Origin: Roseivirga ehrenbergii
GTDB lineage: Bacteria; Bacteroidota; Bacteroidia; Cytophagales; Cyclobacteriaceae
Assembly (NCBI RefSeq): GCF_001593005.1
Contig: NZ_LQZQ01000045.1
Span: 310,001 to 374,000, forward strand
DNA: 64,000 bases
Direction: 5' to 3'
Part shown: piece after piece, positions 1-64,000 of the stretch
How positions within the stretch are numbered: position 1 is the stretch's first letter
Layout: the number at the start of each line of letters is the position of its first letter
Made by a program: the position numbers and the translations under genes
The notes under the pieces: model-generated
Told to the model about the DNA's origin: nothing
Database searches by the model: none
What the model saw: only the letters and a program-made list of their open reading frames with translations

Positions 1-2
1 TT

Positions 3-896
3 TTAGAAAATGGCTCTCGTTTTAAAAGCGGAATTATTAAGGAATCGAATGGGACGAAGTCTTATCTGCCATTGGAGTACGACTTTCAATATGCTTCAAA
101 TCAGATGTTTGGAAAAACTTATGTATTGGGCAATTACGCCTATGTGAGCGATAAAGTATACGACATTGGTGCTAAAACTTATGCCACTTCGCCCATAGGT
201 GAAATAGTAAGCATTTATCATGACGAAAGTAAAACACTGGCTTACACTTCAAAGGGGATTTACACCAGTACTGATAACAGAAACTGGACAGAGGAATCTA
301 CCGATCTTGTAAGGCCTAACTTGGTGACCAAAGGCACCGATGGAAAATACCATGCGCTAACACTGGTTCAGCAAGTGTACATATCGCCAAGTACCCAAGC
401 TAGAACATATTCGGTCGATATCCGTGCCTACGAGTCTATCAATGGTATTAGTTGGAACTTTGTAACCGGATCGGCCACAAACCTGTCAGGTACCGGGCCA
501 CGATTTATGAGCTCTGATGGTAAAGTTCAGGCTATAAACAATAATGTGGGTAGTGCAGGTATGTCCTCTTTTAGTGAAAACTTTGGAGAAAGTTGGGTGA
601 GGATTGTCAACGGTGTGAATACAACAACTGGCGAAGAAGTTCCAGCTGGTTTTAAAACCAGTGAATTTGAGACGAGCAACGGTAAGTTTTTGTCAGTGCA
701 ATTTGAATTCAACGGACAGATGTTCCTGAACTCTTGCGCAACTTCTACAGGCAATTGTACCGAAATAGAAATTGTTCCAAGTTTCAATGCCGAAAGTATG
801 TACCAGTTCGATGATGGTAGCACCACTTTAACCAGTAAAGATGAATTGGTTTTCAATACGTTAGATGGTATTTACTTATCGAGCAGTATTCGCTAA
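3..896 (+). CDS. BNR/sialidase-like exported protein, 3' part only
   Basis: The reading frame is open from the first bases of the window, so the true start lies upstream; the first in-window start-like codon (TTG at 72) is probably internal. About 297 codons are visible. The product is rich in Ser, Thr, Asn, Tyr and Gly with short beta-strand-like segments, and has Asp-box-like pieces such as SFSENFGESW and TSTDNRNWT, which resemble the beta-propeller blades of sialidase/BNR-repeat proteins. I see no catalytic residues. It is probably a secreted or cell-surface beta-propeller protein; substrate unknown. The next gene starts 5 bp downstream, so they may be cotranscribed. The fold assignment is inference from motif style. 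Confidence 0.6.
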   Translation, partial: LENGSRFKSGIIKESNGTKSYLPLEYDFQYASNQMFGKTYVLGNYAYVSDKVYDIGAKTYATSPIGEIVSIYHDESKTLAYTSKGIYTSTDNRNWTEESTDLVRPNLVTKGTDGKYHALTLVQQVYISPSTQARTYSVDIRAYESINGISWNFVTGSATNLSGTGPRFMSSDGKVQAINNNVGSAGMSSFSENFGESWVRIVNGVNTTTGEEVPAGFKTSEFETSNGKFLSVQFEFNGQMFLNSCATSTGNCTEIEIVPSFNAESMYQFDDGSTTLTSKDELVFNTLDGIYLSSSIR

Positions 897-901
897 GGCT
901 A

Positions 902-1606
902 ATGAAAGAACAACTTCCTTTAGCGCCTGAAGACATTAAGAGGCTGAGAAAGCACCTTATTCCCATGATGATTTTTCCAATCATGGTGGTAGTTATGTTT
1001 GGCCTTTTTGCCTCCTTTGTTTTCGAAGATATTTTTGAAACTTTCGGTAGCGACAGCAGCGGAAAAATTATACTGGCTGTATTTGGCTTGTTCTTTTTTG
1101 GCATTATCGGTTATATGATATGGTCGGCTTCTGTCGATTTAAAAAGAGGTGTTAAATATAGAATTACTGGTAAAGTTACCGACAAGCGCTTAAATGTAAC
1201 CACGTCAACCACCACAGGCAGTGGTGGTTCAAGAGGGTCGAGCGGAACTAGTACTAAAACCACCAGAAGCTACTTTTTATACATCGATGGAGAGGAGTAT
1301 TCTGTAGAGTATAAAGAATATACGCGAACCAAAGTTGGTTCTCAAGTGGTACTAGACCAAGCGCCAAAATCTAAACTTACTTTAAAACTGACCGAAGTAC
1401 AGCCTGTAGATTTCGACCAACAAGTAGCGGAAGAGCAGAAAACCGAGAATAGAAAATTTTTAGAAAGCACAGTTCAAGAAGTTCGCCTCAGCGACCGCGA
1501 CCTAGAGGCCATAAAGGGTATTTATACTGCCGAAAAGAATAGACGGTTTATGTTTATGGGGCCTGTGCTAATTTTTGACCTGATGCTAATCGCTAATGGT
1601 TTATAG
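902..1606 (+). CDS. Membrane protein, upstream part of a gene split by an in-frame stop
   Basis: There is no family I recognise. Two hydrophobic helices lie near residues 20-42 and 58-78, followed by a soluble Ser/Thr/Gly-rich loop and a beta-rich domain (YFLYIDGEEYSVEY), then a third helix at the very C-terminus (about residues 216-234). The frame stops at TAG 1604-1606, but the same frame continues open to 1933 with a fourth helix and a second, similar beta-rich domain. This looks like one gene of about 343 codons with a nonsense mutation, although two cotranslated proteins are possible. The start ATG at 902 lies 5 bp after the preceding stop. Confidence 0.65.
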   Translation: MKEQLPLAPEDIKRLRKHLIPMMIFPIMVVVMFGLFASFVFEDIFETFGSDSSGKIILAVFGLFFFGIIGYMIWSASVDLKRGVKYRITGKVTDKRLNVTTSTTTGSGGSRGSSGTSTKTTRSYFLYIDGEEYSVEYKEYTRTKVGSQVVLDQAPKSKLTLKLTEVQPVDFDQQVAEEQKTENRKFLESTVQEVRLSDRDLEAIKGIYTAEKNRRFMFMGPVLIFDLMLIANGL

Positions 1607-1612
1607 ACATTC

Positions 1613-1933
1613 GTGTTGGTGATTTTTCCGCTTCTGCTTGTGCCATTATATCAGTTTTATAGGGTGTTGAGAAGTTACATGAGGTACAACAATGCAAAGC
1701 TTTACGGATACAAAATAGGGCACACAGCCTTGGTAGAAGATAAATTGACTTTCACTTCTAACCGTTCGGGCAATGTTAATAGGGTAGTGACTACCAGAGG
1801 CACTATTAATGTAAATACCCTTCTTTACGATAAGCTTTCCGTGGGTGATAAAGTTATTTTATTCGCTCCAAAGCAAGGTAAGCGCTACTTAAGTCTGATT
1901 ACTTTAGACAAAGAAGAGTTTCATTTGGGGTAG
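1613..1933 (+). pseudogene. Downstream part of the split membrane protein
   Basis: It is in the same reading frame as 902-1606 and separated from it only by TAG 1604-1606. Possible restarts are GTG 1613, TTG 1616 and GTG 1619; none has an obvious ribosome-binding site. The first 20 residues are a membrane helix that would pair with the terminal helix of the upstream part. The rest (VNTLLYDKLSVGDKVILFAP, then lysine-rich KQGKRYLSLI) resembles the soluble domain of the upstream half, which has YTRTKVGSQVVLDQAP and then a lysine-rich strand. It may be a fragment of an inactivated gene or a separate reading frame reached by reinitiation. Confidence 0.5.
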
Positions 1934-1946
1934 AGGGAAGGGTTAA

Positions 1947-2047
1947 GTACGAGACCCGTACGGCAGGTGGTGGCGTCTATGCTGAAGCTTCAGCGCAAGC
2001 ATGTGAGAGGCGCACCGTGGGCTTATGGCCTACGGACGTCTATTCGA
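1947..2047 (+). mobile_element. Probable 3' end remnant of a group II intron (domains V-VI)
   Basis: The stretch contains GAGACCCGTACGG, GGTGGTG, TGTGAGAGG and a stem closing into GTCTATTCGATT. I recall this order from the domain V/VI 3' termini of group II introns in Bacteroidota and other bacteria. About 28 bp with a perfect 14-bp palindrome (GCTGAAGCTTCAGC) separates GGTGGTG from TGTGAGAGG, so the domain is probably degenerate. No intron-encoded reverse transcriptase lies upstream, so this is a fragment. Its end abuts the stop codon of the reverse-strand nuclease-NTPase gene at 2048. The call rests on remembered consensus; covariance-model scoring was not done. Confidence 0.45.
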
Positions 2048-4522
2048 TTATGCAGGGTTTTTTTGTCTTTTTATCACTTTATCCAATCGTTCTAAGTCCT
2101 TACTTAATTTCTGTTTCAAACTTTCAACAACATCGAACATTATTGACTGGTCGTCAAAGTTCGAGACAAACTTTTTGTCATTTTTTTCCTGACTTTTAAG
2201 GTAATCTATGAAAGATTCAACCGATTCCTTTCGCTGTTGAAGATCACGATTTCCATATTCATCAGAATCAGGAAAAACATTAATTAATTGACCAAATGAA
2301 TCTTCAGCATAAATAGGAGTGTCTTGAAGAACTAAGTCTATATAGTGAAAACGACTAACTAATGATTTCAAATAGTACACGCCAACCGAGGTAATAGAAA
2401 TCATTGAGTTGGAGTCTAGTGAAGTTTCTTCTTCAATATCTTCAGTGTATTCAGATGTTGATATTAGTTTATAGTCAAACAACTCTTGAAGCTCTTCTTC
2501 AATTACATCTATTGTATAACCAGCTTTTAAGAATTGCTCCGTTACATCCCCAACTTTGAAATAGTCGTACTTTTTTGAAGACTGGCTTAAGCGATTAAAT
2601 AAATAATTTAAAATTCGTGTTTTAGTGAAATGATTGGTATTGTTCTTACTAGGGTAAAAGAGATTTATAACCTTGCTTTTACTGGCTTCATAGTAATAAT
2701 TTGAATCCAATGCGACAGATTTGAAAAATTCCCAAATCGGAATACCATCACCTACCCCATAATCAAAGGACATATACTCCGTAATCTTGGAATGGCCTGA
2801 AAGAAGAAAGCTTTTGAAATTTTCTAATCCTTGTCTAGTATTAGGATAAGAAGTTTCTTCCAAGAACTCCATGACTTCTGAGTTTTCTTTACTAAACAAA
2901 GTATCATATAAGTTTTTGAAGAGGTGTTCTAAACTTCCTTTCTGAAACTTTATACTCTTGTTTGCTGCACTCAGATTTAGTTCTTGGAAATCAAACTTTG
3001 TCATCACGTAATTAATTCTCCTTTTCAAAACTTCTCTGTAAGGAGGAGCTGTAATGTGATAAACAATTGATTGATATGCATTAAATGGTGGTTTATCTTT
3101 CCATTTGTAGAAATACCCTTCTCTTAAAGAAATAATGGATATACATTTCAAATTTCTATTTAGTCCATTACCGAGGAGAAAAACTTCCTTTTGATCTGCT
3201 TCATTGAGCTGATCTGCATTGTCAAATAGAACGCAAATTCTTTTGCTGCACTTGTGAAGCAAGTATTTCGAAATTGCCTCTAAATGTACAAGAGGGTCAG
3301 ATTGTTTTGATTCAATAAATTTTGAAACTTCTTCATCCAGCCTACTGATATCATTTACAATATGTGCCCAAACACCATCCTTCTTTTTCTCGATATCCTG
3401 CTTATATATAGTTTTTAGAATATTTAATTTCGAAAGGTTGAGTTCGGGATATGTGTTTTCAAGTTGTTCAATGATATTTTGATAAATGTACTTAGTATCA
3501 CGTATGGTTTGACTTGTATATAAGCGAAAATCTAGGTATACAAGAGGGCGATTTTTCTTTTGTTTTTTGGATAGAAGTACTTCCGTAAAATATTTAATGA
3601 AAGTAGTTTTTCCTGCACCTGCTGTACCAATCAAAATGATGGGGTCGGGCAAAACACTAGTGTCAACAAATAGCTGATCTGTTAACTGTTCATGAGTGCT
3701 ATCAGTATTTTGAACTGGAACAATTCTGCTATCAAATGTTGGTGGTGTGTCTGAAAAAATAAATCCCAGTTCAGAGTTGTATTTTTTTACGTCCTTGTTT
3801 CGTACGTAACATTCTTCTAGAATCTTTTTTGCTTCCAAGGACTCGGTGTTATAAATCTCCTCAAAAACTTTGTTGATTACAGGAATTAGATGTTGACTGA
3901 TTTGATTTCTTACTAATTCAAAATTTTTACGCTTCAGGTTAGAGTCTTTCACTATTGTCTTTCCAATATTGGACGACTTAGTAATCTTAATTTTTCCGTA
4001 TTTACCAACATACTCTCTAGAAAGTAAATCATAGAATTTGTCGAAGTTCTTTTTAATGTCTTCCAAATCTTTGAAATACAAACACTTTTGCTCTTTCCAG
4101 TCTGCACCTTGAGTGTTTGAAAATTGGCCTATAATGAATTGTGTTCCATTTGTTATGACACCGAAAGCTAATCCTCTTTCAAACAAATACTGTCTTATTT
4201 GATCAATGACATCTCTATTTCCGTCATAGATTGTTTTTGCCTTTACTTCATTACCCTTTGAAGGAAGCTTGAATTCTTGAAAGTTCTTCTTGGCTTCAAC
4301 TACGAATTGAAAAGTAGCAGTCTTTATTTCATAGTCAAAAAAACCAACTCTAACCCATCCTTCTCTTTCAATGTCAAATTCTGTCCACCCAAGAACATCA
4401 ATTATTATTTTATCAAGAATCTTGCTTCTAGTGTCAGATTCAGATAAGTCTGACTTCAAAAATTCATTCGACTTCTTCTCAAATTCAACTAGCGCTTCAA
4501 AAGATTTATCGTAGTCTGTCAT
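2048..4522 (-). CDS. PD-(D/E)XK nuclease fused to P-loop NTPase; candidate phage-defence protein
   Basis: This is an 824-residue protein. Residues 25-135 match the N-terminal domain of type I restriction R subunits (HSDR_N type): an acidic helix with TRSKILDKII and LGW, then D63, E76-A-K78 and Q108xxxY112, the expected PD-(D/E)XK nuclease motifs. A Walker A loop (GTAGAGKTT) lies near residue 299 and a Walker B-like strand (ICVLFDNAD) near 430. The C-terminal part contains a winged-helix-like region (LISTSEY to VGVYYLKSLV). There is no helicase domain, methyltransferase or specificity subunit, so it is not a classical restriction system. It stands alone in an AT-rich stretch between an intron-like remnant and an attC-like repeat, which suggests horizontal gain. 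The nuclease plus regulatory NTPase layout recalls Avs/KAP-type defence proteins; the function is inference. Confidence 0.75.
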   Translation of the reverse strand: MTDYDKSFEALVEFEKKSNEFLKSDLSESDTRSKILDKIIIDVLGWTEFDIEREGWVRVGFFDYEIKTATFQFVVEAKKNFQEFKLPSKGNEVKAKTIYDGNRDVIDQIRQYLFERGLAFGVITNGTQFIIGQFSNTQGADWKEQKCLYFKDLEDIKKNFDKFYDLLSREYVGKYGKIKITKSSNIGKTIVKDSNLKRKNFELVRNQISQHLIPVINKVFEEIYNTESLEAKKILEECYVRNKDVKKYNSELGFIFSDTPPTFDSRIVPVQNTDSTHEQLTDQLFVDTSVLPDPIILIGTAGAGKTTFIKYFTEVLLSKKQKKNRPLVYLDFRLYTSQTIRDTKYIYQNIIEQLENTYPELNLSKLNILKTIYKQDIEKKKDGVWAHIVNDISRLDEEVSKFIESKQSDPLVHLEAISKYLLHKCSKRICVLFDNADQLNEADQKEVFLLGNGLNRNLKCISIISLREGYFYKWKDKPPFNAYQSIVYHITAPPYREVLKRRINYVMTKFDFQELNLSAANKSIKFQKGSLEHLFKNLYDTLFSKENSEVMEFLEETSYPNTRQGLENFKSFLLSGHSKITEYMSFDYGVGDGIPIWEFFKSVALDSNYYYEASKSKVINLFYPSKNNTNHFTKTRILNYLFNRLSQSSKKYDYFKVGDVTEQFLKAGYTIDVIEEELQELFDYKLISTSEYTEDIEEETSLDSNSMISITSVGVYYLKSLVSRFHYIDLVLQDTPIYAEDSFGQLINVFPDSDEYGNRDLQQRKESVESFIDYLKSQEKNDKKFVSNFDDQSIMFDVVESLKQKLSKDLERLDKVIKRQKNPA

Positions 4523-4538
4523 ATTGTTCTTTTAATCC

Positions 4539-4637
4539 TGCACAACGTTAGCTATCGTTCAATTTTATGCATGATATATTTTCAATAATTTACGAAAAGT
4601 GCACGATAGCTAACCAACGGGTACTGTATAACGTGCA
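4539..4637. repeat. attC-like inverted repeat upstream of the nuclease-NTPase gene
   Basis: An 11-bp perfect inverted repeat (GTTAGCTATCG at 4547-4557; CGATAGCTAAC at 4604-4614) is enclosed by a second, shorter pair (TGCACAACGTT at 4539-4549; AACGTGCA at 4630-4637). Two nested imperfect pairs ending in AACGTT-type cores recall integron attC recombination sites, and it lies just 17 bp upstream of the start codon of the 2048-4522 gene. No integrase is in the window. A related but poorer sequence lies at 19745-19795 in the second island. Confidence 0.4.
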
Positions 4638-4919
4638 TTTTTTGAATTTTCTAGAAAAGCACAGGGGGTTAAAAAGTATATGTGTGTTTTTCTTCTCGGA
4701 AGAAAAGAATTTAAAAGAATAATTACAAGAGAAGGTTGGTTTGTAGGTAGCAATTAGTCGGCTGAGCAATTGTCACCAACACAGTCCTGAGTTTCAGCTC
4801 TAAATCCGATTAACCAATAACTAATACACCAATCACCGATTTCCCTAGTCAAGTGCAAGGCTGTGAGAGATGCTGAAACAAGTTCAGCATGACGTGCTGC
4901 GGTTGCTTTTGAGGTATCC

Positions 4920-5057
4920 GTCATTGCGAGAAATGAAACCTTGTGCTAACAAGTTTTCATGACGAAGCAATCTGCCCGCTTGGAAGTCTACTGCCCAGAA
5001 CTAATAGATTGCCGCGTTACAAAATTCCACTGCGTTCATTTTGTGCCTCGCAATGAC
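4920..5057. repeat. Dispersed palindromic element with CATTGCGAG termini
   Basis: The outer 11 bp are perfectly inverted (GTCATTGCGAG / CTCGCAATGAC). Internal matches include GAAGCAATCTGCCCGCTTG and AGATTGC, which also face each other, so the whole element could fold as a long imperfect hairpin. This consensus (CATTGCGAGG..GAAGCAATCT) is seen as an interspersed repeat in many bacteria. It is non-autonomous. Confidence 0.65.
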
Positions 5058-5353
5058 GCCTGGAGTTGGTTCTGCTGCTATTGACAGACAATATCCCGAA
5101 TACCAAGCACTAATTTTCTTGGCAGGCCTCTCCGCTACGGTCGAGGTGAAAAGGTGGGTGACCATGTCTAGCACAGACCTTAACCTCCCCACTTGGGAAA
5201 GTTTATATGAAGGCTTTTGAGTATGTGCGAAACTCTTGGAGATTCTTTGCTCCGCTCTGAATGACGTGGTATAGTTGACTTTTGCAGTAACCCCAACTTT
5301 TAACCATAAACCATAAACTAGGAACTGTTTCCTGCCCCGAGACTTCGGGGTCC

Positions 5354-5384
5354 GATTAACTGATAACTGATAACTGATAACTAA
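5354..5384. repeat. Short tandem repeat, unit AACTGAT
   Basis: About four consecutive copies of a 7-bp unit (AACTGAT) are seen, followed by AACTAAT. It lies in the repeat-rich region about 110 bp upstream of the gene at 5497. Such arrays can vary in copy number by slippage; no function is evident. Confidence 0.7.
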
Positions 5385-5496
5385 TCCCCCAATGACTAAT
5401 GACCATTGACCAAGTTTACGTCAATTGCCCTATTGAATGCCGTAAGCAAGCAGCCTAAGTTTGATTTATAATTTAGATTAAAATAGGAGGTACATT

Positions 5497-6498
5497 ATGA
5501 ATAGGAAATTATGGTTGTTTATGCTAGTCGCGATGTTTGCTGGCTTAACACTCAAAGCGCAATCAGTTGGTGAAATTAAAGTGAAAAAATTAGGACCCGC
5601 TAACCTGAATTATCGCAAGAGTCCTAAACGAGTTGCCATTTCTGATTTTCAGGTAAACTATCAAACAGCACTTACTTTAGAAGATGAGAAAAAGGGCGGA
5701 AAAATGTGGCGAGGTGGAATTAAAGGAGATGCCAAAGCCTCACTTACCGTAGTGCTCGATGGTTTGAACCCAGATGATTTGCAAAAACTGACTGACCAGC
5801 TATATGCCCAGTATGTGAATGATTTAAAAGCTCAGGGTTTTGAAATCGCTTCCATTGATGAAGTTTGGAACCACAATGCTTTTGTGAAAAACCGTGAGAA
5901 AAGATGGGAGTTAAAGGCAGGTGAAGGGCCCGAGCAGGGCAAAGCCTTTGGTGTGATTCTGACCAGACCATCTACGCAAAAGTTTGTTGTTCCGCTTAAA
6001 ACATTCGATAAGAATAAGCCAGGTATAGCCAGTTTGGCCGATTATGTAGAAGGTACCGAAAACAAAGTGGTTAACCAGAAGCGTGACTTTATTTGGAACA
6101 AAGTAGTGATTGAGGTGACTGTTTTTGAAGATGGCCAAGGCGAGATGTCTAAAACGCTAAACAGACATGCAGGTTCGGCACAGGTAAAGGTGGAAACCAA
6201 TTTTAAGGTGAATGAAGCCAGCACAAACAGATTTGATATGGGGACTTTCATGGCTCGAGGCGGAGTGGAAATCCAGGATGTTTTGGAAAGACAAAAGTTT
6301 GAGGCAGGTATGAATGCCGACAGAGATAAATTAGGAACAGATTATGGTGTTTTGAGAGTATGGAGTGTTGAAGATAGAGAGAAAACCAATTTTGCTACCG
6401 TGGTTTGCGACCCTTCTAAATACTTAAAAGGTGCTGAAATGGCAGTAGACGCATTCTTAAAATCTACTGTTCAGGAAATGGCCGCTAAAGCCAATTGA
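5497..6498 (+). CDS. Exported protein of unknown function
   Basis: This 333-residue protein begins with a clear Sec signal peptide (residues 1-22, cleavage after LKAQ). The mature part is soluble, mixed alpha/beta, with phrases such as RVAISDFQVNY that recall proteins of the CsgG/DUF799-like penicillin-binding-activator or TolB-N fold, but I cannot assign a family. It probably acts in the periplasm. The start is fixed by an unusually good ribosome-binding site (TAGGAGG at about 5484-5490, 6 bp from ATG), which is uncommon in Bacteroidota and may indicate strong translation. It stands alone; a repeat-rich region lies upstream and a 297-bp gene-free gap downstream. Confidence 0.7.
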   Translation: MNRKLWLFMLVAMFAGLTLKAQSVGEIKVKKLGPANLNYRKSPKRVAISDFQVNYQTALTLEDEKKGGKMWRGGIKGDAKASLTVVLDGLNPDDLQKLTDQLYAQYVNDLKAQGFEIASIDEVWNHNAFVKNREKRWELKAGEGPEQGKAFGVILTRPSTQKFVVPLKTFDKNKPGIASLADYVEGTENKVVNQKRDFIWNKVVIEVTVFEDGQGEMSKTLNRHAGSAQVKVETNFKVNEASTNRFDMGTFMARGGVEIQDVLERQKFEAGMNADRDKLGTDYGVLRVWSVEDREKTNFATVVCDPSKYLKGAEMAVDAFLKSTVQEMAAKAN

Positions 6499-6795
6499 GA
6501 ATACTTTTTATGGTGATGTGCATAAGCTCGTTGGGTTCTCAATTTATTCAGAACTCGCGGGCTTTGCCTTTTGAGTTTCTATCGCCATTTCTAATTTCTC
6601 TTTCTTTTTGTATGATTGTGTTTGTGCTTTAAGCGCTTTTTAGGAAGAAATTCAGGCATGTTTCAACCCAAAACTTGTGAATAATCAAATTGGCTACATT
6701 CTTATTAAAGACTTGATCTGATTGTGAATAAAAAAATATTTGAAATACTTTAAAGCCTAACTCTTCCAATTAAAATTCTTCTCTATTTTTATTCC

Positions 6796-8760
6796 ATGCG
6801 TTCATTCCATAAACTTCGTTTTCTAATAGCCATTTCGCTGTTACTATTTGCGACTGTCTGTTTACAGGCACAGAATACACCTCAATCGGTTATCGATGCC
6901 CTTAAAGATTCACTCTCTCTGAAGAGTGGAAAAGAGCGAATTGAGTTTTTAGGAGATATCGGTTTTAAGTACCGAACCATTAATAAAGACAGTGCATGGC
7001 ATTACGTTCGCCAGGCCTATAAAGAAGCAGAGGCTTTTGGAGACAAAGATCTTCAAGGTAGAATATCAATGAATTTGGCCATTCTGAAAACCGAGGCCGG
7101 AGATTACGAGGATGCCATTAAGTCTTATAAACTCGCCATGAATTTGGTAGACTCTACCAATGGTTCGCAAACGCTGAGTTTTGTATATCACAATATGGCC
7201 AATGCCTATGAACGCACTGGCGTTATAGATACCGCTATTTACTATTCCTTAAAGGCACTTAGACGATATGAAGTTGCCAATGATTCGCAGAGAATTGCAT
7301 CGGTAAAGCTGAATATTGCCAGTCAATACCGAACCATTAAAGAGTATGAGTTGTCGGAAAAGGTGAATATGGAATCGTTGGAAATGTATCGCGCTTTGGG
7401 CGATGTGTTTTTTCAGGCGGCAATTGAAAATAATTTATCCTTGCTCAATAATGATCAGGAACGATACGAAGAAGCACTTCAGCATGCAGAAAAGTCACTG
7501 GAATTATGGCAGTCTATTGGGCAAAGGTTGGTCGTAGCTTACAGTTATACCAATTTAGGTATTGCGCAAAAAGGACTGGGTCAGTTAAATGAATCTGAGC
7601 AATCTCTTAAAAACGCCTTGGCACTTCAGCAAGAAAGGGGAGATAGATATGAGGTAATATTCTTGAAGATGCATTTAGCAGATGTATTAAATAAGAGGGG
7701 AAATTATACCGAAGCGGCAAACTTAGGTAAAGAAGCATATCAAGGAGCCGTGGATGATGACCTGCTTATCTTTCAACAAAAAACAGCACTCACGCTTTCT
7801 AGCATTTATGAAAATGAGCGCAACTACCAAAACGCATTAGTTTACCTGAAAAAGAGTAATGCGGCTCAGGATAGCCTATTTATTACCGATAAGGCCAAAG
7901 AAGTTTTAAAACTAAAGCAACAATACGAAACAGAACAAAAGGAAAACGAAATCCTTCGTCAACAAAATGAACTGGTTGAAAACGAGCTGATTATTAAAAA
8001 ACGAAACAACTTGCTTTTGGCCAGCGGTGGCTTAGTGATACTTATTCTTGTGATAGGTTATGGGGTTTTTAGAGATCAGAAGTTGAAAGCACAAGCGCAA
8101 AAACGAGAGGCTGAACTGCAAAAGGCCATGGTAGAAGCCCAAGCACAAGAAAATTTAAAGGAACAACGTATTCGTATTGCCCGCGATTTACACGATAATA
8201 TCGGATCTCAACTTACCTATATTACCTCAATTACAGATACCGCAAAACGCAATATCGATAAAGGGGAGGTGTTTATGGCAGAGAAACTAACCCAAATGAA
8301 GCAGTTCACTTTAGTTACCATTGCTGAATTGCGCGATACCATTTGGGCGATGAATAAAGATGAAATCAGTTTAGAAGATATTCAGGAGCGTACAAATCAA
8401 TTGGCGGCTACGATTCACGATGCCACCGATGATGCCATTAGCGTACGCACAGTTGGCGAAAATAGCGATAAAGTACTGAATGCTTTTGTGGGAATGAACC
8501 TGTTCAGGATTATCCAAGAATCGATCAATAATGCCGTAAAACACTCTGAAACTAGAGAGGTGGTGGTGTCTTTTAAAGAGGTTGGAAGCAAGATGGAAAT
8601 TGTGATTGAAGACTTCGGAAAGGGCTTTGACACCAAAACACAGTCTGCTGGAAACGGACTTTATATTATGAAAAGTAGAGCGGAAAAAGCCGGGATAGAA
8701 TTTAAGCTAAGCAGTAAAGTAGGAGAGGGAACAAAAGTAGAATTGACTGTGGAAGCCTAA
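6796..8760 (+). CDS. TPR-containing sensor histidine kinase (LiaS/NarX-type)
   Basis: This 654-residue membrane-anchored kinase has a signal peptide (residues 1-25, ending LQAQ), a run of about six tetratricopeptide repeats over residues 50-360, a coiled coil, one membrane helix near 405-422, a HisKA_3 dimerisation domain and a C-terminal HATPase domain. The phosphoacceptor is H466 in the motif ARDLHDNIGSQL; N-box residues (IIQESINNAVKHS) and glycine boxes (DFGKGFD, GNGLYIM) are intact. The TPR region is predicted to be periplasmic and could sense a peptide or protein partner. The LuxR-type regulator 27 bp downstream is its evident partner. This TPR-kinase/LuxR arrangement is common in Bacteroidota. 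Confidence 0.93.
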   Translation: MRSFHKLRFLIAISLLLFATVCLQAQNTPQSVIDALKDSLSLKSGKERIEFLGDIGFKYRTINKDSAWHYVRQAYKEAEAFGDKDLQGRISMNLAILKTEAGDYEDAIKSYKLAMNLVDSTNGSQTLSFVYHNMANAYERTGVIDTAIYYSLKALRRYEVANDSQRIASVKLNIASQYRTIKEYELSEKVNMESLEMYRALGDVFFQAAIENNLSLLNNDQERYEEALQHAEKSLELWQSIGQRLVVAYSYTNLGIAQKGLGQLNESEQSLKNALALQQERGDRYEVIFLKMHLADVLNKRGNYTEAANLGKEAYQGAVDDDLLIFQQKTALTLSSIYENERNYQNALVYLKKSNAAQDSLFITDKAKEVLKLKQQYETEQKENEILRQQNELVENELIIKKRNNLLLASGGLVILILVIGYGVFRDQKLKAQAQKREAELQKAMVEAQAQENLKEQRIRIARDLHDNIGSQLTYITSITDTAKRNIDKGEVFMAEKLTQMKQFTLVTIAELRDTIWAMNKDEISLEDIQERTNQLAATIHDATDDAISVRTVGENSDKVLNAFVGMNLFRIIQESINNAVKHSETREVVVSFKEVGSKMEIVIEDFGKGFDTKTQSAGNGLYIMKSRAEKAGIEFKLSSKVGEGTKVELTVEA

Positions 8761-8787
8761 AATATAGAAATTAAGACAGTTAGAAGT

Positions 8788-9441
8788 ATGAAATTAAGAT
8801 TGGCTATAGTAGATGACAATACCTTTTTAGCGAGGGCGATTAATGAGAAACTGTCTCCTTACAGTGATTTAGATATTAAATACACTGTACACAACGGAAG
8901 CGAATTTCTAGCCAAATTGGAGAAGAACCATAACCTTGATTTGGTATTGATGGACATTGAAATGCCTGTGCTCGATGGTATTGAAACCGTCAATATTGTC
9001 AAGCAGAAATACCCACATATCAAGGTGCTTATGCTCACTGTTTTCGATAATGATGAGAATATTTTTAATGCCATTCGTGTAGGGGCAGACGGCTATTTAC
9101 TTAAGGAAATTGAAGGGGATAAACTTCATAAAGCCATTATAGAAACCATTGAAGGAGGGGCAGCCATGAGCCCATCCATTGCAGTAAAAACACTAAAACT
9201 GCTTCGTTATCCCGAAAAACAAGACTCACTCCGAATAGAAGAAGATATTGTAGACTTAAGTACACGCGAACAAGAAGTATTGGAGCAGTTGGCAGAAGGG
9301 CTTAGCTATACGGTAATTGCCAATAACCTATTCCTTTCGCCCAGTACAGTAAGAAAGCACATCGAAAACATCTACAAAAAACTACAAGTGCATAACAAGC
9401 TAGAGGCCGTTCAAAAGGCCAGAAGACAGAGTTTGATATAG
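8788..9441 (+). CDS. NarL/LuxR-family response regulator
   Basis: The 217-residue protein has a receiver domain (residues 1-125) with the acidic pocket DD (9-10), phosphoacceptor D56 in LVLMDIEMP, and the conserved Thr and Lys (MLTVFD; LLKEIEG). A LuxR-type helix-turn-helix follows at about 150-215 (LSTREQEVLEQLAEGLS, then SPSTVRKHIENIYKKL). It is a DNA-binding transcription factor activated by phosphorylation, almost certainly by the kinase encoded just upstream. Targets are unknown; no obvious partner genes other than the kinase are adjacent. Confidence 0.95.
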   Translation: MKLRLAIVDDNTFLARAINEKLSPYSDLDIKYTVHNGSEFLAKLEKNHNLDLVLMDIEMPVLDGIETVNIVKQKYPHIKVLMLTVFDNDENIFNAIRVGADGYLLKEIEGDKLHKAIIETIEGGAAMSPSIAVKTLKLLRYPEKQDSLRIEEDIVDLSTREQEVLEQLAEGLSYTVIANNLFLSPSTVRKHIENIYKKLQVHNKLEAVQKARRQSLI

Positions 9442-9515
9442 AAAACTTAAAGTCAAAAATTTCCTTATCGTTTAAGGCTTTTGTTACTTTAGAAGCAGAT
9501 CTAAAGTAATCCAAA

Positions 9516-10439
9516 ATGAACGGTAAAGTGGTTGATAATTCCAGAAGAAAATTTTTGAAAAACAGCGGTTTAGTCACGCTGTCTACCTTTCTACCGCTTT
9601 CAATCTATGCCTGTCAACCAGACAAGACTTCGAAAATCAGATTTGGCCTCACTACCGATTCACACTATGCCGATCGTGAAAACTCTGGCACTCGCTACTA
9701 CCGCGATTCTATTGCGAAAATGAATGAGTTTGTGGAGGTAATGAACAGCGAAAAAGTCGACTTCGTTGCACATTTAGGTGATTTTAAAGATGAAGACCTG
9801 AATCAGGAAGAAGCAGATACGCTACGCTATTTAGAAACGCTAGAGAATGCTTATGCAAAATTTGATGGGCCTCGTTTTCACTGTGTAGGCAACCACGATG
9901 TAGACAGCATAAGGAAAGAGCAGTTCCTAAATCATACAGAAAACACGGGTATTGATAAGTCGAAGAGTTATTATTCTTTCGATAAAGAAGGCTTCCATTT
10001 TGTGGTATTGGATGCGAATTACCATGCCGATGGGAGAAACCAATTTTACAAAGAAGGAGCAGATTGGCAGGATGCCAATATTCCTGAGGTTGAATATGAT
10101 TGGCTCAAGCAAGATTTAGAAGAGAATGATTTGCCTACGATTGTTTTCTGTCATCACCCGCTTTATGAATTCAATAAAGAAGGTGCTAAGTTTCATGTCA
10201 ACGATTACCAGAGATTTCAGCAATTGTTCGAAGCCTCAGGTAAAGTATTGGCCGTATTCCATGGTCATGTGCACGCAGAGGAACACACTCAAATCAATGG
10301 AATTCATTATGTCACCCAGTTAGGCATGGTTGACTACCAAGGCTTGGAGAACAACAGCTTTGCCATTGTAGAAATTGATGACCAAGCCATCCATATCAAA
10401 GGCTATAAAAGGGTAAGCGACCTGACGCTGGAGTTTTAA
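9516..10439 (+). CDS. Metallophosphoesterase, Tat-type lipoprotein
   Basis: This is a 307-residue calcineurin-like phosphoesterase. The N-terminus has a twin-arginine-like signal (SRRKFLK followed by a hydrophobic stretch) ending in a lipobox around C32 (SIYAC), so it is probably exported folded and lipid-anchored. The five metal-binding blocks are all present: TTDSHYAD, HLGDFKDED, GNHDVD, FCHHPLY and FHGHVH. The substrate cannot be told; relatives cleave phosphomonoesters, phosphodiesters or sugar phosphates such as alkaline-phosphatase-like and 3',5'-cAMP substrates. The start ATG at 9516 is supported by the signal placement. It is followed by a 724-bp non-coding region. Confidence 0.9.
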   Translation: MNGKVVDNSRRKFLKNSGLVTLSTFLPLSIYACQPDKTSKIRFGLTTDSHYADRENSGTRYYRDSIAKMNEFVEVMNSEKVDFVAHLGDFKDEDLNQEEADTLRYLETLENAYAKFDGPRFHCVGNHDVDSIRKEQFLNHTENTGIDKSKSYYSFDKEGFHFVVLDANYHADGRNQFYKEGADWQDANIPEVEYDWLKQDLEENDLPTIVFCHHPLYEFNKEGAKFHVNDYQRFQQLFEASGKVLAVFHGHVHAEEHTQINGIHYVTQLGMVDYQGLENNSFAIVEIDDQAIHIKGYKRVSDLTLEF

Positions 10440-10496
10440 TATTATTGGTGGCTTTTGTAGGGTAGGAAAGTGAGTGCCAGAACGCAGTAGGGTTAA

Positions 10497-10621
10497 TCAA
10501 GTGTTGAAGATCAGCAAAGCGAAAATGCTCATTTTCTTTCCCTGAGGTACGAAGGGTCTAAAAAACAAAGAGTGCTGTCTTTGATAATAAGCAGACATAC
10601 GTTTGGAAAGCCTGCGGCAGT
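10497..10621 (+). repeat. Dispersed repeat, copy 1
   Basis: It begins TCAAGTGTTGAAGATCAGCA and contains TTTCCCTGAGGTACGAAGGG. It aligns with 10822-10964 almost perfectly over the first 70 bp and more loosely after that (GAGTGC, then CTGCGGCAGT against CTGCGACAGT). A third, partial copy lies inverted at 12811-12841. It does not encode a protein. Confidence 0.8.
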
Positions 10622-10821
10622 GAAAAGTGTGAAAGGATGCTTACAGCATGACTTAGCTTTGGGTATTGTGCCAACGCCATTTCTGTATCAGGTAAGTTGG
10701 CTTGAAAGTCACTCTGCTCCAAAACTTCAGAGGTCTTTTTCAGTAACATAGATAGAAACACTGAACTGAGAAGGATGCCGAGATTTACCGAATTAAATAC
10801 CCCAAAATGCCATGTGAATAT

Positions 10822-10964
10822 TCAAGTGTTGAAGATCAGCAAAGCGAAAACGCTTGTTTTCCTTCCCTGAGGTACGAAGGGTCTAAAAAAACACCATGTT
10901 TAAAATAACGAGTGCAGTTCTTGATCAATAAGTAGTCACAGGTTCGGAGAACCTGCGACAGTAG
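10822..10964 (+). repeat. Dispersed repeat, copy 2
   Basis: This is a direct copy of 10497-10621, spaced 325 bp from it. The first 70 bp differ at only a handful of positions; the second half carries small insertions. The lack of coding potential and the presence of the third copy at 12811 suggest a non-autonomous dispersed element. Confidence 0.8.
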
Positions 10965-11076
10965 AGACAGTAGATTCAGAACCACAGAAAGAAACGTTAA
11001 GTAGCAAAGGTCACGAAGGTATTAGAACGGTACGTTCAAAATACGGTACCGTTAGGCTCGCTTATACTCCAAATAC

Positions 11077-11098
11077 TAACCTGACTTAAGTCAGGTTA
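11077..11098. promoter_or_regulatory. 22-bp perfect palindrome, possible operator
   Basis: TAACCTGACTT is followed immediately by its reverse complement AAGTCAGGTTA. It lies 65 bp upstream of the lipoprotein gene at 11164 and about 40 bp upstream of a -7-like box, a suitable position for a dimeric regulator. With no loop, it is more likely a protein site than an RNA hairpin, but it could also be a repeat remnant. Confidence 0.45.
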
Positions 11099-11138
11099 TT
11101 CATTGACTCCGGTCATTAGGCGAGTAGAATAATCAAGG

Positions 11139-11146
11139 TACATTTG
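11139..11146 (+). promoter_or_regulatory. Bacteroidota-type -7 box
   Basis: TACATTTG matches the Bacteroidota sigma-A -7 consensus TAnnTTTG and lies 17 bp before the ATG at 11164. I do not see a clear -33 TTTG at the right distance, so support is partial. Confidence 0.4.
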
Positions 11147-11163
11147 TTTTAAATAAAATAGAC

Positions 11164-11700
11164 ATGAAGAAGATTTTACCCCTGTTTTTACTCTGTTTTC
11201 TGGCACTTAGTTGCTCAGAAAAACTATATGTAACCTCCGACCAAGAAAAGGACATTGACTTTACTCAGTATGAAAGTTTTGCATGGGCAGAAGGTCAAGA
11301 AAAACCTGGTAAATCGAATCCAATGTTTGATAATGAGCTCAATCGTAAGCGAATTATGGAGGCGGTAGAAGCTGAAATGGAGATACTGGGCATTGAGAAA
11401 ACAACAGGAACGCCTGATTTAGTACTTGATTTTCATATTGTCATAGATCAGAAAATAAGTTCTCTGACGCATAACGATTACCCCTACAATGTGAAATATT
11501 GGTCAGACTATCAGGTGGAGTCTTATACTTTTAACCAAGGTAGTATCGTGATTCATATGGTAGATAATCAAAAAGAGCTTTTGGTTTGGCAGGGCATTGG
11601 CAGTAAAACCCTCAATGACGTTCCGCCTAAGGACGCAGAAGAAAGAATCAAAAAAGGAGTAAAAGCTATTATGGCCAAATTTCCTACAGCGAAAAAATAA
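11164..11700 (+). CDS. DUF4136-type lipoprotein
   Basis: The 178-residue protein has a lipoprotein signal with lipobox LALSC (Cys18). The mature sequence follows the DUF4136 pattern: DFTQYESFAWAEG near the start, an N..RI..AVE.EM..LGIEKT helix, PDLVLDFHIVIDQK, a glycine/tyrosine-rich strand, LVWQGIGSKTL and a final helix with IKKGVKAIMAKFP. It is probably anchored in the outer or inner membrane facing the periplasm; the molecular role of the family is not known. It is monocistronic: a promoter-like box precedes it and a strong terminator follows. Confidence 0.88.
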   Translation: MKKILPLFLLCFLALSCSEKLYVTSDQEKDIDFTQYESFAWAEGQEKPGKSNPMFDNELNRKRIMEAVEAEMEILGIEKTTGTPDLVLDFHIVIDQKISSLTHNDYPYNVKYWSDYQVESYTFNQGSIVIHMVDNQKELLVWQGIGSKTLNDVPPKDAEERIKKGVKAIMAKFPTAKK

Positions 11701-11716
11701 TTAACTCTATTTTAAA

Positions 11717-11750
11717 AATGCCCTTGTTGATTTTGATCAGCAAGGGCATT
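11717..11750. terminator. Intrinsic terminator (bidirectional-looking)
   Basis: The stem AATGCCCTTGTTGA / TCAGCAAGGGCATT closes on a short TTTTGA loop with runs of A before and T after it. It follows the stop of the lipoprotein gene by 16 bp and could also serve the convergent gene ending at 11815. Confidence 0.9.
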
Positions 11751-11814
11751 TTTGTTACAAATCATTTAGCGCTTACCCTCGATTTTTTTTTAACAATAGT
11801 AGAGCGAGCTGATT

Positions 11815-12615
11815 TTAATCTTTGAACTTATAGGTACTTACATAATCATTGACTTGCCCATTGTATAACTCTATGTGAGTAATCTTCTTCACAGGATGCC
11901 CCTTTTTATGATATTGGTAAGTGTAGGTGTTTGTGCTAGATACTTCACCCTTGTTGTTTTTTATTAGCATTTGACCAGGATTATTCTCACTCAACTTTAT
12001 AAATGGGTTGAATGGATGAATTGAGAACATATTGTCTCCATTGATTCTGTCATCATACCCACTATAAGAGAAGGTGGTGAGCAGTTTGGCTTCAGCTCCA
12101 TTGGTAGTATAATAGTACAGACGTTGTTCGGTAATATTACCATTTGCATCGTAATCGTAGCTTTCTCCGCTTACAGGAATTACACCACCTTCTTCTGGAA
12201 TATCTTGATATGTAGTAGACTTGGACAGTCTTCCTTGTTCATTGTATTCAAAAGTATGGAATTGATTGTGTGTAGAGAATACGTATTCATCAGTCCTTAC
12301 AATCCTATCGCCATCGTAGGTATAAAGCATTCTCCAACCATTGTCAACATGAGATTCTGTTAATACACCTTCATCATTGTAGAAGTAAATTTGAGTAGAT
12401 TCCCCCCAGCTTTCATCTGAGTATTTGGAAACCATGTAAATTCTGATCAACCTATACTGGCTATCAAAATAAAGTGTTCGACTATAGTTCAGCTCCGAAT
12501 AGGTTTCTGGTAATAAACGCTTGTCGGGTACCGCACTATCATCTGGTGAGCAGGATGAAATGAAGGCTAGCGTAAATAAAAGCATCAGCCTAAATGACCA
12601 TTTAGTGGTATGCAT
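11815..12615 (-). CDS. YD-repeat-like lipoprotein
   Basis: The start is set at the ATG at 12615 rather than an ATG 18 codons upstream, because it gives a normal signal peptide with lipobox (FISSC, Cys about 22). The mature protein consists of short Tyr-rich beta motifs (YFDSQYRLIRI, YFYNDEGVLTES, FEYNEQGRLSKS, YDYDANGNITEQ), the pattern of Rhs/YD-like or DUF4595-type repeats found in Bacteroidota surface lipoproteins. It is probably a cell-envelope protein of unknown role. It is transcribed convergently with the DUF4136 gene. Confidence 0.8.
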   Translation of the reverse strand: MHTTKWSFRLMLLFTLAFISSCSPDDSAVPDKRLLPETYSELNYSRTLYFDSQYRLIRIYMVSKYSDESWGESTQIYFYNDEGVLTESHVDNGWRMLYTYDGDRIVRTDEYVFSTHNQFHTFEYNEQGRLSKSTTYQDIPEEGGVIPVSGESYDYDANGNITEQRLYYYTTNGAEAKLLTTFSYSGYDDRINGDNMFSIHPFNPFIKLSENNPGQMLIKNNKGEVSSTNTYTYQYHKKGHPVKKITHIELYNGQVNDYVSTYKFKD

Positions 12616-13020
12616 AAAAATTAAATTTTGAGTTTTCGACCTGTTAATTCTTGAAAAATAAACTAACAATGATCCCTAGACCCAAAATCGAAATACAAGG
12701 TTGGAGAGGAATAAAAATATTTTGTAAAGGTGCTTACAAGGCCAAGGCCTTTTACGTAGCGAAGAAATTGAGGTAAGCAGAATATAATGCTTTCTTACTT
12801 TACGCAGTGATAGACCCTTCGTTTCTCTCAGGGAAAGAAACAGACGGATGACTGACATAATTAACTAAATCGGCAAGTTCATCCCCTTATGTACAGAGAC
12901 TCTAGTGATTCTGGAAACTGATTAAACCTAGTTTTCTCCTGAGTGCAGCAAAGAAACTAATAACACATCTTCGGATTTTTTGTAATGAGGCTACATCAAG
13001 GCAATAGAAGAATATTCATT
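12616..13020. other. Non-coding region with inverted partial repeat copy
   Basis: No gene is supported. It includes a 31-bp inverted match (12811-12841) to the core of the repeats at 10497 and 10822. The open frame on the reverse strand at 12676-12858 overlaps this repeat and has no family resemblance. Confidence 0.65.
12811..12841 (-). repeat. Dispersed repeat, partial inverted copy 3
   Basis: The reverse complement reads TTTCTTTCCCTGAGAGAAAC then GAAGGGTCT, matching the TTTCTTTCCCTGAGGTAC-GAAGGGTCT core of the copies at 10497 and 10822 with a small change in the middle. Confidence 0.6.
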
Positions 13021-13725
13021 TTACTTCACTTCAATAGAGTCCTCTATTTGAATCTCTTGAACTACTCCGCCTTGCATTGTAGTTATAATACCTCTTATTA
13101 TTTTAGTGCCTTTAGATTTTGGTGTGTAGTCAAATAGAATATTTGTCTCTGAATTAATATGTTCTTCAATTTCTTTGGTGTCTTGATCTATAATATCAAA
13201 CTCCACAAGATTTTTTAAGGTAGATAATCCTACGGATAGATAAACTCTTCCGCTTGTAGCTTTTCCTTTTTGTAAACCATTTGAACCAAAATTCACTTGG
13301 GCAAAGGCCATATCTGATAGTAAAAAATAATCCATTAATATTTGGCTCGTCTTCGCTATCAGTAGATTCTCCTTAATAAATAATGATTCGTGGTCTGTAA
13401 CTTTGGCGTCAAAAAAGGTTAAATCCTTGCTTAGGGAAGGGTTTAATTTTCGGACCTGTTCTACAATCAAACTCAATTGGTTCTTATAATCGTTATAATC
13501 ACCATAAATGATGGCTGCTTTACCTAATTCTCGGGCTTTTTTCAGTGCTTCGATTGGCTCCCTAACAAAATCAATATGGCCAGTGACTTGTTGTTTGTTT
13601 AATAAGTAATCTAGTGCTTGTTGGTTTGTAATATCTAGTAGCGATAAGGGTTTACTTGCCGAATCATTTTGACATGAGAAAGCGAATAGACAAAAGGCGA
13701 TCAGAGAGAGTGTTTTCTTAATCAT
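13021..13725 (-). CDS. Lipoprotein of unknown function
   Basis: The start is set at ATG 13725 (MIKKTLSLIAFC), ten codons inside the longest open frame, since it gives a proper lipoprotein signal with lipobox FAFSC. The mature part of about 215 residues is helical in its first half (EALKKARELGKAAII, LSLIVEQVRKL) and beta-rich in the second half. I do not recognise a family. It lies 11 bp downstream of the FAD/Fe-S oxidoreductase gene on the same strand and may be cotranscribed, but a functional link is not evident. The gene is more AT-rich than the oxidoreductase gene. Confidence 0.7.
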   Translation of the reverse strand: MIKKTLSLIAFCLFAFSCQNDSASKPLSLLDITNQQALDYLLNKQQVTGHIDFVREPIEALKKARELGKAAIIYGDYNDYKNQLSLIVEQVRKLNPSLSKDLTFFDAKVTDHESLFIKENLLIAKTSQILMDYFLLSDMAFAQVNFGSNGLQKGKATSGRVYLSVGLSTLKNLVEFDIIDQDTKEIEEHINSETNILFDYTPKSKGTKIIRGIITTMQGGVVQEIQIEDSIEVK

Positions 13726-13736
13726 AGTTTTATTGT

Positions 13737-16637
13737 TTAAATAACGGCCTCCCACAACACTTCCACCGGATGTTTGGCAATTCTACTCGTACCGTCTTTG
13801 ATTTGATGACGGCAACTTGTTCCTGCAGCAGCAATAATGACTTCTTTAGGTTGCTGGCGCACGGTAGGGAAGAGCACCAATTCGCCAATTTTCATAGACA
13901 CCTCATAATGCTCCTTTTCATAACCAAACGATCCGGCCATACCACAACAGCCCGAAGCAATCATATGCACGGTAAAGTTCTTGGGTAACGAAAGCATTTT
14001 CTTGGTGGGTACCATAGACGAAAGCGACTTTTGGTGGCAATGACCATGTACTTTAATCAATTTGGTTTCGGTGCCAAACTGCTCGGAAGTAATATTCCCT
14101 TTGTCAATTTCTTGTGCCAAAAACTCTTCAATGGTAAATACATGTGCTGAAAGTACCTTTGCTTTTTCCTGCATTTCGCCCCGCGTTAGGCTGATGTATT
14201 CATCTCTAAAGGTCAGAATGGCTGAGGGTTCTACGCCAATTAATGGTGCATTAACATCGATCAGCGCACTGAATTGTTCAACGTTCTGTTCTGCCAAAAC
14301 TTTAGCTTCATCCAATAAGCCTTTAGAAAGCTGCGGACGACCAGAGTCGGCATGAGGAACAAACAGAACTTCATAGCCCAGTTGGCTTAACAGAAGCACA
14401 GTGGTTTTTCCAATTTCAGCATCATTGTAATTGGTAAACTCATCGCAGAAAAAATAGACCTTACGATTTGAGGTTCTCGGCTTAAATTCCTTTTTCAACC
14501 ACTGGGCCAAAGGCTGCTTGGCCAATGCGGGCATGCTTCGTTCTTTCGCAAAGCCCGCAATCGACTTGGCAATATTCCCTGTAAGGCGATTTCCAAACAC
14601 TAAATTATAAGCCCAAGGTGCCTTGCTGGCCAGTTTCATGCTTTTAGAAAAGTGGGCAATCTGTTTGGTGCGAAAAGGAATTCCGTTGCTTTTGTGGTAC
14701 TGATGCTGCCATTCTCCTTTTAGCTTGGCCATGTCTACATTAGAAGGACATTCTGAAGAACAGCCTTTGCACGACAGGCATAAGTCCATTACCTCCTTAA
14801 TCTCTGGATTATCAAAGGGGTTGGCCTCTGTAGAATGGGTAAGGATTTCGCGAAGCATATTGGCCCTGGCGCGTGTAGTGTCTTTTTCATCACGTGTGGC
14901 CATGTAACTCGGGCACATCGTTCCGCCACTTAATTCTGTTTTTCGGCAGTCACCCGAACCGTTGCACAATTCAGCGGAGCGCAAAATGCCTTCATGTTCT
15001 GAAAAGTCAAAAACGGTATCAAATTCAGGCGTGATTTGATTTTTCTCGTAGCGCAAGAAAGTGTCCATCGGAGGAGTGTCCACAATCTTATTGGGATTGA
15101 AAATATTTTCTGGGTCCCAAATGCGCTTCATTTGCTTTACCAGTTGGTAATTATGCTCACCAATCATTTGGGGTAGAAACTCACCGCGCAAACGCCCGTC
15201 ACCGTGTTCACCCGAAAGCGATCCTTTATATTTCTTTACCAAAGTGGCAATTTCTTCTGCAATGGTGCGGAAGAGTCTTTGGCCTTCTTCCGTCTTTAAA
15301 TTAAGAATAGGGCGCAAGTGCAATTCTCCCGAACCCGCATGCGCATAATGCACGGCAAACAGTCCATACTTCTCAAGAATTTGGTTGAACTCACGAATGT
15401 AGGCGGGCAAATCCTTAACATCTACAGCAGTATCTTCAATCACAGGTGCAGGCTTGGCATCGCCTGGAATATTGGATAACAGTCCTAAACCTGCTTTTCG
15501 TAAATCCCAAACCAGTTTAATGGCATCACCTTTTACCACAGGGTAGGCATAGCCATGGCCAGTAGTTTTCAGCTCTTCAATAAGCGTCAATACTTTGGCA
15601 TCGGCTTCATCCGCTGTTTCTCCATTAAGTTCCACCACCAAAATCGCCTGTGGGTCGCCTTGAACAAAGAAGCGATTGGCCTTGTACATGGCGTTTCGCT
15701 TGGTGGCTTCCAAAATATAATGGTCCATCAACTCACAAGCCGAAGGTGCATATTTCAGCGCAACCAAATTTGCCCGAAGGGAATCATCAATAGTTTCGGA
15801 ATGAATACAGACCAAACGTTTGTGATTGGGTGGGAGTGGAGTAAGCTTTAGTTTGGCTTGGGTAATAAAACATAAGGTACCTTCCGATCCCGCTATTAAG
15901 CTGCTAAGGTTAAAGGGGCTACCGTTTTCGCTAAATGGCTGTTGCCGCAAAAGCATATCGAGCGCATAACCGTTGTTTCTTCTGGGTACATCTGGTTTGG
16001 GGAAGCCATCAATAATCTCCTTTTGGTTAATGGGTTGCTGCAACATTTCGAGTGTTTCAGCATAGATTTTACTCTGAAGCGATTTGTTCTGCTGCTTTAA
16101 CTCATTTACCTCCACAGGGCCAAAATGGGCTTCACTACCATCGGCTAAAATGGTTTTCACTTCAAGTAAATGCTCTCTAGTACTTCCGTACACCACTGAA
16201 TTTGAACCGCAAGAATTATTGCCAATCATTCCACCAATCATGGCGCGATTGGCGGTAGAGGTTTCTGGTGCGAAAAACACCCCATATTGCGCTAAGTGTT
16301 TGTTCAGGTCGTCTCGAACAATTCCAGGTTCTACCCATGCATAGCCTTCTTCAGTATTTACTTCTAATACTTTGCCGTAGTGTTTAGACAGGTCTACTAC
16401 TATGCCATTGCCCACTACTTGACCCGCTAATGAGGTGCCGGCAGTTCTTGGAATCAGTCCTGTTTTATTTTCCCGAGCAAAATTAACTAGGGTGATAAGG
16501 TCTTTCTGGCCTTTAGGAACAGCTACTGCTAAGGGAAGCTCACGATAAGCAGAAGCATCTGTGGCATAAAGTTTTCGTGTAGTGGTATCGGTAAATAATT
16601 CGCCTTGAAGAGCAGATTGAAGGGTATTCCAGTTCAT
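13737..16637 (-). CDS. YdiJ-like FAD/Fe-S oxidoreductase (D-2-hydroxyacid dehydrogenase)
   Basis: This 966-residue protein fuses three modules. Residues about 35-200 form the FAD-binding (VAO/PCMH-type) domain, with PRTAGTSLAGQ and GGMIGNNSCGSNSV. Residues 220-520 form the FAD-oxidase C domain with AHAGSGELHLRP and SGEHGDGRLRGE. From about 550 onwards there is an Fe-S part with CNGSGDCRK and CLSCKGCSSECP clusters, then a C-terminal CCG region ending GCCGMAGSFGYE. This is the layout of YdiJ (D-2-hydroxyglutarate dehydrogenase) and related D-lactate dehydrogenases, which pass electrons to the respiratory chain. The exact hydroxyacid cannot be told from sequence. It is divergent from the sigma-factor gene at 16762. 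Confidence 0.9.
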   Translation of the reverse strand: MNWNTLQSALQGELFTDTTTRKLYATDASAYRELPLAVAVPKGQKDLITLVNFARENKTGLIPRTAGTSLAGQVVGNGIVVDLSKHYGKVLEVNTEEGYAWVEPGIVRDDLNKHLAQYGVFFAPETSTANRAMIGGMIGNNSCGSNSVVYGSTREHLLEVKTILADGSEAHFGPVEVNELKQQNKSLQSKIYAETLEMLQQPINQKEIIDGFPKPDVPRRNNGYALDMLLRQQPFSENGSPFNLSSLIAGSEGTLCFITQAKLKLTPLPPNHKRLVCIHSETIDDSLRANLVALKYAPSACELMDHYILEATKRNAMYKANRFFVQGDPQAILVVELNGETADEADAKVLTLIEELKTTGHGYAYPVVKGDAIKLVWDLRKAGLGLLSNIPGDAKPAPVIEDTAVDVKDLPAYIREFNQILEKYGLFAVHYAHAGSGELHLRPILNLKTEEGQRLFRTIAEEIATLVKKYKGSLSGEHGDGRLRGEFLPQMIGEHNYQLVKQMKRIWDPENIFNPNKIVDTPPMDTFLRYEKNQITPEFDTVFDFSEHEGILRSAELCNGSGDCRKTELSGGTMCPSYMATRDEKDTTRARANMLREILTHSTEANPFDNPEIKEVMDLCLSCKGCSSECPSNVDMAKLKGEWQHQYHKSNGIPFRTKQIAHFSKSMKLASKAPWAYNLVFGNRLTGNIAKSIAGFAKERSMPALAKQPLAQWLKKEFKPRTSNRKVYFFCDEFTNYNDAEIGKTTVLLLSQLGYEVLFVPHADSGRPQLSKGLLDEAKVLAEQNVEQFSALIDVNAPLIGVEPSAILTFRDEYISLTRGEMQEKAKVLSAHVFTIEEFLAQEIDKGNITSEQFGTETKLIKVHGHCHQKSLSSMVPTKKMLSLPKNFTVHMIASGCCGMAGSFGYEKEHYEVSMKIGELVLFPTVRQQPKEVIIAAAGTSCRHQIKDGTSRIAKHPVEVLWEAVI

Positions 16638-16761
16638 GAATGCAAATTAATTGATTCGCTTAGAACTGAACTGTTTGTTTGAAGGAATTAATTGAGCCTA
16701 TTAACTTATTTTTTCTGAGGCTAAACAATTGCATTATACTTTAGTTTCAACCCTATAATCC

Positions 16762-17328
16762 TTGATTTTGCCAACTCAACTCAAATATCTCACATCAGAA
16801 ACGCCCATTGAAGAAAGGATAGCAATGCTATTGGCTGACCGTGATAGAACAGCTGTTCGGCTCATATACCAAAACTATTCGCCCATTTTGCTAAATGTAA
16901 TTTTAAGAATAGTAAAGTATGAGGATGTCGCCAAAGATGTACTTCAAGACGCTTTATTAAAAATTTGGCGTAATTCTACTAATTTCGATGCTTCAAAGGG
17001 AAGTTTGTTTACTTGGTTAGTAAGAGTCTGCCGTAACGCTGCAATCGACAAGACGAGGTCTAAAGATTTTAAGCAAAGGCAAAAATCTGAACAATCGGTT
17101 GACCTCGTATTTGTTTCGGAAACGTTTGGGAACGAATCAGAGGTAAATGATCAGTCGGTTAGAGAATTAATGTTTCAACTCCCCGAAAAACAGCGTACGC
17201 TTATTAGTATGTCGTTTTTTGAGGGATACAGCCATCCAGAAATTTCTGAGCGACTAAGTATTCCTTTAGGAACAGTGAAAACGCGCATTAGAATGGCGCT
17301 ACAACATTTAAGGTCAGTAGTAGAATGA
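16762..17328 (+). CDS. ECF sigma factor, SigK-like
   Basis: The product of up to 188 residues has region 2 (AVRLIYQNYSPILLNVILRI, DVLQDALLKIWRN, then SLFTWLVRVCRNAAID) and region 4 (LPEKQRTLISMSFFEGYSH, IPLGTVKTRIRMALQHLR). It directs RNA polymerase to specific promoters. The listed start is TTG 16762; TTG 16768 and ATG 16828 are alternatives, the last being the first ATG and leaving a complete region 2. It overlaps the anti-sigma gene by 4 bp (ATGA at 17325), which supports translational coupling. The downstream anti-sigma and fasciclin genes suggest a SigK-type unit. Confidence 0.92.
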   Translation: MILPTQLKYLTSETPIEERIAMLLADRDRTAVRLIYQNYSPILLNVILRIVKYEDVAKDVLQDALLKIWRNSTNFDASKGSLFTWLVRVCRNAAIDKTRSKDFKQRQKSEQSVDLVFVSETFGNESEVNDQSVRELMFQLPEKQRTLISMSFFEGYSHPEISERLSIPLGTVKTRIRMALQHLRSVVE

Positions 17329-18140
17329 ATATTCAAGAGTACATAGCATCAGGTATTTTGGAGTCTTATTGGGCAGGTGAGCTCAGTGATGAGGAAATGC
17401 AGGAAGTAGATGCAATGGCAGTTCGTTATCCAGAAATAGCCGCAGAACTCGATGAATTAAGGAATGTACTTATCAGTTTGGCCAATAGTCAAGCGGGTGC
17501 TGAAGATTCAGCCGTACTTGATTTGGTAACGAGTACCATTCGGGACGAGGAAAAGGAAGCTTTTTTAAGGGCTATTGACGAACCTGAAACTCAAATCAAG
17601 AAAATTAGAGTAATTCCTAGATGGATAACCGCGGCAGCTGTTTTGTTGTTTTTGAGCATTGCATTCAATGTTTATTTCTTTTTAAGAATGCAAAGCGCAA
17701 AAGACGATGTGCGTAGAATTGCTGCAGAGAATTCAAAAATGGCTTATAAAATTGAGTCTACTCAACAAGAATTAGACTATGCCGAATTACGTGTAGCTCA
17801 TTTTTTGAATGATGATAATATACATGTGCGATTGGATGGTTCTGAACTCTCTCCAAAATCATTTGCCAATGTTTTCTGGAATAAGAACACCAATGCTGTA
17901 TTTATCAGTGTAGATAATTTACCTGAGCCACCAAAAGGACATCAATATCAGCTTTGGGCCATCAAACCTGGGCAAGCTCCAATCGATGCCGGAATTTTTG
18001 ACCATAACCAATTGGTGCAAGAATTAAAAGTGATCAAAGGAGAGGTGCAAGCTTTTGCCATTACGCTCGAAGAAGAGGGAGGTACACCTGTTGCTACCGT
18101 AGATCAAACCTATGCCAGAGGTTTTTTGAAAAAAAGTTAG
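17325..18140 (+). CDS. Anti-sigma factor, RskA-like
   Basis: The 271-residue protein has a short cytoplasmic N-terminal domain with a Zn-less anti-sigma fold (EYIASGILESYWAGELSDEE, DAMAVRYPEIAAELDEL), one membrane helix around residues 98-118 (a Trp-Ile start to VYFFL), a coiled-coil, and a C-terminal periplasmic RskA domain (VRLDGSELSPKSFANVFW, then PPKGHQYQLWAI). It should hold the sigma factor encoded upstream at the inner membrane and release it after proteolysis. The 4-bp overlap with the sigma gene fits this pairing. Confidence 0.92.
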   Translation: MNIQEYIASGILESYWAGELSDEEMQEVDAMAVRYPEIAAELDELRNVLISLANSQAGAEDSAVLDLVTSTIRDEEKEAFLRAIDEPETQIKKIRVIPRWITAAAVLLFLSIAFNVYFFLRMQSAKDDVRRIAAENSKMAYKIESTQQELDYAELRVAHFLNDDNIHVRLDGSELSPKSFANVFWNKNTNAVFISVDNLPEPPKGHQYQLWAIKPGQAPIDAGIFDHNQLVQELKVIKGEVQAFAITLEEEGGTPVATVDQTYARGFLKKS

Positions 18141-18218
18141 GCATCAAAAATCTATAGCCATCTCTTTGGTCGTAGTTAGAGTGAATTTAAACTAAAACAC
18201 GTTCAAATCATTCTAATT

Positions 18219-18722
18219 ATGAAAACTCAAAAATTAAGAAATCTAATTTTAGGTACAGTTGTAGCTTTATTTGCTACTATCAATGTTGTTAAAGCGCAAT
18301 CTAACGACATTGTTGATTTAGCAGTAGGAAATGACAACCTAAAAACGCTAGTAGCCGCTGTTAAAGCTGCTGGCTTGGTTGAGACTTTGAAAAGCACTGG
18401 TCCTTTCACTGTTTTTGCCCCAACCGATGCCGCATTTGCCGCTTTGCCTGCCGGAACGCTAGATATGTTATTAAAGCCAGAAAACAAGGATAAGCTAGTA
18501 GCAGTGTTAACCTACCACGTTGTTTCGGGTAAAGTAATGTCAACCGACCTTTCCAATGGTCAGGAAGCTGCTACCGTACAAGGGGAGAAGGTTAAAGTGA
18601 TGATGGCCAATGGTAAAGTAATGATTAGTGGAGCTACTGTAGTGGCTGCTGATGTGAAAGCTAGCAACGGAGTAGTGCATGTAATTGATAAAGTGATTTT
18701 GCCTCCGAGCATGATGAAATAG
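18219..18722 (+). CDS. Fasciclin (FAS1) domain secreted protein
   Basis: The 167-residue protein has a Sec signal peptide (about residues 1-26, ending VKAQ) and a single FAS1 domain. The H1 box ([19 protein letters not shown]), the YHVV motif and the H2 box ([13 protein letters not shown]) are intact. FAS1 proteins mediate adhesion or bind small ligands outside the cell. It lies 78 bp after the RskA-like gene, followed by a strong terminator. In Mycobacterium tuberculosis, SigK/RskA control the fasciclin proteins MPT70 and MPT83, so this protein is a likely target of the sigma factor upstream. Confidence 0.95.
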
Positions 18723-18751
18723 TTCATCGTTCATTTTGGTTATGTTGTTTG

Positions 18752-18780
18752 GCCCTCGATGAAAATCGGGGGCTTTTTTT
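18752..18780 (+). terminator. Intrinsic terminator after the fasciclin gene
   Basis: The stem GCCCTCGAT / ATCGGGGGC, with one G-T pair, encloses GAAA and is followed directly by seven T residues. It ends the sigma/anti-sigma/fasciclin unit. Confidence 0.92.
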
Positions 18781-18825
18781 GGAAATGGTGTATAGCCGAT
18801 GTTACCAGCTGCCTTTTTTTATTCT

Positions 18826-19722
18826 TCAAATCTCACATAATAGTGTGACTGGAAATTTTTGTTCTCCAAAGACTTTCATGTGATTGTCAAGGTCATCGAA
18901 TATACTTTCAAACCTGTCAAATGAGGATTCATAACCATATCCACCATCTTTTTTAAAACTCTCTTTTATCTTTAGTTTGCCGACAACTTCAAACTTGTCC
19001 TTAAATGTGATTATATCCCTGTGTGTTACTAAATGATAAGAAAGGCCAAAAAAGAAATTGTCTTGCTTTGTATATCGCCAAATTTCGTCAACGTTGGGTT
19101 GTTCGGATAAAGTTGTTTTGGAGTCGTATCCAGACCCAATTTTTAGTCCAGCAATGGAGTAATTTTTTAGTTCATCAATTGTCGGCTTTGTTTTGCCTTT
19201 ATAAGTTGTTGCTACAAGGCCATAAGTGCATTGTCCACGCTGTTGAGTTACTTTGGCACAAATTACAGCGTAGTAGTTTTTGTCGGAAAGTTGAAAAGTC
19301 AAGATATCGTCAGGTTGAAAATAAAAGTTCTTTCTTAGCTTATATTTTTTTCGTTTTCTGATTTTTTGATTCGGTTCGGATATTTTCTTTAAAAGCTTAT
19401 CAAGTTCGTTTTGACGTTTCTTGCCTTCATTATCATCGCATTCTTCTGTCCAAATTTTAACCCCCGCTTTTAAGTCAGTAACTCGTTTTACTTCATTGAG
19501 CATTTCATTTGTTATTTCTCCGATTTCCCAAAAAGCCAAAGCGTAAGTTGTCACAAAAATTTCGTAATAAAAGTCGGTGTTAGGTCCGTAATCGTCCTTT
19601 ACAAATGGAACTTCCTTTCTTATGGTTTCAATGTTTGCATCACTGTCATACAAGTCCATGATTCGGTCGTATGTATCTCTCGCTAAATCTCCGTCAATTA
19701 TTTTAACTCCGTCTGTTGCCAT
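18826..19722 (-). CDS. Accessory protein of unknown function, possible Imm26-like domain
   Basis: The 298-residue protein has no signal peptide. The N-terminal half is helical and acidic; a basic linker (KIRKRKKYKLRK) near residue 125 leads into a beta-rich part beginning FYFQPDDILTFQLSDKNYYA, a pattern resembling Imm26-type immunity proteins. That family link is weak. The gene is AT-richer than neighbouring core genes and is the first of three reverse-strand genes in an island between the fasciclin gene and HMG-CoA lyase. A sequence with attC-like features separates it from the gene upstream. Confidence 0.6.
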   Translation of the reverse strand: MATDGVKIIDGDLARDTYDRIMDLYDSDANIETIRKEVPFVKDDYGPNTDFYYEIFVTTYALAFWEIGEITNEMLNEVKRVTDLKAGVKIWTEECDDNEGKKRQNELDKLLKKISEPNQKIRKRKKYKLRKNFYFQPDDILTFQLSDKNYYAVICAKVTQQRGQCTYGLVATTYKGKTKPTIDELKNYSIAGLKIGSGYDSKTTLSEQPNVDEIWRYTKQDNFFFGLSYHLVTHRDIITFKDKFEVVGKLKIKESFKKDGGYGYESSFDRFESIFDDLDNHMKVFGEQKFPVTLLCEI

Positions 19723-19744
19723 TGTCTATGGTCTCGATTTTTTA

Positions 19745-19795
19745 GGTTGCCGCTAACGGTTTGGCTATGCACAGTGTCCCGAAGAGCACTATTGC
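19745..19795. other. Possible attC-like remnant between island genes
   Basis: GCCGCTAACGGTTTGGCTATGCACAGTG followed by CACTATTGC resembles part of the repeat at 4604-4637 (GCTAAC followed by an ACG/TGC core). It stands 22 bp before the start codon of the 18826-19722 gene, the same position as in the first island. No clear second arm is present, so support is weak. Confidence 0.25.
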
Positions 19796-20671
19796 TTATA
19801 GATTTTGTTGTGTGTAGTTTTTTTTTATTTCATATTCAAATTCGAGAACTTTCAAATTCCATAAAGTCAAGGTCTGTGTCGCACTAATTTTATCATTTAT
19901 GCTTTTTACGACTAATTTGTCTTTGAAGGACTTGATAAATTTACTCCATAATTGTCCTTTAGAATCCCTAAGCAAGAAGTAGAATCCACTATTTCCAATT
20001 CTTTGTCCCGAAGAATCTAAAATGAGTTCTCCATTTCTGCCAACACTCGGAGTCAATATCACTGTTGCGTTTCCATTTGGTAAAGGAAAAATGGCCTTGA
20101 TACAAATCTGTTTGTTTGGTAAAGAGCAGGTCTCATATACTCCTGAGTAAACAACTTGACCTGTCGATTTCAAAGTCCTGAGCCAAATTGTTCGTTTAAC
20201 TTCATTTGTCTTAGTGTCGACTAGTTTAATTATTTCATTCGTTAGTCCTGATGCATCTTTGAGGTTTTCAATTGGGACATTAAGTTGTTCAATTCTCTTA
20301 CTGAAAACACTTTTTACTACGATTCCGAAAACTTTGAAAAATGGGTTCCATTTTGCCTTTAGAAGCAGGTCATAATTTGATGTGCTTTCATAGAAGTTAA
20401 TTACGTTTGGAGACAATCTTTTAAGTTCATTTTCAGGCAGTCCGAGATTTAGAATTGAATCAAGTAGTCCTTTGTTTTTTCTCTGTGTATCAATTACTAA
20501 ACTCTCATTTTTAGCTAACTGCTCAACGAATTTTATCCCGATTTCTTTTGTCCCGCCAAATGGGCCTAAAAGCCATTGGTGTTTTTTATTGTTAATTCTT
20601 TGTCCAAATAGTATAACCCATTGTTGAGTAATCCAATCCTGTATGCTTTGATTTTCCCTAGCTATTCCCAT
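19796..20671 (-). CDS. Protein of unknown function
   Basis: I do not recognise this 291-residue protein. It has no signal peptide; there is one moderately hydrophobic stretch (FFKVFGIVVKSVF) near residue 115 and a beta-rich C-terminal half with well-defined turns (LPNGNATVILTPSVGRNGEL). The first part (GQRINNKKHQWLLGPFGG) is polar. It lies 15 bp downstream of the CrtA-like gene on the same strand and is probably cotranscribed with it, so it may act on or with the same substrate. Low GC suggests acquisition. Confidence 0.55.
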   Translation of the reverse strand: MGIARENQSIQDWITQQWVILFGQRINNKKHQWLLGPFGGTKEIGIKFVEQLAKNESLVIDTQRKNKGLLDSILNLGLPENELKRLSPNVINFYESTSNYDLLLKAKWNPFFKVFGIVVKSVFSKRIEQLNVPIENLKDASGLTNEIIKLVDTKTNEVKRTIWLRTLKSTGQVVYSGVYETCSLPNKQICIKAIFPLPNGNATVILTPSVGRNGELILDSSGQRIGNSGFYFLLRDSKGQLWSKFIKSFKDKLVVKSINDKISATQTLTLWNLKVLEFEYEIKKNYTQQNL

Positions 20672-20686
20672 CTCCGCAAATAAGGG

Positions 20687-21388
20687 TTAATTCTTTAGAA
20701 TAAAATTCGATTGACCTTTCCATTCTCCAAACTCCGCTAAAGGCTTAAATCGAAGTGTGGTAAACTCAAAATGAAAGTCTTTTCTTTCCCTTTCTTGCAT
20801 TGCGTTAGAATGCCTTTTTGGTTTTTCAACTTTACTATGACCATGCACCATATCGGTCATTTCTTTTTCAGATTTCCAAATTGAAAAGGTCGAGACTGTG
20901 TTAGGGAACTTAACTGAGGCTAGCGAGAGAGTTGTTCCTGGGTGGTCTCTAACGAGCTTCTCAACGGGTCTTCCCCAATGAATAAATCTAGGAACAGCTA
21001 AAGGTTTCATTCTTGCTATCGTAACAGTAACAACAGGAGAGTTTGGACCTTCTAATTGGTCTTTATCATTTGGTAATTTAAATCCGCTAAACTTTCCCCA
21101 TTCTCTGACAAACGACAAACGCACATGCCAACCTTTTGCTAAAGTTCTTCCAAAACTGTCCTGTTCCAAATAGCTTTCAAGTGCATTTTCATTTTCCCAT
21201 TGCATAAAGACCGCTACTTGTCCTATTAAAACTCGAGAAGTCGAAAAGATGGGAGACCCTAAGGTCATTGCAGTCATGTATTCGGAATGGATAAGTCCTT
21301 TAGTGTCTTTGGCAATTGGACTTGAGAATATTCTCCTTACTGCTTCAAAAAATGGAAGTTCAATTAAATGATAAGAGAATATGCTCAC
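20687..21388 (-). CDS. CrtA-like (spheroidene monooxygenase-type) protein
   Basis: The 233-residue protein resembles CrtA carotenoid oxygenases in motif order: a first ferredoxin-like half with FMQWENENALESYLEQD, then VTVTIARMKPLAVPRFIHW, a central HPGTTLSLASVKFP, and TFSIWKSEKEMTDMVHG followed by an ERERKDFHFEFTTLRF helix. CrtA adds a keto group to carotenoids, but no other carotenoid gene is near, so a wider family role (a dimeric alpha-beta-barrel monooxygenase-like protein) is possible. It starts a two-gene unit with 19796-20671. Two palindromes lie 60-100 bp upstream of the start. Confidence 0.5.
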   Translation of the reverse strand: MSIFSYHLIELPFFEAVRRIFSSPIAKDTKGLIHSEYMTAMTLGSPIFSTSRVLIGQVAVFMQWENENALESYLEQDSFGRTLAKGWHVRLSFVREWGKFSGFKLPNDKDQLEGPNSPVVTVTIARMKPLAVPRFIHWGRPVEKLVRDHPGTTLSLASVKFPNTVSTFSIWKSEKEMTDMVHGHSKVEKPKRHSNAMQERERKDFHFEFTTLRFKPLAEFGEWKGQSNFILKN

Positions 21389-21448
21389 TTTGTCTTTGAT
21401 TGAATTGTTAGTTCTTTAGGTTTCTTCAAATTACACACAACATATCAC

Positions 21449-21470
21449 TATACGCAACTAGTTGCGTATA
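21449..21470. promoter_or_regulatory. 22-bp perfect palindrome, probable operator
   Basis: TATACGCAACT is followed at once by its reverse complement AGTTGCGTATA. The CAACTAGTTG core is similar to sites bound by MarR/HxlR-type dimers (inference). It lies 61 bp upstream of the CrtA-like gene start, within the likely promoter. Confidence 0.5.
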
Positions 21471-21487
21471 TATCTTATGTAAGATAT
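21470..21487. promoter_or_regulatory. Second palindrome adjoining the first
   Basis: ATATCTTA and TAAGATAT face each other across TG. It directly abuts the 21449-21470 palindrome, giving two tandem dyads of different sequence about 60-100 bp upstream of the CrtA-like gene. Confidence 0.45.
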
Positions 21488-21691
21488 TAAAACTTCCTTA
21501 TAGCACATAAATGAGTCGTTATATGTAAGCCATATAGATGGCTTGCTGTAGAAGAGGACTGTGATCGAGTGTATTTTGGGGGATTTTAATTTTATCGCTA
21601 AACTCGAAATTCATAATGAATGGAGTTGGTTCATAAAGTGATCCTTTAATTTCCGAATGATTTGTCTTAAATAGTAAGTTAATTCACACTT

Positions 21692-22540
21692 ATGAAAATA
21701 ATTGAATGCCCAAGGGATGCCATGCAGGGCCTCCATGATTTTATACCTACAGAAACCAAAGCGGCCTACATTAATCAATTGCTCAAAGTTGGTTTCGATA
21801 CCATCGACTTTGGAAGTTTCGTATCGCCTAAAGCCATTCCGCAATTGCGCGATACGGCTGAAGTTTTAAGTCGGTTGGATATGTCAATTACCAAGTCGAA
21901 ATTACTGGCCATTATCGCCAATACAAGAGGGGCGGAGGACGCTGTGAATTTCGAAGAAATCACCTACTTAGGATTCCCGCTTTCTATTTCGGAGCAGTTC
22001 CAAATGCGGAACACAAATAAGTCCATTGCTGAAGCTTTGGTGCAGTTGGAAGCCATCCAAAATCTCTGCATCAAACACAACAAAAAACTGGTGACTTACA
22101 TTTCTATGGGCTTCGGCAATCCTTATGGCGAAACCTTTAATGCCGAGATTGTAGCTGAGTTTGTGGAAAAGCTTGTCCAACTCAAAGTTGAAATTATAAG
22201 TTTATCTGATACGATAGGAGTAGCTGAACCACAACTGATTAAAGATATTTTTAAAAATAGTATAACCGCCTACCCAACTACAGAAATAGGTGCGCATTTC
22301 CATTCTACGCCTCAGAAGATTGTTGAGAAAGTGAGCTCTGCTTACGAAGCGGGCTGTCGCAGATTCGACACGGCCATGAAAGGTTTTGGCGGTTGCCCAA
22401 TGGCTACCGATGCACTCACGGGTAATATCGATACTGAAGTTTTGGTCCGTTATTTTGATGAGCAAAAAGTGGAGTTAGGCTTAGGCCGAAAGGCCTTCTC
22501 GGAAGCTATGTTGATGGCCAGTAAAGTGTTTCCAGCTTAG
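21692..22540 (+). CDS. mvaB: Hydroxymethylglutaryl-CoA lyase
   Basis: The 282-residue TIM-barrel enzyme of the HMGL-like family cleaves HMG-CoA to acetyl-CoA and acetoacetate in leucine degradation or ketone metabolism. It has CPRDAMQGL in place of the usual SPRDGLQ motif, the metal-binding AHFHSTP (usually HxHDT), and the catalytic-Cys loop GFGGCPMA followed by TDALTGNIDTE. These substitutions, in particular Ser for Asp after the HFH, are typical of some Bacteroidota members. The N-terminus begins almost at the catalytic Arg loop, as in other members, which supports the start. The hydrolase gene downstream follows after 20 bp. Confidence 0.9.
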   Translation: MKIIECPRDAMQGLHDFIPTETKAAYINQLLKVGFDTIDFGSFVSPKAIPQLRDTAEVLSRLDMSITKSKLLAIIANTRGAEDAVNFEEITYLGFPLSISEQFQMRNTNKSIAEALVQLEAIQNLCIKHNKKLVTYISMGFGNPYGETFNAEIVAEFVEKLVQLKVEIISLSDTIGVAEPQLIKDIFKNSITAYPTTEIGAHFHSTPQKIVEKVSSAYEAGCRRFDTAMKGFGGCPMATDALTGNIDTEVLVRYFDEQKVELGLGRKAFSEAMLMASKVFPA

Positions 22541-22560
22541 CTTAAACTTTCAATAAATTG

Positions 22561-23958
22561 ATGAAGTATTCAAGCTTGATATATTCGAAAATGATCCGTA
22601 ATATTTTTTTATTAACCAGTTTAGTTCTGGCCTCTTTTTCTTCCATGGCTCGGCAAACAGACTTTCAGGTAAAGGAGAAAACGCCTGTAAAGGTTGAAAG
22701 CATTTTCAATAAATTAGTTGATGGCAAACCTGAAGAAGTTGGGATCAATTCGGCTGCTTTGGAGGCAGGTATCCAATCCATCATTCAACAGGCTTTAGAT
22801 TCTGCTGCTTTTCCTGGCTGTCAGCTATTGATTGCCAAAGATGGTATTGTGTTCTACGAGAAGTCGTTTGGCTATCATACTTACGATCAGTCCATCGAAG
22901 TCAAAAACAGCGATATCTACGATTTAGCTTCCGTAACCAAAACTACCGCAGCTACTTTGGCCCTTATGAAGCTTCATGATGAAGGGAAATTCGGTTTGGA
23001 AGAAACCTTCGGACATTACTTTCCCAAAATAGCCACAGGCGAAAAGGCTGATTTACCGATACGGAATGTTCTGGCGCATCAGGCAGGATTAAAAGCATGG
23101 ATTCCCTATTGGTCTGAGGTGCAGCGCAAGAATGGCAAATACAAGTGGAATACAGTGAAATCGGATTCCTCAAGAAGATTTCCATATCGCATTTCTGAAA
23201 CAGGCCTTTTTCTACACAAGGATTTTAAAGAGAAGAAGATTTATAAAATGATTAAACGATCGAAAGTGAGCGATGATAAGAGCTATCTCTACTCTGGTTT
23301 GCCCTTTTATTTATTTCCCGAATTGGTAGAAAGGGAGTCTGGAGAAGCCTTTGACGAATTCTTGAATAACACTTTTTATAAACCTTTAGGGGCGGAAACC
23401 TTAGGTTTTAAGCCCAAGGAAAGGTTTTCCTTAGATCGAATTGTTCCTACCGAAGTAGATGACTTTTTCAGAATGGAAGCATTGCATGGAGATGTGCATG
23501 ACGAGGGAGCTGCCATGATGTTGGGGGTGTCGGGCAATGCTGGTCTATTCTCTAATGCCAGAGATTTAGCTAAAGTGTATCAAATGCTTTTAAATGGGGG
23601 AGTTTACGATGGAAAGGAATACTTGAGCGCTGCTACGATCAAGGAGTTTACCGATTGTCAGTTTTGCGAAACCGGAAACCGCAGAGGTTTAGGCTTCGAT
23701 AAGCCATTGATTGATTACAGCTTCTCGGCTTCTAGTGTGGCGCAACACGCCAGTCCAGCAAGTTTTGGACATACAGGCTATACAGGAACTTTCGTTTGGG
23801 CAGACCCTGCCACTGGGCTCTTATTCGTCTTTCTTTCCAATAGAGTCAATCCTACAAGAAATAACAGCAAAATCTATCAACTGAATGTGCGTCCGAATAT
23901 TCACAACTTGGTGTATAACCTGTTAGAGGAGGGGAGCTATGGTTTAGGGCAGCGGTGA
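22561..23958 (+). CDS. Class C beta-lactamase-like serine hydrolase, exported
   Basis: This belongs to the beta-lactamase/transpeptidase-like family (PF00144). The catalytic SxxK is S-V-T-K in LASVTKTTAATLAL; the YxN-equivalent is the YSGLPFYL segment, with Gly in place of Asn; the third motif is HTG in FGHTGYTGT. The signal peptide (MIRNIFLLTSLVLASFSSMA) fits best with ATG 22591; ATG 22561 and the overlapping TTG 22558 are alternatives. In Bacteroidota such proteins are often peptidases or esterases rather than beta-lactamases, some fused to glycosidases. It follows HMG-CoA lyase closely, but a shared function is not evident. Confidence 0.88.
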   Translation: MKYSSLIYSKMIRNIFLLTSLVLASFSSMARQTDFQVKEKTPVKVESIFNKLVDGKPEEVGINSAALEAGIQSIIQQALDSAAFPGCQLLIAKDGIVFYEKSFGYHTYDQSIEVKNSDIYDLASVTKTTAATLALMKLHDEGKFGLEETFGHYFPKIATGEKADLPIRNVLAHQAGLKAWIPYWSEVQRKNGKYKWNTVKSDSSRRFPYRISETGLFLHKDFKEKKIYKMIKRSKVSDDKSYLYSGLPFYLFPELVERESGEAFDEFLNNTFYKPLGAETLGFKPKERFSLDRIVPTEVDDFFRMEALHGDVHDEGAAMMLGVSGNAGLFSNARDLAKVYQMLLNGGVYDGKEYLSAATIKEFTDCQFCETGNRRGLGFDKPLIDYSFSASSVAQHASPASFGHTGYTGTFVWADPATGLLFVFLSNRVNPTRNNSKIYQLNVRPNIHNLVYNLLEEGSYGLGQR

Positions 23959-24036
23959 TTGAGTTTTATGTTAACCGCAAAGAACGCTAAAGCTCGCTAA
24001 GCATAAATTAGGATCGTCACTGCGAGGCGTAGGCCT

Positions 24037-24627
24037 TTAGTTCGAAAGCCAAGATTCAGGTGGCAACCAGCCTTTGTTTATTTTTTCAATTAATTTGATT
24101 AGAAGCACTTTCGTGTTCCTTTTAGTTGCATCAATGCAAACTACCTGATTAAGATCAAATTTATCATCGTGCGCAACTGCAGATGAGAACCAAAAGCCCT
24201 CTTCAAAGTCTCGATGTGCAGTCGTTATAAGTATTGAATTATTGCCAAATTCATTTTCATCAATACTCCGCCATAATACTTCTTCGTCAAAATAATCCTC
24301 AGTTAGATCAGCTAGTTCTCCTGAACTACATGTGTAAGAGACATTTTTGTCGATACATTTTTTGACAATTGGTGGGATTAATTCTTCATCCTCTTTATGA
24401 GCTATAGTAAATGCAATCCAGTCATTTTTAGGTAATGAGTTAGCCCATTCAGGGTGGCTTCTTACTTGTAGGTAATAAATTTTCCTTTTACCAACTCTGC
24501 CTAAAAACTCCATTTTATCAAAATTATCATTAACTGAAAATGTCTTGTTTGCAAATTGAGAGTTAAAGTCATCAAGCTCAAACCAACCTAAACTCTTTTC
24601 CCGGCAAAGGCTTAATGTAGCCAGCAA
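24037..24627 (-). CDS. Uncharacterised protein overlapping dprA
   Basis: The frame has up to 196 codons; ATG 24627 would overlap the end of dprA by 50 bp, whereas ATG 24513 would begin after the dprA stop (24578) and leave 158 residues. The body is soluble with conserved-looking acidic and aromatic motifs (VRSHPEWANSLPKNDWIAF, DFEEGFWFSSAVAHDD, NKGWLPPESWLSN), which recall a small DUF found as a stand-alone gene in many bacteria (DUF7684-like, unsure). It is AT-richer than dprA and its stop is adjacent to a truncated CATTGCGAG-type repeat near 24016, suggesting recent gain. Confidence 0.6.
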   Translation of the reverse strand: MLATLSLCREKSLGWFELDDFNSQFANKTFSVNDNFDKMEFLGRVGKRKIYYLQVRSHPEWANSLPKNDWIAFTIAHKEDEELIPPIVKKCIDKNVSYTCSSGELADLTEDYFDEEVLWRSIDENEFGNNSILITTAHRDFEEGFWFSSAVAHDDKFDLNQVVCIDATKRNTKVLLIKLIEKINKGWLPPESWLSN

Positions 24628-25684
24628 ACTCCATTTGTAATAGCAGAGAAGCCAATGTGCTCATGTTTAATTGACTTTGCCAACTGAGCTTATCAATGTG
24701 CATTTGTTGCCCGTTTTTTAGTAAAACCTCAACGATGGTCTTTTCATCACCTTGTAAATCCTTGTACTTTAATTCTGGGGTCTTGGCTTGCGTACTTTCC
24801 TGAACATCCCAATTAAGCGCTTCCACCACGTCTTGAAAAGAAGTGAAAATGGCAGCCTTCATGTTTCTGATCAATAAATTACAGCCTTCGGAATAAGTAT
24901 TGCCAATTTCTCCAGGTACGGCAAAAACAGGTATGTCATAGCTGTCGGCAATATTCGCTGAAATTAAAGCGCCTCCTTTTTTGGCAGCTTCCACTACAAT
25001 CAGCGCATCCGACATGCCTGCAATTACTCTATTTCTAGCAGGAAATAATCGAGGGTCGGCTTCGGTGCCAATAGGATATTCGCTTACTAAACCACCATTC
25101 TCTAGCATTTTTAGGGCTGTGTTTCTGTTTCCAGAAGGATAGATTTTATCTAACCCACAGGCCATAGCTCCAATGGTAGGCAATTGCTGCTTCAAAGCGG
25201 ACTCGTGTGCTTTTACATCAATGCCATAAGCCAAACCTGAAATGATGGTGGCTTCCTGCGGTTTTATTTGTGCTACAATGTCTTCAGTGATTTGTGAACC
25301 ATACTTTGTTGCCCTCCGTGTTCCAACAATTCCAATGGTTCGTGGTGGGTTAAGGTCTACTTTACCAATAGAATACAACAAAATGGGAGCGTCAGATATG
25401 TTCATTAACCTTTTCGGGTAGTGCGCTTCTTTGTAGTAATGAATCGATATTCCTTTTTTGATGGAATCTTCAATGATCTTTTCTGCTTTTACCAAAAGCT
25501 CCTTTTGGTTTGGAATCAGTGCAGAAAGCTTTGGGCCAACGCCCGGTATTTTTGAAAGTTTGCCCTTGGTAGCATTAAACACCTGCTGAGGGGTAGAAAA
25601 ATAGTTAATGAGTTGCCTTGATAGAGAAGGGCCAATTTTAGGAATAAGCGACAAGGCTACTTGGTGTAGCTTGTCTTGAGTCAT
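24578..25684 (-). CDS. dprA: DNA-processing protein DprA
   Basis: The 368-residue protein has an N-terminal helix-hairpin-helix region (LIPKIGPSLSRQLINYF, KIPGVGPKLS), the Rossmann-like DprA/Smf domain (IGIVGTRRATKYG, ISGLAYGIDVKAH, GAMACGLDKIYP, FPARNRVIAGMS, VPGEIGNTYSEGCN) and a C-terminal winged helix. DprA binds incoming single-stranded DNA and loads RecA during natural transformation. It overlaps the MerR-type gene upstream by 4 bp (25681-25684), which suggests coupled translation. The C-terminus is overlapped by the open frame of the neighbouring uncharacterised gene, so the end of the winged helix might have been altered by insertion. Confidence 0.96.
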   Translation of the reverse strand: MTQDKLHQVALSLIPKIGPSLSRQLINYFSTPQQVFNATKGKLSKIPGVGPKLSALIPNQKELLVKAEKIIEDSIKKGISIHYYKEAHYPKRLMNISDAPILLYSIGKVDLNPPRTIGIVGTRRATKYGSQITEDIVAQIKPQEATIISGLAYGIDVKAHESALKQQLPTIGAMACGLDKIYPSGNRNTALKMLENGGLVSEYPIGTEADPRLFPARNRVIAGMSDALIVVEAAKKGGALISANIADSYDIPVFAVPGEIGNTYSEGCNLLIRNMKAAIFTSFQDVVEALNWDVQESTQAKTPELKYKDLQGDEKTIVEVLLKNGQQMHIDKLSWQSQLNMSTLASLLLQMEFAGYIKPLPGKEFRLV

Positions 25685-26019
25685 GGCAGTTGGCTTTTCA
25701 TTTCTTCTAAGAAACCACGGATTTTCTTCAAAGAAGTAATCATTTCGGCATCGGTGCTTATCGTTTCTTTATGGTTTTTAATATGCTCTTGCGCACCTTG
25801 TAGGGTATAGCCCTTCTCCTTCACCAAATGGTAAACTAGCTTGATCTTTTTTAAATCTTCTTGAGTGAACTTTCGATTGCCTTTTTTGTTCTTTTTCGGA
25901 CTGATAAAGGTGAACTGACTTTCCCAAAATCTAATCAATGAAGTAGCCACGCCAAGCTCTTTGGCTACTTCACCAATTGTGAAGTATTTCTTTTCTATAG
26001 GTTTCTCTTTGTATGGCAT
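25681..26019 (-). CDS. MerR-family transcriptional regulator
   Basis: The 112-residue protein has a MerR winged helix (YFTIGEVAKELGVATSLIRF, WESQFTFISPKKNKKGNRKF, then TQEDLKKIKLVYHLVKEKGY) and a short C-terminal helix that is likely to mediate dimerisation. There is no ligand-binding extension. It precedes dprA with a 4-bp overlap. This MerR gene beside a competence-associated gene or the M23 peptidase is common in Bacteroidota; the regulatory target is unknown. Confidence 0.93.
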   Translation of the reverse strand: MPYKEKPIEKKYFTIGEVAKELGVATSLIRFWESQFTFISPKKNKKGNRKFTQEDLKKIKLVYHLVKEKGYTLQGAQEHIKNHKETISTDAEMITSLKKIRGFLEEMKSQLP

Positions 26020-26074
26020 ATCAATGGGTTATGAAAAGAAGTAAAAGAATTACTTTAAGCTAAACAAAAGGTCG

Positions 26075-26132
26075 CTATTTCAAATGTAAGGAATTTGAAT
26101 TGAATATTTAAACCCAATTAAATTTGAAATAG
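26075..26132. other. Inverted repeat between merR and the M23 gene
   Basis: CTATTTCAAAT (26075-26085) and ATTTGAAATAG (26122-26132) are perfectly inverted with a 36-bp spacer. It is just downstream of the M23 gene stop on the reverse strand and upstream of the merR start; it could be a transcription-attenuating hairpin or an operator pair. AT-rich and without a T tract, so the role is uncertain. Confidence 0.35.
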
Positions 26133-26142
26133 TGGCCTAAAT

Positions 26143-27135
26143 TTAACGGTAAGAATATGAGCCTAGCGACTGATTTTCTATAGAAGAAAGTCTCAAAATC
26201 TCTTCATACTCAGCGGCATTCAAATCTTTAAAGAAGTAGTTCACAGGGTCTTTAGCCACTCCGTTAATGTGTACTTCATAATGCAAATGAGGCGCAGTAG
26301 ACTTTCCTGAGTTTCCAACATAACCGATCACTTCACCACGTTTCACCTTTTGCCCCGGACGAACTGCAAAGCGACTCATGTGTCCGTAAAGTGTTTCGTA
26401 CCCAAAACCATGATCAATAATGATGTGCTTGCCATAGCCAATTGTGCTCGATATGGTTTTAGAAACCACACCATCGCCAGTGGCATAAATAGGAGTACCT
26501 TGTTCTGCAGAGAAGTCAGCTCCGTAATGCATTCTTTTTACTTTAAAAATAGGATCGGTTCGGTAGCCAAAGCCCGAAGAAAACCTTCTTAAATCTTTAT
26601 TTGAAACCGGCTGTATGGCAGGCATTGAAGAGTATAAACGTTCTTTATCCAAAGCAAGGGCCATAATCTCGTCATAAGACTTGGTTTGGATGTACATCTT
26701 CTTTTTAACGTTATCTATTTTCTCTAACGCGCTAACCACCAAGCTCTTATTTTCCATGTCGCTCTCAAGAAGCTCACGGTAACGCAATGCGCCACCAGTT
26801 CCTGCTTCTCTTACTGTTTCAGGAATAGGCTCAGCCTCAAAAACCACGCGGTAAACGTTATCATCTTTCTCTTGAAGTACATCTAGCATGGCATCCATTC
26901 CATCTACCTGATCTTTCATCAGGTCATAATAGAGTTTCAGTTCGCTATTTTCTTCTTTTAAAGCAGCTTCTTTTGGAGAATCGAAATATTGACCGAGTAC
27001 CACAATAATGCCCACAGAGAGCATTAGAGCTAAAGATAGGAAGCCGAGTGCGTTAATAACTACATCGCGCTTTTTGACCTTTATGCGCTCGTATTTACAT
27101 GTCTCGGTGTCGTAGTAATATTTTATTTTTGACAT
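26143..27135 (-). CDS. M23-family (LytM) peptidase, membrane-anchored
   Basis: The 330-residue protein has a short cytoplasmic basic N-terminus, one membrane helix near residues 27-47 (NALGFLSLALMLSVGIIVVL), a coiled-coil stretch and a C-terminal LytM domain. The zinc/catalytic residues are in HYGADFS, YGHMSRF and the HLHYEV motif, with SSGFGYRTDPIFK at the domain start. It is either an active peptidoglycan endopeptidase or an amidase activator in the periplasm. It is divergent from alaS. This gene beside alaS is a conserved arrangement in Bacteroidota. Confidence 0.92.
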   Translation of the reverse strand: MSKIKYYYDTETCKYERIKVKKRDVVINALGFLSLALMLSVGIIVVLGQYFDSPKEAALKEENSELKLYYDLMKDQVDGMDAMLDVLQEKDDNVYRVVFEAEPIPETVREAGTGGALRYRELLESDMENKSLVVSALEKIDNVKKKMYIQTKSYDEIMALALDKERLYSSMPAIQPVSNKDLRRFSSGFGYRTDPIFKVKRMHYGADFSAEQGTPIYATGDGVVSKTISSTIGYGKHIIIDHGFGYETLYGHMSRFAVRPGQKVKRGEVIGYVGNSGKSTAPHLHYEVHINGVAKDPVNYFFKDLNAAEYEEILRLSSIENQSLGSYSYR

Positions 27136-27159
27136 TAAGAATCCTTTTTGAAATTCTCC

Positions 27160-27167
27160 TAATTTTG
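27160..27167 (+). promoter_or_regulatory. Bacteroidota-type -7 box for alaS
   Basis: TAATTTTG followed by TGCCC fits TAnnTTTG about 80 bp before the alaS ATG (27249). No good -33 TTTG at 19-21 bp spacing is seen. Confidence 0.35.
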
Positions 27168-27248
27168 TGCCCTTACGATTGGAAACACAAAGTTTCCTTC
27201 AAAGGTACAAAATTAAGCTTTAGCTTAAACGCAAATAATTCATCTGAG

Positions 27249-29882
27249 ATGCAATCCAAAGAAATTAGATCGAAATTTATCGAATTTTTTAAGTCAAAAT
27301 CACACCAATTTGTGCCTTCAGCACCTTTGGTAATCAAAAATGATCCAACCTTGATGTTTACCAACGCGGGGATGAATCAGTTCAAGGACCTTTTCTTAGG
27401 CAACTCAAAGGCTGATTATAACCGTGCGGCCAATAGTCAGAAGTGTTTGCGTGTATCTGGAAAACACAACGATTTAGAGGAGGTAGGAATTGATACCTAT
27501 CACCACACCATGTTCGAAATGCTGGGGAACTGGTCGTTTGGAGATTATTTTAAGAAGGATGCCATTACTTGGGCTTGGGAATTATTGACCGAAGTTTACA
27601 GTCTGCCAAAAGACAGATTGTACGTTACTGTCTTTGAAGGTGATAAGTCTGAAGACCTTGATTTTGACCAAGAAGCATTCGATTTATGGAAGCAATACAT
27701 AGATGAAGCCCGCATTTTGGGTGGAAATAAGAAAGATAACTTCTGGGAAATGGGAGATACAGGGCCTTGTGGGCCTTGTTCCGAAATTCATATCGACCTT
27801 AGATCAGAAGAAGAAATTGCTAAAACACCTGGAAAAGACCTTGTAAACAATGACCATCCACAAGTGGTGGAAATTTGGAACTTGGTTTTTATGCAATACG
27901 ATAGAAAGGCTGATGGACATTTAGAAAGCCTTCCTGCACAGCATATCGACACTGGAATGGGCTTTGAGCGTCTTTCAATGGCTTTGCAGCAGAAGGAGTC
28001 TACCTATGATACTGACGTATTTACGCCACTGATCGATTATATCGCTAAGCAATCTGGAATTGCATATGGCACTTCTGAAAAAACAGACATTGCCATTAGG
28101 GTAATCGTAGACCATATTCGCGCAATTTCCTTTGCTATTGCCGATGGTCAGTTGCCTTCAAACAACAAGGCTGGATATGTGATCCGAAGGATCTTGAGAA
28201 GGGCTGTGCGTTACGGTTACACTTTCCTCAATTTTAAAGAGCCTTTCTTATACGGCTTGTTGCCAATTTTGGCAGAGCAGTTCACTGGTGTTTTCGATGA
28301 ACTTGTAAGTCAACAGGAATTTATTGCTAAGGTGATTAAAGAAGAAGAGGCTTCGTTTCTCAGAACGCTTGAAAACGGCCTTAAACGATTAGATCAAGTT
28401 CAGGCCAACATGAAGGCTGAAGGTGCTGATGTCATTGACGGCAGAATAGTTTTTGAACTGTACGATACTTTCGGGTTTCCTGTAGATTTAACAGGCTTGA
28501 TTGCAAGGGAAAACGGCTTGAGTATTGACGAGAAAGGCTTTACAGAAGCTATGGCGGTGCAAAAGCAACGTTCAAAAGCAGATGCAGCTCAAGTAAAGGG
28601 CGATTGGATTCAAGTGTCGGAAGAAGAAACCTCTGAGTTTGTAGGCTACGATGAAGTAGCCGTAAAAACCAACATCATCAAATACCGAGAAATCAAAGAA
28701 AAGAAAGGGACGGTATATCAGTTGGTGCTAGACCAAACGCCTTTTTATGGTGAAAGCGGTGGACAAGTAGGAGACAAGGGAGTGTTGAAGAATGAGACCG
28801 AAACCATTAAAGTGTTAGATACACAGAAAGAAAACGACCTGATTGTTCACTTTGTAGACCGTATTCCAACTCAACCTCAAGCTGAGTTTGAAGCTGTTAT
28901 CGATGCTTCAAGAAGAGAATTGATAAAGAACAATCACTCTGCCACTCACTTATTGCATTCTGCTTTGCGTCAAGTACTTGGCGATCACGTGCAGCAAAAA
29001 GGATCTTTGGTTTCAGATAAGATATTGCGCTTCGATTTCTCGCATTTTGCGAAAGTAGAACCTGAACAAATCGAAGAGATTGAAAGAATTGTAAACGACC
29101 ATATTCGTCAGAATATCAAGTTGAACGAGCAAAGGAACGTACCGATTGAAGAAGCTAAGAAATTGGGCGCAACGGCCCTTTTCGGAGAGAAATACGGTGA
29201 GTTTGTTCGTGTCATCACTTTCGACCCAAGTTATTCTGTTGAACTCTGCGGAGGAACTCACGTGGCCGCAACAGGCCAAATAGGCATGTTTAAAATTACT
29301 TCGGAAGGAGCCGTAGCGGCAGGTGTGCGTAGAATTGAAGCGGTATCTGGCCCTAAGGCTTTCGATTTGGTTCAGGAGCAAGATAAGTTGCTAAAGGAAA
29401 TCAAGGAGATGCTGAAAAGCCCGAAAGATGTGGCCAAGGCCATTTCTTCTCTCATGGAAGAAAGGCAAAAGCTGAACAAGGAATTGGAAACTTTACATGC
29501 CAAGCAATCTGGTCAACTGAAAGAGGAGTTGGTGAAGAAGATAATGGCCGAAAAGGGGCTGAATGTGATTATTGAAAAAATCACGGTTCCGAATGCAGAT
29601 GCCTTGAAAAAAATCTCTTTCGAGCTAAGAAACGAAGTAGATAACCTATTTGCTGTTTTGGCGGCTAATGTGGGTGGAAGTCCGCAAATTGCGATTGTAC
29701 TTTCCGACAATGTGGTAAATGAAAAAGGCTTGAATGCTGGTGTAATGATCAGAGATTTGGCCAAAGCCATCAAAGGTGGAGGGGGTGGTCAGCCTTTCTT
29801 TGCAACTGCTGGTGGAAAAGACTTGTCTGGTTTGGATCAGGTAATTACCGAAGCCAAAGCAAAACTTGCCGGTCTTGAGTAG
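27249..29882 (+). CDS. alaS: Alanyl-tRNA synthetase
   Basis: The ATG at 27249 (MQSKEIRSKFIEFFKSK) gives 877 residues, the usual length; an upstream extension of the frame to 27099 has no family resemblance. The catalytic domain has LMFTNAGMNQFKD, GNWSFGDYFK, GPCGPCSEIH and DTGMGFERL; the editing domain has the zinc motif (NNHSATHLLHSALR; CGGTHVAATG); the C-Ala domain ends in a Gly-rich GGGGGQPFFATAGGK. It charges tRNA-Ala and clears Ser/Gly mischarging. Its stop is overlapped by the start of the gatB frame. Confidence 0.98.
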   Translation: MQSKEIRSKFIEFFKSKSHQFVPSAPLVIKNDPTLMFTNAGMNQFKDLFLGNSKADYNRAANSQKCLRVSGKHNDLEEVGIDTYHHTMFEMLGNWSFGDYFKKDAITWAWELLTEVYSLPKDRLYVTVFEGDKSEDLDFDQEAFDLWKQYIDEARILGGNKKDNFWEMGDTGPCGPCSEIHIDLRSEEEIAKTPGKDLVNNDHPQVVEIWNLVFMQYDRKADGHLESLPAQHIDTGMGFERLSMALQQKESTYDTDVFTPLIDYIAKQSGIAYGTSEKTDIAIRVIVDHIRAISFAIADGQLPSNNKAGYVIRRILRRAVRYGYTFLNFKEPFLYGLLPILAEQFTGVFDELVSQQEFIAKVIKEEEASFLRTLENGLKRLDQVQANMKAEGADVIDGRIVFELYDTFGFPVDLTGLIARENGLSIDEKGFTEAMAVQKQRSKADAAQVKGDWIQVSEEETSEFVGYDEVAVKTNIIKYREIKEKKGTVYQLVLDQTPFYGESGGQVGDKGVLKNETETIKVLDTQKENDLIVHFVDRIPTQPQAEFEAVIDASRRELIKNNHSATHLLHSALRQVLGDHVQQKGSLVSDKILRFDFSHFAKVEPEQIEEIERIVNDHIRQNIKLNEQRNVPIEEAKKLGATALFGEKYGEFVRVITFDPSYSVELCGGTHVAATGQIGMFKITSEGAVAAGVRRIEAVSGPKAFDLVQEQDKLLKEIKEMLKSPKDVAKAISSLMEERQKLNKELETLHAKQSGQLKEELVKKIMAEKGLNVIIEKITVPNADALKKISFELRNEVDNLFAVLAANVGGSPQIAIVLSDNVVNEKGLNAGVMIRDLAKAIKGGGGGQPFFATAGGKDLSGLDQVITEAKAKLAGLE

Positions 29883-31335
29883 TATCCAAGAAAAACTATA
29901 TCAATCAGGTTATAAGTCGGTTATAGGGCTTGAGGTTCATGTTCAGTTGAATACTGAATCGAAGATTTTTTCTTCCGACCCAAATGACTTTGGTGCTGAA
30001 CCCAACACCCATGTAAGTGTGGTTTCTTTGGCGCATCCGGGTACTTTGCCTGTGTTGAATGAGGCCGTTTTAGAAAAGACGATTAAGATGGGATTGGCTT
30101 GTCAATCTCAAATTACCGAAGTAAATCACTTCGCCCGAAAACATTATTTCTACCCAGATTCCCCGAAGGGTTTTCAAACCACCCAAGACAAAACACCAAT
30201 TTGCGTAGGAGGGAAGATTGAGTTGTTTGGAGAACAATTAGAAAAGCCATTCGTGCAATTGCACCACATTCATTTGGAAGATGATGCGGGGAAATCTATT
30301 CATGATGAAGGTCCAGACACGCTAATCGACTTGAACAGGGCGGGCACTCCACTGATTGAAATCGTAACCGACCCAGATATGAGCCTTTCTGAGGAGGCTG
30401 CGGCTTGTCTTCAGGAAATCAGACGTTTAGTGCGTTATCTCAACATCAGTTCAGGAAATATGGAAGATGGCGAATTGCGCTGCGATGCCAACATTTCCAT
30501 TATGCCGATCGATGCCAAGGAGTTCGGAAACAAAGTGGAGGTCAAAAATATGAACTCCATCAGTAACGTAAAGCGAGCCATTGACCATGAGCTTGAAAGG
30601 CAATTGGAAATGGCTTTAACAGGTGAAACCATTGCAGTAGAAACCAGAACCTTCGACCCAGTAACAGGAACGACAGCTGGAATGCGTTTTAAGGAAACCA
30701 TGAACGATTATCGTTATTTTCCATGCCCAGATTTGGCTCCAGCGATTGTCACTCAGGAGATTCTGGATGAAATTACCTCAGACATGCCAGTGCTTCCTTC
30801 GGCACTTAGAAGAAAGTTTACAGAAGTTTATGGATTGGCTGCATACGATGTGCTTTTGCTTACAGAAGAAGCCGAAACCGCTTATTACTTTGACGCGTTA
30901 TGCAATGGAAATTCAGCGTATAAAGCGGCTGCCAACTGGATGAATGGCCCAATAAAAGGCTTATTGAACGAAAAAGGTATTGAACTTTCCCAAACCCATT
31001 TGACGGTTGAGCGACTTAGTGGCTTGATTAATTTGGTGGAAAGTAACCAAGTAAGTTTTTCAATAGCCTCACAGCGTATATTGCCGCGTCTTTTGGAAGA
31101 AGAAACCACAGCCTTGGAACTAGCGCAGTCGCTTGATTTGTTGATGGTGGCTGATAGTGATGAGCTGTTAGACTTGATCAAAGAAGTCTTACTATCTTTG
31201 CCCGACAAGGTGAAAGCCTACCAAAGTGGTAAAAAGGGTTTACTTGGGTTATTCATGGGCGAAGTAATGAAGAAAAGTGGGGGCAAAGCAGATCCTAAAA
31301 AGTTGAAACAATTGTTAGAAAAGGAACTTTCATAA
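29875..31335 (+). CDS. gatB: Aspartyl/glutamyl-tRNA(Asn/Gln) amidotransferase subunit B
   Basis: GatB, the tRNA-binding and kinase subunit of the GatCAB complex that makes Gln-tRNA(Gln) and Asn-tRNA(Asn). It has SVIGLEVHVQLNTESKIF, HPGTLPVLNE, LDLNRAGTPLIEIV-type signature (DLNRAGTPLIEIVTDPD), EVKNMNS and FKETMNDYRYFPCPDL, then a GatB/Yqey tail to KSGGKADPKKLKQLL. There is no ATG near the expected start; TTG 29875 or TTG 29866 are the options, both overlapping the end of alaS by 8-17 bp. No gatA or gatC is in the window. Confidence 0.96.
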   Translation: MSSIQEKLYQSGYKSVIGLEVHVQLNTESKIFSSDPNDFGAEPNTHVSVVSLAHPGTLPVLNEAVLEKTIKMGLACQSQITEVNHFARKHYFYPDSPKGFQTTQDKTPICVGGKIELFGEQLEKPFVQLHHIHLEDDAGKSIHDEGPDTLIDLNRAGTPLIEIVTDPDMSLSEEAAACLQEIRRLVRYLNISSGNMEDGELRCDANISIMPIDAKEFGNKVEVKNMNSISNVKRAIDHELERQLEMALTGETIAVETRTFDPVTGTTAGMRFKETMNDYRYFPCPDLAPAIVTQEILDEITSDMPVLPSALRRKFTEVYGLAAYDVLLLTEEAETAYYFDALCNGNSAYKAAANWMNGPIKGLLNEKGIELSQTHLTVERLSGLINLVESNQVSFSIASQRILPRLLEEETTALELAQSLDLLMVADSDELLDLIKEVLLSLPDKVKAYQSGKKGLLGLFMGEVMKKSGGKADPKKLKQLLEKELS

Positions 31336-31337
31336 GT

Positions 31338-32456
31338 ATGACATTGAAGAAAAATATTGCGATTGTATTGGTATTATTGATCATAAGTGCTTGTTCGGCT
31401 TCCAAAAATGATGGAACTGTAAAAGTATCGGGTGTGATTAAAAACCCGATTCCGCAAGGAGAAATCATTTTAGAAAAGTTTGAAGTTGGTCAAGTGGTGC
31501 CTGTAAAAACTGTTAATGCAGATACTGACGGAAATTTCGAAATAGAAACCGAAGTAACTGAGCCAGGTTTTTACCGCATTAATGTATATGGCCAGCAATT
31601 TGAAATTCTAGTGTTGGATAAAGAAGATATTACCATTACTGCCGATGGCCAAGGCGGACAGATGATTGAAGCTAAAGGTTCAGAAGACCTGAAACATCTA
31701 GCTCAAGTACAGGATTATATGGAGCAGTATTCTTACGTAGTACGTGACTTTAACGAGCGTTACAGCAAAGCACAACAGTCGGGTGATAACCTTAAAATGG
31801 AAGAGCTTGTTGAAGAAGGAACCGCTTTAGAAGCCGGAAAAGTGAAAAAACTGAAGGCCATGGCTTGGGAAATGGATGGTTCAATTGTGCCTTTAATGGT
31901 TACGGATTATTTTCCAGACAAATCAGAAGAGTATAAATTTTTAGATAGTCTTGGGCAGAAATTGCAGAAAGAATTGCCAGGCTCAAGTCAGGTGGAAATG
32001 TTTGTGAATAACTTGGCTTACTTTAAACCCGCAGTACAAATGGGTGATGTTGCGCCAGATATTTCATTACCTAACCCTGATGGAACAATCATGAGTCTTT
32101 CTGATTTAAGAGGAAAGTATGTTTTGCTCGATTTCTGGGCAGGCTGGTGTGGCCCTTGCCGCAAGGAAAACCCAAATGTGGTGGCCATGTACAACAAGTA
32201 CAACAAAGATGGATTTGAGGTGTTTAGTGTATCCTTAGATAGAACCAGAGATAAATGGTTGTCTGCCATTGCCGAAGATGGTTTAGTATGGCCTACGCAC
32301 GTTTCTGACCTTAAGTATTTTCAGTCAGAAGCTGCTATGACCTACAAAGTGAATGCGATTCCTTTTGCATTGCTTTTAGATCCTGAAGGCCGCGTAATTG
32401 GGAAAAACCTAAGAGGTAGAGCACTCCAAAACAAGCTTGCGAGCATATTTGAGTAA
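31338..32456 (+). CDS. TlpA-family thioredoxin lipoprotein with DUF4369 domain
   Basis: The 372-residue protein has a lipoprotein signal (lipobox ISAC, Cys19). Residues 25-120 form a beta-rich DUF4369 domain (VKVSGVIKNPIPQGEIILE). A helical middle follows. Residues 230-372 form the thioredoxin/redoxin fold with active site WCGPC in LLDFWAGWCGPCRKE and cis-Pro (NAIPFALLLD). It is an envelope disulfide oxidoreductase typical of Bacteroidota, acting in cytochrome or other periplasmic protein maturation or in stress. It starts 2 bp after the gatB stop, so it is cotranscribed, and a terminator follows. Confidence 0.94.
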   Translation: MTLKKNIAIVLVLLIISACSASKNDGTVKVSGVIKNPIPQGEIILEKFEVGQVVPVKTVNADTDGNFEIETEVTEPGFYRINVYGQQFEILVLDKEDITITADGQGGQMIEAKGSEDLKHLAQVQDYMEQYSYVVRDFNERYSKAQQSGDNLKMEELVEEGTALEAGKVKKLKAMAWEMDGSIVPLMVTDYFPDKSEEYKFLDSLGQKLQKELPGSSQVEMFVNNLAYFKPAVQMGDVAPDISLPNPDGTIMSLSDLRGKYVLLDFWAGWCGPCRKENPNVVAMYNKYNKDGFEVFSVSLDRTRDKWLSAIAEDGLVWPTHVSDLKYFQSEAAMTYKVNAIPFALLLDPEGRVIGKNLRGRALQNKLASIFE

Positions 32457-32486
32457 ATAGACTTCTCTTATTAAAAGAAAATATCA

Positions 32487-32527
32487 AAACCAGTTTTCCC
32501 GAATATAGGGAAGGCTGGTTTTTTTAG
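32487..32527 (+). terminator. Intrinsic terminator after the TlpA gene
   Basis: AAACCAGTTTTCCC and GGGAAGGCTGGTTT pair as a long stem around GAATATA, followed by a T run. It ends the alaS-gatB-tlpA unit. Confidence 0.9.
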
Positions 32528-32606
32528 TTTGAATGAATATCGACCCAAAACCCGCAACAATAATTGTATAAATCGTTAACTTTAAAACGAACAGAAATAG
32601 TTGGGT

Positions 32607-32840
32607 ATGGACATATCAGTGAAATACAGAATGATATCAGAAATCATCAACAGCACAGATGACAATGTTTTGAATGCCGTTAAATCGCTTTTGAACATAG
32701 AGGAAGAGACTGATTTTTGGGAAGAACTGAGCGCAGAAGATAAGGCTGCTATTAACGAAGGTCTAATCCAGTTGGACAAAGGACAGCATGTTTCCCACCA
32801 ATCTGTCCGTGAAGAGATCAAAGACCGCTTTAAATTCTAG
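32607..32840 (+). CDS. Antitoxin of a ParE-type toxin-antitoxin pair
   Basis: The 77-residue acidic protein begins at ATG 32607; TTG 32601 two codons upstream and ATG 32631 are alternatives. The C-terminal motif AINEGLIQLDKGQHVSHQSV followed by REEIKDRF is the toxin-binding segment found in Bacteroidota antitoxins paired with ParE/RelE toxins. The N-terminus is not a clear ribbon-helix-helix. It ends 2 bp before the toxin start. Autoregulation is usual in this class; no operator was identified. Confidence 0.85.
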   Translation: MDISVKYRMISEIINSTDDNVLNAVKSLLNIEEETDFWEELSAEDKAAINEGLIQLDKGQHVSHQSVREEIKDRFKF

Positions 32841-32842
32841 TT

Positions 32843-33139
32843 TTGGCATTGCAAGTCCGCTATTCTCTCTGTGCTAGACATGAGCAAATTGAATTGCTAG
32901 AATACATTGTCCAAAAATTTGGCAGGACAACAGCACAAGAAGTTTATGAGAGGATCGAAAAAGTACTTGATTCAATCTCTCAGAAACCAGAAATATATCG
33001 TGCCTCCAAGAGGCAAGCAGACCTCAGGAAATGTGTCTTAAGCAAGCAGACTAGCATTTACTACCGTATTAATGAAGGTTATATTGAAGTTGTTAGCTTC
33101 AGAGCTAACCTAAAAAATCCAAAGAACTTTAAGATATGA
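32843..33139 (+). CDS. ParE/RelE-superfamily toxin
   Basis: The 98-residue basic protein begins at TTG 32843, the only reasonable start after the antitoxin stop. It has the ParE fold pattern: a helix-rich first half (HEQIELLEYIVQKFG, TAQEVYERIEKVLDSISQKPE), the turn IYRASKRQADLRKCVLSK, and the strands SIYYRINEGYIEVVSF followed by RANLKNPKNF. Such toxins inhibit DNA gyrase or cleave mRNA; which one cannot be told. The pair is a small free-standing module between the alaS terminator and the dipeptidase gene. Confidence 0.88.
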   Translation: MALQVRYSLCARHEQIELLEYIVQKFGRTTAQEVYERIEKVLDSISQKPEIYRASKRQADLRKCVLSKQTSIYYRINEGYIEVVSFRANLKNPKNFKI

Positions 33140-33229
33140 GCGTCCTTCGTCTTAATACTCCCTGATTCTTTCCATATCTCAACTTAATAAAAATACACTT
33201 TATTAAGATAGTATCAAGATATGAGCGTC
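33131..33229. repeat. Direct repeat AAGATATGAGCGTC after the toxin gene
   Basis: AAGATATGAGCGTC occurs at 33131-33144, overlapping the toxin stop codon, and again at 33216-33229. Between them lies an inverted pair CTTAATAAA / TTTATTAAG (33183-33191 and 33199-33207). This could be a duplication left by an insertion or recombination. Confidence 0.55.
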
Positions 33230-33406
33230 TCTCAACTGGTCGTTGCGTCTAGCTGCGAACCTATTAAGAAAGTAGAGAGCCCATTTCCCAAACCATTTAG
33301 AAAGACTAATCTCACCGAAATTTGTTAGTCTTCTGCCACTCAAATCATTTTGCTTCACAGACCAAAAGAAATCATCTAGTTTAGTACTAGACCTTAAAAA
33401 TCAATT

Positions 33407-34720
33407 ATGAAAAAACAATGGAAACCATTACTCCTCGCAGCATTTTTTGTCCTCGTTGCGTGTGAGCCTAAACAAAAAGAGGTAGGAGATATGACCGAAG
33501 CCGAACTAACAGAATATGCGAAAGGAATTCACGAGCGAGTGATTACCCTTGATACGCATGATGACATCAATACTTCGAATTTTACCGCTGAAAGGAACTA
33601 TACACAAAGACTTTCAACTCAAGTAAACCTTCCTAAAATGGAAGAAGGAGGACTGGATGTAGCTTGGTTCATCGTTTACACTGGCCAAGGAGAATTGACG
33701 GAAGAAGGTTACGCTAAAGCATATGAGAATGCTGATGATAAGTTTAATGCAATTCACAGGCTAACAGAAGAAATTGCGCCAGATAGAATTGGTTTGGCCC
33801 TTACTTCTGACGATGTAAGAAGCATTGTAGCTTCTGGAAGAAAAGTAGCCATGATAGGTATTGAGAATGGTTACCCAATTGGAACCGACATTTCTAGAGT
33901 AAAAGAATTCTACGACAGAGGTGCACGCTATATGTCTTTATCGCATAATGGACATAGCCAATTGAGCGACTCGAATACAGGGGAGCGCGATAGCGTTTGG
34001 TTACACAATGGCTTGAGCGATTTAGGCCGTGAAGTAATTGCAGAAATGAACAAATGGGGAATCATGATTGACATTTCGCACCCTTCAAAGGCCGCGAATA
34101 TGGAAATGATGAAGCTTTCAAAAGCACCAGTAATTGCTTCGCACTCGTCTGCACGTGCATTGAACGATGTAAGTCGTAACCTTGACGATGAACAATTGAT
34201 GATGTTGAAAGAAAATGGTGGTGTTGTTCAAACAGTAGCCTTTAGAAGCTACTTAAATACAGATAAAAATAGCGCTAATAGACAGAAATCTAATGAAGTG
34301 AATGCAAGAATAGCTGAGAGAGAGAACTTTGAGATTAAGCCGGGAGGTATGTTTAGAGCAATGACCGGAGGCGCCCAGTCTGATTACTTAGAGGCTTACA
34401 GAGCTTTCCAAGAAAAGCATAGTGCGGAAATAACTGAAGCCATAAATGCTGAAGCTCCCCCAGTAGATGTTGTTGACTTTGTTGACCACATTGATTACTT
34501 GGTAAATAAAATTGGTTTAGAGCACGTTGGAATCAGTTCTGATTTTGATGGTGGTGGTGGAGTTGAAGGATGGAGCGATGCTTCCGAAACCTTCAATGTG
34601 ACATTAGAGCTAGTGCGCAGAGGTTATACCGAAGAGCAAATCGGAATGCTTTGGAGCGGAAACTTACTTCGCGTTTTAGACGAAGTCCAAGCCGTAGCTA
34701 AGCAGATTCAAGGAAAATAA
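33407..34720 (+). CDS. Membrane dipeptidase (M19), lipoprotein
   Basis: The 437-residue protein has a lipoprotein signal with lipobox FVLVAC (Cys19). It follows the renal dipeptidase/M19 amidohydrolase pattern: metal-binding TLDTHDD (HxD), IGIENGYPIG, SLSHNGHSQLSDSN, IDISHPSK, IASHSSARAL, and HVGISSDFDGGGGVEG. It should hydrolyse dipeptides, including D-amino-acid-containing ones, in the periplasm or on the surface. It is a monocistronic gene with its own terminator. Confidence 0.95.
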   Translation: MKKQWKPLLLAAFFVLVACEPKQKEVGDMTEAELTEYAKGIHERVITLDTHDDINTSNFTAERNYTQRLSTQVNLPKMEEGGLDVAWFIVYTGQGELTEEGYAKAYENADDKFNAIHRLTEEIAPDRIGLALTSDDVRSIVASGRKVAMIGIENGYPIGTDISRVKEFYDRGARYMSLSHNGHSQLSDSNTGERDSVWLHNGLSDLGREVIAEMNKWGIMIDISHPSKAANMEMMKLSKAPVIASHSSARALNDVSRNLDDEQLMMLKENGGVVQTVAFRSYLNTDKNSANRQKSNEVNARIAERENFEIKPGGMFRAMTGGAQSDYLEAYRAFQEKHSAEITEAINAEAPPVDVVDFVDHIDYLVNKIGLEHVGISSDFDGGGGVEGWSDASETFNVTLELVRRGYTEEQIGMLWSGNLLRVLDEVQAVAKQIQGK

Positions 34721-34749
34721 GAATCATTTTTGGTTTATAATTGTAAAGG

Positions 34750-34780
34750 GCAACTGTGAAAACGGTTGCTTTTTTTATGC
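34750..34780 (+). terminator. Intrinsic terminator after the dipeptidase gene
   Basis: GCAACTG and CGGTTGC-type arms (with a G-T pair) enclose TGAAAA and are followed by a run of seven T residues. Confidence 0.8.
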
Positions 34781-34943
34781 CTCAGTGATTTTGGGATTAC
34801 TCACCTCCCTGACCTTCCTTTAAGAGGGGATACTTTTACGGTTGTAATGGTTGGTGGATGTTTGCTTGAGTTAGGTCGTAGATACTCTAAAGATGATGAA
34901 CTATGTCTCGTCCTGAAATAGGTTGACAAGTATCAATCCAGTC

Positions 34944-36275
34944 TCAAAAAATTAACTCAAAACTAGTTCCTTCGCTGCTCGATTTAACTGCAATACTGCC
35001 CTTGTGTAGCCCCATAATCTGACGAGAAAGAGAAAGGCCAATGCCGGAACCGCTTTGCTTTGTGGTGTAGAAGGGTACAAAAATATTATCTAAAACCTCA
35101 TCTGGAATTCCTGGGCCATTATCTCGAACAGACAGAATCACTTTATCCTGTTCAAGGCGAGTGCTCAATTGAATAGATTTATAAGGTTGATCCTTAATCG
35201 CTTCAATGGCGTTTTTCACCAGATTGATCAGCACTTGATCTAAAAGGTTCGCATCGGCATTGACTTCAAGGGTTGGATCTACCTTTACTTTAAAGTCGAT
35301 ATTAGCTGCTTCTAAGTCGGGTTTAAATAAGTTTTCAATGCGATTGACCAAGGGGAGAAGCTGCACTGTGCTGAACTCAGGTTTTGATACTTTAGTGAGC
35401 TGATCGTAAGTATTTACAAAATGGGCCAAGCCCTTGCTTCTAGCTTCAATGGTTTCCAGTCCGCCCACAATATCCTGATAAGCTTCTGCCTCGGTTTGGC
35501 TGCTGTTCTTGGCTTGTACCTCTGTTTTAAATACCTGAAGAATTACTTCTGAAAGCGTTGAAATAGGGATTACAGAGTTCTTGATTTCATGGGTGAGTAC
35601 ACGAATTAGGCGTTGCCACGATTCTATTTCCTTTTCTTCCAGTTCGCTCTTAATGTCTTGGAAGGACACGAGTTTGTAGTCTTTGTCCTGAAGTTTGAAC
35701 GTGGTGACTTGTACAGAAAGGTTGAGCAGCGTTCCTCCAACCTTAACTTTTACCAATTCTCTTTCGCCCGATTTAAGTTGCTCAACTTTGCTCGCAACTT
35801 CTTCAGATACTTTTGCCAAAGAAGCAATCGAACTGATATGGTCTTTCTGGAAAAGCTCCTTTGCAGCTTTGTTTGACAGGGTCACCTTATCGTCTTCATC
35901 GAAACAAAGCACTGCCACCCGAACATGTTCCACCACCGTTTGCAAATAGAGGTAATTCGATGCCTTTTCATTTCTAAGGTTTTTCATTACCTGATTGATT
36001 TCATGAAAAGCAAAATTCAGTTCATCGGTTTTTTCATAGGGAAATGAATTACTAAAATCATTCTGTTTGATGGACAGGAGAAAGTAAGTTAAATCCCGTC
36101 TGGAGCGCTCTACATAGCGAATAAGGCTAATGAGGACAATGACAAGCGCTAGAAAAAGCCAGAAGGAAACCAGCCAGAAATGAGTTTGGGTAAGAATATA
36201 GAAGCCAGAATAACCCAGAACGAGTAGGGCTAAAATACGCAGTACTACGTTTAATCGAAAGTACTTATATCTCAT
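34944..36275 (-). CDS. NtrY/NtrB-like sensor histidine kinase
   Basis: The 443-residue kinase has two membrane helices in residues 9-50 with almost no loop, a HAMP-like or linker helix, a PAS-like domain (about 110-215), a HisKA domain with phosphoacceptor near residue 228 (RVLTHEIKNSVIPI) and a HATPase domain (LINLVKNAIEAI, DNGPGIP, SGSGIGLSLSRQIM). The HEIKN motif and PAS place it in the NtrB/NtrY-type class that pairs with sigma-54-activating regulators. It overlaps the exported-protein gene by 4 bp and lies near the NtrC-like regulator gene, its likely partner. Confidence 0.92.
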   Translation of the reverse strand: MRYKYFRLNVVLRILALLVLGYSGFYILTQTHFWLVSFWLFLALVIVLISLIRYVERSRRDLTYFLLSIKQNDFSNSFPYEKTDELNFAFHEINQVMKNLRNEKASNYLYLQTVVEHVRVAVLCFDEDDKVTLSNKAAKELFQKDHISSIASLAKVSEEVASKVEQLKSGERELVKVKVGGTLLNLSVQVTTFKLQDKDYKLVSFQDIKSELEEKEIESWQRLIRVLTHEIKNSVIPISTLSEVILQVFKTEVQAKNSSQTEAEAYQDIVGGLETIEARSKGLAHFVNTYDQLTKVSKPEFSTVQLLPLVNRIENLFKPDLEAANIDFKVKVDPTLEVNADANLLDQVLINLVKNAIEAIKDQPYKSIQLSTRLEQDKVILSVRDNGPGIPDEVLDNIFVPFYTTKQSGSGIGLSLSRQIMGLHKGSIAVKSSSEGTSFELIF

Positions 36276-36742
36276 TCAACTTCTTTTACTTGGTAAAAAA
36301 CGAGCAGTTTTAGTTTGGTTCGAAGCATTTTTGAACAGCCCCATCGCACTCCAAATCGGATAACCATAGTGGCGTCTTTTTCATAAGTGTAGAGCACTGT
36401 GGTAGCTTTAAAACCATCTATTTCGGTTTCTAGACTGTTTTTGTCGCTTGAGCCAAAAACGTAACGTGTTTCTGGGTCGCGTACGTCAAAATAAGTAATA
36501 CAGTCTGTTTTGGCCAGTAAATACATTCTTACCGTAGTTCCAGCTTCTATGTTCAGCCTATAATCACCGGAGTTTTGAGTGCCTGCTACTTCGAAGTTGA
36601 GTGTACCGAAATGTTTCCACTTATAGTTTTCATCCGCTAACTGATTGTCTTTAATTCTGTCGTGTATTTCTTCCAAGCTTCGCTGCCCCATGCTATGGGA
36701 GCGAATTCCAATCAGACAGATTAAAATTAGAAGAATACGCAT
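36272..36742 (-). CDS. Exported protein of unknown function in the two-component operon
   Basis: The start is set at ATG 36742 (MRILLILICLIGI), which gives a clean signal peptide ending MGQ; a longer frame reaches 36778. The mature protein of about 135 residues is beta-rich (GTLNFEVAGTQNSGDYRLNI, VRMYLLAKTDCITYFDV). I do not recognise the family. It overlaps the kinase gene by 4 bp (36272-36275) and follows the NtrC-like regulator gene, so it is part of the same unit and may modulate sensing by the kinase (inference). Confidence 0.75.
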   Translation of the reverse strand: MRILLILICLIGIRSHSMGQRSLEEIHDRIKDNQLADENYKWKHFGTLNFEVAGTQNSGDYRLNIEAGTTVRMYLLAKTDCITYFDVRDPETRYVFGSSDKNSLETEIDGFKATTVLYTYEKDATMVIRFGVRWGCSKMLRTKLKLLVFYQVKEVE

Positions 36743-36909
36743 ATTTCTGAATAACAGACACATCTCAGTTAGATTCATGTATTATTCAACAGTCTGTAAA
36801 TAAGTATGTTGAATATGTTTTCTTTAATCAAATTCTAACGAGAAGAGTAAGTGACTTAATGTTTAGGTTTATTAAAATTGAGGTGAATCTAATCTATTTA
36901 TATTGATTA

Positions 36910-38280
36910 TCAGAGTCCGTACTTGGTCATTTTTCTATATAGCGTACTTCGACCGAAGCCTAATTCTTTTGCTGCTTGGGTTAAATTTCCTCCCGCTTTA
37001 CGCACTGCATTTTGAATGGCCATTTTTTCCATCACCTCAATATTTAATGATTCTGGTTGGTTAGTATTAACGCTATCATCTTTTAAAAGGAAATCCTCAG
37101 GGGCTAAAAGGGGAGAATTGGCCATAATTACAGCCCTCTCAATGGCGTGTTGAAGTTCGCGAACATTGCCTGGCCAGCTGTATCCAAGAAGTTTATTCAA
37201 TGTGGTTTCATTCAATCGCATTTTTTCCTTCTGATACTTTTTGGCATAAACAGTCAGAAAATGTTTGGCCAAAGGAGCAATATCTTCTTTTCTTTCTCTT
37301 AAAGGAGGAAGCTTAATTTCCACCGTATTTATTCTATACAGTAAGTCCTGTCTGAACTCATTGTGCTTCACCATTTCGTAAAGCGGCATATTCGTAGCGC
37401 AAACCAAACGAATGTTTAAGGGAATTACTTTATTAGACCCAACTCGACTAATTTGTTTGAACTGAAGGGCCGTGAGTAGTTTTGCTTGTAAAGGCAAGGA
37501 TAGGTTTCCAATCTCATCTAAGAAGAGCGTTCCGTTAGTGGCCAACTCAAACCTTCCCGGTCGATCTTCTCGCGCATCGGTAAAGGCGCCTTTTACATGG
37601 CCAAACAACTCAGATTCAAAAAGTGAGGAAGATATGGCGCCCAAATCTACTTTAATGAAATTCTCATTAGCGCGTTTCGATTGGTTGTGAATCTCTCTGG
37701 CGATAAGTTCTTTGCCCGTACCGTTTTCACCCAAAATAAGCACGTTAGCATCTGTTTGAGCCACTTTTTCGATGGTATGAAAAATAGGTTTCATGGCAGG
37801 GCTTACAGAAATGATATCGCTAAATTCTTTCTGCTGATCCTTCATCAGAATTTTCTGACTCGACTTTAATTCTTCAACTTCTTTACGGCTCTTGCTCAAT
37901 TCATAAATGGCTTGAACAGTCGCTAATAACTTTTCTTTCTGCCAAGGTTTTACCAAGAAATCAACAGCCCCTTCTTTCATGGCTTCCACTGCAATGTCAA
38001 TATCGCCATAGGCAGTATTCATCAGTACATGCGCTTTAGGATCCTTCTCCAAAACTCTTTTCAAAAGCTTGATTCCTTCTTTTCCTCCGGTCAAACCATA
38101 GGAGAAATTCATGTCCAATACAATTACATCATATTCGTGCTGGTTAAGTAGAAAGTCCAATTTGGCAGGGTCTTTCTCTGTAATTACAGTTTGAAAGTGT
38201 TGCTTTAAGATCATATTGGCTGTGTAAAGCACTCCTTGATCATCGTCTAGTACTAGAATCTTGGCGTCAATTTTTGACAT
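36910..38280 (-). CDS. NtrC-family sigma-54-dependent response regulator
   Basis: The 456-residue protein has a receiver domain (phosphoacceptor Asp near residue 56 in VIVLDMNFS), a sigma-54 AAA+ domain with Walker A GENGTGKE near 182, the GAFTDA loop (the usual sequence is GAFTGA) and DEIGNLSLPLQAKLL, and a C-terminal Fis-type helix-turn-helix (NLTQAAKELGFGRSTLYRKM). It hydrolyses ATP to open sigma-54 promoters. The Asp in the GAFTGA loop is a variant seen in some Bacteroidota regulators. It is divergent from three FtsX-type permease genes, its plausible targets. Start at ATG 38280 is normal. Confidence 0.95.
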   Translation of the reverse strand: MSKIDAKILVLDDDQGVLYTANMILKQHFQTVITEKDPAKLDFLLNQHEYDVIVLDMNFSYGLTGGKEGIKLLKRVLEKDPKAHVLMNTAYGDIDIAVEAMKEGAVDFLVKPWQKEKLLATVQAIYELSKSRKEVEELKSSQKILMKDQQKEFSDIISVSPAMKPIFHTIEKVAQTDANVLILGENGTGKELIAREIHNQSKRANENFIKVDLGAISSSLFESELFGHVKGAFTDAREDRPGRFELATNGTLFLDEIGNLSLPLQAKLLTALQFKQISRVGSNKVIPLNIRLVCATNMPLYEMVKHNEFRQDLLYRINTVEIKLPPLRERKEDIAPLAKHFLTVYAKKYQKEKMRLNETTLNKLLGYSWPGNVRELQHAIERAVIMANSPLLAPEDFLLKDDSVNTNQPESLNIEVMEKMAIQNAVRKAGGNLTQAAKELGFGRSTLYRKMTKYGL

Positions 38281-38318
38281 TGGTTATTGTGGTTCTGTGA
38301 TGGAGGTTAAAGGTAAGA

Positions 38319-38339
38319 AATGTATCATTGTGATACATT
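38319..38339. promoter_or_regulatory. Inverted repeat in the regulator/permease divergent region
   Basis: AATGTATCA and TGATACATT are perfectly inverted around TTG. It lies 39 bp upstream of the NtrC-like gene and about 160 bp upstream of the first permease, a distance usual for an upstream activating site bound by an NtrC-type Fis helix-turn-helix. No convincing -24/-12 promoter was found. Confidence 0.5.
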
Positions 38340-38497
38340 CATTTGTTCCATAATGGTACGAATTAAATGATAAGCGGAAGACTTAATTCTGTAAGTCGTT
38401 ATATTTTAGCGGGTTGTGTATTCGGCATGGTTATAGGCTAATGTCTCATGTGTCCGTTAAGGGTTTGAAGTGATAGATATAAATGAATAACTAAGAG

Positions 38498-40906
38498 ATG
38501 ATGATCAGGAACCACATCAAAATGTCCTTTAGAAACCTTTCTAAACGCAGGTTATATAGTGCTATAAACTTCGTGAGCCTGTCCATCGCTGTGATGATTG
38601 GCCTTCTGGTTTTCGTATTTGTAAAAGATGAGTTGAGTTATGATGGTTTTCATGCCAACGGGGATAATCTGTTTCTTCTCTATAAAACAGATTTCAAAAC
38701 TGACGACCCAAAATTGGAGCCTGGTTGGTTTGATGCCACACCAGACAAAGGAGTTGAGAAGAGCATTTCTCATAACCTTCCATTTTTGGAACTTGTAAAA
38801 GAAAGTGTACCTGAAATTAACAAGGTAATTAGGGTTGAAGGAAATTTTATAAGTATCAAAAAGGATGAAAAGCAATTGTCGGAGTATGTAAACTATGTTG
38901 ATTCAGACTTCTTTGAACATTTTAGTTTTAATTTTTTGTATGGCGAATCAAGTACGGCACTAAAGGAGATTAAAAGTGCTATAATTACAGATGACATGGC
39001 CATGACCCTTTTTGGAAGAGTGGACGTTGTCGGTGAAACTTTTTCGAGTGGGACAGGAGAAGCCAATATTTACCTTATTTCTGGGGTAATAGAAAAGCCA
39101 GTAAATTCTTCTTTGGAATTCAATATAGTACTGAACCTGGCGAATTCTTACTATTACAGTGAGCATTCAGATGACTGGCGTTACAATGCCATTTCATGCT
39201 TTCTACTTCTTAATAATCCGGAAGATGCCAGTATAGTAAGCCAAAAGATAAGTGAAATTTATACTGAAAGATTTGCGGATGATATTTCCAGTCAACGCAA
39301 AATGCTTAAGTTATCAGCATTCAATCCTGTTGTGCAGTATGGCTTAAAGAATATCCAAGGTTTATACCTTGACCCGAGCATAAGTTATGGAAAGAGTTCT
39401 TCTCCACTTTATTCTATTGTACTCATTGGCATTGGGCTACTCATCCTCCTAATCGCTTGTATCAATTACCTTTCTATTAACGTGGCTTCTTCGGGCAGCA
39501 GGCAGCTTGAAGTGTCCGTAAGGAAAGTGATGGGAGCAAGCGGAACACATTTACACGTCCAATTCTATTTAGAAGCACTGATTATTTCTGCATTTTCCGT
39601 TCTCGGTGGATTCACATTGATGCAATTGCTTTTACCGAAATTCAATTTATTAGCTGGTAAAACAATAGGGCTAAGCTTATCTGAGAATATTCAAATACTA
39701 AGTATCAGCCTTCTTTTTGCATTAGTGTTGGCTTTTTTGGCTGGAATTTACCCGGCCCAGATTTTATCTCGATTTAAAGTGGTGAATGGCCTTAAGGGGA
39801 ATACTACCTACAAAATAAAACCGCTTTTGATAAGGTCTATGGTGGTTTTTCAATTTGTGCTTTGCCTGTTCTTTATTTCCATGGGCTTGATGATGACACG
39901 TCAATTCAATTATATCAATGACAAAGACTTAGGATTTGACAAAGAGCAGATTGTTTATGTGCGTGGGCTTTGGGGAAAGACTCAATTGATGAAACAGGAG
40001 TTAGCTTCGAATACAGAAATTGAATCAGTGACTGGAGTAAATGGAATTTTCACTCCTTCAACCAGCAGGGGTGGTATTGTGATTAACAACATTCAATATT
40101 GGGTGCAGAGCGCCAGAGTAGATTTCGACTTTTTTAAAACCTTTAGTATTCCTCTTTTGGAAGGTGAATATTTTAGTGAAGAGATGGGGGTAGATGCATT
40201 AGTAAATCGATCAATAATTAACAAAAGGCTCTATGATCTTTATAAGTCTGATACGGCAATGTATAATCTTGTGCAAAAGGACATTCAGGGTGTTGTCAAC
40301 GATTTTCATTTTGAATCACTTCAGAAATCCATTGGGCCATTTCGCTTCAATGTTGCCAATAGCAATAGTCTTTCAGATTTGTTTGTGAAAATCAGGCCAG
40401 GAAAAACTGAAGCAGGGATTGCCGCCATTAAAGCTGCCTCAGAGAAGATTGTTCCTGAAAGGGAAATTGAGGTAAATTTTCTTAATGATTACCTCAATAG
40501 CCGCTACAAGGACAGCCAAAAATGGAAAGAGATCATTAATGTGGCTTCAGTATTGGGGGTTATTATCGCTTGTATTGGGCTCTTTGGGCTAACGGGGATA
40601 AACATGGCCAATCGAACCAAGGAGATTGGTATTCGAAAAGTATTGGGCGCTGGTTTCTCTGATGTACTCATTCTTTTAAACCGACAAACCATTTGGTTGA
40701 TTGTATTGAGTACAGCCATATCGCTACCGATATCCTATTATTTTATGGAGCAGTGGCTTTCGGGCTTTGCCTACAGCACTTCTATTACGGCCGATATCTT
40801 CTTGCTTTCCACATGCATATGCCTTTTGGTGGTTGCCTTAACTGTTTCTTTTCACTCGGTTAAATCAACCTTATCAAACCCAATCGATTCTCTTCGCTAC
40901 GAATAA
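38498..40906 (+). CDS. FtsX/MacB-type ABC transporter permease 1
   Basis: The 802-residue membrane protein has the usual Bacteroidota arrangement: a first helix (SAINFVSLSIAVMIGLLVFVF), a large MacB-PCD periplasmic domain, a cluster of three helices near residues 300-430, a second periplasmic domain, and a last three-helix FtsX domain ending with NPIDSLRYE. The double start ATGATG (38498/38501) is ambiguous by one codon. Two similar permeases follow. These systems usually export or mechanically act on envelope substrates with a separate ATPase; none is adjacent here. It is divergent from the NtrC-like regulator. Confidence 0.93.
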   Translation: MMIRNHIKMSFRNLSKRRLYSAINFVSLSIAVMIGLLVFVFVKDELSYDGFHANGDNLFLLYKTDFKTDDPKLEPGWFDATPDKGVEKSISHNLPFLELVKESVPEINKVIRVEGNFISIKKDEKQLSEYVNYVDSDFFEHFSFNFLYGESSTALKEIKSAIITDDMAMTLFGRVDVVGETFSSGTGEANIYLISGVIEKPVNSSLEFNIVLNLANSYYYSEHSDDWRYNAISCFLLLNNPEDASIVSQKISEIYTERFADDISSQRKMLKLSAFNPVVQYGLKNIQGLYLDPSISYGKSSSPLYSIVLIGIGLLILLIACINYLSINVASSGSRQLEVSVRKVMGASGTHLHVQFYLEALIISAFSVLGGFTLMQLLLPKFNLLAGKTIGLSLSENIQILSISLLFALVLAFLAGIYPAQILSRFKVVNGLKGNTTYKIKPLLIRSMVVFQFVLCLFFISMGLMMTRQFNYINDKDLGFDKEQIVYVRGLWGKTQLMKQELASNTEIESVTGVNGIFTPSTSRGGIVINNIQYWVQSARVDFDFFKTFSIPLLEGEYFSEEMGVDALVNRSIINKRLYDLYKSDTAMYNLVQKDIQGVVNDFHFESLQKSIGPFRFNVANSNSLSDLFVKIRPGKTEAGIAAIKAASEKIVPEREIEVNFLNDYLNSRYKDSQKWKEIINVASVLGVIIACIGLFGLTGINMANRTKEIGIRKVLGAGFSDVLILLNRQTIWLIVLSTAISLPISYYFMEQWLSGFAYSTSITADIFLLSTCICLLVVALTVSFHSVKSTLSNPIDSLRYE

Positions 40907-40917
40907 ACTCAAAACCG

Positions 40918-43368
40918 ATGTTTAAAAACTATTTTAAAACAACATTAAGGTCATTAAGAAAGAACAAGACTCTTTCCGTAGTGAATATTTTAGGTCTTTC
41001 TATTGGCCTAGCTGCTTCCATATTCATTTTAGAGTATGCTTTTTTTCAGCTAAGTTTCGATAAATATCATAGCAAATCTGACCAAATTTATCGGGTAATA
41101 AATGAGCGTTTTGAAGGCGATCAATTACTTCAGCGAGGTCAGATTACCTACTCGGCCGTTGGGCCGCAAATGGCAGAAGATTATCCAGAAATTCTGAATC
41201 ATACAACTATAAACCCCTTTGTAGAAAATGTATTCCTATATGATAATAAGCCTACGAAAATAGCTTCATCATTTTTAGTTGAGCCCTCTTTTTTCGAAAT
41301 GTTCGATGTAGAGGTGTTGGCAGGAAATCCAGAGACAATGGTGAGTGAGAATTACCAGATTATTTTGACAGAGTCGATGGCAGAGAAGATATTTCAAACT
41401 TCGAATGCCAATTGGACGAGCTACTTGGGTACTGTTTTAGAGATGGGTTCACAGAGGTCTAAATGGCAGCTTTCTGGAATTGTTGCGGACCCTCCAGCTA
41501 ATTCAAGTCTTCAATATGAAGCACTTCTTTCGAGAGTAACACTTTTTAGTCTTTGGGGCGAATCTGCCCGCTTTAGTTGGACTAATTCTGACTATTACCA
41601 TTATGTAGAACTGTCCAAGAATGTTGACTACAGGAGATTTCAAGAGAAGTTCGTTTCTTTCTCAGAGAAGTACTTGAGGGGCGGTGAAGGAACCCAAACG
41701 GTAGAGAAATTTCACCTCCAACCATTGTCAGATGTCCACCTGTATTCAGATTATGAGTATGAAATTCATCAGACATCCGATGGAAGGATGATGTGGATTC
41801 TTATCATCATTGCGGGCTTTATTATGATTATGGCTTGGGTGAATTACGTGAATTTGACTACTTCTAAATCGTTGCAAAGAGCTAAGGAAGTGGGGGTAAG
41901 AAAGGTAGTGGGTGCAAGCCGACCTCAACTCATCAGACAGTACCTTACTGAATCCATCATGCTCAATTTATTGGCTTTCGTATTGGGCATTACCCTTATT
42001 CAAGTCTTTCAAATCCCATTCAATAATTTGATCGGAGAAAGGCTGTCTTTGCTGGAGTTTGCAACCATGGAGATTGGATCACTTTCTATGATTTTTTGGA
42101 TGATCCTAGTTCTATTACTTGGTGCACTAGGCTCGGGCATTTATCCAGCCTTTGTACTCTCTGGGATTAAACCATCCGAAACTCTAAAAGGAGAGTATGG
42201 AAAAAGTACGCAGGGGCGGATTCTGAGAAAGTCCTTAGTCACTTTTCAATTTATTCTTTCCACAGCCTTGATTGCAGGTACTTATCTGGTGATGAAGCAA
42301 ACACAATTCATGAAAAGTCAGGATTTGGGAGTAAATATGGAGCAGGTAATAACTGTGGAAGGACCTTCATTGGCGAATTTCGATACAACTATTGTATCTC
42401 ATATGAATGCCTTTCTAAATGAACTTGAACAAAACGCACATATCATAAAAGCAGGCACCTCTTCGAATGTTTTTGGAGGGCGTATGCCACGAGTTTTTGA
42501 TGTGAGAAGGCTGGGGCAAACGGAAGAACATATGCTTAATCGGCTGGGAGCTAACTATGGATTCTTTGATGTTTACCAAATCAATTTTTTAGCGGGAAGA
42601 CCTTTCCGACCAGAAGATCATAAAGAAGATCCTAGGCTAATTGATGCCGCAATAATAAATGAGAAGGCATTAAAAGTTTTAGGGTTTAAAACTGCGGAAG
42701 AGGCTGTGAATAAAAAACTATTGTTCTTCGGACAAGAGTGGACTATTGTAGGCATAACAGATGATTTTCATCACCGCTCGCTCAAGGAGTCCATCGAGCC
42801 TATGCTAATTCTACCTATTTACTTTGGCTATAGCGACACTTATCAAATCAGGGTGAATGCCGATAATATGTCGCAAACAATAGCATATATTGAGCAAACC
42901 TACAATGAGTTCTATCCAGAAGATGTTTTTGAATATGGTTTTATGGACGCTCGATTCAATAACCTTTATAAGTCTGACGAGCAATTTGGAAAGATTTTCA
43001 ACTTGTTTTCATTGTTGGCGATAGCCATTGCTTGTCTTGGTCTTTTTGGTCTTGTAGGGTATACAGCCGTTCAGCGAACAAAAGAAATAGGAATCAGAAA
43101 AGTGTTGGGGGCTTCCATTGCAGATATTTTACAAATGCTTTCACGGGAGTTTTTATGGCTGATTCTATTGGCCAATTTTATTGGTTTGCCTTTGGTGTAT
43201 TTTGCTGCCCAATCTTGGTTAGAAGGGTATGCTTTCAGAACAAATATTGGTTGGCTTTTCTTTGTATTGCCAGTAGTAACAGTGGCAGTTATTTCATTAG
43301 GAATTGTCATTGGGCAAACCCTCAAAACTGCCCGTATGAACCCCATTAGGTCACTCCGTTACGAATAA
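40918..43368 (+). CDS. FtsX/MacB-type ABC transporter permease 2
   Basis: The 816-residue permease is similar in plan to the preceding one: first helix (SVVNILGLSIGLAASIFILE), MacB-PCD domain, FtsX helices with the conserved ERAKEVGVRKVVGASR-like motif (QRAKEVGVRKVVGAS), second domain, and final FtsX domain with RTKEIGIRKVLGASI and C-terminal NPIRSLRYE. It starts 11 bp after permease 1 and is part of the same transcription unit. The repeat of KEVGVRKV/KEIGIRKV motifs in both halves shows it is a duplicated FtsX protein that can act as a full permease pair. Confidence 0.93.
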   Translation: MFKNYFKTTLRSLRKNKTLSVVNILGLSIGLAASIFILEYAFFQLSFDKYHSKSDQIYRVINERFEGDQLLQRGQITYSAVGPQMAEDYPEILNHTTINPFVENVFLYDNKPTKIASSFLVEPSFFEMFDVEVLAGNPETMVSENYQIILTESMAEKIFQTSNANWTSYLGTVLEMGSQRSKWQLSGIVADPPANSSLQYEALLSRVTLFSLWGESARFSWTNSDYYHYVELSKNVDYRRFQEKFVSFSEKYLRGGEGTQTVEKFHLQPLSDVHLYSDYEYEIHQTSDGRMMWILIIIAGFIMIMAWVNYVNLTTSKSLQRAKEVGVRKVVGASRPQLIRQYLTESIMLNLLAFVLGITLIQVFQIPFNNLIGERLSLLEFATMEIGSLSMIFWMILVLLLGALGSGIYPAFVLSGIKPSETLKGEYGKSTQGRILRKSLVTFQFILSTALIAGTYLVMKQTQFMKSQDLGVNMEQVITVEGPSLANFDTTIVSHMNAFLNELEQNAHIIKAGTSSNVFGGRMPRVFDVRRLGQTEEHMLNRLGANYGFFDVYQINFLAGRPFRPEDHKEDPRLIDAAIINEKALKVLGFKTAEEAVNKKLLFFGQEWTIVGITDDFHHRSLKESIEPMLILPIYFGYSDTYQIRVNADNMSQTIAYIEQTYNEFYPEDVFEYGFMDARFNNLYKSDEQFGKIFNLFSLLAIAIACLGLFGLVGYTAVQRTKEIGIRKVLGASIADILQMLSREFLWLILLANFIGLPLVYFAAQSWLEGYAFRTNIGWLFFVLPVVTVAVISLGIVIGQTLKTARMNPIRSLRYE

Positions 43369-43404
43369 ACTCAAACAACATTATTACATATAAAAGTTAT
43401 TACC

Positions 43405-45846
43405 ATGTTCAGAAACAACCTAATTGTTGCCATCAGAAATATAAAGAAGAGAAAGTCTTTTGCCATTATAAACATCTTTGGTCTTACCGTGGGCATGACT
43501 GTCTGTTTTCTGATTCTGACTTACGCGAGGTTCGAAATGAGCTATGATCGATTTCATCCTCAAGCGAAAGATATCTATAGAGTAACAGTTGATTTATATG
43601 CAGAAGGTACTTTTCAAACTGCCGATGCACAATGCTACCCTGCCGTAGGCCCAATGGCGATTGAGGATTTTCCAGAGATAGAAGAATTTGCTATGGCGCG
43701 CCATATTGGTCGTTTTTTGTTTAAAAATGAAGAAAAGGCCTTTAATGAAGATCGAGTATACTTTGCTAATCCTGGTTGGTTAACTGTTTTTGATTGGGGA
43801 ATGACTCAAGGCGATAGCGCTTCGGCATTGAATGAGGTGGCTAAAATTGTAATAACTGAAAGTGTTGCGGAAAAATATTTTGGAGATGAAAACCCAATGG
43901 GCAAAATTTTAACAGCAGTACCTGGAGGGGCCGAAATTCCCATGCAGGTGACTGGTGTGGTTAAAGATGTTCCAGAAAACGCCCACCTTAAATTTGATAT
44001 CCTAATCGCTTACCAAACCGGTGTTCAATACCTGAAGTGGGATTACAATAACTGGAATGGAAATAATGAATTCATGTATTTGAAAACGAATGGAGTAAAA
44101 CTCGATAATGCTTTTGCAGAACGTTTTAATAAGAATTTTTTAGCCAAAACAGAAGAAGACAGGACCGAGAAACTCGTTATTCAGCCCTTAACAGATATCC
44201 ACCTTCATTCAGACAAAACCTTTGAAGCCGATGTGAACGGAAGCCAAGCAACTGTCAACATCTTATTGGTTGTGGCTTTATTTGTATTGGTGATTGCTTG
44301 GGTAAACTATATTAACCTATCCACTGCAAAGGCTTTAGAAAGGGGTAAAGAAGTAGGAGTAAGGAAGGTTTTAGGGTCTAATAAGGGGGCTTTATTAAGT
44401 CAGTTTTTGACAGAATCTTTCCTCATTAACTTTTTGTCCTTGATACTTACACTGACTCTGATTCAAGGCGTTTTGCCTTTCTTTAATCAGTTCTCCGGCC
44501 TGAGCTTAAGCTTCAATGTGTTTTCAGACCTAGCGCTTTTTGGATTTGTGATGGGGCTACTTTTTATGGGTACACTGGCTTCTGGCGTTTACCCAGCTTT
44601 GGTGATATCGAACTATAAACCGCTTGAAGTTTTAAAAGGCAGTCTTGCAAGTTCCAAAAAGGGAGTGTTACTCAGAAAGGGACTGGTAGTATTTCAGTTT
44701 ATGATTACTATGGTGCTTTTGGCAGGAACCATGGTGATTTATGCTCAGGTGCAAGAAATGCGAGACCAAAAGTTGGGAGTAAATATTGATCAGACCGTGG
44801 TAGTTCGGTCGCCATTGCTGGCGGATGCTCACGAAACCCAATTGCACAAACGTAAGGCATTCAAAACCGAACTAAAGAAGTTACCACAGATAACCAATGT
44901 GGCTTATTCCGAGACTTTATTTGGCCAAGGTACCGTTGAAATGAATACTGGAACGGGTGTTTACGCGCAAGGCCATGAAGAAGGCAAAAGCAATGTATAC
45001 TTCTTTTATAGAGTGGATGCTGAGTTTGTACCAACATTTGGTTTTAAGGTACTTGCTGGAAGAACTTTCGACAATGATAGAGATATTTCCGCGAGTGAGG
45101 ACTTAACCTCTATAATGGTGAATGAAACCGCCAGAAGAATGTTAGGCTTTAATTCAAATGAAGAAGCAATAGGGGCAAAGGTCCATTTCTGGGGTAATGA
45201 AGTTAAGGTGTTGGGCGTGTTTAACGATTACAATCATCATTCATTGAAAACAAGTGTTGATCCTACCATTTTTTGGTTCGATAAGGAAGGAGACAATGGT
45301 AATTATGCTTCTGTAAAATTGAATGCAGAAAATTCAGGAGGATCATATAAAGAGATGGTGGCTAAGATTGAAAGTGCGTATCGAACTGTTTATCCGAATA
45401 GTGATTTCGATTACTTCTTTCTGGATGAGAAATTTAACGAGCAATACAAAGCAGATCAACAGTTTGGAGCCGTTTTCGGGGTTTTTGCTTCCATCACAGT
45501 CTTTGTGTCAATACTAGGATTATTCGGTTTAGTGCTTTACGAGGTACAGCAGAAAATAAAAGAGATTGGTATTAGAAAGGTTCTGGGGGCAAACGTTTCT
45601 AGCATCATACAAATGCTGTCTACAAACTTTATGAAGCTAATTCTTCTTTCCGTAATAATCGCCCTACCAATCGCATATTTGGGTGCTGAAAAATGGCTTC
45701 AAACTTTCTCTTATCAAATTGATTTGGCTTGGTATATCTTTGCTATACCGGCAGTTTTAATCCTTGGCGTTGCTTTTTTAACGGTAGTTTTCCAGGCCAT
45801 TAAAGTAGCCAGGCGAAACCCAATAGAGGCATTGCGATACGAGTAA
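43405..45846 (+). CDS. FtsX/MacB-type ABC transporter permease 3
   Basis: The 813-residue protein has a first helix (AIINIFGLTVGMTVCFLIL), MacB-PCD domain, FtsX helices with ERGKEVGVRKVLGSNKG, second periplasmic domain, and last FtsX domain with QQKIKEIGIRKVLGANV and C-terminal NPIEALRYE. It is closest to permease 2 in plan. It starts 36 bp after permease 2 and is followed by a hairpin at 45862. Substrate and ATPase partner are unknown. Confidence 0.93.
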   Translation: MFRNNLIVAIRNIKKRKSFAIINIFGLTVGMTVCFLILTYARFEMSYDRFHPQAKDIYRVTVDLYAEGTFQTADAQCYPAVGPMAIEDFPEIEEFAMARHIGRFLFKNEEKAFNEDRVYFANPGWLTVFDWGMTQGDSASALNEVAKIVITESVAEKYFGDENPMGKILTAVPGGAEIPMQVTGVVKDVPENAHLKFDILIAYQTGVQYLKWDYNNWNGNNEFMYLKTNGVKLDNAFAERFNKNFLAKTEEDRTEKLVIQPLTDIHLHSDKTFEADVNGSQATVNILLVVALFVLVIAWVNYINLSTAKALERGKEVGVRKVLGSNKGALLSQFLTESFLINFLSLILTLTLIQGVLPFFNQFSGLSLSFNVFSDLALFGFVMGLLFMGTLASGVYPALVISNYKPLEVLKGSLASSKKGVLLRKGLVVFQFMITMVLLAGTMVIYAQVQEMRDQKLGVNIDQTVVVRSPLLADAHETQLHKRKAFKTELKKLPQITNVAYSETLFGQGTVEMNTGTGVYAQGHEEGKSNVYFFYRVDAEFVPTFGFKVLAGRTFDNDRDISASEDLTSIMVNETARRMLGFNSNEEAIGAKVHFWGNEVKVLGVFNDYNHHSLKTSVDPTIFWFDKEGDNGNYASVKLNAENSGGSYKEMVAKIESAYRTVYPNSDFDYFFLDEKFNEQYKADQQFGAVFGVFASITVFVSILGLFGLVLYEVQQKIKEIGIRKVLGANVSSIIQMLSTNFMKLILLSVIIALPIAYLGAEKWLQTFSYQIDLAWYIFAIPAVLILGVAFLTVVFQAIKVARRNPIEALRYE

Positions 45847-45861
45847 AAGTGTTTATTCAAA

Positions 45862-45893
45862 AACCTAGGCTTAGGCAGTTTTATCCCTAGGTT
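45862..45893 (+). terminator. Hairpin after the permease cluster
   Basis: AACCTAGG and CCTAGGTT form a perfect 8-bp stem around a 16-nt loop 16 bp after the last permease stop. The T tract is weak (ATATTTA), so termination may be partial. Confidence 0.45.
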
Positions 45894-45967
45894 ATATTTA
45901 ACTCTAATCTTTCTATTCGAAAAATCTTCTGGATTTATATGATAAATTTCGGCCTAGATAGAATGAG

Positions 45968-46246
45968 ATGGATATATATGAATCAATGGGTTTACTAGGA
46001 GCAATTTTGAGTAGCCTGACTTTTTTACCTCAAGTTATTCGCACATGGAAAATTAAAAGTGCGGAAGATTTGAGTATGGGAATGCTCATTATTGTTTTTT
46101 GCAGCACTATTGTTTGGCTTATTTATGGTTTTGCTTTGTGGCTGATTCCAGTAATTATTGCCAACTCAGCAATATTCGTTCTGAGCCTTACCCTAATTTA
46201 CTTTAAGGTTTCTTTTAAAAAGAGAAAAGCAATTAAAACAGCATAG
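45968..46246 (+). CDS. SemiSWEET-type sugar transporter (PQ-loop)
   Basis: The 92-residue protein has three membrane helices and the PQ-loop (LSSLTFLPQVIRTWKIKSAE) that defines SemiSWEETs/MtN3-slv proteins. The dimer transports sugars or similar small molecules across the inner membrane. The charged tail (FKKRKAIK) is typical. It stands alone between the permease cluster and the Gly-rich exported protein, with a terminator after it. Substrate unknown. Confidence 0.92.
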   Translation: MDIYESMGLLGAILSSLTFLPQVIRTWKIKSAEDLSMGMLIIVFCSTIVWLIYGFALWLIPVIIANSAIFVLSLTLIYFKVSFKKRKAIKTA

Positions 46247-46268
46247 TGCTTTCATTGTTGAGCATAAA

Positions 46269-46299
46269 AAAACCCGATACCATTTAGATAACGGGTTTA
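46269..46299. terminator. Bidirectional intrinsic terminator
   Basis: AAACCCG / CGGGTTT arms with further ATA pairing around CCATTTAG lie between convergent genes. There are A residues before it and a short T/A run after. Confidence 0.75.
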
Positions 46300-46319
46300 T
46301 AACCACTTAAAAACAAACT

Positions 46320-46745
46320 CTATTCTTGTCCGCCTCGGCCACCGCCACCGCCTCTTCTTCCTTGAGGTTGAGGATTTTCTTTCTTCCAAGTTTCATATGC
46401 AGTCCATTGAGTTGCACTGAATATCTTCTTTAATTCTATGTCTTGCTCTTCTTGCATTTTAGTCATTGCAGCTGTCATAGCTTCACGATCCATAGTGCCG
46501 CTACTTCTTAGTTCAGTCATTTTTGCTGTTTGCTTTTCTGAAGAAGCTATAAGAAGATCGTAAACTTTTGTACGTTGTTCATCAGACAGACCAAATTTTT
46601 CTTGCCATGTGTCTGCTGTGGTTTTAGCTTGAACTTTAGGGTCAGGTCGTTGTCCACCTTGTCCTTGTCCGCCACCACGTTGAGCGAATGCTGTTGCTGC
46701 TACAGCAAAGAATATCGCCACAATTAATAGAGTTCTTTTTCTCAT
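46320..46745 (-). CDS. Small exported protein with Gly-rich termini (Spy/CpxP-like)
   Basis: The start is set at ATG 46745 (MRKRTLLIVAIFFA), which gives a signal peptide cleaved after AFAQ; a longer frame adds nine codons. The mature protein of about 120 residues has a Gly-rich N-terminus (RGGGQGQGGQRPD), a helical core (LSDEQRTKVYDLLIASSEKQ, AMTAAMTKMQEEQDIELKKI) that resembles the Spy/CpxP/DUF4890-like fold with an LTxxQ-like FSATQWTAYE, and a second Gly/Arg-rich tail. It is probably a periplasmic chaperone-like or stress protein; the role is inferred. Confidence 0.8.
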   Translation of the reverse strand: MRKRTLLIVAIFFAVAATAFAQRGGGQGQGGQRPDPKVQAKTTADTWQEKFGLSDEQRTKVYDLLIASSEKQTAKMTELRSSGTMDREAMTAAMTKMQEEQDIELKKIFSATQWTAYETWKKENPQPQGRRGGGGGRGGQE

Positions 46746-46847
46746 TTTGATTTTGTTTTGGGCATTTGACATACAAAGTTAAAAATGGTTTAATCTAACC
46801 TTGGCTTTTACATTAGGGGTTGCAAACGGTTTTGAATCGCAGTTTTC

Positions 46848-47756
46848 TTATTTGAAGTCAACTTCACTATCCCTGATATTTCTTTCATAAAGCATATGCA
46901 TTATGCCATCTTTCAAACCTACATCGGGCACCAATATTTTTCGGCACTTTGCCGACTTCATTACATGCATATAAATATGTGAGGCAGGAATGATTACATC
47001 GGCCCTATCGGGGTTAAGTTGAAGCTTATGAATTCTTTCTTCTAAAGTAAAGCCCGCTACATAAGATTGGACGTCCAATACTTCTTTTAATGTTAAAATA
47101 CGATCGATTTTACGCTTATTCGCCAATTCGTAGGTTTTGTTGATGTTTCCCCCCGTACCAATGGCCGTAATTATTTTATACTTACCAATTACATTGGCTT
47201 TCACCCAATTGTCTATTTTTTCAAGAATATCAGAAGTGCCCAACTGTTCAATACTTCTTACAGATCCGACTTTAAAAGATTGAGAAGCCACTTTCTTTCC
47301 ATTGGAAATTAAGTTGAGTTCAGTACTACCGCCACCCACATCAATATGTAGGTAATTCTCATTATCGAGCTTTTTAAGAACTACCTTATTAATGAGCTCG
47401 GCCTCCGCATCTCCACTAATGATTCTGATTTTAAGCCCTAAAAGTTGGTTAACTTTCTCGGCTAGCTTGTAGCCATTTTCTGCTTCTCGCATGGCTGAGG
47501 TGGCACAAGCATAATAATCTTCTACTTCATATAAGTCGATCAGAAGTTTAAAAGCGTGCATCAGCCTCAAGAATTTATCTTCCTTTTCTGGTCCAATTTT
47601 TTTGAGGGTAAAAACATCTTGCCCCAATCTTAAAGGAAACCTCACATATTCGAGTTTTTTAAAGATGTGCTGACCCTCATAACTCAACACATTAGTGACT
47701 TGAAACCTTATGGCATTCGAACCAATATCAATTGCTGCTAATCTTAGACTACTCAT
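46848..47756 (-). CDS. Exopolyphosphatase / guanosine pentaphosphatase family protein
   Basis: The 302-residue Ppx/GppA-family protein begins with the ASKHA phosphate-1 motif AAIDIGSNAIRFQV, then LIDVGGG-type phosphate-2 (HIDVGGGSTELNLI) and an ATSAMREAENG motif. It hydrolyses polyphosphate or pppGpp; short single-domain forms of this length usually act on polyphosphate or pppGpp without the HD domain. It is divergent from the met operon. Confidence 0.93.
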   Translation of the reverse strand: MSSLRLAAIDIGSNAIRFQVTNVLSYEGQHIFKKLEYVRFPLRLGQDVFTLKKIGPEKEDKFLRLMHAFKLLIDLYEVEDYYACATSAMREAENGYKLAEKVNQLLGLKIRIISGDAEAELINKVVLKKLDNENYLHIDVGGGSTELNLISNGKKVASQSFKVGSVRSIEQLGTSDILEKIDNWVKANVIGKYKIITAIGTGGNINKTYELANKRKIDRILTLKEVLDVQSYVAGFTLEERIHKLQLNPDRADVIIPASHIYMHVMKSAKCRKILVPDVGLKDGIMHMLYERNIRDSEVDFK

Positions 47757-47894
47757 AGATGGGCATTAAATTAGAGAATATTCTTGTTACAAGGTGCATT
47801 CAAGCGATTTTTATAAAAAACGGAACAATAGATTTTTCTGAAATATTTAGATCAAGCAGCTTCGGTTTAATCTTTATTTACTTTCTTTGCATCA

Positions 47895-48027
47895 CTTATC
47901 AAGAAAGACTGAGGGACTAGGCCCTGTGACGTCTTAGCAACCTGTAAAAGCTGGTGCTAATTCCTAGCCTCGAATTTATTCGAGGAAAAGATGAGCCTGC
48001 AAAACTCTCCCTGCCTTTCTTGATGAG
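47895..48027 (+). ncRNA. SAM-I (S-box) riboswitch
   Basis: The conserved elements are in order: CTTATCAAGAAAG, GAGGGACTAGGCCCTGTGA, TTAGCAACC, then the variable P3/P4 stems (CCTCGAATTTATTCGAGG hairpin) and the P1 closing arm. P1 is a perfect 9-bp stem (TCAAGAAAG 47899-47907; CTTTCTTGA 48015-48023). It lies 8 bp upstream of the first metH gene, so SAM binding is expected to lower translation or transcription of the met operon. No separate terminator hairpin is seen, which suggests control of translation initiation. Confidence 0.95.
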
Positions 48028-48035
48028 CATTCTAA

Positions 48036-49058
48036 ATGCAAATTATGTCAAGAAATATTAAGGAAATTCTCAAAGAACGAATCTTGGTTTTGGATGGTGC
48101 AATGGGCACTATGATTCAAAGGCACCCTTTAGAGGAAGAAGATTTTAAAGGAGATAGATTCAAAGATCATCCACATTCTTTAAAGGGGAATAATGACCTG
48201 CTTTCCATCACCCGACCAGAAATCATTAAAGATATCCATCTCCAATATTTTTTAGCGGGTGCTGATATTGTAGAAACAAATACCTTCAGTGGTACTACAA
48301 TCGCTCAAGCAGACTATCATTTGGAAGATGCGGTGTATGAAATCAACTTTGAGTCGGCCAAAATTGCCAGAGAAGTAGCTGATGAAATTACAGCGCAAGA
48401 ACCCCATAAGCCTCGCTTTGTAGCAGGCTCCATAGGGCCTACAAACAGAACCGCTTCTTTATCTCCAGATGTAAATGATCCTGGTTTTAGGGCCATTACT
48501 TTCGATGAATTAGTTCAAGCCTATAAAGAACAAGTAATTGCGCTTACTGATGGTGGTGTAGATTTACTATTAGTCGAGACGGTGTTCGATACGCTGAATG
48601 CTAAGGCTGCACTTTTTGCGATTGAAGAAGTTTCTCAAGAAAAGGGAAAAGAATGGCCGATCATGGTTTCAGGAACGATTACCGATGCCAGTGGCAGAAC
48701 GCTCTCCGGACAAACCACTCAGGCTTTTTTAATTTCAGTTTCTCATATTCCTTTGCTCTCAATCGGACTTAACTGCGCTTTAGGAGCCAAACAACTTCGT
48801 CCATATTTAGAAACGCTTTCAGAAAAGGCTAATTTTTTTACCAGTGCGCATCCCAATGCTGGTTTACCAAATGAATTCGGTCAATATGATGAATCGCCAG
48901 AGGAAATGGCAGAGCAGATAGAAGACTTCCTTTCTAGCAATTTCTTGAACATTGTAGGGGGCTGTTGTGGTACCACGCCAGAACATATTAAGGCTATTGC
49001 TGAAGTGGCTGCCAAGTATCAGCCGCGAAGTTTGGAACGTCAAGTAATTCAAGATTAA
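48036..49058 (+). CDS. metH: Methionine synthase, homocysteine-binding half (split MetH)
   Basis: The 340-residue protein is the homocysteine S-methyltransferase domain only. It has [41 protein letters not shown], and the zinc cysteines in IGLNCALGA and the [11 protein letters not shown] motif. It must work with the second half encoded 29 bp downstream. Two starts are possible, ATG 48036 and ATG 48045 (MSRNIKEIL). The SAM-I riboswitch immediately upstream controls it. Splitting of MetH into two genes is known in Bacteroidota. Confidence 0.95.
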
Positions 49059-49087
49059 TCCAATCAACGACTATTGACTTACATAAT

Positions 49088-51868
49088 ATGAATAAATATA
49101 ATTCAACACTTGAGCTTTCAGGCCTCGAACCCTTAATTGTTACCCCCGAATCTAATTTTGTGAATGTAGGAGAGCGAACCAATGTAACGGGTTCTAAGCG
49201 CTTTGCACGATTAATTTTGGAAGAAAAGTTTGATGAAGCCTTAGAAGTAGCTCGTGATCAAGTGGATGGAGGCGCTCAGATTCTCGATGTCAACATGGAC
49301 GAAGGAATGCTTGATGGAAAAGAGGCGATGGTCAAGTTTTTGAACCTGATTGCTGCTGAACCTGATATTTCCCGAATCCCAATTATGATCGACTCTTCTA
49401 AATGGGAAATCATCGAAGCAGGTCTTAAGTGTGTACAAGGTAAGTGCGTAGTAAATTCCATTTCTTTAAAGGAAGGAGAAGAAGTTTTTATTGCTCATGC
49501 TAAGAAAGTAAAACGTTATGGTGCAGCCGTTATCGTTATGGCTTTTGATGAAGAAGGTCAAGCCGATTCATACGAAAGAAGAATAGAGATTTGTAAACGT
49601 TCATATGATATTCTGGTCAATGTTGTCAAGTTTCCGAAGAACGATATCATTTTCGACCCCAATATTTTCCCTGTGGCGACAGGTATAGAAGAGCACAATA
49701 ATAATGCGGTTGATTTCTTTAAGGCTACCAAATGGATCAGAGAGCATCTGCCTGGGGCCCATGTGAGTGGCGGTGTAAGTAATGTGTCTTTCTCATTCCG
49801 GGGGAATAACCCTGTTCGCGAAGCCATGCATTCGGCCTTTCTATATCATGCCATTCAAAATGGAATGGACATGGGAATTGTTAACCCTACCATGCTTGAG
49901 ATTTATGACGACATTCCAAAAGACTTGTTAGAAAGGGTAGAGGATGTACTCCTAAATCGAAGACCAGACTCTACTGAGCGTTTACTGGATTTTGCCGAAA
50001 CGGTAAAAGGCGAAGGAAAGAAACAAGTAAAAGACGATGCTTGGCGGAAGGAGTCGGTAGAAAAGCGACTGGAACACGCTTTGGTGAAAGGAATTATCGA
50101 ATTTATAGATGAAGACACAGAAGAAGCTCGACAGAAATATATAAGTCCATTGAAGGTCATTGAAGGTCCTTTAATGGATGGAATGAATGTAGTGGGTGAC
50201 CTTTTTGGCTCAGGTAAAATGTTTTTGCCACAAGTAGTAAAGAGTGCTCGCGTAATGAAAAAGGCGGTGGCTTATCTTTTGCCTTATTTGGAAAAAGAGA
50301 AAGAGGAAAAAAGACAAGCTAAGCTAACTCGCCCCAACCCTTCCTTCCCTTCAGGGGAAGGTGATAACTCCACTTTGAGTGAGACCGAGAGGGGGATAAT
50401 TCCAGAACGAGAAACTGGTCGAAAAATCCTTTTGGCCACGGTAAAAGGAGATGTTCATGATATTGGGAAGAATATTGTTGGGGTGGTTTTGGCCTGTAAT
50501 AATTACGATATCATCGATATGGGCGTAATGGTGCCTGCCGATAAAATTCTTGATAAAGCCATTGAGGAAAATGTGGATGTAATTGGTTTAAGTGGTTTGA
50601 TTACTCCTTCACTTGACGAAATGGTGCACGTAGCCAAAGAAATGGAAAGAAGGAAGATGAAGTTACCGCTTATGGTGGGCGGTGCAACCACTTCGAGAAT
50701 TCATACCGCAGTAAAGATTGACCCAGTTTATTCCGGACCAGTTGTACATGTTTTGGATGCTTCTAAAAGTGTGCCTGTAGCTGGAGAATTGATAAGCGGA
50801 GATCGCAAGGCGAATTACAAAACACAGGTGAAAAGCGAATATGCAAAGCTTCGCGAAGATCACGCAAACCGTAAAGAAATCAAGCATTACATTCCTTATA
50901 GCAGAGCTTTGGGTAATAGGCTTAAAGTGAATTGGGAAGAAAAAGAATACGTGAAACCGAGCTTTATAGGAAATAAAGTATTCAAAAACTTCGATCTGAA
51001 TATTATTAGAGAGTACATCGACTGGACTCCTTTCTTCCAGACTTGGATGCTGAAGGGGAAATACCCTAGAATTTTCGAAAACGAAACAATTGGCAAGGAA
51101 GCCAAAAAGCTTTTTGACGATGCCAATAAAATGCTCGATGAAGTAATTGAGAAAAACCTGCTTCAAGCCAATGGCGTGGTGGGACTCTACCCCGCCAACA
51201 GTGTTGGTGATGACATTGAAGTGTACACAGAAGAGACTCGTAATGAAGTAAAAACTGTGTTTCATTGCTTGAGGCAGCAAGGTAAAAAAGGCACCGGCAT
51301 TCCTAACTTGTCTTTAGCGGATTTTATAGCACCAAAGGATTCAGGGAAAATTGACTATGTAGGTGGTTTTGCCGTAACGGGCGGTTTAGGGATTGAACCC
51401 CTAGTGGAAAAGTATGAGAAAGATCATGACGATTACAATTCTATTATGATCAAGGCCATTGCCGATCGCTTGGCAGAAGCTTTTGCAGAAGCCATGCACG
51501 CCATAGTGCGCAAAGAACTTTGGGGTTATGCGAAAAACGAAACCTTGGACAATGAATCCTTAATTAAAGAAAGTTATCAAGGAATTAGGCCAGCACCGGG
51601 CTACCCAGCTTGCCCAGATCACACTGAAAAACCAATTCTTTTTGATTTACTCAATGCTCAAGAAGAAACGGGGATTATTCTCACAGAGTCGATGGCGATG
51701 TACCCAGCCTCTTCCGTAAGTGGCCTTTATTTTATGCATGAAGAAGCCAAATACTTCGGTTTAGGCAAAATTGAAAAAGACCAAGTGCAAGATTACGCCA
51801 AACGCAAAGGAATGACTTTGGAAGAAACCGAGAAGTGGTTGAGCCCAAACTTAACTTATGATGTCTAA
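49088..51868 (+). CDS. metH: Methionine synthase, folate/B12/activation half (split MetH)
   Basis: The 926-residue protein contains the pterin-binding domain ([31 protein letters not shown]), the cobalamin cap, the B12-binding domain ([10 protein letters not shown] with the lower-axial His, then GLSGLITPS) and the activation domain ([26 protein letters not shown]). It transfers methyl from methyltetrahydrofolate to homocysteine through cobalamin, together with the first-half protein. Residues about 413-437 between the cap and B12 domains are encoded by a repeat-like insertion (50326-50398) that keeps the frame. The following S23 gene separates it from metF. Confidence 0.96.
50326..50398 (+). 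repeat. Palindromic repeat inserted in frame in metH
   Basis: CTCGCCCCAACCCTTCCTTC, then CCTTCAGGGGAAGG and GTGATAACTCCACTTTGAGT, ending GAGACCGAGAGGGGGATA. It has a CTTCCC/GGGGAAG hairpin and reads like the dispersed, non-coding repeats common in Bacteroidota (their reverse complement begins CCCCCTCTCGGTCTCACTC). It encodes [19 protein letters not shown] and a few more residues, which do not fit MetH family sequence. The insertion length preserves the reading frame. Confidence 0.6.
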
Positions 51869-51869
51869 G

Positions 51870-52355
51870 TACTGAAGTGCTTAGGTGTGGAAGTATTGAA
51901 TGTTAAAATTAAATGATCGAGATATGGCAAAGGTGACAAGATTTGAAGATTTAAGGTGTTGGCAGTTGGCAAGAAAACTGACTCATCAGGTTTATGTAAT
52001 GTCTAATCAAGGTCAATTAGCCAAGGATTTCGATACACGTTCGCAGTTCAAGAGAGCAGGGCTTTCAATCATGAATAATATTGCCGAAGGATTTGGCCGA
52101 TTTTCTCCAAAAGACTTTGTTAAATTTCTTGATTATGCTTCTGCGTCTTGTACAGAAGTAAAAAGCATGACCTATTTGATGTTAGACCTAGAGTATTTTC
52201 CCTCGGAAGACATTGAAAACTTTCAAAAGCAAATTGAAGAGACAAAGGCCTCAATTTTAGCATTCATTAAATACTTAAGAAATAAAGAAAGCCAATAGTT
52301 CGATGTTGCGAATTTCGCCAACACTTCAACACCTAAACACCTAAACACTTCAATA
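51870..52355 (+). mobile_element. Inverted-repeat-bounded S23 (four-helix-bundle) element
   Basis: The left end TACTGAAGTGCTTAGGTGT (51870-51888) and the right end ACACCTAAACACTTCAATA (52337-52355) are inverted copies with 17 of 19 matching bases. The right end has an extra copy of the 8-bp unit ACACCTAA. The single gene within is the S23-family gene at 51924-52298. The element begins two bases after the metH stop and ends 8 bp before the metF start, so it separates two otherwise contiguous met genes without breaking either. No transposase is encoded. Confidence 0.6.
51924..52298 (+). CDS. Four-helix-bundle protein, S23/IVS family
   Basis: The start is set at ATG 51924 (MAKVTRFEDLRCWQLARKL); a longer frame starts at 51900 inside the inverted repeat. 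The 124-residue protein has the S23/23S-rRNA intervening-sequence signature: FEDLRCWQLAR, RAGLSIMNNIAEGFGR, KDFVKFLDYASASCTEVKS and a last long helix. This family includes proteins encoded in 23S rRNA intervening sequences and the Avd protein of diversity-generating retroelements; it binds nucleic acid. Here it is a free-standing gene within inverted repeats. Confidence 0.93.
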   Translation: MAKVTRFEDLRCWQLARKLTHQVYVMSNQGQLAKDFDTRSQFKRAGLSIMNNIAEGFGRFSPKDFVKFLDYASASCTEVKSMTYLMLDLEYFPSEDIENFQKQIEETKASILAFIKYLRNKESQ

Positions 52356-52363
52356 CATTAGAA

Positions 52364-53317
52364 ATGAAAGTAACCCAACATATAAAAAGAGCAAAAGGTA
52401 AAACCCTTTTCAGCTTCGAGATTCTTCCACCTAGAAAAGGAGAGAATGTAAATGGTATTTTCGATGCGATTGACCCTTTAATGGAGTTTAACCCGCCATT
52501 TATTGATGTCACCTATCATCGCGAAGAGTACATTTATAAGCAACACGATAACGGTTTGCTCGAAAAAGTAACTACTCGTAAACGTCCGGGAACGGTGGGG
52601 ATTTGTGCTGCAATAATGAATAAATACGGGGTAGACGCTGTGCCTCATATTATTTGTGGTGGTTTTAATAAGGAAGAAACGGAGAACGCACTGATCGACC
52701 TTGATTTCTTGGGAATTGATAATGTGTTGGTATTGCGTGGAGATGCTATTAAATCGGAGGGAAGGTTCGTTCCAGATCCAGAAGGGCATTCGTATGCTAC
52801 AGAATTGATGCAACAGGTTTTAGATTTAAATCAGGGTAAATATTTGCACGAAGAAGTGGAAATGGCCAAAACCAACTTTTCTATTGGTGTGGCGGGTTAT
52901 CCAGAAAAACACTTTGAGGCTCCAAGTCTTAAAAGTGATATGAAGTACTTAAAGCAAAAGGTAGATATGGGGGCGGAGTACATCGTTACCCAAATGTTTT
53001 TCGATAATCAGAAATACTTCGACTTTGTTGAAAAGTGCCGAAAAGCAGATATCAATGTGCCTATTATTCCAGGGCTGAAACCATTAACAACGCTTAATCA
53101 TAGCACTATTCTACCTAGTATTTTCCATGTGGATTTGCCAGATGACTTGGTTGATGAATTGGATAAATGTAAAGACAATAAGGCGGCTAGAGAAGTAGGA
53201 ATTGAATGGTGTATTCAGCAGTCGAAAGAACTAATGGAAGCAAAAGTGCCATGCTTGCATTATTACACTATGAGCAAATCAAGTGTCATTAAGCAAATTG
53301 CTGAAAAGCTATTTTAG
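52364..53317 (+). CDS. metF: 5,10-methylenetetrahydrofolate reductase
   Basis: The 317-residue TIM-barrel flavoprotein makes 5-methyltetrahydrofolate, the methyl donor for MetH. It has FSFEILPPRKGENV, FIDVTYHREEY, NVLVLRGD with the Asp/Gly phosphate loop, VAGYPEKHFEAPS, and EYIVTQMFFDNQKYF. It is the third gene of the met operon and ends 5 bp before the stop of the convergent antiporter gene. Confidence 0.97.
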   Translation: MKVTQHIKRAKGKTLFSFEILPPRKGENVNGIFDAIDPLMEFNPPFIDVTYHREEYIYKQHDNGLLEKVTTRKRPGTVGICAAIMNKYGVDAVPHIICGGFNKEETENALIDLDFLGIDNVLVLRGDAIKSEGRFVPDPEGHSYATELMQQVLDLNQGKYLHEEVEMAKTNFSIGVAGYPEKHFEAPSLKSDMKYLKQKVDMGAEYIVTQMFFDNQKYFDFVEKCRKADINVPIIPGLKPLTTLNHSTILPSIFHVDLPDDLVDELDKCKDNKAAREVGIEWCIQQSKELMEAKVPCLHYYTMSKSSVIKQIAEKLF

Positions 53318-53322
53318 AAGTT

Positions 53323-54792
53323 TTAAGGTTGTTCAATTTGTAAACATTCATAAACCTGGCCAATACCCTCTTGGGTATCAGAAAGTACTACAAGCGTGTC
53401 TTCTGCAAGAATTTCAGTAGCTCCATTGGGTGTAATGAATTTATTGTCTCGATTTATCATTGCGATCAGCGCGGTTTTAGGAAAGTTGAGGTCGACTATT
53501 TTTTTGTTTACCGCTACACCGTTTTCGGGCATTTTTATTTCAACCATTATCGCCTTGGCAGTTTCTGAAAGCAATTCATCTAATGGTGATTTTGGTTTAG
53601 AATCTTCTGGTAAAGCCACATTAAGCCATTTTGCTATAACAGATAAAGTTGTTCCTTGAATTAGTACCGAAGACAGCGAAATAAAGAACACAATATTGAA
53701 GATCATACTGGCTTTTTCGATTCCAGCAATTAAGGGGTAGGTAGCAAAAACAATCGGCACAGCCCCTCTAAGCCCAACCCATGAAATATAGAACCGCCTT
53801 CTCATTTTCATTTTGAAAGGCGTTAGGCTTAAAAAAACACTTATTGGTCGGGCTACAAATATTTGAAATAGTGAAATGAGTAAACCAATGCCTAAAATTG
53901 GAAGTATTTCTGTGGGATAAACCAATAAGCCTAGGGTAAGGAAAAGTACAATTTGCATGAGCCATGCCAAACCATCAAACATTTTAAGAATGGTTTTTTT
54001 ATGGATTAAGTCTTGGTTGCCAAGGTAAACGGCACATAAATAAACGGCCAAGAAACCATTTCCACCTAGCGCATCGGTACCAGAGAAAGTGATAAACATC
54101 AACGAAATCACCAATACAGGATACAGTCCTTCAAACCCAAGCTTGATTCTGTTAATAACATATTTGCTCACCATTCCGAAAAGCAACCCAGCGATTCCTC
54201 CAATAATCATCTGTTTCAGAAACAATGGAATAATAGAGAGCAAACTCTGATCTGGATTCACCACTAGGGCTAAGAAAGCAATGGTCAATACATAAGCCAT
54301 TGGATCATTACTTCCACTTTCTAGCTCAAGGGTAGGCCTTAGGTTATTTCTAAGTGCTAAGTTTTTTCCTCTTAAAATTGAAAAAACGGCTGCCGCATCG
54401 GTGGAAGATATAATTGCACCAAGCAGTAGACCTTCATAAATAGTAAAGTCGGTTATGGCCCAAACGAAGGTGCCCATGGTTACTGCTGTGAGTAAAACCC
54501 CTAAGGTAGAAAGGGAGATTCCTTGCCATAAAACCGGTTTAATAGACTGCCAGTTAGTATCGAGTCCGCCAGAAAAAAGGATGAAGTTAAGAGAAACTAC
54601 TCCGATAAATTGAGCGGCTGAAGGATTATCGAAATAAATGCCTCCAATTCCATCGGAGCCAGCTAACATTCCAATCGCCAAGAACAATACTAAGGTGGGA
54701 ACTCCAAAACGGTAGGAGGTTTTACCCGCTATAATGCTGATAAACAGCAATAGCGAACCAATTAGCATTATGTTCTCTATAGTTAAGCTCAA
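53323..54792 (-). CDS. CPA1 potassium/proton antiporter with TrkA-C domain
   Basis: The 489-residue protein has about 12-13 membrane helices of the Na+/H+ exchanger fold and a C-terminal RCK_C/TrkA-C domain beginning near residue 410 (MPENGVAVNKKIVDLNFPKT). Conserved features include SSTDAAAVFSIL and ELESGSNDPMAYVLT (the ion-binding segment). It matches the NhaP2/CvrA layout of K+/H+ antiporters that regulate internal K+ and pH. The C-terminal domain may bind nucleotide or other ligand. It is convergent with metF. Confidence 0.94.
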   Translation of the reverse strand: MSLTIENIMLIGSLLLFISIIAGKTSYRFGVPTLVLFLAIGMLAGSDGIGGIYFDNPSAAQFIGVVSLNFILFSGGLDTNWQSIKPVLWQGISLSTLGVLLTAVTMGTFVWAITDFTIYEGLLLGAIISSTDAAAVFSILRGKNLALRNNLRPTLELESGSNDPMAYVLTIAFLALVVNPDQSLLSIIPLFLKQMIIGGIAGLLFGMVSKYVINRIKLGFEGLYPVLVISLMFITFSGTDALGGNGFLAVYLCAVYLGNQDLIHKKTILKMFDGLAWLMQIVLFLTLGLLVYPTEILPILGIGLLISLFQIFVARPISVFLSLTPFKMKMRRRFYISWVGLRGAVPIVFATYPLIAGIEKASMIFNIVFFISLSSVLIQGTTLSVIAKWLNVALPEDSKPKSPLDELLSETAKAIMVEIKMPENGVAVNKKIVDLNFPKTALIAMINRDNKFITPNGATEILAEDTLVVLSDTQEGIGQVYECLQIEQP

Positions 54793-54890
54793 TTAATTTT
54801 GATTTGAAGATGATAATGTTATCAAAGCTGCAAAGATAACTTTTGGACGCTCTTTTCAGCAATTACTATCAAATTCATTTTTTAATATGA

Positions 54891-54920
54891 AGGTCTGGTA
54901 AGAATAATTTTACCAGACCT
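54891..54920. terminator. Stem-loop after the small membrane protein gene
   Basis: AGGTCTGGTAA (54891-54901) and TTACCAGACCT (54910-54920) form a perfect 11-bp stem with an 8-nt loop. It lies 20 bp downstream of the reverse-strand gene at 54941 and is preceded by a run of A/T on the other side. It most likely ends that transcript. Confidence 0.65.
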
Positions 54921-54940
54921 CTCAAGTTTTTTATGATCTT

Positions 54941-55429
54941 CTATGCCTGAAGTACCTCATTAATTTGTTTCTCCCATTTAGTAAGCAAAGGCAATTCAGT
55001 AGTGATCGAACTACTTTCATCCGCATTGTAAAACTCTATGTTTTGAATTTTACTTTGAACATTTGAAGGAGTTAAAGTCAAGTGTAAGCGCTCAATTACC
55101 GTAACTGGGCCATCGTTTGTTTTCACTGTTCTGCCTACTTTGTTCACCGTACATTTCTTAAATGGCTTTAAATCAATCAATTGTATTTCGGGCGTTTCAC
55201 CTTTCTTTTTAAAATGTATAAGTTGTTTTGTTTGAACATCTAAACCCAAACAATACACATAATTCCATACCTCACTGTGGGTGAGTTTTAAGCCCTTTTC
55301 TTGTGTTAACTGAAGAAATTCAGCGTATAATTTCTTTTCCTTTTTCTTCTGCATTCCTTGTAAATAAACAATAGGGAGCACAAATGCTGCCATGGCAGCT
55401 ATACCAAATAGTGTTGTAGATAATTCCAT
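54941..55429 (-). CDS. Small single-pass membrane protein of unknown function
   Basis: The 162-residue protein has one N-terminal membrane helix (residues 5-25, LFGIAAMAAFVLPIVYLQGM), a short basic stretch (KKKEKK) and a soluble beta-rich domain of about 130 residues facing the cytoplasm by charge (TKQLIHFKKKGETPEIQLID). No family is recognised. It stands alone with a stem-loop after it. Confidence 0.75.
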   Translation of the reverse strand: MELSTTLFGIAAMAAFVLPIVYLQGMQKKKEKKLYAEFLQLTQEKGLKLTHSEVWNYVYCLGLDVQTKQLIHFKKKGETPEIQLIDLKPFKKCTVNKVGRTVKTNDGPVTVIERLHLTLTPSNVQSKIQNIEFYNADESSSITTELPLLTKWEKQINEVLQA

Positions 55430-55537
55430 TTTCTTTTAGATTAAATAATATTGGTGGTCACAGAACTCCATAATGAATTCTGAAACCAAAAAAAATACAT
55501 GGCCAACGGGTGTTAGCCTAAGAGATAAATGGAATGC

Positions 55538-55912
55538 CTATGAGAAGCTATGGAATGGGAAAATGATGTCTTTAACGGAAAGACTGAGGTCAATTTGTCT
55601 AGACCGTTCTAATTCTTTGCGCCAAACGGCTTGCTTTGTGTTATGAGAACCTGAGTTTTGAACGGCTGCCCAGTGTGGGAGATAGTTTGTTTCGGACTCC
55701 TGAAAACTTGTTGATGTTTCAGTGACCAACTCATTAAAGACTGGTAAATGAAACAAACTGGAATAAGAAGGAGCAAATGCATCTTTAACCTGATCGGTCT
55801 GAGCGTACTCAATTTGGTTTTTAATTAAAGCCTGATGCAGCAAACTGTCTACACTTATGCCATACACCAATAAGGAGAGCGATATTAGTAGGGATTTAAA
55901 CAGGCTTTTCAT
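55538..55912 (-). CDS. Small hypothetical protein with N-terminal signal
   Basis: The 124-residue protein has a hydrophobic N-terminus (LFKSLLISLSLLVYGISVDS) that may be a signal peptide or anchor, and a polar C-terminal part without recognisable motifs (AWRKELERS-type basic region, then IIFPFHSFS). It is monocistronic. There is no family resemblance and its role is unknown; reality as a gene is likely because of length and the signal. Confidence 0.55.
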   Translation of the reverse strand: MKSLFKSLLISLSLLVYGISVDSLLHQALIKNQIEYAQTDQVKDAFAPSYSSLFHLPVFNELVTETSTSFQESETNYLPHWAAVQNSGSHNTKQAVWRKELERSRQIDLSLSVKDIIFPFHSFS

Positions 55913-56118
55913 TCATGCAATATTAGAATATCAACTGCTATTTTTAATCGGCAAGCGAGAATATTTTTTTAAATTATTGATTATTCAAAGGCGGTGAATA
56001 TGATATTTGGGCTGCCGATGAACGGATTATTTGCAACCATAAATATAAAAATGAGGTTGAAGTCAATTATTAAGCTCATTTTTAGTCTCAGAAATTAACT
56101 TTTCCCTATTATTAGGCC

Positions 56119-57516
56119 ATGAATGTATACAACCTTATCATAGCACTGTCATGTGTGATCATTTTTTCGCACTTGTTCAATATACTTTCTAAGCGTACCA
56201 ACATCCCAAGTGTTATCCTTTTGATTTTATTGGGTATAGGAATAAAGTTTGGGCTCGATGCTTATGGAATCAATCAAGACAAGCTGATTTTCAGTACTCT
56301 AGAGTTACTAGGGGTGGTTGGTCTTATTATGATTGTTTTAGAAGCAGCACTAGACCTTGAATTGAGTAAGGAAAAATGGCCTACCATATGGAAATCGTTT
56401 CTTGTGGCTTTAATATCATTAGGGGGGTGCGCATTTCTTATTTCCGTCATCATTAATCACTTTTATCAAGAAACCCCGCTTATTTCTTTAGTATATGCCA
56501 TTCCGCTTTCTGTTGTCAGTAGTGCCATTGTAATCCCTAGCGTAACTGGCTTAGTGAAAGACAAGAAGGAGTTCATGATTTACGAGAGTACCTTTTCTGA
56601 TATTCTTGGTATTATGTTTTTCTACTTTCTTACTGGAAATGCCGAAACAGAACAAGCAGGAGAGGTGGTTTATGGAATTATAGGAAACATCCTTATCACG
56701 ATCGTTATCTCATTTGTTTTTAGTTATGGTCTGGTCGTGTTGTTTCAACGAATAGAAGGAGAGGTAAAGCTCTTTTTGCTGATTGCCATGTTGATTTTGA
56801 TTTATGCCATAGGCAAGCAAATGCACCTTTCATCTTTGGTAATCATCTTAACATTTGGCTTGGTAATTAATAACAGCAAGCTCTTCTTTGTTGGAAAGCT
56901 ACAAAAGTGGGTCAAACATGATGTCATAGATAAGATTCTGGATGAGCTCCATCTGGTCACCCGAGAAACAGCATTTGTAGTACGAACTTTCTTCTTTGTG
57001 GTGTTCGGAACCACAATTAACCTTTCAGCGCTAGTCAACTTAGAGGTATTGGGTATTAGCTTAATGATTGTAGCTTCATTTTTTGTGGTTCGCTTTATTG
57101 TACTCAAGGCTTTCTTTTGGAAGAAATCTATTCTACCAGAATTGATGATTACCCCTAGAGGCTTAATTACAGTACTATTGTTCTTCTCCATTCCTGTTGA
57201 ACTTCAATCGGAACTGTTTAATGGAGATATTATTTTGATCACCATTCTATCTACCAGTATTATTATGACTTGGGGTTTGGTAAGCTTTAGTAAAAACACA
57301 GATAAATTGCCAGAAGGCATTAAAGGAGCTCGAAAAATTTCATATTTCATTGAGCGAATGGAACCGGATTTAAGACCGGTTGTGCCTATAAAAACTCAAG
57401 CTAGTTCATCCATTGTTCCAAAGAAAGTAGAGCCTAAGGTTGAACCCAAAGTGGATGATAAACCGGAAACTAAAGACCCATCGCTGGATAATAGTGAAGA
57501 ATTTGAAGGCGAATAA
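56119..57516 (+). CDS. CPA-type cation/proton antiporter
   Basis: The 465-residue membrane protein has about 11-12 helices of the sodium/hydrogen exchanger family (PF00999) with conserved VVSSAIVIPSVTGLV and ESTFSDILGIMFFYFL segments, where the ion-binding Asp lies. The C-terminal tail (about 60 residues) is repetitive and charged (KKVEPKVEPKVDDKPETKD). Unlike the antiporter at 53323 it has no TrkA-C domain. The exchanged ion is unknown. Confidence 0.9.
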   Translation: MNVYNLIIALSCVIIFSHLFNILSKRTNIPSVILLILLGIGIKFGLDAYGINQDKLIFSTLELLGVVGLIMIVLEAALDLELSKEKWPTIWKSFLVALISLGGCAFLISVIINHFYQETPLISLVYAIPLSVVSSAIVIPSVTGLVKDKKEFMIYESTFSDILGIMFFYFLTGNAETEQAGEVVYGIIGNILITIVISFVFSYGLVVLFQRIEGEVKLFLLIAMLILIYAIGKQMHLSSLVIILTFGLVINNSKLFFVGKLQKWVKHDVIDKILDELHLVTRETAFVVRTFFFVVFGTTINLSALVNLEVLGISLMIVASFFVVRFIVLKAFFWKKSILPELMITPRGLITVLLFFSIPVELQSELFNGDIILITILSTSIIMTWGLVSFSKNTDKLPEGIKGARKISYFIERMEPDLRPVVPIKTQASSSIVPKKVEPKVEPKVDDKPETKDPSLDNSEEFEGE

Positions 57517-57532
57517 ATAAGTGATTTGATTC

Positions 57533-60043
57533 TTAATAGGGATCAACATCGGTGATAAACTCTACTTGCGAGAAGTCCTTTTTACGAAGGGCTTCTAAGT
57601 AAGCGGCCTTAATCTTTTCTTTAACGGAATTGATATTGTACTTGCGTTCAATTTTGAGGTAAATTTCCATTAAGTACTTGTCTCGTATTTTATTAATTAT
57701 GGGCTCATGCGGTCCTAAAACACGGTATGTTCCTAAATCTTCTTTTAGGATATTTCCTAAAAATTCAGCGGCATCTTTAGAGAGTTTTTTATCCTTACTT
57801 CTCACCAAAATTTTAATCATTCTAGAAAAAGGCGGATAGTTGAACTTCTCCCTTTCCTGCATTTCTAGGTCGAAAAAAGTGTTATAATTCTGTTGTGAAA
57901 TCAACTTTAGAATCGGCTGTTCTGGGTCACCTGTTTGAATGATTACTTTTCCAGCAATGTCTTTTCTACCTGCTCTTCCACTTACTTGGGTGGTCAATTG
58001 GTAAGTACGCTCCATCGATCTGAAATCCGGGAAATGGATCATTCGATCAATATCGAAAACACTCACTAAGCTTACGCGATCAAAATCAAGGCCTTTGCTT
58101 ACCATTTGCGTACCCACCAGAATGTCTATTTTACCATCCTCAAAATCTTTAATAATGTTATGGTAGGCGTATTTAACACGTGTGGTTTCTAAATCCATGC
58201 GCTGGATTTTTGCTTCAGGGAAAATCAGTTTGAGGTCTTCCTCAATCTTTTCGGTTCCAAAACCTACCGTTCTAATACGCTGGCTACCGCAAGCAGGGCA
58301 GGTGACAGGGACAGGCTCTTTATGTCCGCAATAATGGCAGTTGAGCTGGTTTTTATATTGGTGATAAGTAAGGCTTACTGCGCATCTTGGGCATTCGGGA
58401 GTATAACCGCAGTCATCGCAGGTAATAAAGTTTGAATAGCCTCTGCGGTTCTGAAACACAATGGCTTGCTCTTTCTTCTCCAGTATACCGCCCAAAGCTT
58501 CAATAAGTACAGAAGAGAAGTTTCCAGTGGCTGTTTTACGTTTCTTTTCTGTTCGAATATCTGCAAAAACCATTTGAGGCAATTGCGCATCGCCATAACG
58601 GTTATTAATAGTCACCAATCCATATTTGCCTATTCTGGCATTGTAGAAAGACTCCACGGAAGGGGTGGCAGAACCTAAAATAGTTTTACCTCCGTGTTTA
58701 TGGGCTAGAAAAAGGGCAACATCGCGGGCATGATAACGAGGGGAGGGCTCATACTGCTTGTATGAGTTTTCATGCTCTTCGTCCACAATGATTAAACCCA
58801 AATCGGCAAAGGGTAAGAAAATGGCGCTTCTTACACCTACAATGAAATCGAAGCGGCCATCCAATAAGCCCATCCAAACTTCCACACGCTCATTGTCAGA
58901 GAATTTGGAATGATAAACGCCCATTCGATCACCAAAAACCACTTTTAGGCGGTTTACAATCTGGGCGGTTAAAGCGATTTCGGGAAGTAGATAAAGTACC
59001 TGCAAGCCATTGTCTAAAGCCTCTTGTATGAGTGAAATGTAGATTTCTGTCTTTCCGCTGCCCGTAATTCCATGAAGTAAGGTAGTTGATTTCTCTTCAA
59101 AAATATCGAGAATCTCCTGCTTGGCTTTTTCTTGAATTTCGGAAAGGGGAGAAGCTTCAAAAACTTCGGTGTTCTCTTCAAAACGAGAAATAATCTCTTC
59201 GAATTCCTCAAATATTTTGTTTTTGATTAGGGTGTTTAGTGAGGAAACTGAGAGTCCAGCTTCGTTAATTGTGCTTTTAGGAATACCGCCTTCATTCCGT
59301 TCAGGCTTCTGATAAACAGGCACCATTTGAAGGTACTTGAGTAGAATGTCACTTTGCTTTGGTCTTTTCTCAAGTTCAGCAAAAAGTGATTGAAGTGTTT
59401 TTTCATCTGTAGCGTAACTTGCCGCCAGACGTATTTTCTTGACAATTTTTGGTTTATACTTCTCCCTTACTTCCTCATAAATAATGATGACATCTTTCTG
59501 AATGAGGGATTTAATAAACTTCAGTGCGCTTTTTTGATCAATTACTTCAGCCGCTTCTTTGTAGGTAAGAGAATCGTTGTTCTCAAGTGCTTTCAGGATC
59601 AGCAGCTCTCGGTCATCGAAAGGGTATTCACTATCGTTCCAATCGTTGTGTGGGTGCAACTGAATACGCGATTCACTGCTCAGTTTAAGGCCAGAAGGTA
59701 AAGCGGCATTGATCACTTCGCCAAAGGTGCACATGTAATAATCCGACATCCATTTCATTACCTCCATTTGCATGCGAGTAATGATGGGCTCTGTATCCAA
59801 CACTTCTAAAATGGGCTTGGCAGCATAGATTTCTGGACGATTCCCGTGCACCTTTTCTACAATGCCTGTAACGATTCGCTTTTTCCCGAACTGAACGATT
59901 ACCCTCGTCCGCTCTTTTATATTTCCACGATATTCCGCAGGAATACTATAGGTATAGAGCATGGGCACAGGGACTGGTAAAGCCACATCGGCAAAAAGCA
60001 CCTGCTCATTTGCATCGTCAATATTGAGTTGTTCTATCGTCAA
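57533..60043 (-). CDS. priA: Primosomal protein N' (PriA helicase)
   Basis: The 836-residue helicase restarts stalled replication forks. The N-terminal 3'-DNA-binding domain (FADVALPVPVPMLYTYSIP) is followed by a winged helix, Walker A (GITGSGKTEIYI), DEEH box (IIVDEEHENSYKQYEP), Zn-binding Cys pairs (CDDCGYTPECPRC, CHYCG, CPACGSQRI) and helicase motifs V-VI (GTQMVSKGLDF, QVSGRAGRKD). It is larger than E. coli PriA because of an extended N-terminal region, as is usual in Bacteroidota. Confidence 0.97.
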   Translation of the reverse strand: MTIEQLNIDDANEQVLFADVALPVPVPMLYTYSIPAEYRGNIKERTRVIVQFGKKRIVTGIVEKVHGNRPEIYAAKPILEVLDTEPIITRMQMEVMKWMSDYYMCTFGEVINAALPSGLKLSSESRIQLHPHNDWNDSEYPFDDRELLILKALENNDSLTYKEAAEVIDQKSALKFIKSLIQKDVIIIYEEVREKYKPKIVKKIRLAASYATDEKTLQSLFAELEKRPKQSDILLKYLQMVPVYQKPERNEGGIPKSTINEAGLSVSSLNTLIKNKIFEEFEEIISRFEENTEVFEASPLSEIQEKAKQEILDIFEEKSTTLLHGITGSGKTEIYISLIQEALDNGLQVLYLLPEIALTAQIVNRLKVVFGDRMGVYHSKFSDNERVEVWMGLLDGRFDFIVGVRSAIFLPFADLGLIIVDEEHENSYKQYEPSPRYHARDVALFLAHKHGGKTILGSATPSVESFYNARIGKYGLVTINNRYGDAQLPQMVFADIRTEKKRKTATGNFSSVLIEALGGILEKKEQAIVFQNRRGYSNFITCDDCGYTPECPRCAVSLTYHQYKNQLNCHYCGHKEPVPVTCPACGSQRIRTVGFGTEKIEEDLKLIFPEAKIQRMDLETTRVKYAYHNIIKDFEDGKIDILVGTQMVSKGLDFDRVSLVSVFDIDRMIHFPDFRSMERTYQLTTQVSGRAGRKDIAGKVIIQTGDPEQPILKLISQQNYNTFFDLEMQEREKFNYPPFSRMIKILVRSKDKKLSKDAAEFLGNILKEDLGTYRVLGPHEPIINKIRDKYLMEIYLKIERKYNINSVKEKIKAAYLEALRKKDFSQVEFITDVDPY

Positions 60044-60109
60044 ATCGTTATGGAAACACCTTGGTTTTGAACCTTTGGCAAGGTTAGAAATATTCCTCGT
60101 CTGCCAAAA

Positions 60110-62146
60110 CTATTTTATATCCTGAATTAGATTTATTGCATCATTTGCTGAATTTACCGGCAGTTGACACGCTTTATTGAAGCAAACGTAAAAGGTGGTT
60201 TCGTCATTAAGTATTCCTCGGTTGGCCAATAGTGCAAGTTTACTCGTGCCTTCGTTTTCTGCACCAACCAACACCTTATTCGGCATAAATTGATCAAAGA
60301 AACTAAAGGCTTGTCTTTGAATATCATCACCCACCATTACGATTTCGGCAGTAGGTGTTACCATTTGGGTAGCCAAACAAGCCCAATTGGTCAAATATTG
60401 AGGTTCTACCATGACCATTTTCTTCACCCTACCGAGCATTTCGATTGCCATGTCGGTATAGGTTTGATTACTGGTAATCGTACCTAAAGTATATAGATTT
60501 TGAGCCATCAATGAATTTGACCCTGGAATAACGTTGTCGAAAATCTCTTTCTTTCTGGCAATCAGTTTTTCAGATTCATCATTGGTAAAAAAGAAGAAGC
60601 GCTCTTCTTCATCGTAAAAATGCTCAATCGTATATTCTGTCAATTGGACGGCTTCATTCAGCCATTTTTCATCAAAGGTGACCTGATAGAGTGCATTGAA
60701 AGCCTGAGTTACCGCTGCATAATCTTCCAAATAGGCGTCAATACTGGCTTTTCCGCCTTTATAATTTCGGAATAGCCCTTTTCCGTTTTTCATTTTGGCG
60801 CAAATGAACTCTGCATTTTTAATGGCCATTTGAAGAAACTCTGGAGCTTGAAAGCTGGCGTAGGCATCTACCAAACCTTTGAGCATAAGCCCATTCCAGC
60901 CAGAAAGTATTTTGTCGTCTAGGCCAGGGCGCACTTTGGTTTCTCTTTGCTTGAGCAATTTGAGGTTAGCTGCTTTTACCAAGTCTTGAAGTTCTTCTAA
61001 GGAAAGATCATGAGCCTTTGCAAATTCTGAGTCGGTTAGGTTTCTATGTGGAATGTTCTTTTGAGGCTCCCAATTTCCTTTTTCAGTGAGGTTGTAGTAG
61101 GCAAACATCAGTTCGGCATCAGGGCCAAGTACCTCGCGAAATTCTGAAGCTGTCCAACAGTAGAACTTACCTTCTTCTCCTTCACTGTCTGCATCTAAAG
61201 CTGAATAGAACCCGCCTTCTTCGGTGGTCATTTCCCTTTGAAGCCATTCAATGGTTTGAAAAACGATTTCTTTATAAAGTGGGTCTTTTGTGGCCTGAAA
61301 GGCTTCAGAATATAGACTTACAAGTTGCCCATTGTCGTAAAGCATTTTTTCAAAATGGGGAGCAAACCAATCAGCATCCGTAGAGTAGCGGGTAAAGCCA
61401 CCTCCAATTTGATCATAGAGCCCTCCGAAAGCCATTTTGTTGAGCGTAAGCTTTACATGAGCCAAAGCGGCCTCGTTTTTATTCGCTTCAAATTCGCGAA
61501 GCAAAAAGGAATAAATGACAGGCATTGGGAATTTAGGGGCTTTGTTCATGCCTCCCTTTTTCTTGTCAAAATTCTGACTGAGAATCTTAAACATTTGGCT
61601 CAAATCTTCTTTACTGAAATCCGCACCGATAGAATTCAAGCCATACTTTTGAATATCACTCACGCTGAGCGAATTCATAAAACCTTCAGCCGATTTTTCT
61701 AATTCGGCACGTTGTTCTTTAAATACTTTGGCGATTTGAAGCAGCAAGTTAGCCCAGCCTTGTGCTGGAAAATATGTCCCTCCATAAAATGGGCGTTGGT
61801 CGGGTAGGAGAATGGCGTTTAGCGGCCAACCTCCTTGCAAACCCATGGCATGCACGGCATCCATATACACTTGATCCACATCCGGACGCTCTTCTCTGTC
61901 CACTTTAATGCAAACGAAATGCGCGTTCATGATTTCTGCAATTTTCTCGTTCTCAAAGCTTTCTCTTTCCATCACATGACACCAATGGCAAGCCGAATAG
62001 CCAATACTCACGATAATCGGTTTGTCTTCTTTCTTCGCCTTTTCTAAAGCTTCTTCACCCCAAGGAAACCAGTCTACAGGATTATAGGCATGCTGTAAAA
62101 GATAAGGGGAGGAAGAATTGATCAGTCGATTGGCTTGATGGGGCAT
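60110..62146 (-). CDS. YyaL/SSP411-type thioredoxin-domain protein
   Basis: The start is set at ATG 62146 ([20 protein letters not shown]), 12 codons inside the longest frame, since the family begins there. The N-terminal thioredoxin-like domain (DUF255) has [31 protein letters not shown] and [12 protein letters not shown]; the C-terminal two-thirds is an (alpha/alpha)6 barrel like N-acylglucosamine epimerases/glycosidases ([34 protein letters not shown]). The function of this widespread cytoplasmic family is not established; a redox or sugar-processing role is possible. Confidence 0.93.
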
Positions 62147-62279
62147 AAGTATTCGATTTTTGATGTTGGAAGAACGAACCATGAGCCGTTCTGCTTACGA
62201 AGATCGCATAGAATTTAGAGCCTAAAAAGTTTTAAGGCTTCTATTCGAAATGAATTTGGATTGGGTGAAATGAAAGTGC

Positions 62280-63155
62280 TTATATTTCCCTCATCATTGG
62301 CCTTGTAAGGCAAGTAGGACCACCACCGCCCTTATAGCTTATTTCATCGCCTTGATAGGTCGTTACCCTGCAACCCGCTGCTTTCAACTGTTCTTCGGTG
62401 GAAGGATTTCCGTCCACCATTAAGCAGTTTCTGGGCGAAATGGCCAATACATTACAACCCATGGAGTCAAACTCGTCTTCGGGTACTTCTATAAACTCAA
62501 AACCTCTTCTGATTAATTCATTTCTAAAGGAAATAGGCATTAATGGAGAGTAAATCACCGCCAAATCTTTATCCACAGGGCTAAGAATAGACATAAGATG
62601 GAATACATCGGAGGGGCCTTTGTAATGTGGTAAATCTACGGTGAGCACCTCAATTCCTTTGGGTTCCAAAAGCGCTTTGAGTTGTCTGATTCCTTCTGGG
62701 TTGGTGCGGTAAGTATTCCCAACCGCCAAAGTTTTTTCATCGAGCCAAGCCACATCACCGCCTTCCAATGTGCCTGGCCCTTCAATCTGTCCGAAAATTT
62801 TTATGCCAGCCGCCTCATAGTCTTCTCTGTGCGACATGGGTTCATTGACTCTGCCGGCTTTACCCATATTGCAGAGAATCATTCCGTAGTCAGTGGCGAT
62901 CGAAGCATCTCTACAGTATATGGAATCTATTTTCACGTAATCATTCGAACCGAAAGTCTTTAAGTTCGGCCCAAGAAAATAGAAATTTGCTTTGAAGCTA
63001 TCGTATTCCTGAAGTGCTTTTGGGTAGCTGGGGCATTCCAGAAAGTTCAAATCTATCCACTGGCTGTCAATCATTTGCTGATCTACAAAACCGTATTTTA
63101 CAGGCTTGATCCAAAGGGATTTAATTGTTCCGTATTCCGAATGAGAGGTATGCAT
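62280..63155 (-). CDS. DDAH-like amidinotransferase/deiminase
   Basis: The start is set at ATG 63155 (MHTSHSEYGTIKSLWIK), which gives 291 residues; a longer frame to 63245 would overlap the permease gene. It has the guanidine-modifying enzyme fold with catalytic His in SDVFHLMSIL and catalytic Cys in GGGGPTCLTRPM, plus YCRDASIATDYG and GTLEGGDVAWLD, which are typical of N-dimethylarginine dimethylaminohydrolases. It likely converts methylarginine or arginine-like compounds to citrulline. It starts 1 bp after the permease stop, implying coupled translation and a shared substrate. Confidence 0.88.
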   Translation of the reverse strand: MHTSHSEYGTIKSLWIKPVKYGFVDQQMIDSQWIDLNFLECPSYPKALQEYDSFKANFYFLGPNLKTFGSNDYVKIDSIYCRDASIATDYGMILCNMGKAGRVNEPMSHREDYEAAGIKIFGQIEGPGTLEGGDVAWLDEKTLAVGNTYRTNPEGIRQLKALLEPKGIEVLTVDLPHYKGPSDVFHLMSILSPVDKDLAVIYSPLMPISFRNELIRRGFEFIEVPEDEFDSMGCNVLAISPRNCLMVDGNPSTEEQLKAAGCRVTTYQGDEISYKGGGGPTCLTRPMMREI

Positions 63156-63156
63156 T

Positions 63157-64000
63157 TTAGATTTTTCGTTTGCTCCAAATATAGACTGGAATTCCCAATA
63201 AAAGACCAATAAACCCAACTGAAACGGCCTCATGGCCCGAGCCAAACATCATCCAGATGGAAAAGCCAAAGCCTATCAGGGTAAGGATGAAATTGGTGAG
63301 TTTTGGTTTGAAACCGTATTTCCTTTCAATGGAAAATAAGCCAAATGCCGATACGCTAAAGATGTAAGACACCAGCGTGGCGACTGTGCTTAATAAGATC
63401 ATATAAGTGTAAACATCTGCCAAGCCTTTGGTTTGATTGAGCAATAATAAAATGGTGACAATTACGCTTGATACAATGATGCTAAAGTAAGGCGACTCAT
63501 TTTTATTGATTTTGGCAAAAGGTTTGGGTAGAATGCCATCATTGGCCATTGCCATAGGCATTTGCCCGGAAATTAGAATCCAGCCATTTAAGGCTCCAAA
63601 AGTTGAAATACAAGCACCTGCTGCTACAATATACTCCGCATTCGCGCCCCACATTTTAGAGGCGGCATCTGAAAAAGGAGAAACGGTATTGGCCATTTCA
63701 GCTGGAGGTAACACGCTAAACAAAGCAAAAGAACTGGCCATATAAAGAATGGAAACCGCTATGGTTCCATACATGGTGGCTTTCGGAATTGTTTTTTCAG
63801 GTGACTTAATATTTCCTGCTGGTATGGTGGCGGCTTCAATACCTAAAAAGGCGAAGAGGCATATAGCAGTACTGATGGTAATGGCCTGAATAGATGAAAC
63901 TTCACTCACATTAAATGGGCTGAAGTTGCTCCAGTCAATAAAGAAAAAGCCTCCGACAGTAATCGCTAATAAAGGAACAATTTTCAGCAGCGTAGTTATC
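63157..64000 (-). CDS. APC-family amino-acid permease, C-terminal part (window edge)
   Basis: The frame is open to the window end, so the start lies outside. An ATG at 63909 is probably internal, because upstream codons continue a transporter-like sequence (LLAITVGGFFFIDWSNF). The visible part holds about eight hydrophobic helices of an amino acid-polyamine-organocation permease, with FAFLGIEAATIPAGNIKSPE (the consensus substrate-binding unwound segment) and GALNGWILISGQMPMAMAN. The DDAH-like enzyme gene follows immediately, so arginine-like compounds are the expected cargo. Confidence 0.9.
   Translation of the reverse strand, partial: ITTLLKIVPLLAITVGGFFFIDWSNFSPFNVSEVSSIQAITISTAICLFAFLGIEAATIPAGNIKSPEKTIPKATMYGTIAVSILYMASSFALFSVLPPAEMANTVSPFSDAASKMWGANAEYIVAAGACISTFGALNGWILISGQMPMAMANDGILPKPFAKINKNESPYFSIIVSSVIVTILLLLNQTKGLADVYTYMILLSTVATLVSYIFSVSAFGLFSIERKYGFKPKLTNFILTLIGFGFSIWMMFGSGHEAVSVGFIGLLLGIPVYIWSKRKI

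Follow-up and report, generated by a model that had tools for sequence, protein, structure and literature searches.

What is the role of the large gene that encodes, within a 64,000-nt stretch of Roseivirga ehrenbergii DNA (the window), a putative nuclease joined to an NTPase? An earlier note on this stretch had taken the product for a candidate phage-defence protein, and the genomic contexts of its relatives speak for this candidacy: they occur in the P2 hotspot, in Rac-like prophages and in an island with Avs4. We consider it likely that the gene acts in phage defence by some mechanism. Since the relatives are carried by prophages and plasmids, several at known sites of anti-phage genes, it is probably a single-gene defence. 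We somewhat favour a mobile single-gene anti-phage protein that would be triggered by nucleic acid.

Architecture of the protein

The gene is one open frame (Table 1). The nuclease-NTPase fusion proposed in the earlier note stands: the nuclease and Walker residues are invariant, the centre is AAA+, and the N-terminal domain of the predicted model (pTM 0.65) matches HsdR and type IIG nucleases in the fold search. In two motif alignments, A1 (15 rows) and A2 (22 rows), there is no variation at D63, E76, K78, Y112 and E28, nor at the Walker A and Walker B residues or R563, which by its position we take to be sensor-2-like; R467 is R in 14/15 and 20/22 rows. The motifs D63, E76-x-K78 and Q108/Y112 were correctly read, though Q108 is Q in 15/15 rows of A1 but in 13/22 of A2. 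The D...(D/E)xK residues lie on the right fold for the HsdR branch of the PD-(D/E)XK nucleases, so that the geometry whose absence would have spoken against the note is present in the model.

Table 1. Coordinates of the gene, its domains and its surroundings (window positions unless a locus is given)
Feature	Position	Strand	Remark
Whole gene	2048..4522	-	824 aa plus stop
N-terminal HsdR-type PD-(D/E)XK nuclease domain, residues 1-176	3995..4522	-	
Catalytic motifs D63, E76-x-K78, Q108-x3-Y112	4187..4336	-	conservation counts
ORC/Cdc6-like AAA+ region, about residues 207-620	2663..3904	-	fold matches
Walker A, residues 299-306, with K305	3605..3628	-	
Walker B region, residues 431-438 (D434-N-A-D437-Q)	3209..3232	-	
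R563, invariant	2834..2836	-	22/22 rows
Winged-helix-like region, about residues 621-731, approximate borders	2330..2662	-	alignment with Cdc6 1fnn
C-terminal helical tail, residues 732-824	2051..2329	-	DSSP of model
Variable spot holding the gene, between flank genes 902-1933 and 5497-6498	1934..5496	.	content differs in G734, G735, G741
Conserved 160-aa upstream gene	L031:7405-7887; L032:7450-7944; L035:7445-7921		34-41% identical

The matches of the window protein alone to Pfam are all under cut-off (AAA_22, 1.9e-5; NACHT, 1.2e-4; HSDR_N_2, 1.8e-3), and that to NCBIfam orc1/cdc6 (1.5e-5) is far under it. P-loop matches dominated the PDB profile searches, and no convincing match was found among PDB sequences. 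In the fold search ORC/Cdc6 ranked first, residues 211-731 of the model aligning with Cdc6 (1fnn), which points to an ORC/Cdc6-like topology of AAA+ followed by winged helix; the winged-helix-like C-terminal part described earlier is thereby supported, with a helical tail beyond it. With ORC/Cdc6 on top, the NTPase resembles this class more than STAND or KAP, which corrects the note on this point. The KAP family PF07693 is absent from the Pfam matches of the window protein, and two relatives score 16.0 and 16.9 bits to it (cut-off 20), though the best row from the viral library in the fold search is a KAP-named protein (E 2.7e-5). A transposon helper of the TnsC/TniB type was likewise discarded, the contexts read showing no constant transposase partner.

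Comparison with known systems

The nuclease domain resembles that of HsdR (3h1t; EcoR124I, 2w00), in which a helicase motor stands where the window protein has an ORC-type AAA+; the central P-loop region is modelled as ORC-like and not as the motor of a type I R subunit. Neither hsdM nor hsdS was noticed by eye among ORFs of at least 100 aa to the left of the gene and of at least 60 aa up to 12 kb of the window, and the view that this is not an ordinary type I system holds. From the Cdc6/ORC initiators (1fnn) the protein differs by its N-terminal nuclease and by being bacterial mobile cargo. BREX BrxC and RADAR RdrA are parts of multi-gene systems, and unlike the window protein they have no fused HsdR-type nuclease.

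PADLOC 2.0.0 gave no strong whole-protein match for the window protein (best, mad8, 8.4e-5, residues 276-542) or for nine relatives, whose best match, at 1.9e-7, is a cold-shock model. NTPase-gated nucleases are already known in defence. The combination of HsdR-type nuclease, ORC/Cdc6-like AAA+ and winged helix is without a strong PADLOC 2023 model, and a literature search, with subscription journals and supplements outside its scope, returned no paper in which we recognised the family; the DefensePredictor systems could include it, judging from the available part of that source (PMC13092281). Two candidates were set aside on the available parts of their sources: GiPD474, a Gifsy prophage defence ATPase, is a ParA-like protein of a different family (PMC12724215), and CoCoNuTs pair cold-shock domains with McrB-type GTPases (PMC11090510).

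The gene occupies a variable spot

Counterparts of the two flank genes are present in G734, where they are 95% and 99% identical, and also in G735 and G741. They enclose TetR, SDR and DoxX-like genes with a 667-aa ORF in G734, a 237-aa and a 93-aa ORF in G735, and about 11 kb at a rearranged site in G741. Since this content differs, the gene is an insert in a variable spot. It also has the lowest GC within the window, and both features agree with the recent acquisition suggested in the note. A defence role is not evident for the other cargo, and that of G734 is not defence-like. Between the same flank genes, G741 carries an NYN nuclease domain fused to a cold-shock domain (L101:10706-11647).

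Distribution and genomic contexts of the family

Relatives were found in 4/395 genomes of the class survey and 6/395 of the phylum survey (own genome counted in both; one a fragment and one partial, respectively), in 29/72,556 plasmid records, 19 of which cover at least 80%, and in 0/50,697 phage records. At least 29 viral contigs have relatives; as a single query, the window protein retrieved none among genome or viral contigs. The gene appears to have been transferred between phyla: in a midpoint-rooted tree of 43 rows, with a letter-composition warning that covers the window row, the window's phylum has six rows, and the starred branches force them into four separate places. Three of eight relatives scanned end in cold-shock (L017, L018) or S1 (L019) domains, OB folds of a kind that usually binds nucleic acid; the window protein has neither.

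The sister clade of the window comprises L031, L032 and L035, and in all three loci a 160-aa gene, putatively Panacea/SocA-like and a possible partner, lies directly upstream of the family gene; the family is therefore usually, not always, a lone gene. By tblastn the 160-aa gene is absent from the other loci compared and from the window, and no PDB match to its product was found. In L032 and L035 a hairpin plus T-run was seen by eye in the gap that separates this gene from the family gene. Downstream of the L031 gene, at 1.1 kb, there is an Mrr-type endonuclease.

The closest relative by identity (38-40%), in G240, has a full-length Avs4 on one side and a PDC-S37/Hhe-like helicase-nuclease on the other, and in G073 there are a SIR2 protein about 4.8 kb off and an integrase-like gene. 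Inspection by eye showed no defence neighbour in G656, G516 and G620. For plasmids, 20 of the 29 records were fetched: three loci have defence-type neighbours, namely Tmn adjoining the Paracoccus relative (L015), a methyltransferase plus endonuclease (L012) and an N-6 methylase (L022). At most of the remaining loci the neighbours are IS, integrase or replication genes.

At P2-like sites the gene is flanked by gpA and the portal gene gpQ in L036, L037, L038, L039 and L041 (gpA partial in L036), with only gpA visible in L040 and only gpP and gpQ in L007; this hotspot accounts for six of the best 29 viral loci listed, plus L007. According to the available part of the report of Rousset and colleagues, the P2 locus is a hotspot where anti-phage systems are found together with genes of other kinds (PMC9122126). 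The record of L007 (LR134124.1), labelled a Klebsiella plasmid, looks like a piece of chromosome because it contains rpsU, dnaG and rpoD.

Eight of 5,426 E. coli genomes match over most of the gene's length; one E. coli copy, PCP06235, has the accession WP_045170235.1. All four full-length loci fetched have the gene inserted antisense in a Rac-like prophage, with DUF977 on one side and DUF1367 on the other, the L028 copy being a single inserted gene split in two frames. When insert and flanks were the query, 4,641/5,426 genomes matched some part and eight matched most. L029, a partial and more distant E. coli relative, adjoins IS1 in a prophage region that we take to be Qin-like.

PADLOC, run without a control set on 118 neighbours from 24 of the 29 listed viral loci (all save L039, L040, L051, L056 and L059), matched 24 families, none of them in more than one member; most are methyltransferases, and there is one Tin and one ZorD. 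A search for the Tin-bearing locus among ten candidates gave no match.

Taken together, the P2 hotspot, the Rac-like inserts, the Avs4/PDC-S37 island, Tmn, the apparent transfer between phyla, the site variation and the low GC argue for mobile defence, and not all homologues stand in non-defence contexts. The invariant nuclease and Walker residues, the modelled folds and the cold-shock or S1 ends of three relatives count on the same side. Counting against it are the empty phage records, the few plasmid loci with defence neighbours, G656, G516 and G620, the lack of a recurring family in the PADLOC tally, the cargo of G734, the pTM of 0.65 of the model from which the fold was read, and the non-defence genes of the P2 hotspot, as given in the available text of PMC9122126.

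Proposed mechanism and alternatives

We propose that the ORC/Cdc6-like AAA+ and winged helix would use ATP to engage nucleic acid from an infecting phage, the probable target being DNA in some unusual state, for example a replication intermediate. This engagement would make the protein assemble or switch in an ATP-driven manner, and the HsdR-type nuclease of the same chain, whose fold and residues are described above, may then cut phage DNA or all the DNA of the cell. The gene moves as a cassette on prophages, plasmids and variable chromosomal spots, as contexts and site comparison show. That a replication-initiator-type AAA+ works, Cdc6/ORC-like, as an immune sensor of phage origins or replication intermediates, licensing the nuclease, is a tentative and rather doubtful version of this scheme. 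If true, it would be a one-gene restriction system free of methylation, in which self and non-self are told apart by replication state. With a lone nuclease-AAA+ gene found across several phyla, on plasmids and in prophages, the defence catalogue would gain a family, and one would have to ask how an ORC-like ATPase distinguishes phage from host DNA. The natural E. coli copies in Rac-like prophages make this readily testable.

The earlier note drew a likeness to Avs/STAND and KAP-type proteins. In an unlikely alternative the protein works as Avs/STAND proteins do: a phage protein is sensed, ATP-dependent oligomerisation turns on the N-terminal nuclease and the infected cell is killed. A nuclease-like effector, an NTPase and a defence island are indeed common to the window family and to Avs4 and other Avs/STAND proteins; the NTPase is closer to the ORC/Cdc6 type, PADLOC gives no Avs match, and the long C-terminal repeat sensor of STAND/Avs proteins is missing from the predicted model, in which DSSP finds no more than three helices past residue 731.

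It is still harder to credit a gene that works for the mobile elements themselves, selfishly or for their maintenance, by serving element competition or helping replication or transposition, and not for cell defence: the contexts read hold no constant transposase or rep partner, the sites are unrelated across prophages, plasmids and chromosomes, and the P2 hotspot and the Avs4 island are further placements against it. We give least credence to a type IV restriction enzyme that would recognise modified DNA of phages and use the AAA+ as motor or clamp. The modelled HsdR and type IIG nuclease folds, the absence of a noticed methylase in the window and a relative named 'Predicted type IV restriction endonuclease' would suit it; against it, no modified-base binding domain was identified in the protein and McrB-like AAA+ is not among the top fold rows of the model.

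Minor observations in the window

Upstream of the gene there is a 20-nt inverted repeat (4547-4614), of which no good second copy was found in the genome. Just beyond the 3' end of the gene lies a GC-rich block (1935-2047); no reverse transcriptase was recognised beside it, and a group II intron end was considered and dismissed; Rfam gave no match at this place. A partial second copy of this block is present on the same contig. The left flank gene (902-1933) is split into two frames in the window, but its counterparts in G734, G735 and G741 are each a single frame of 339-344 aa.
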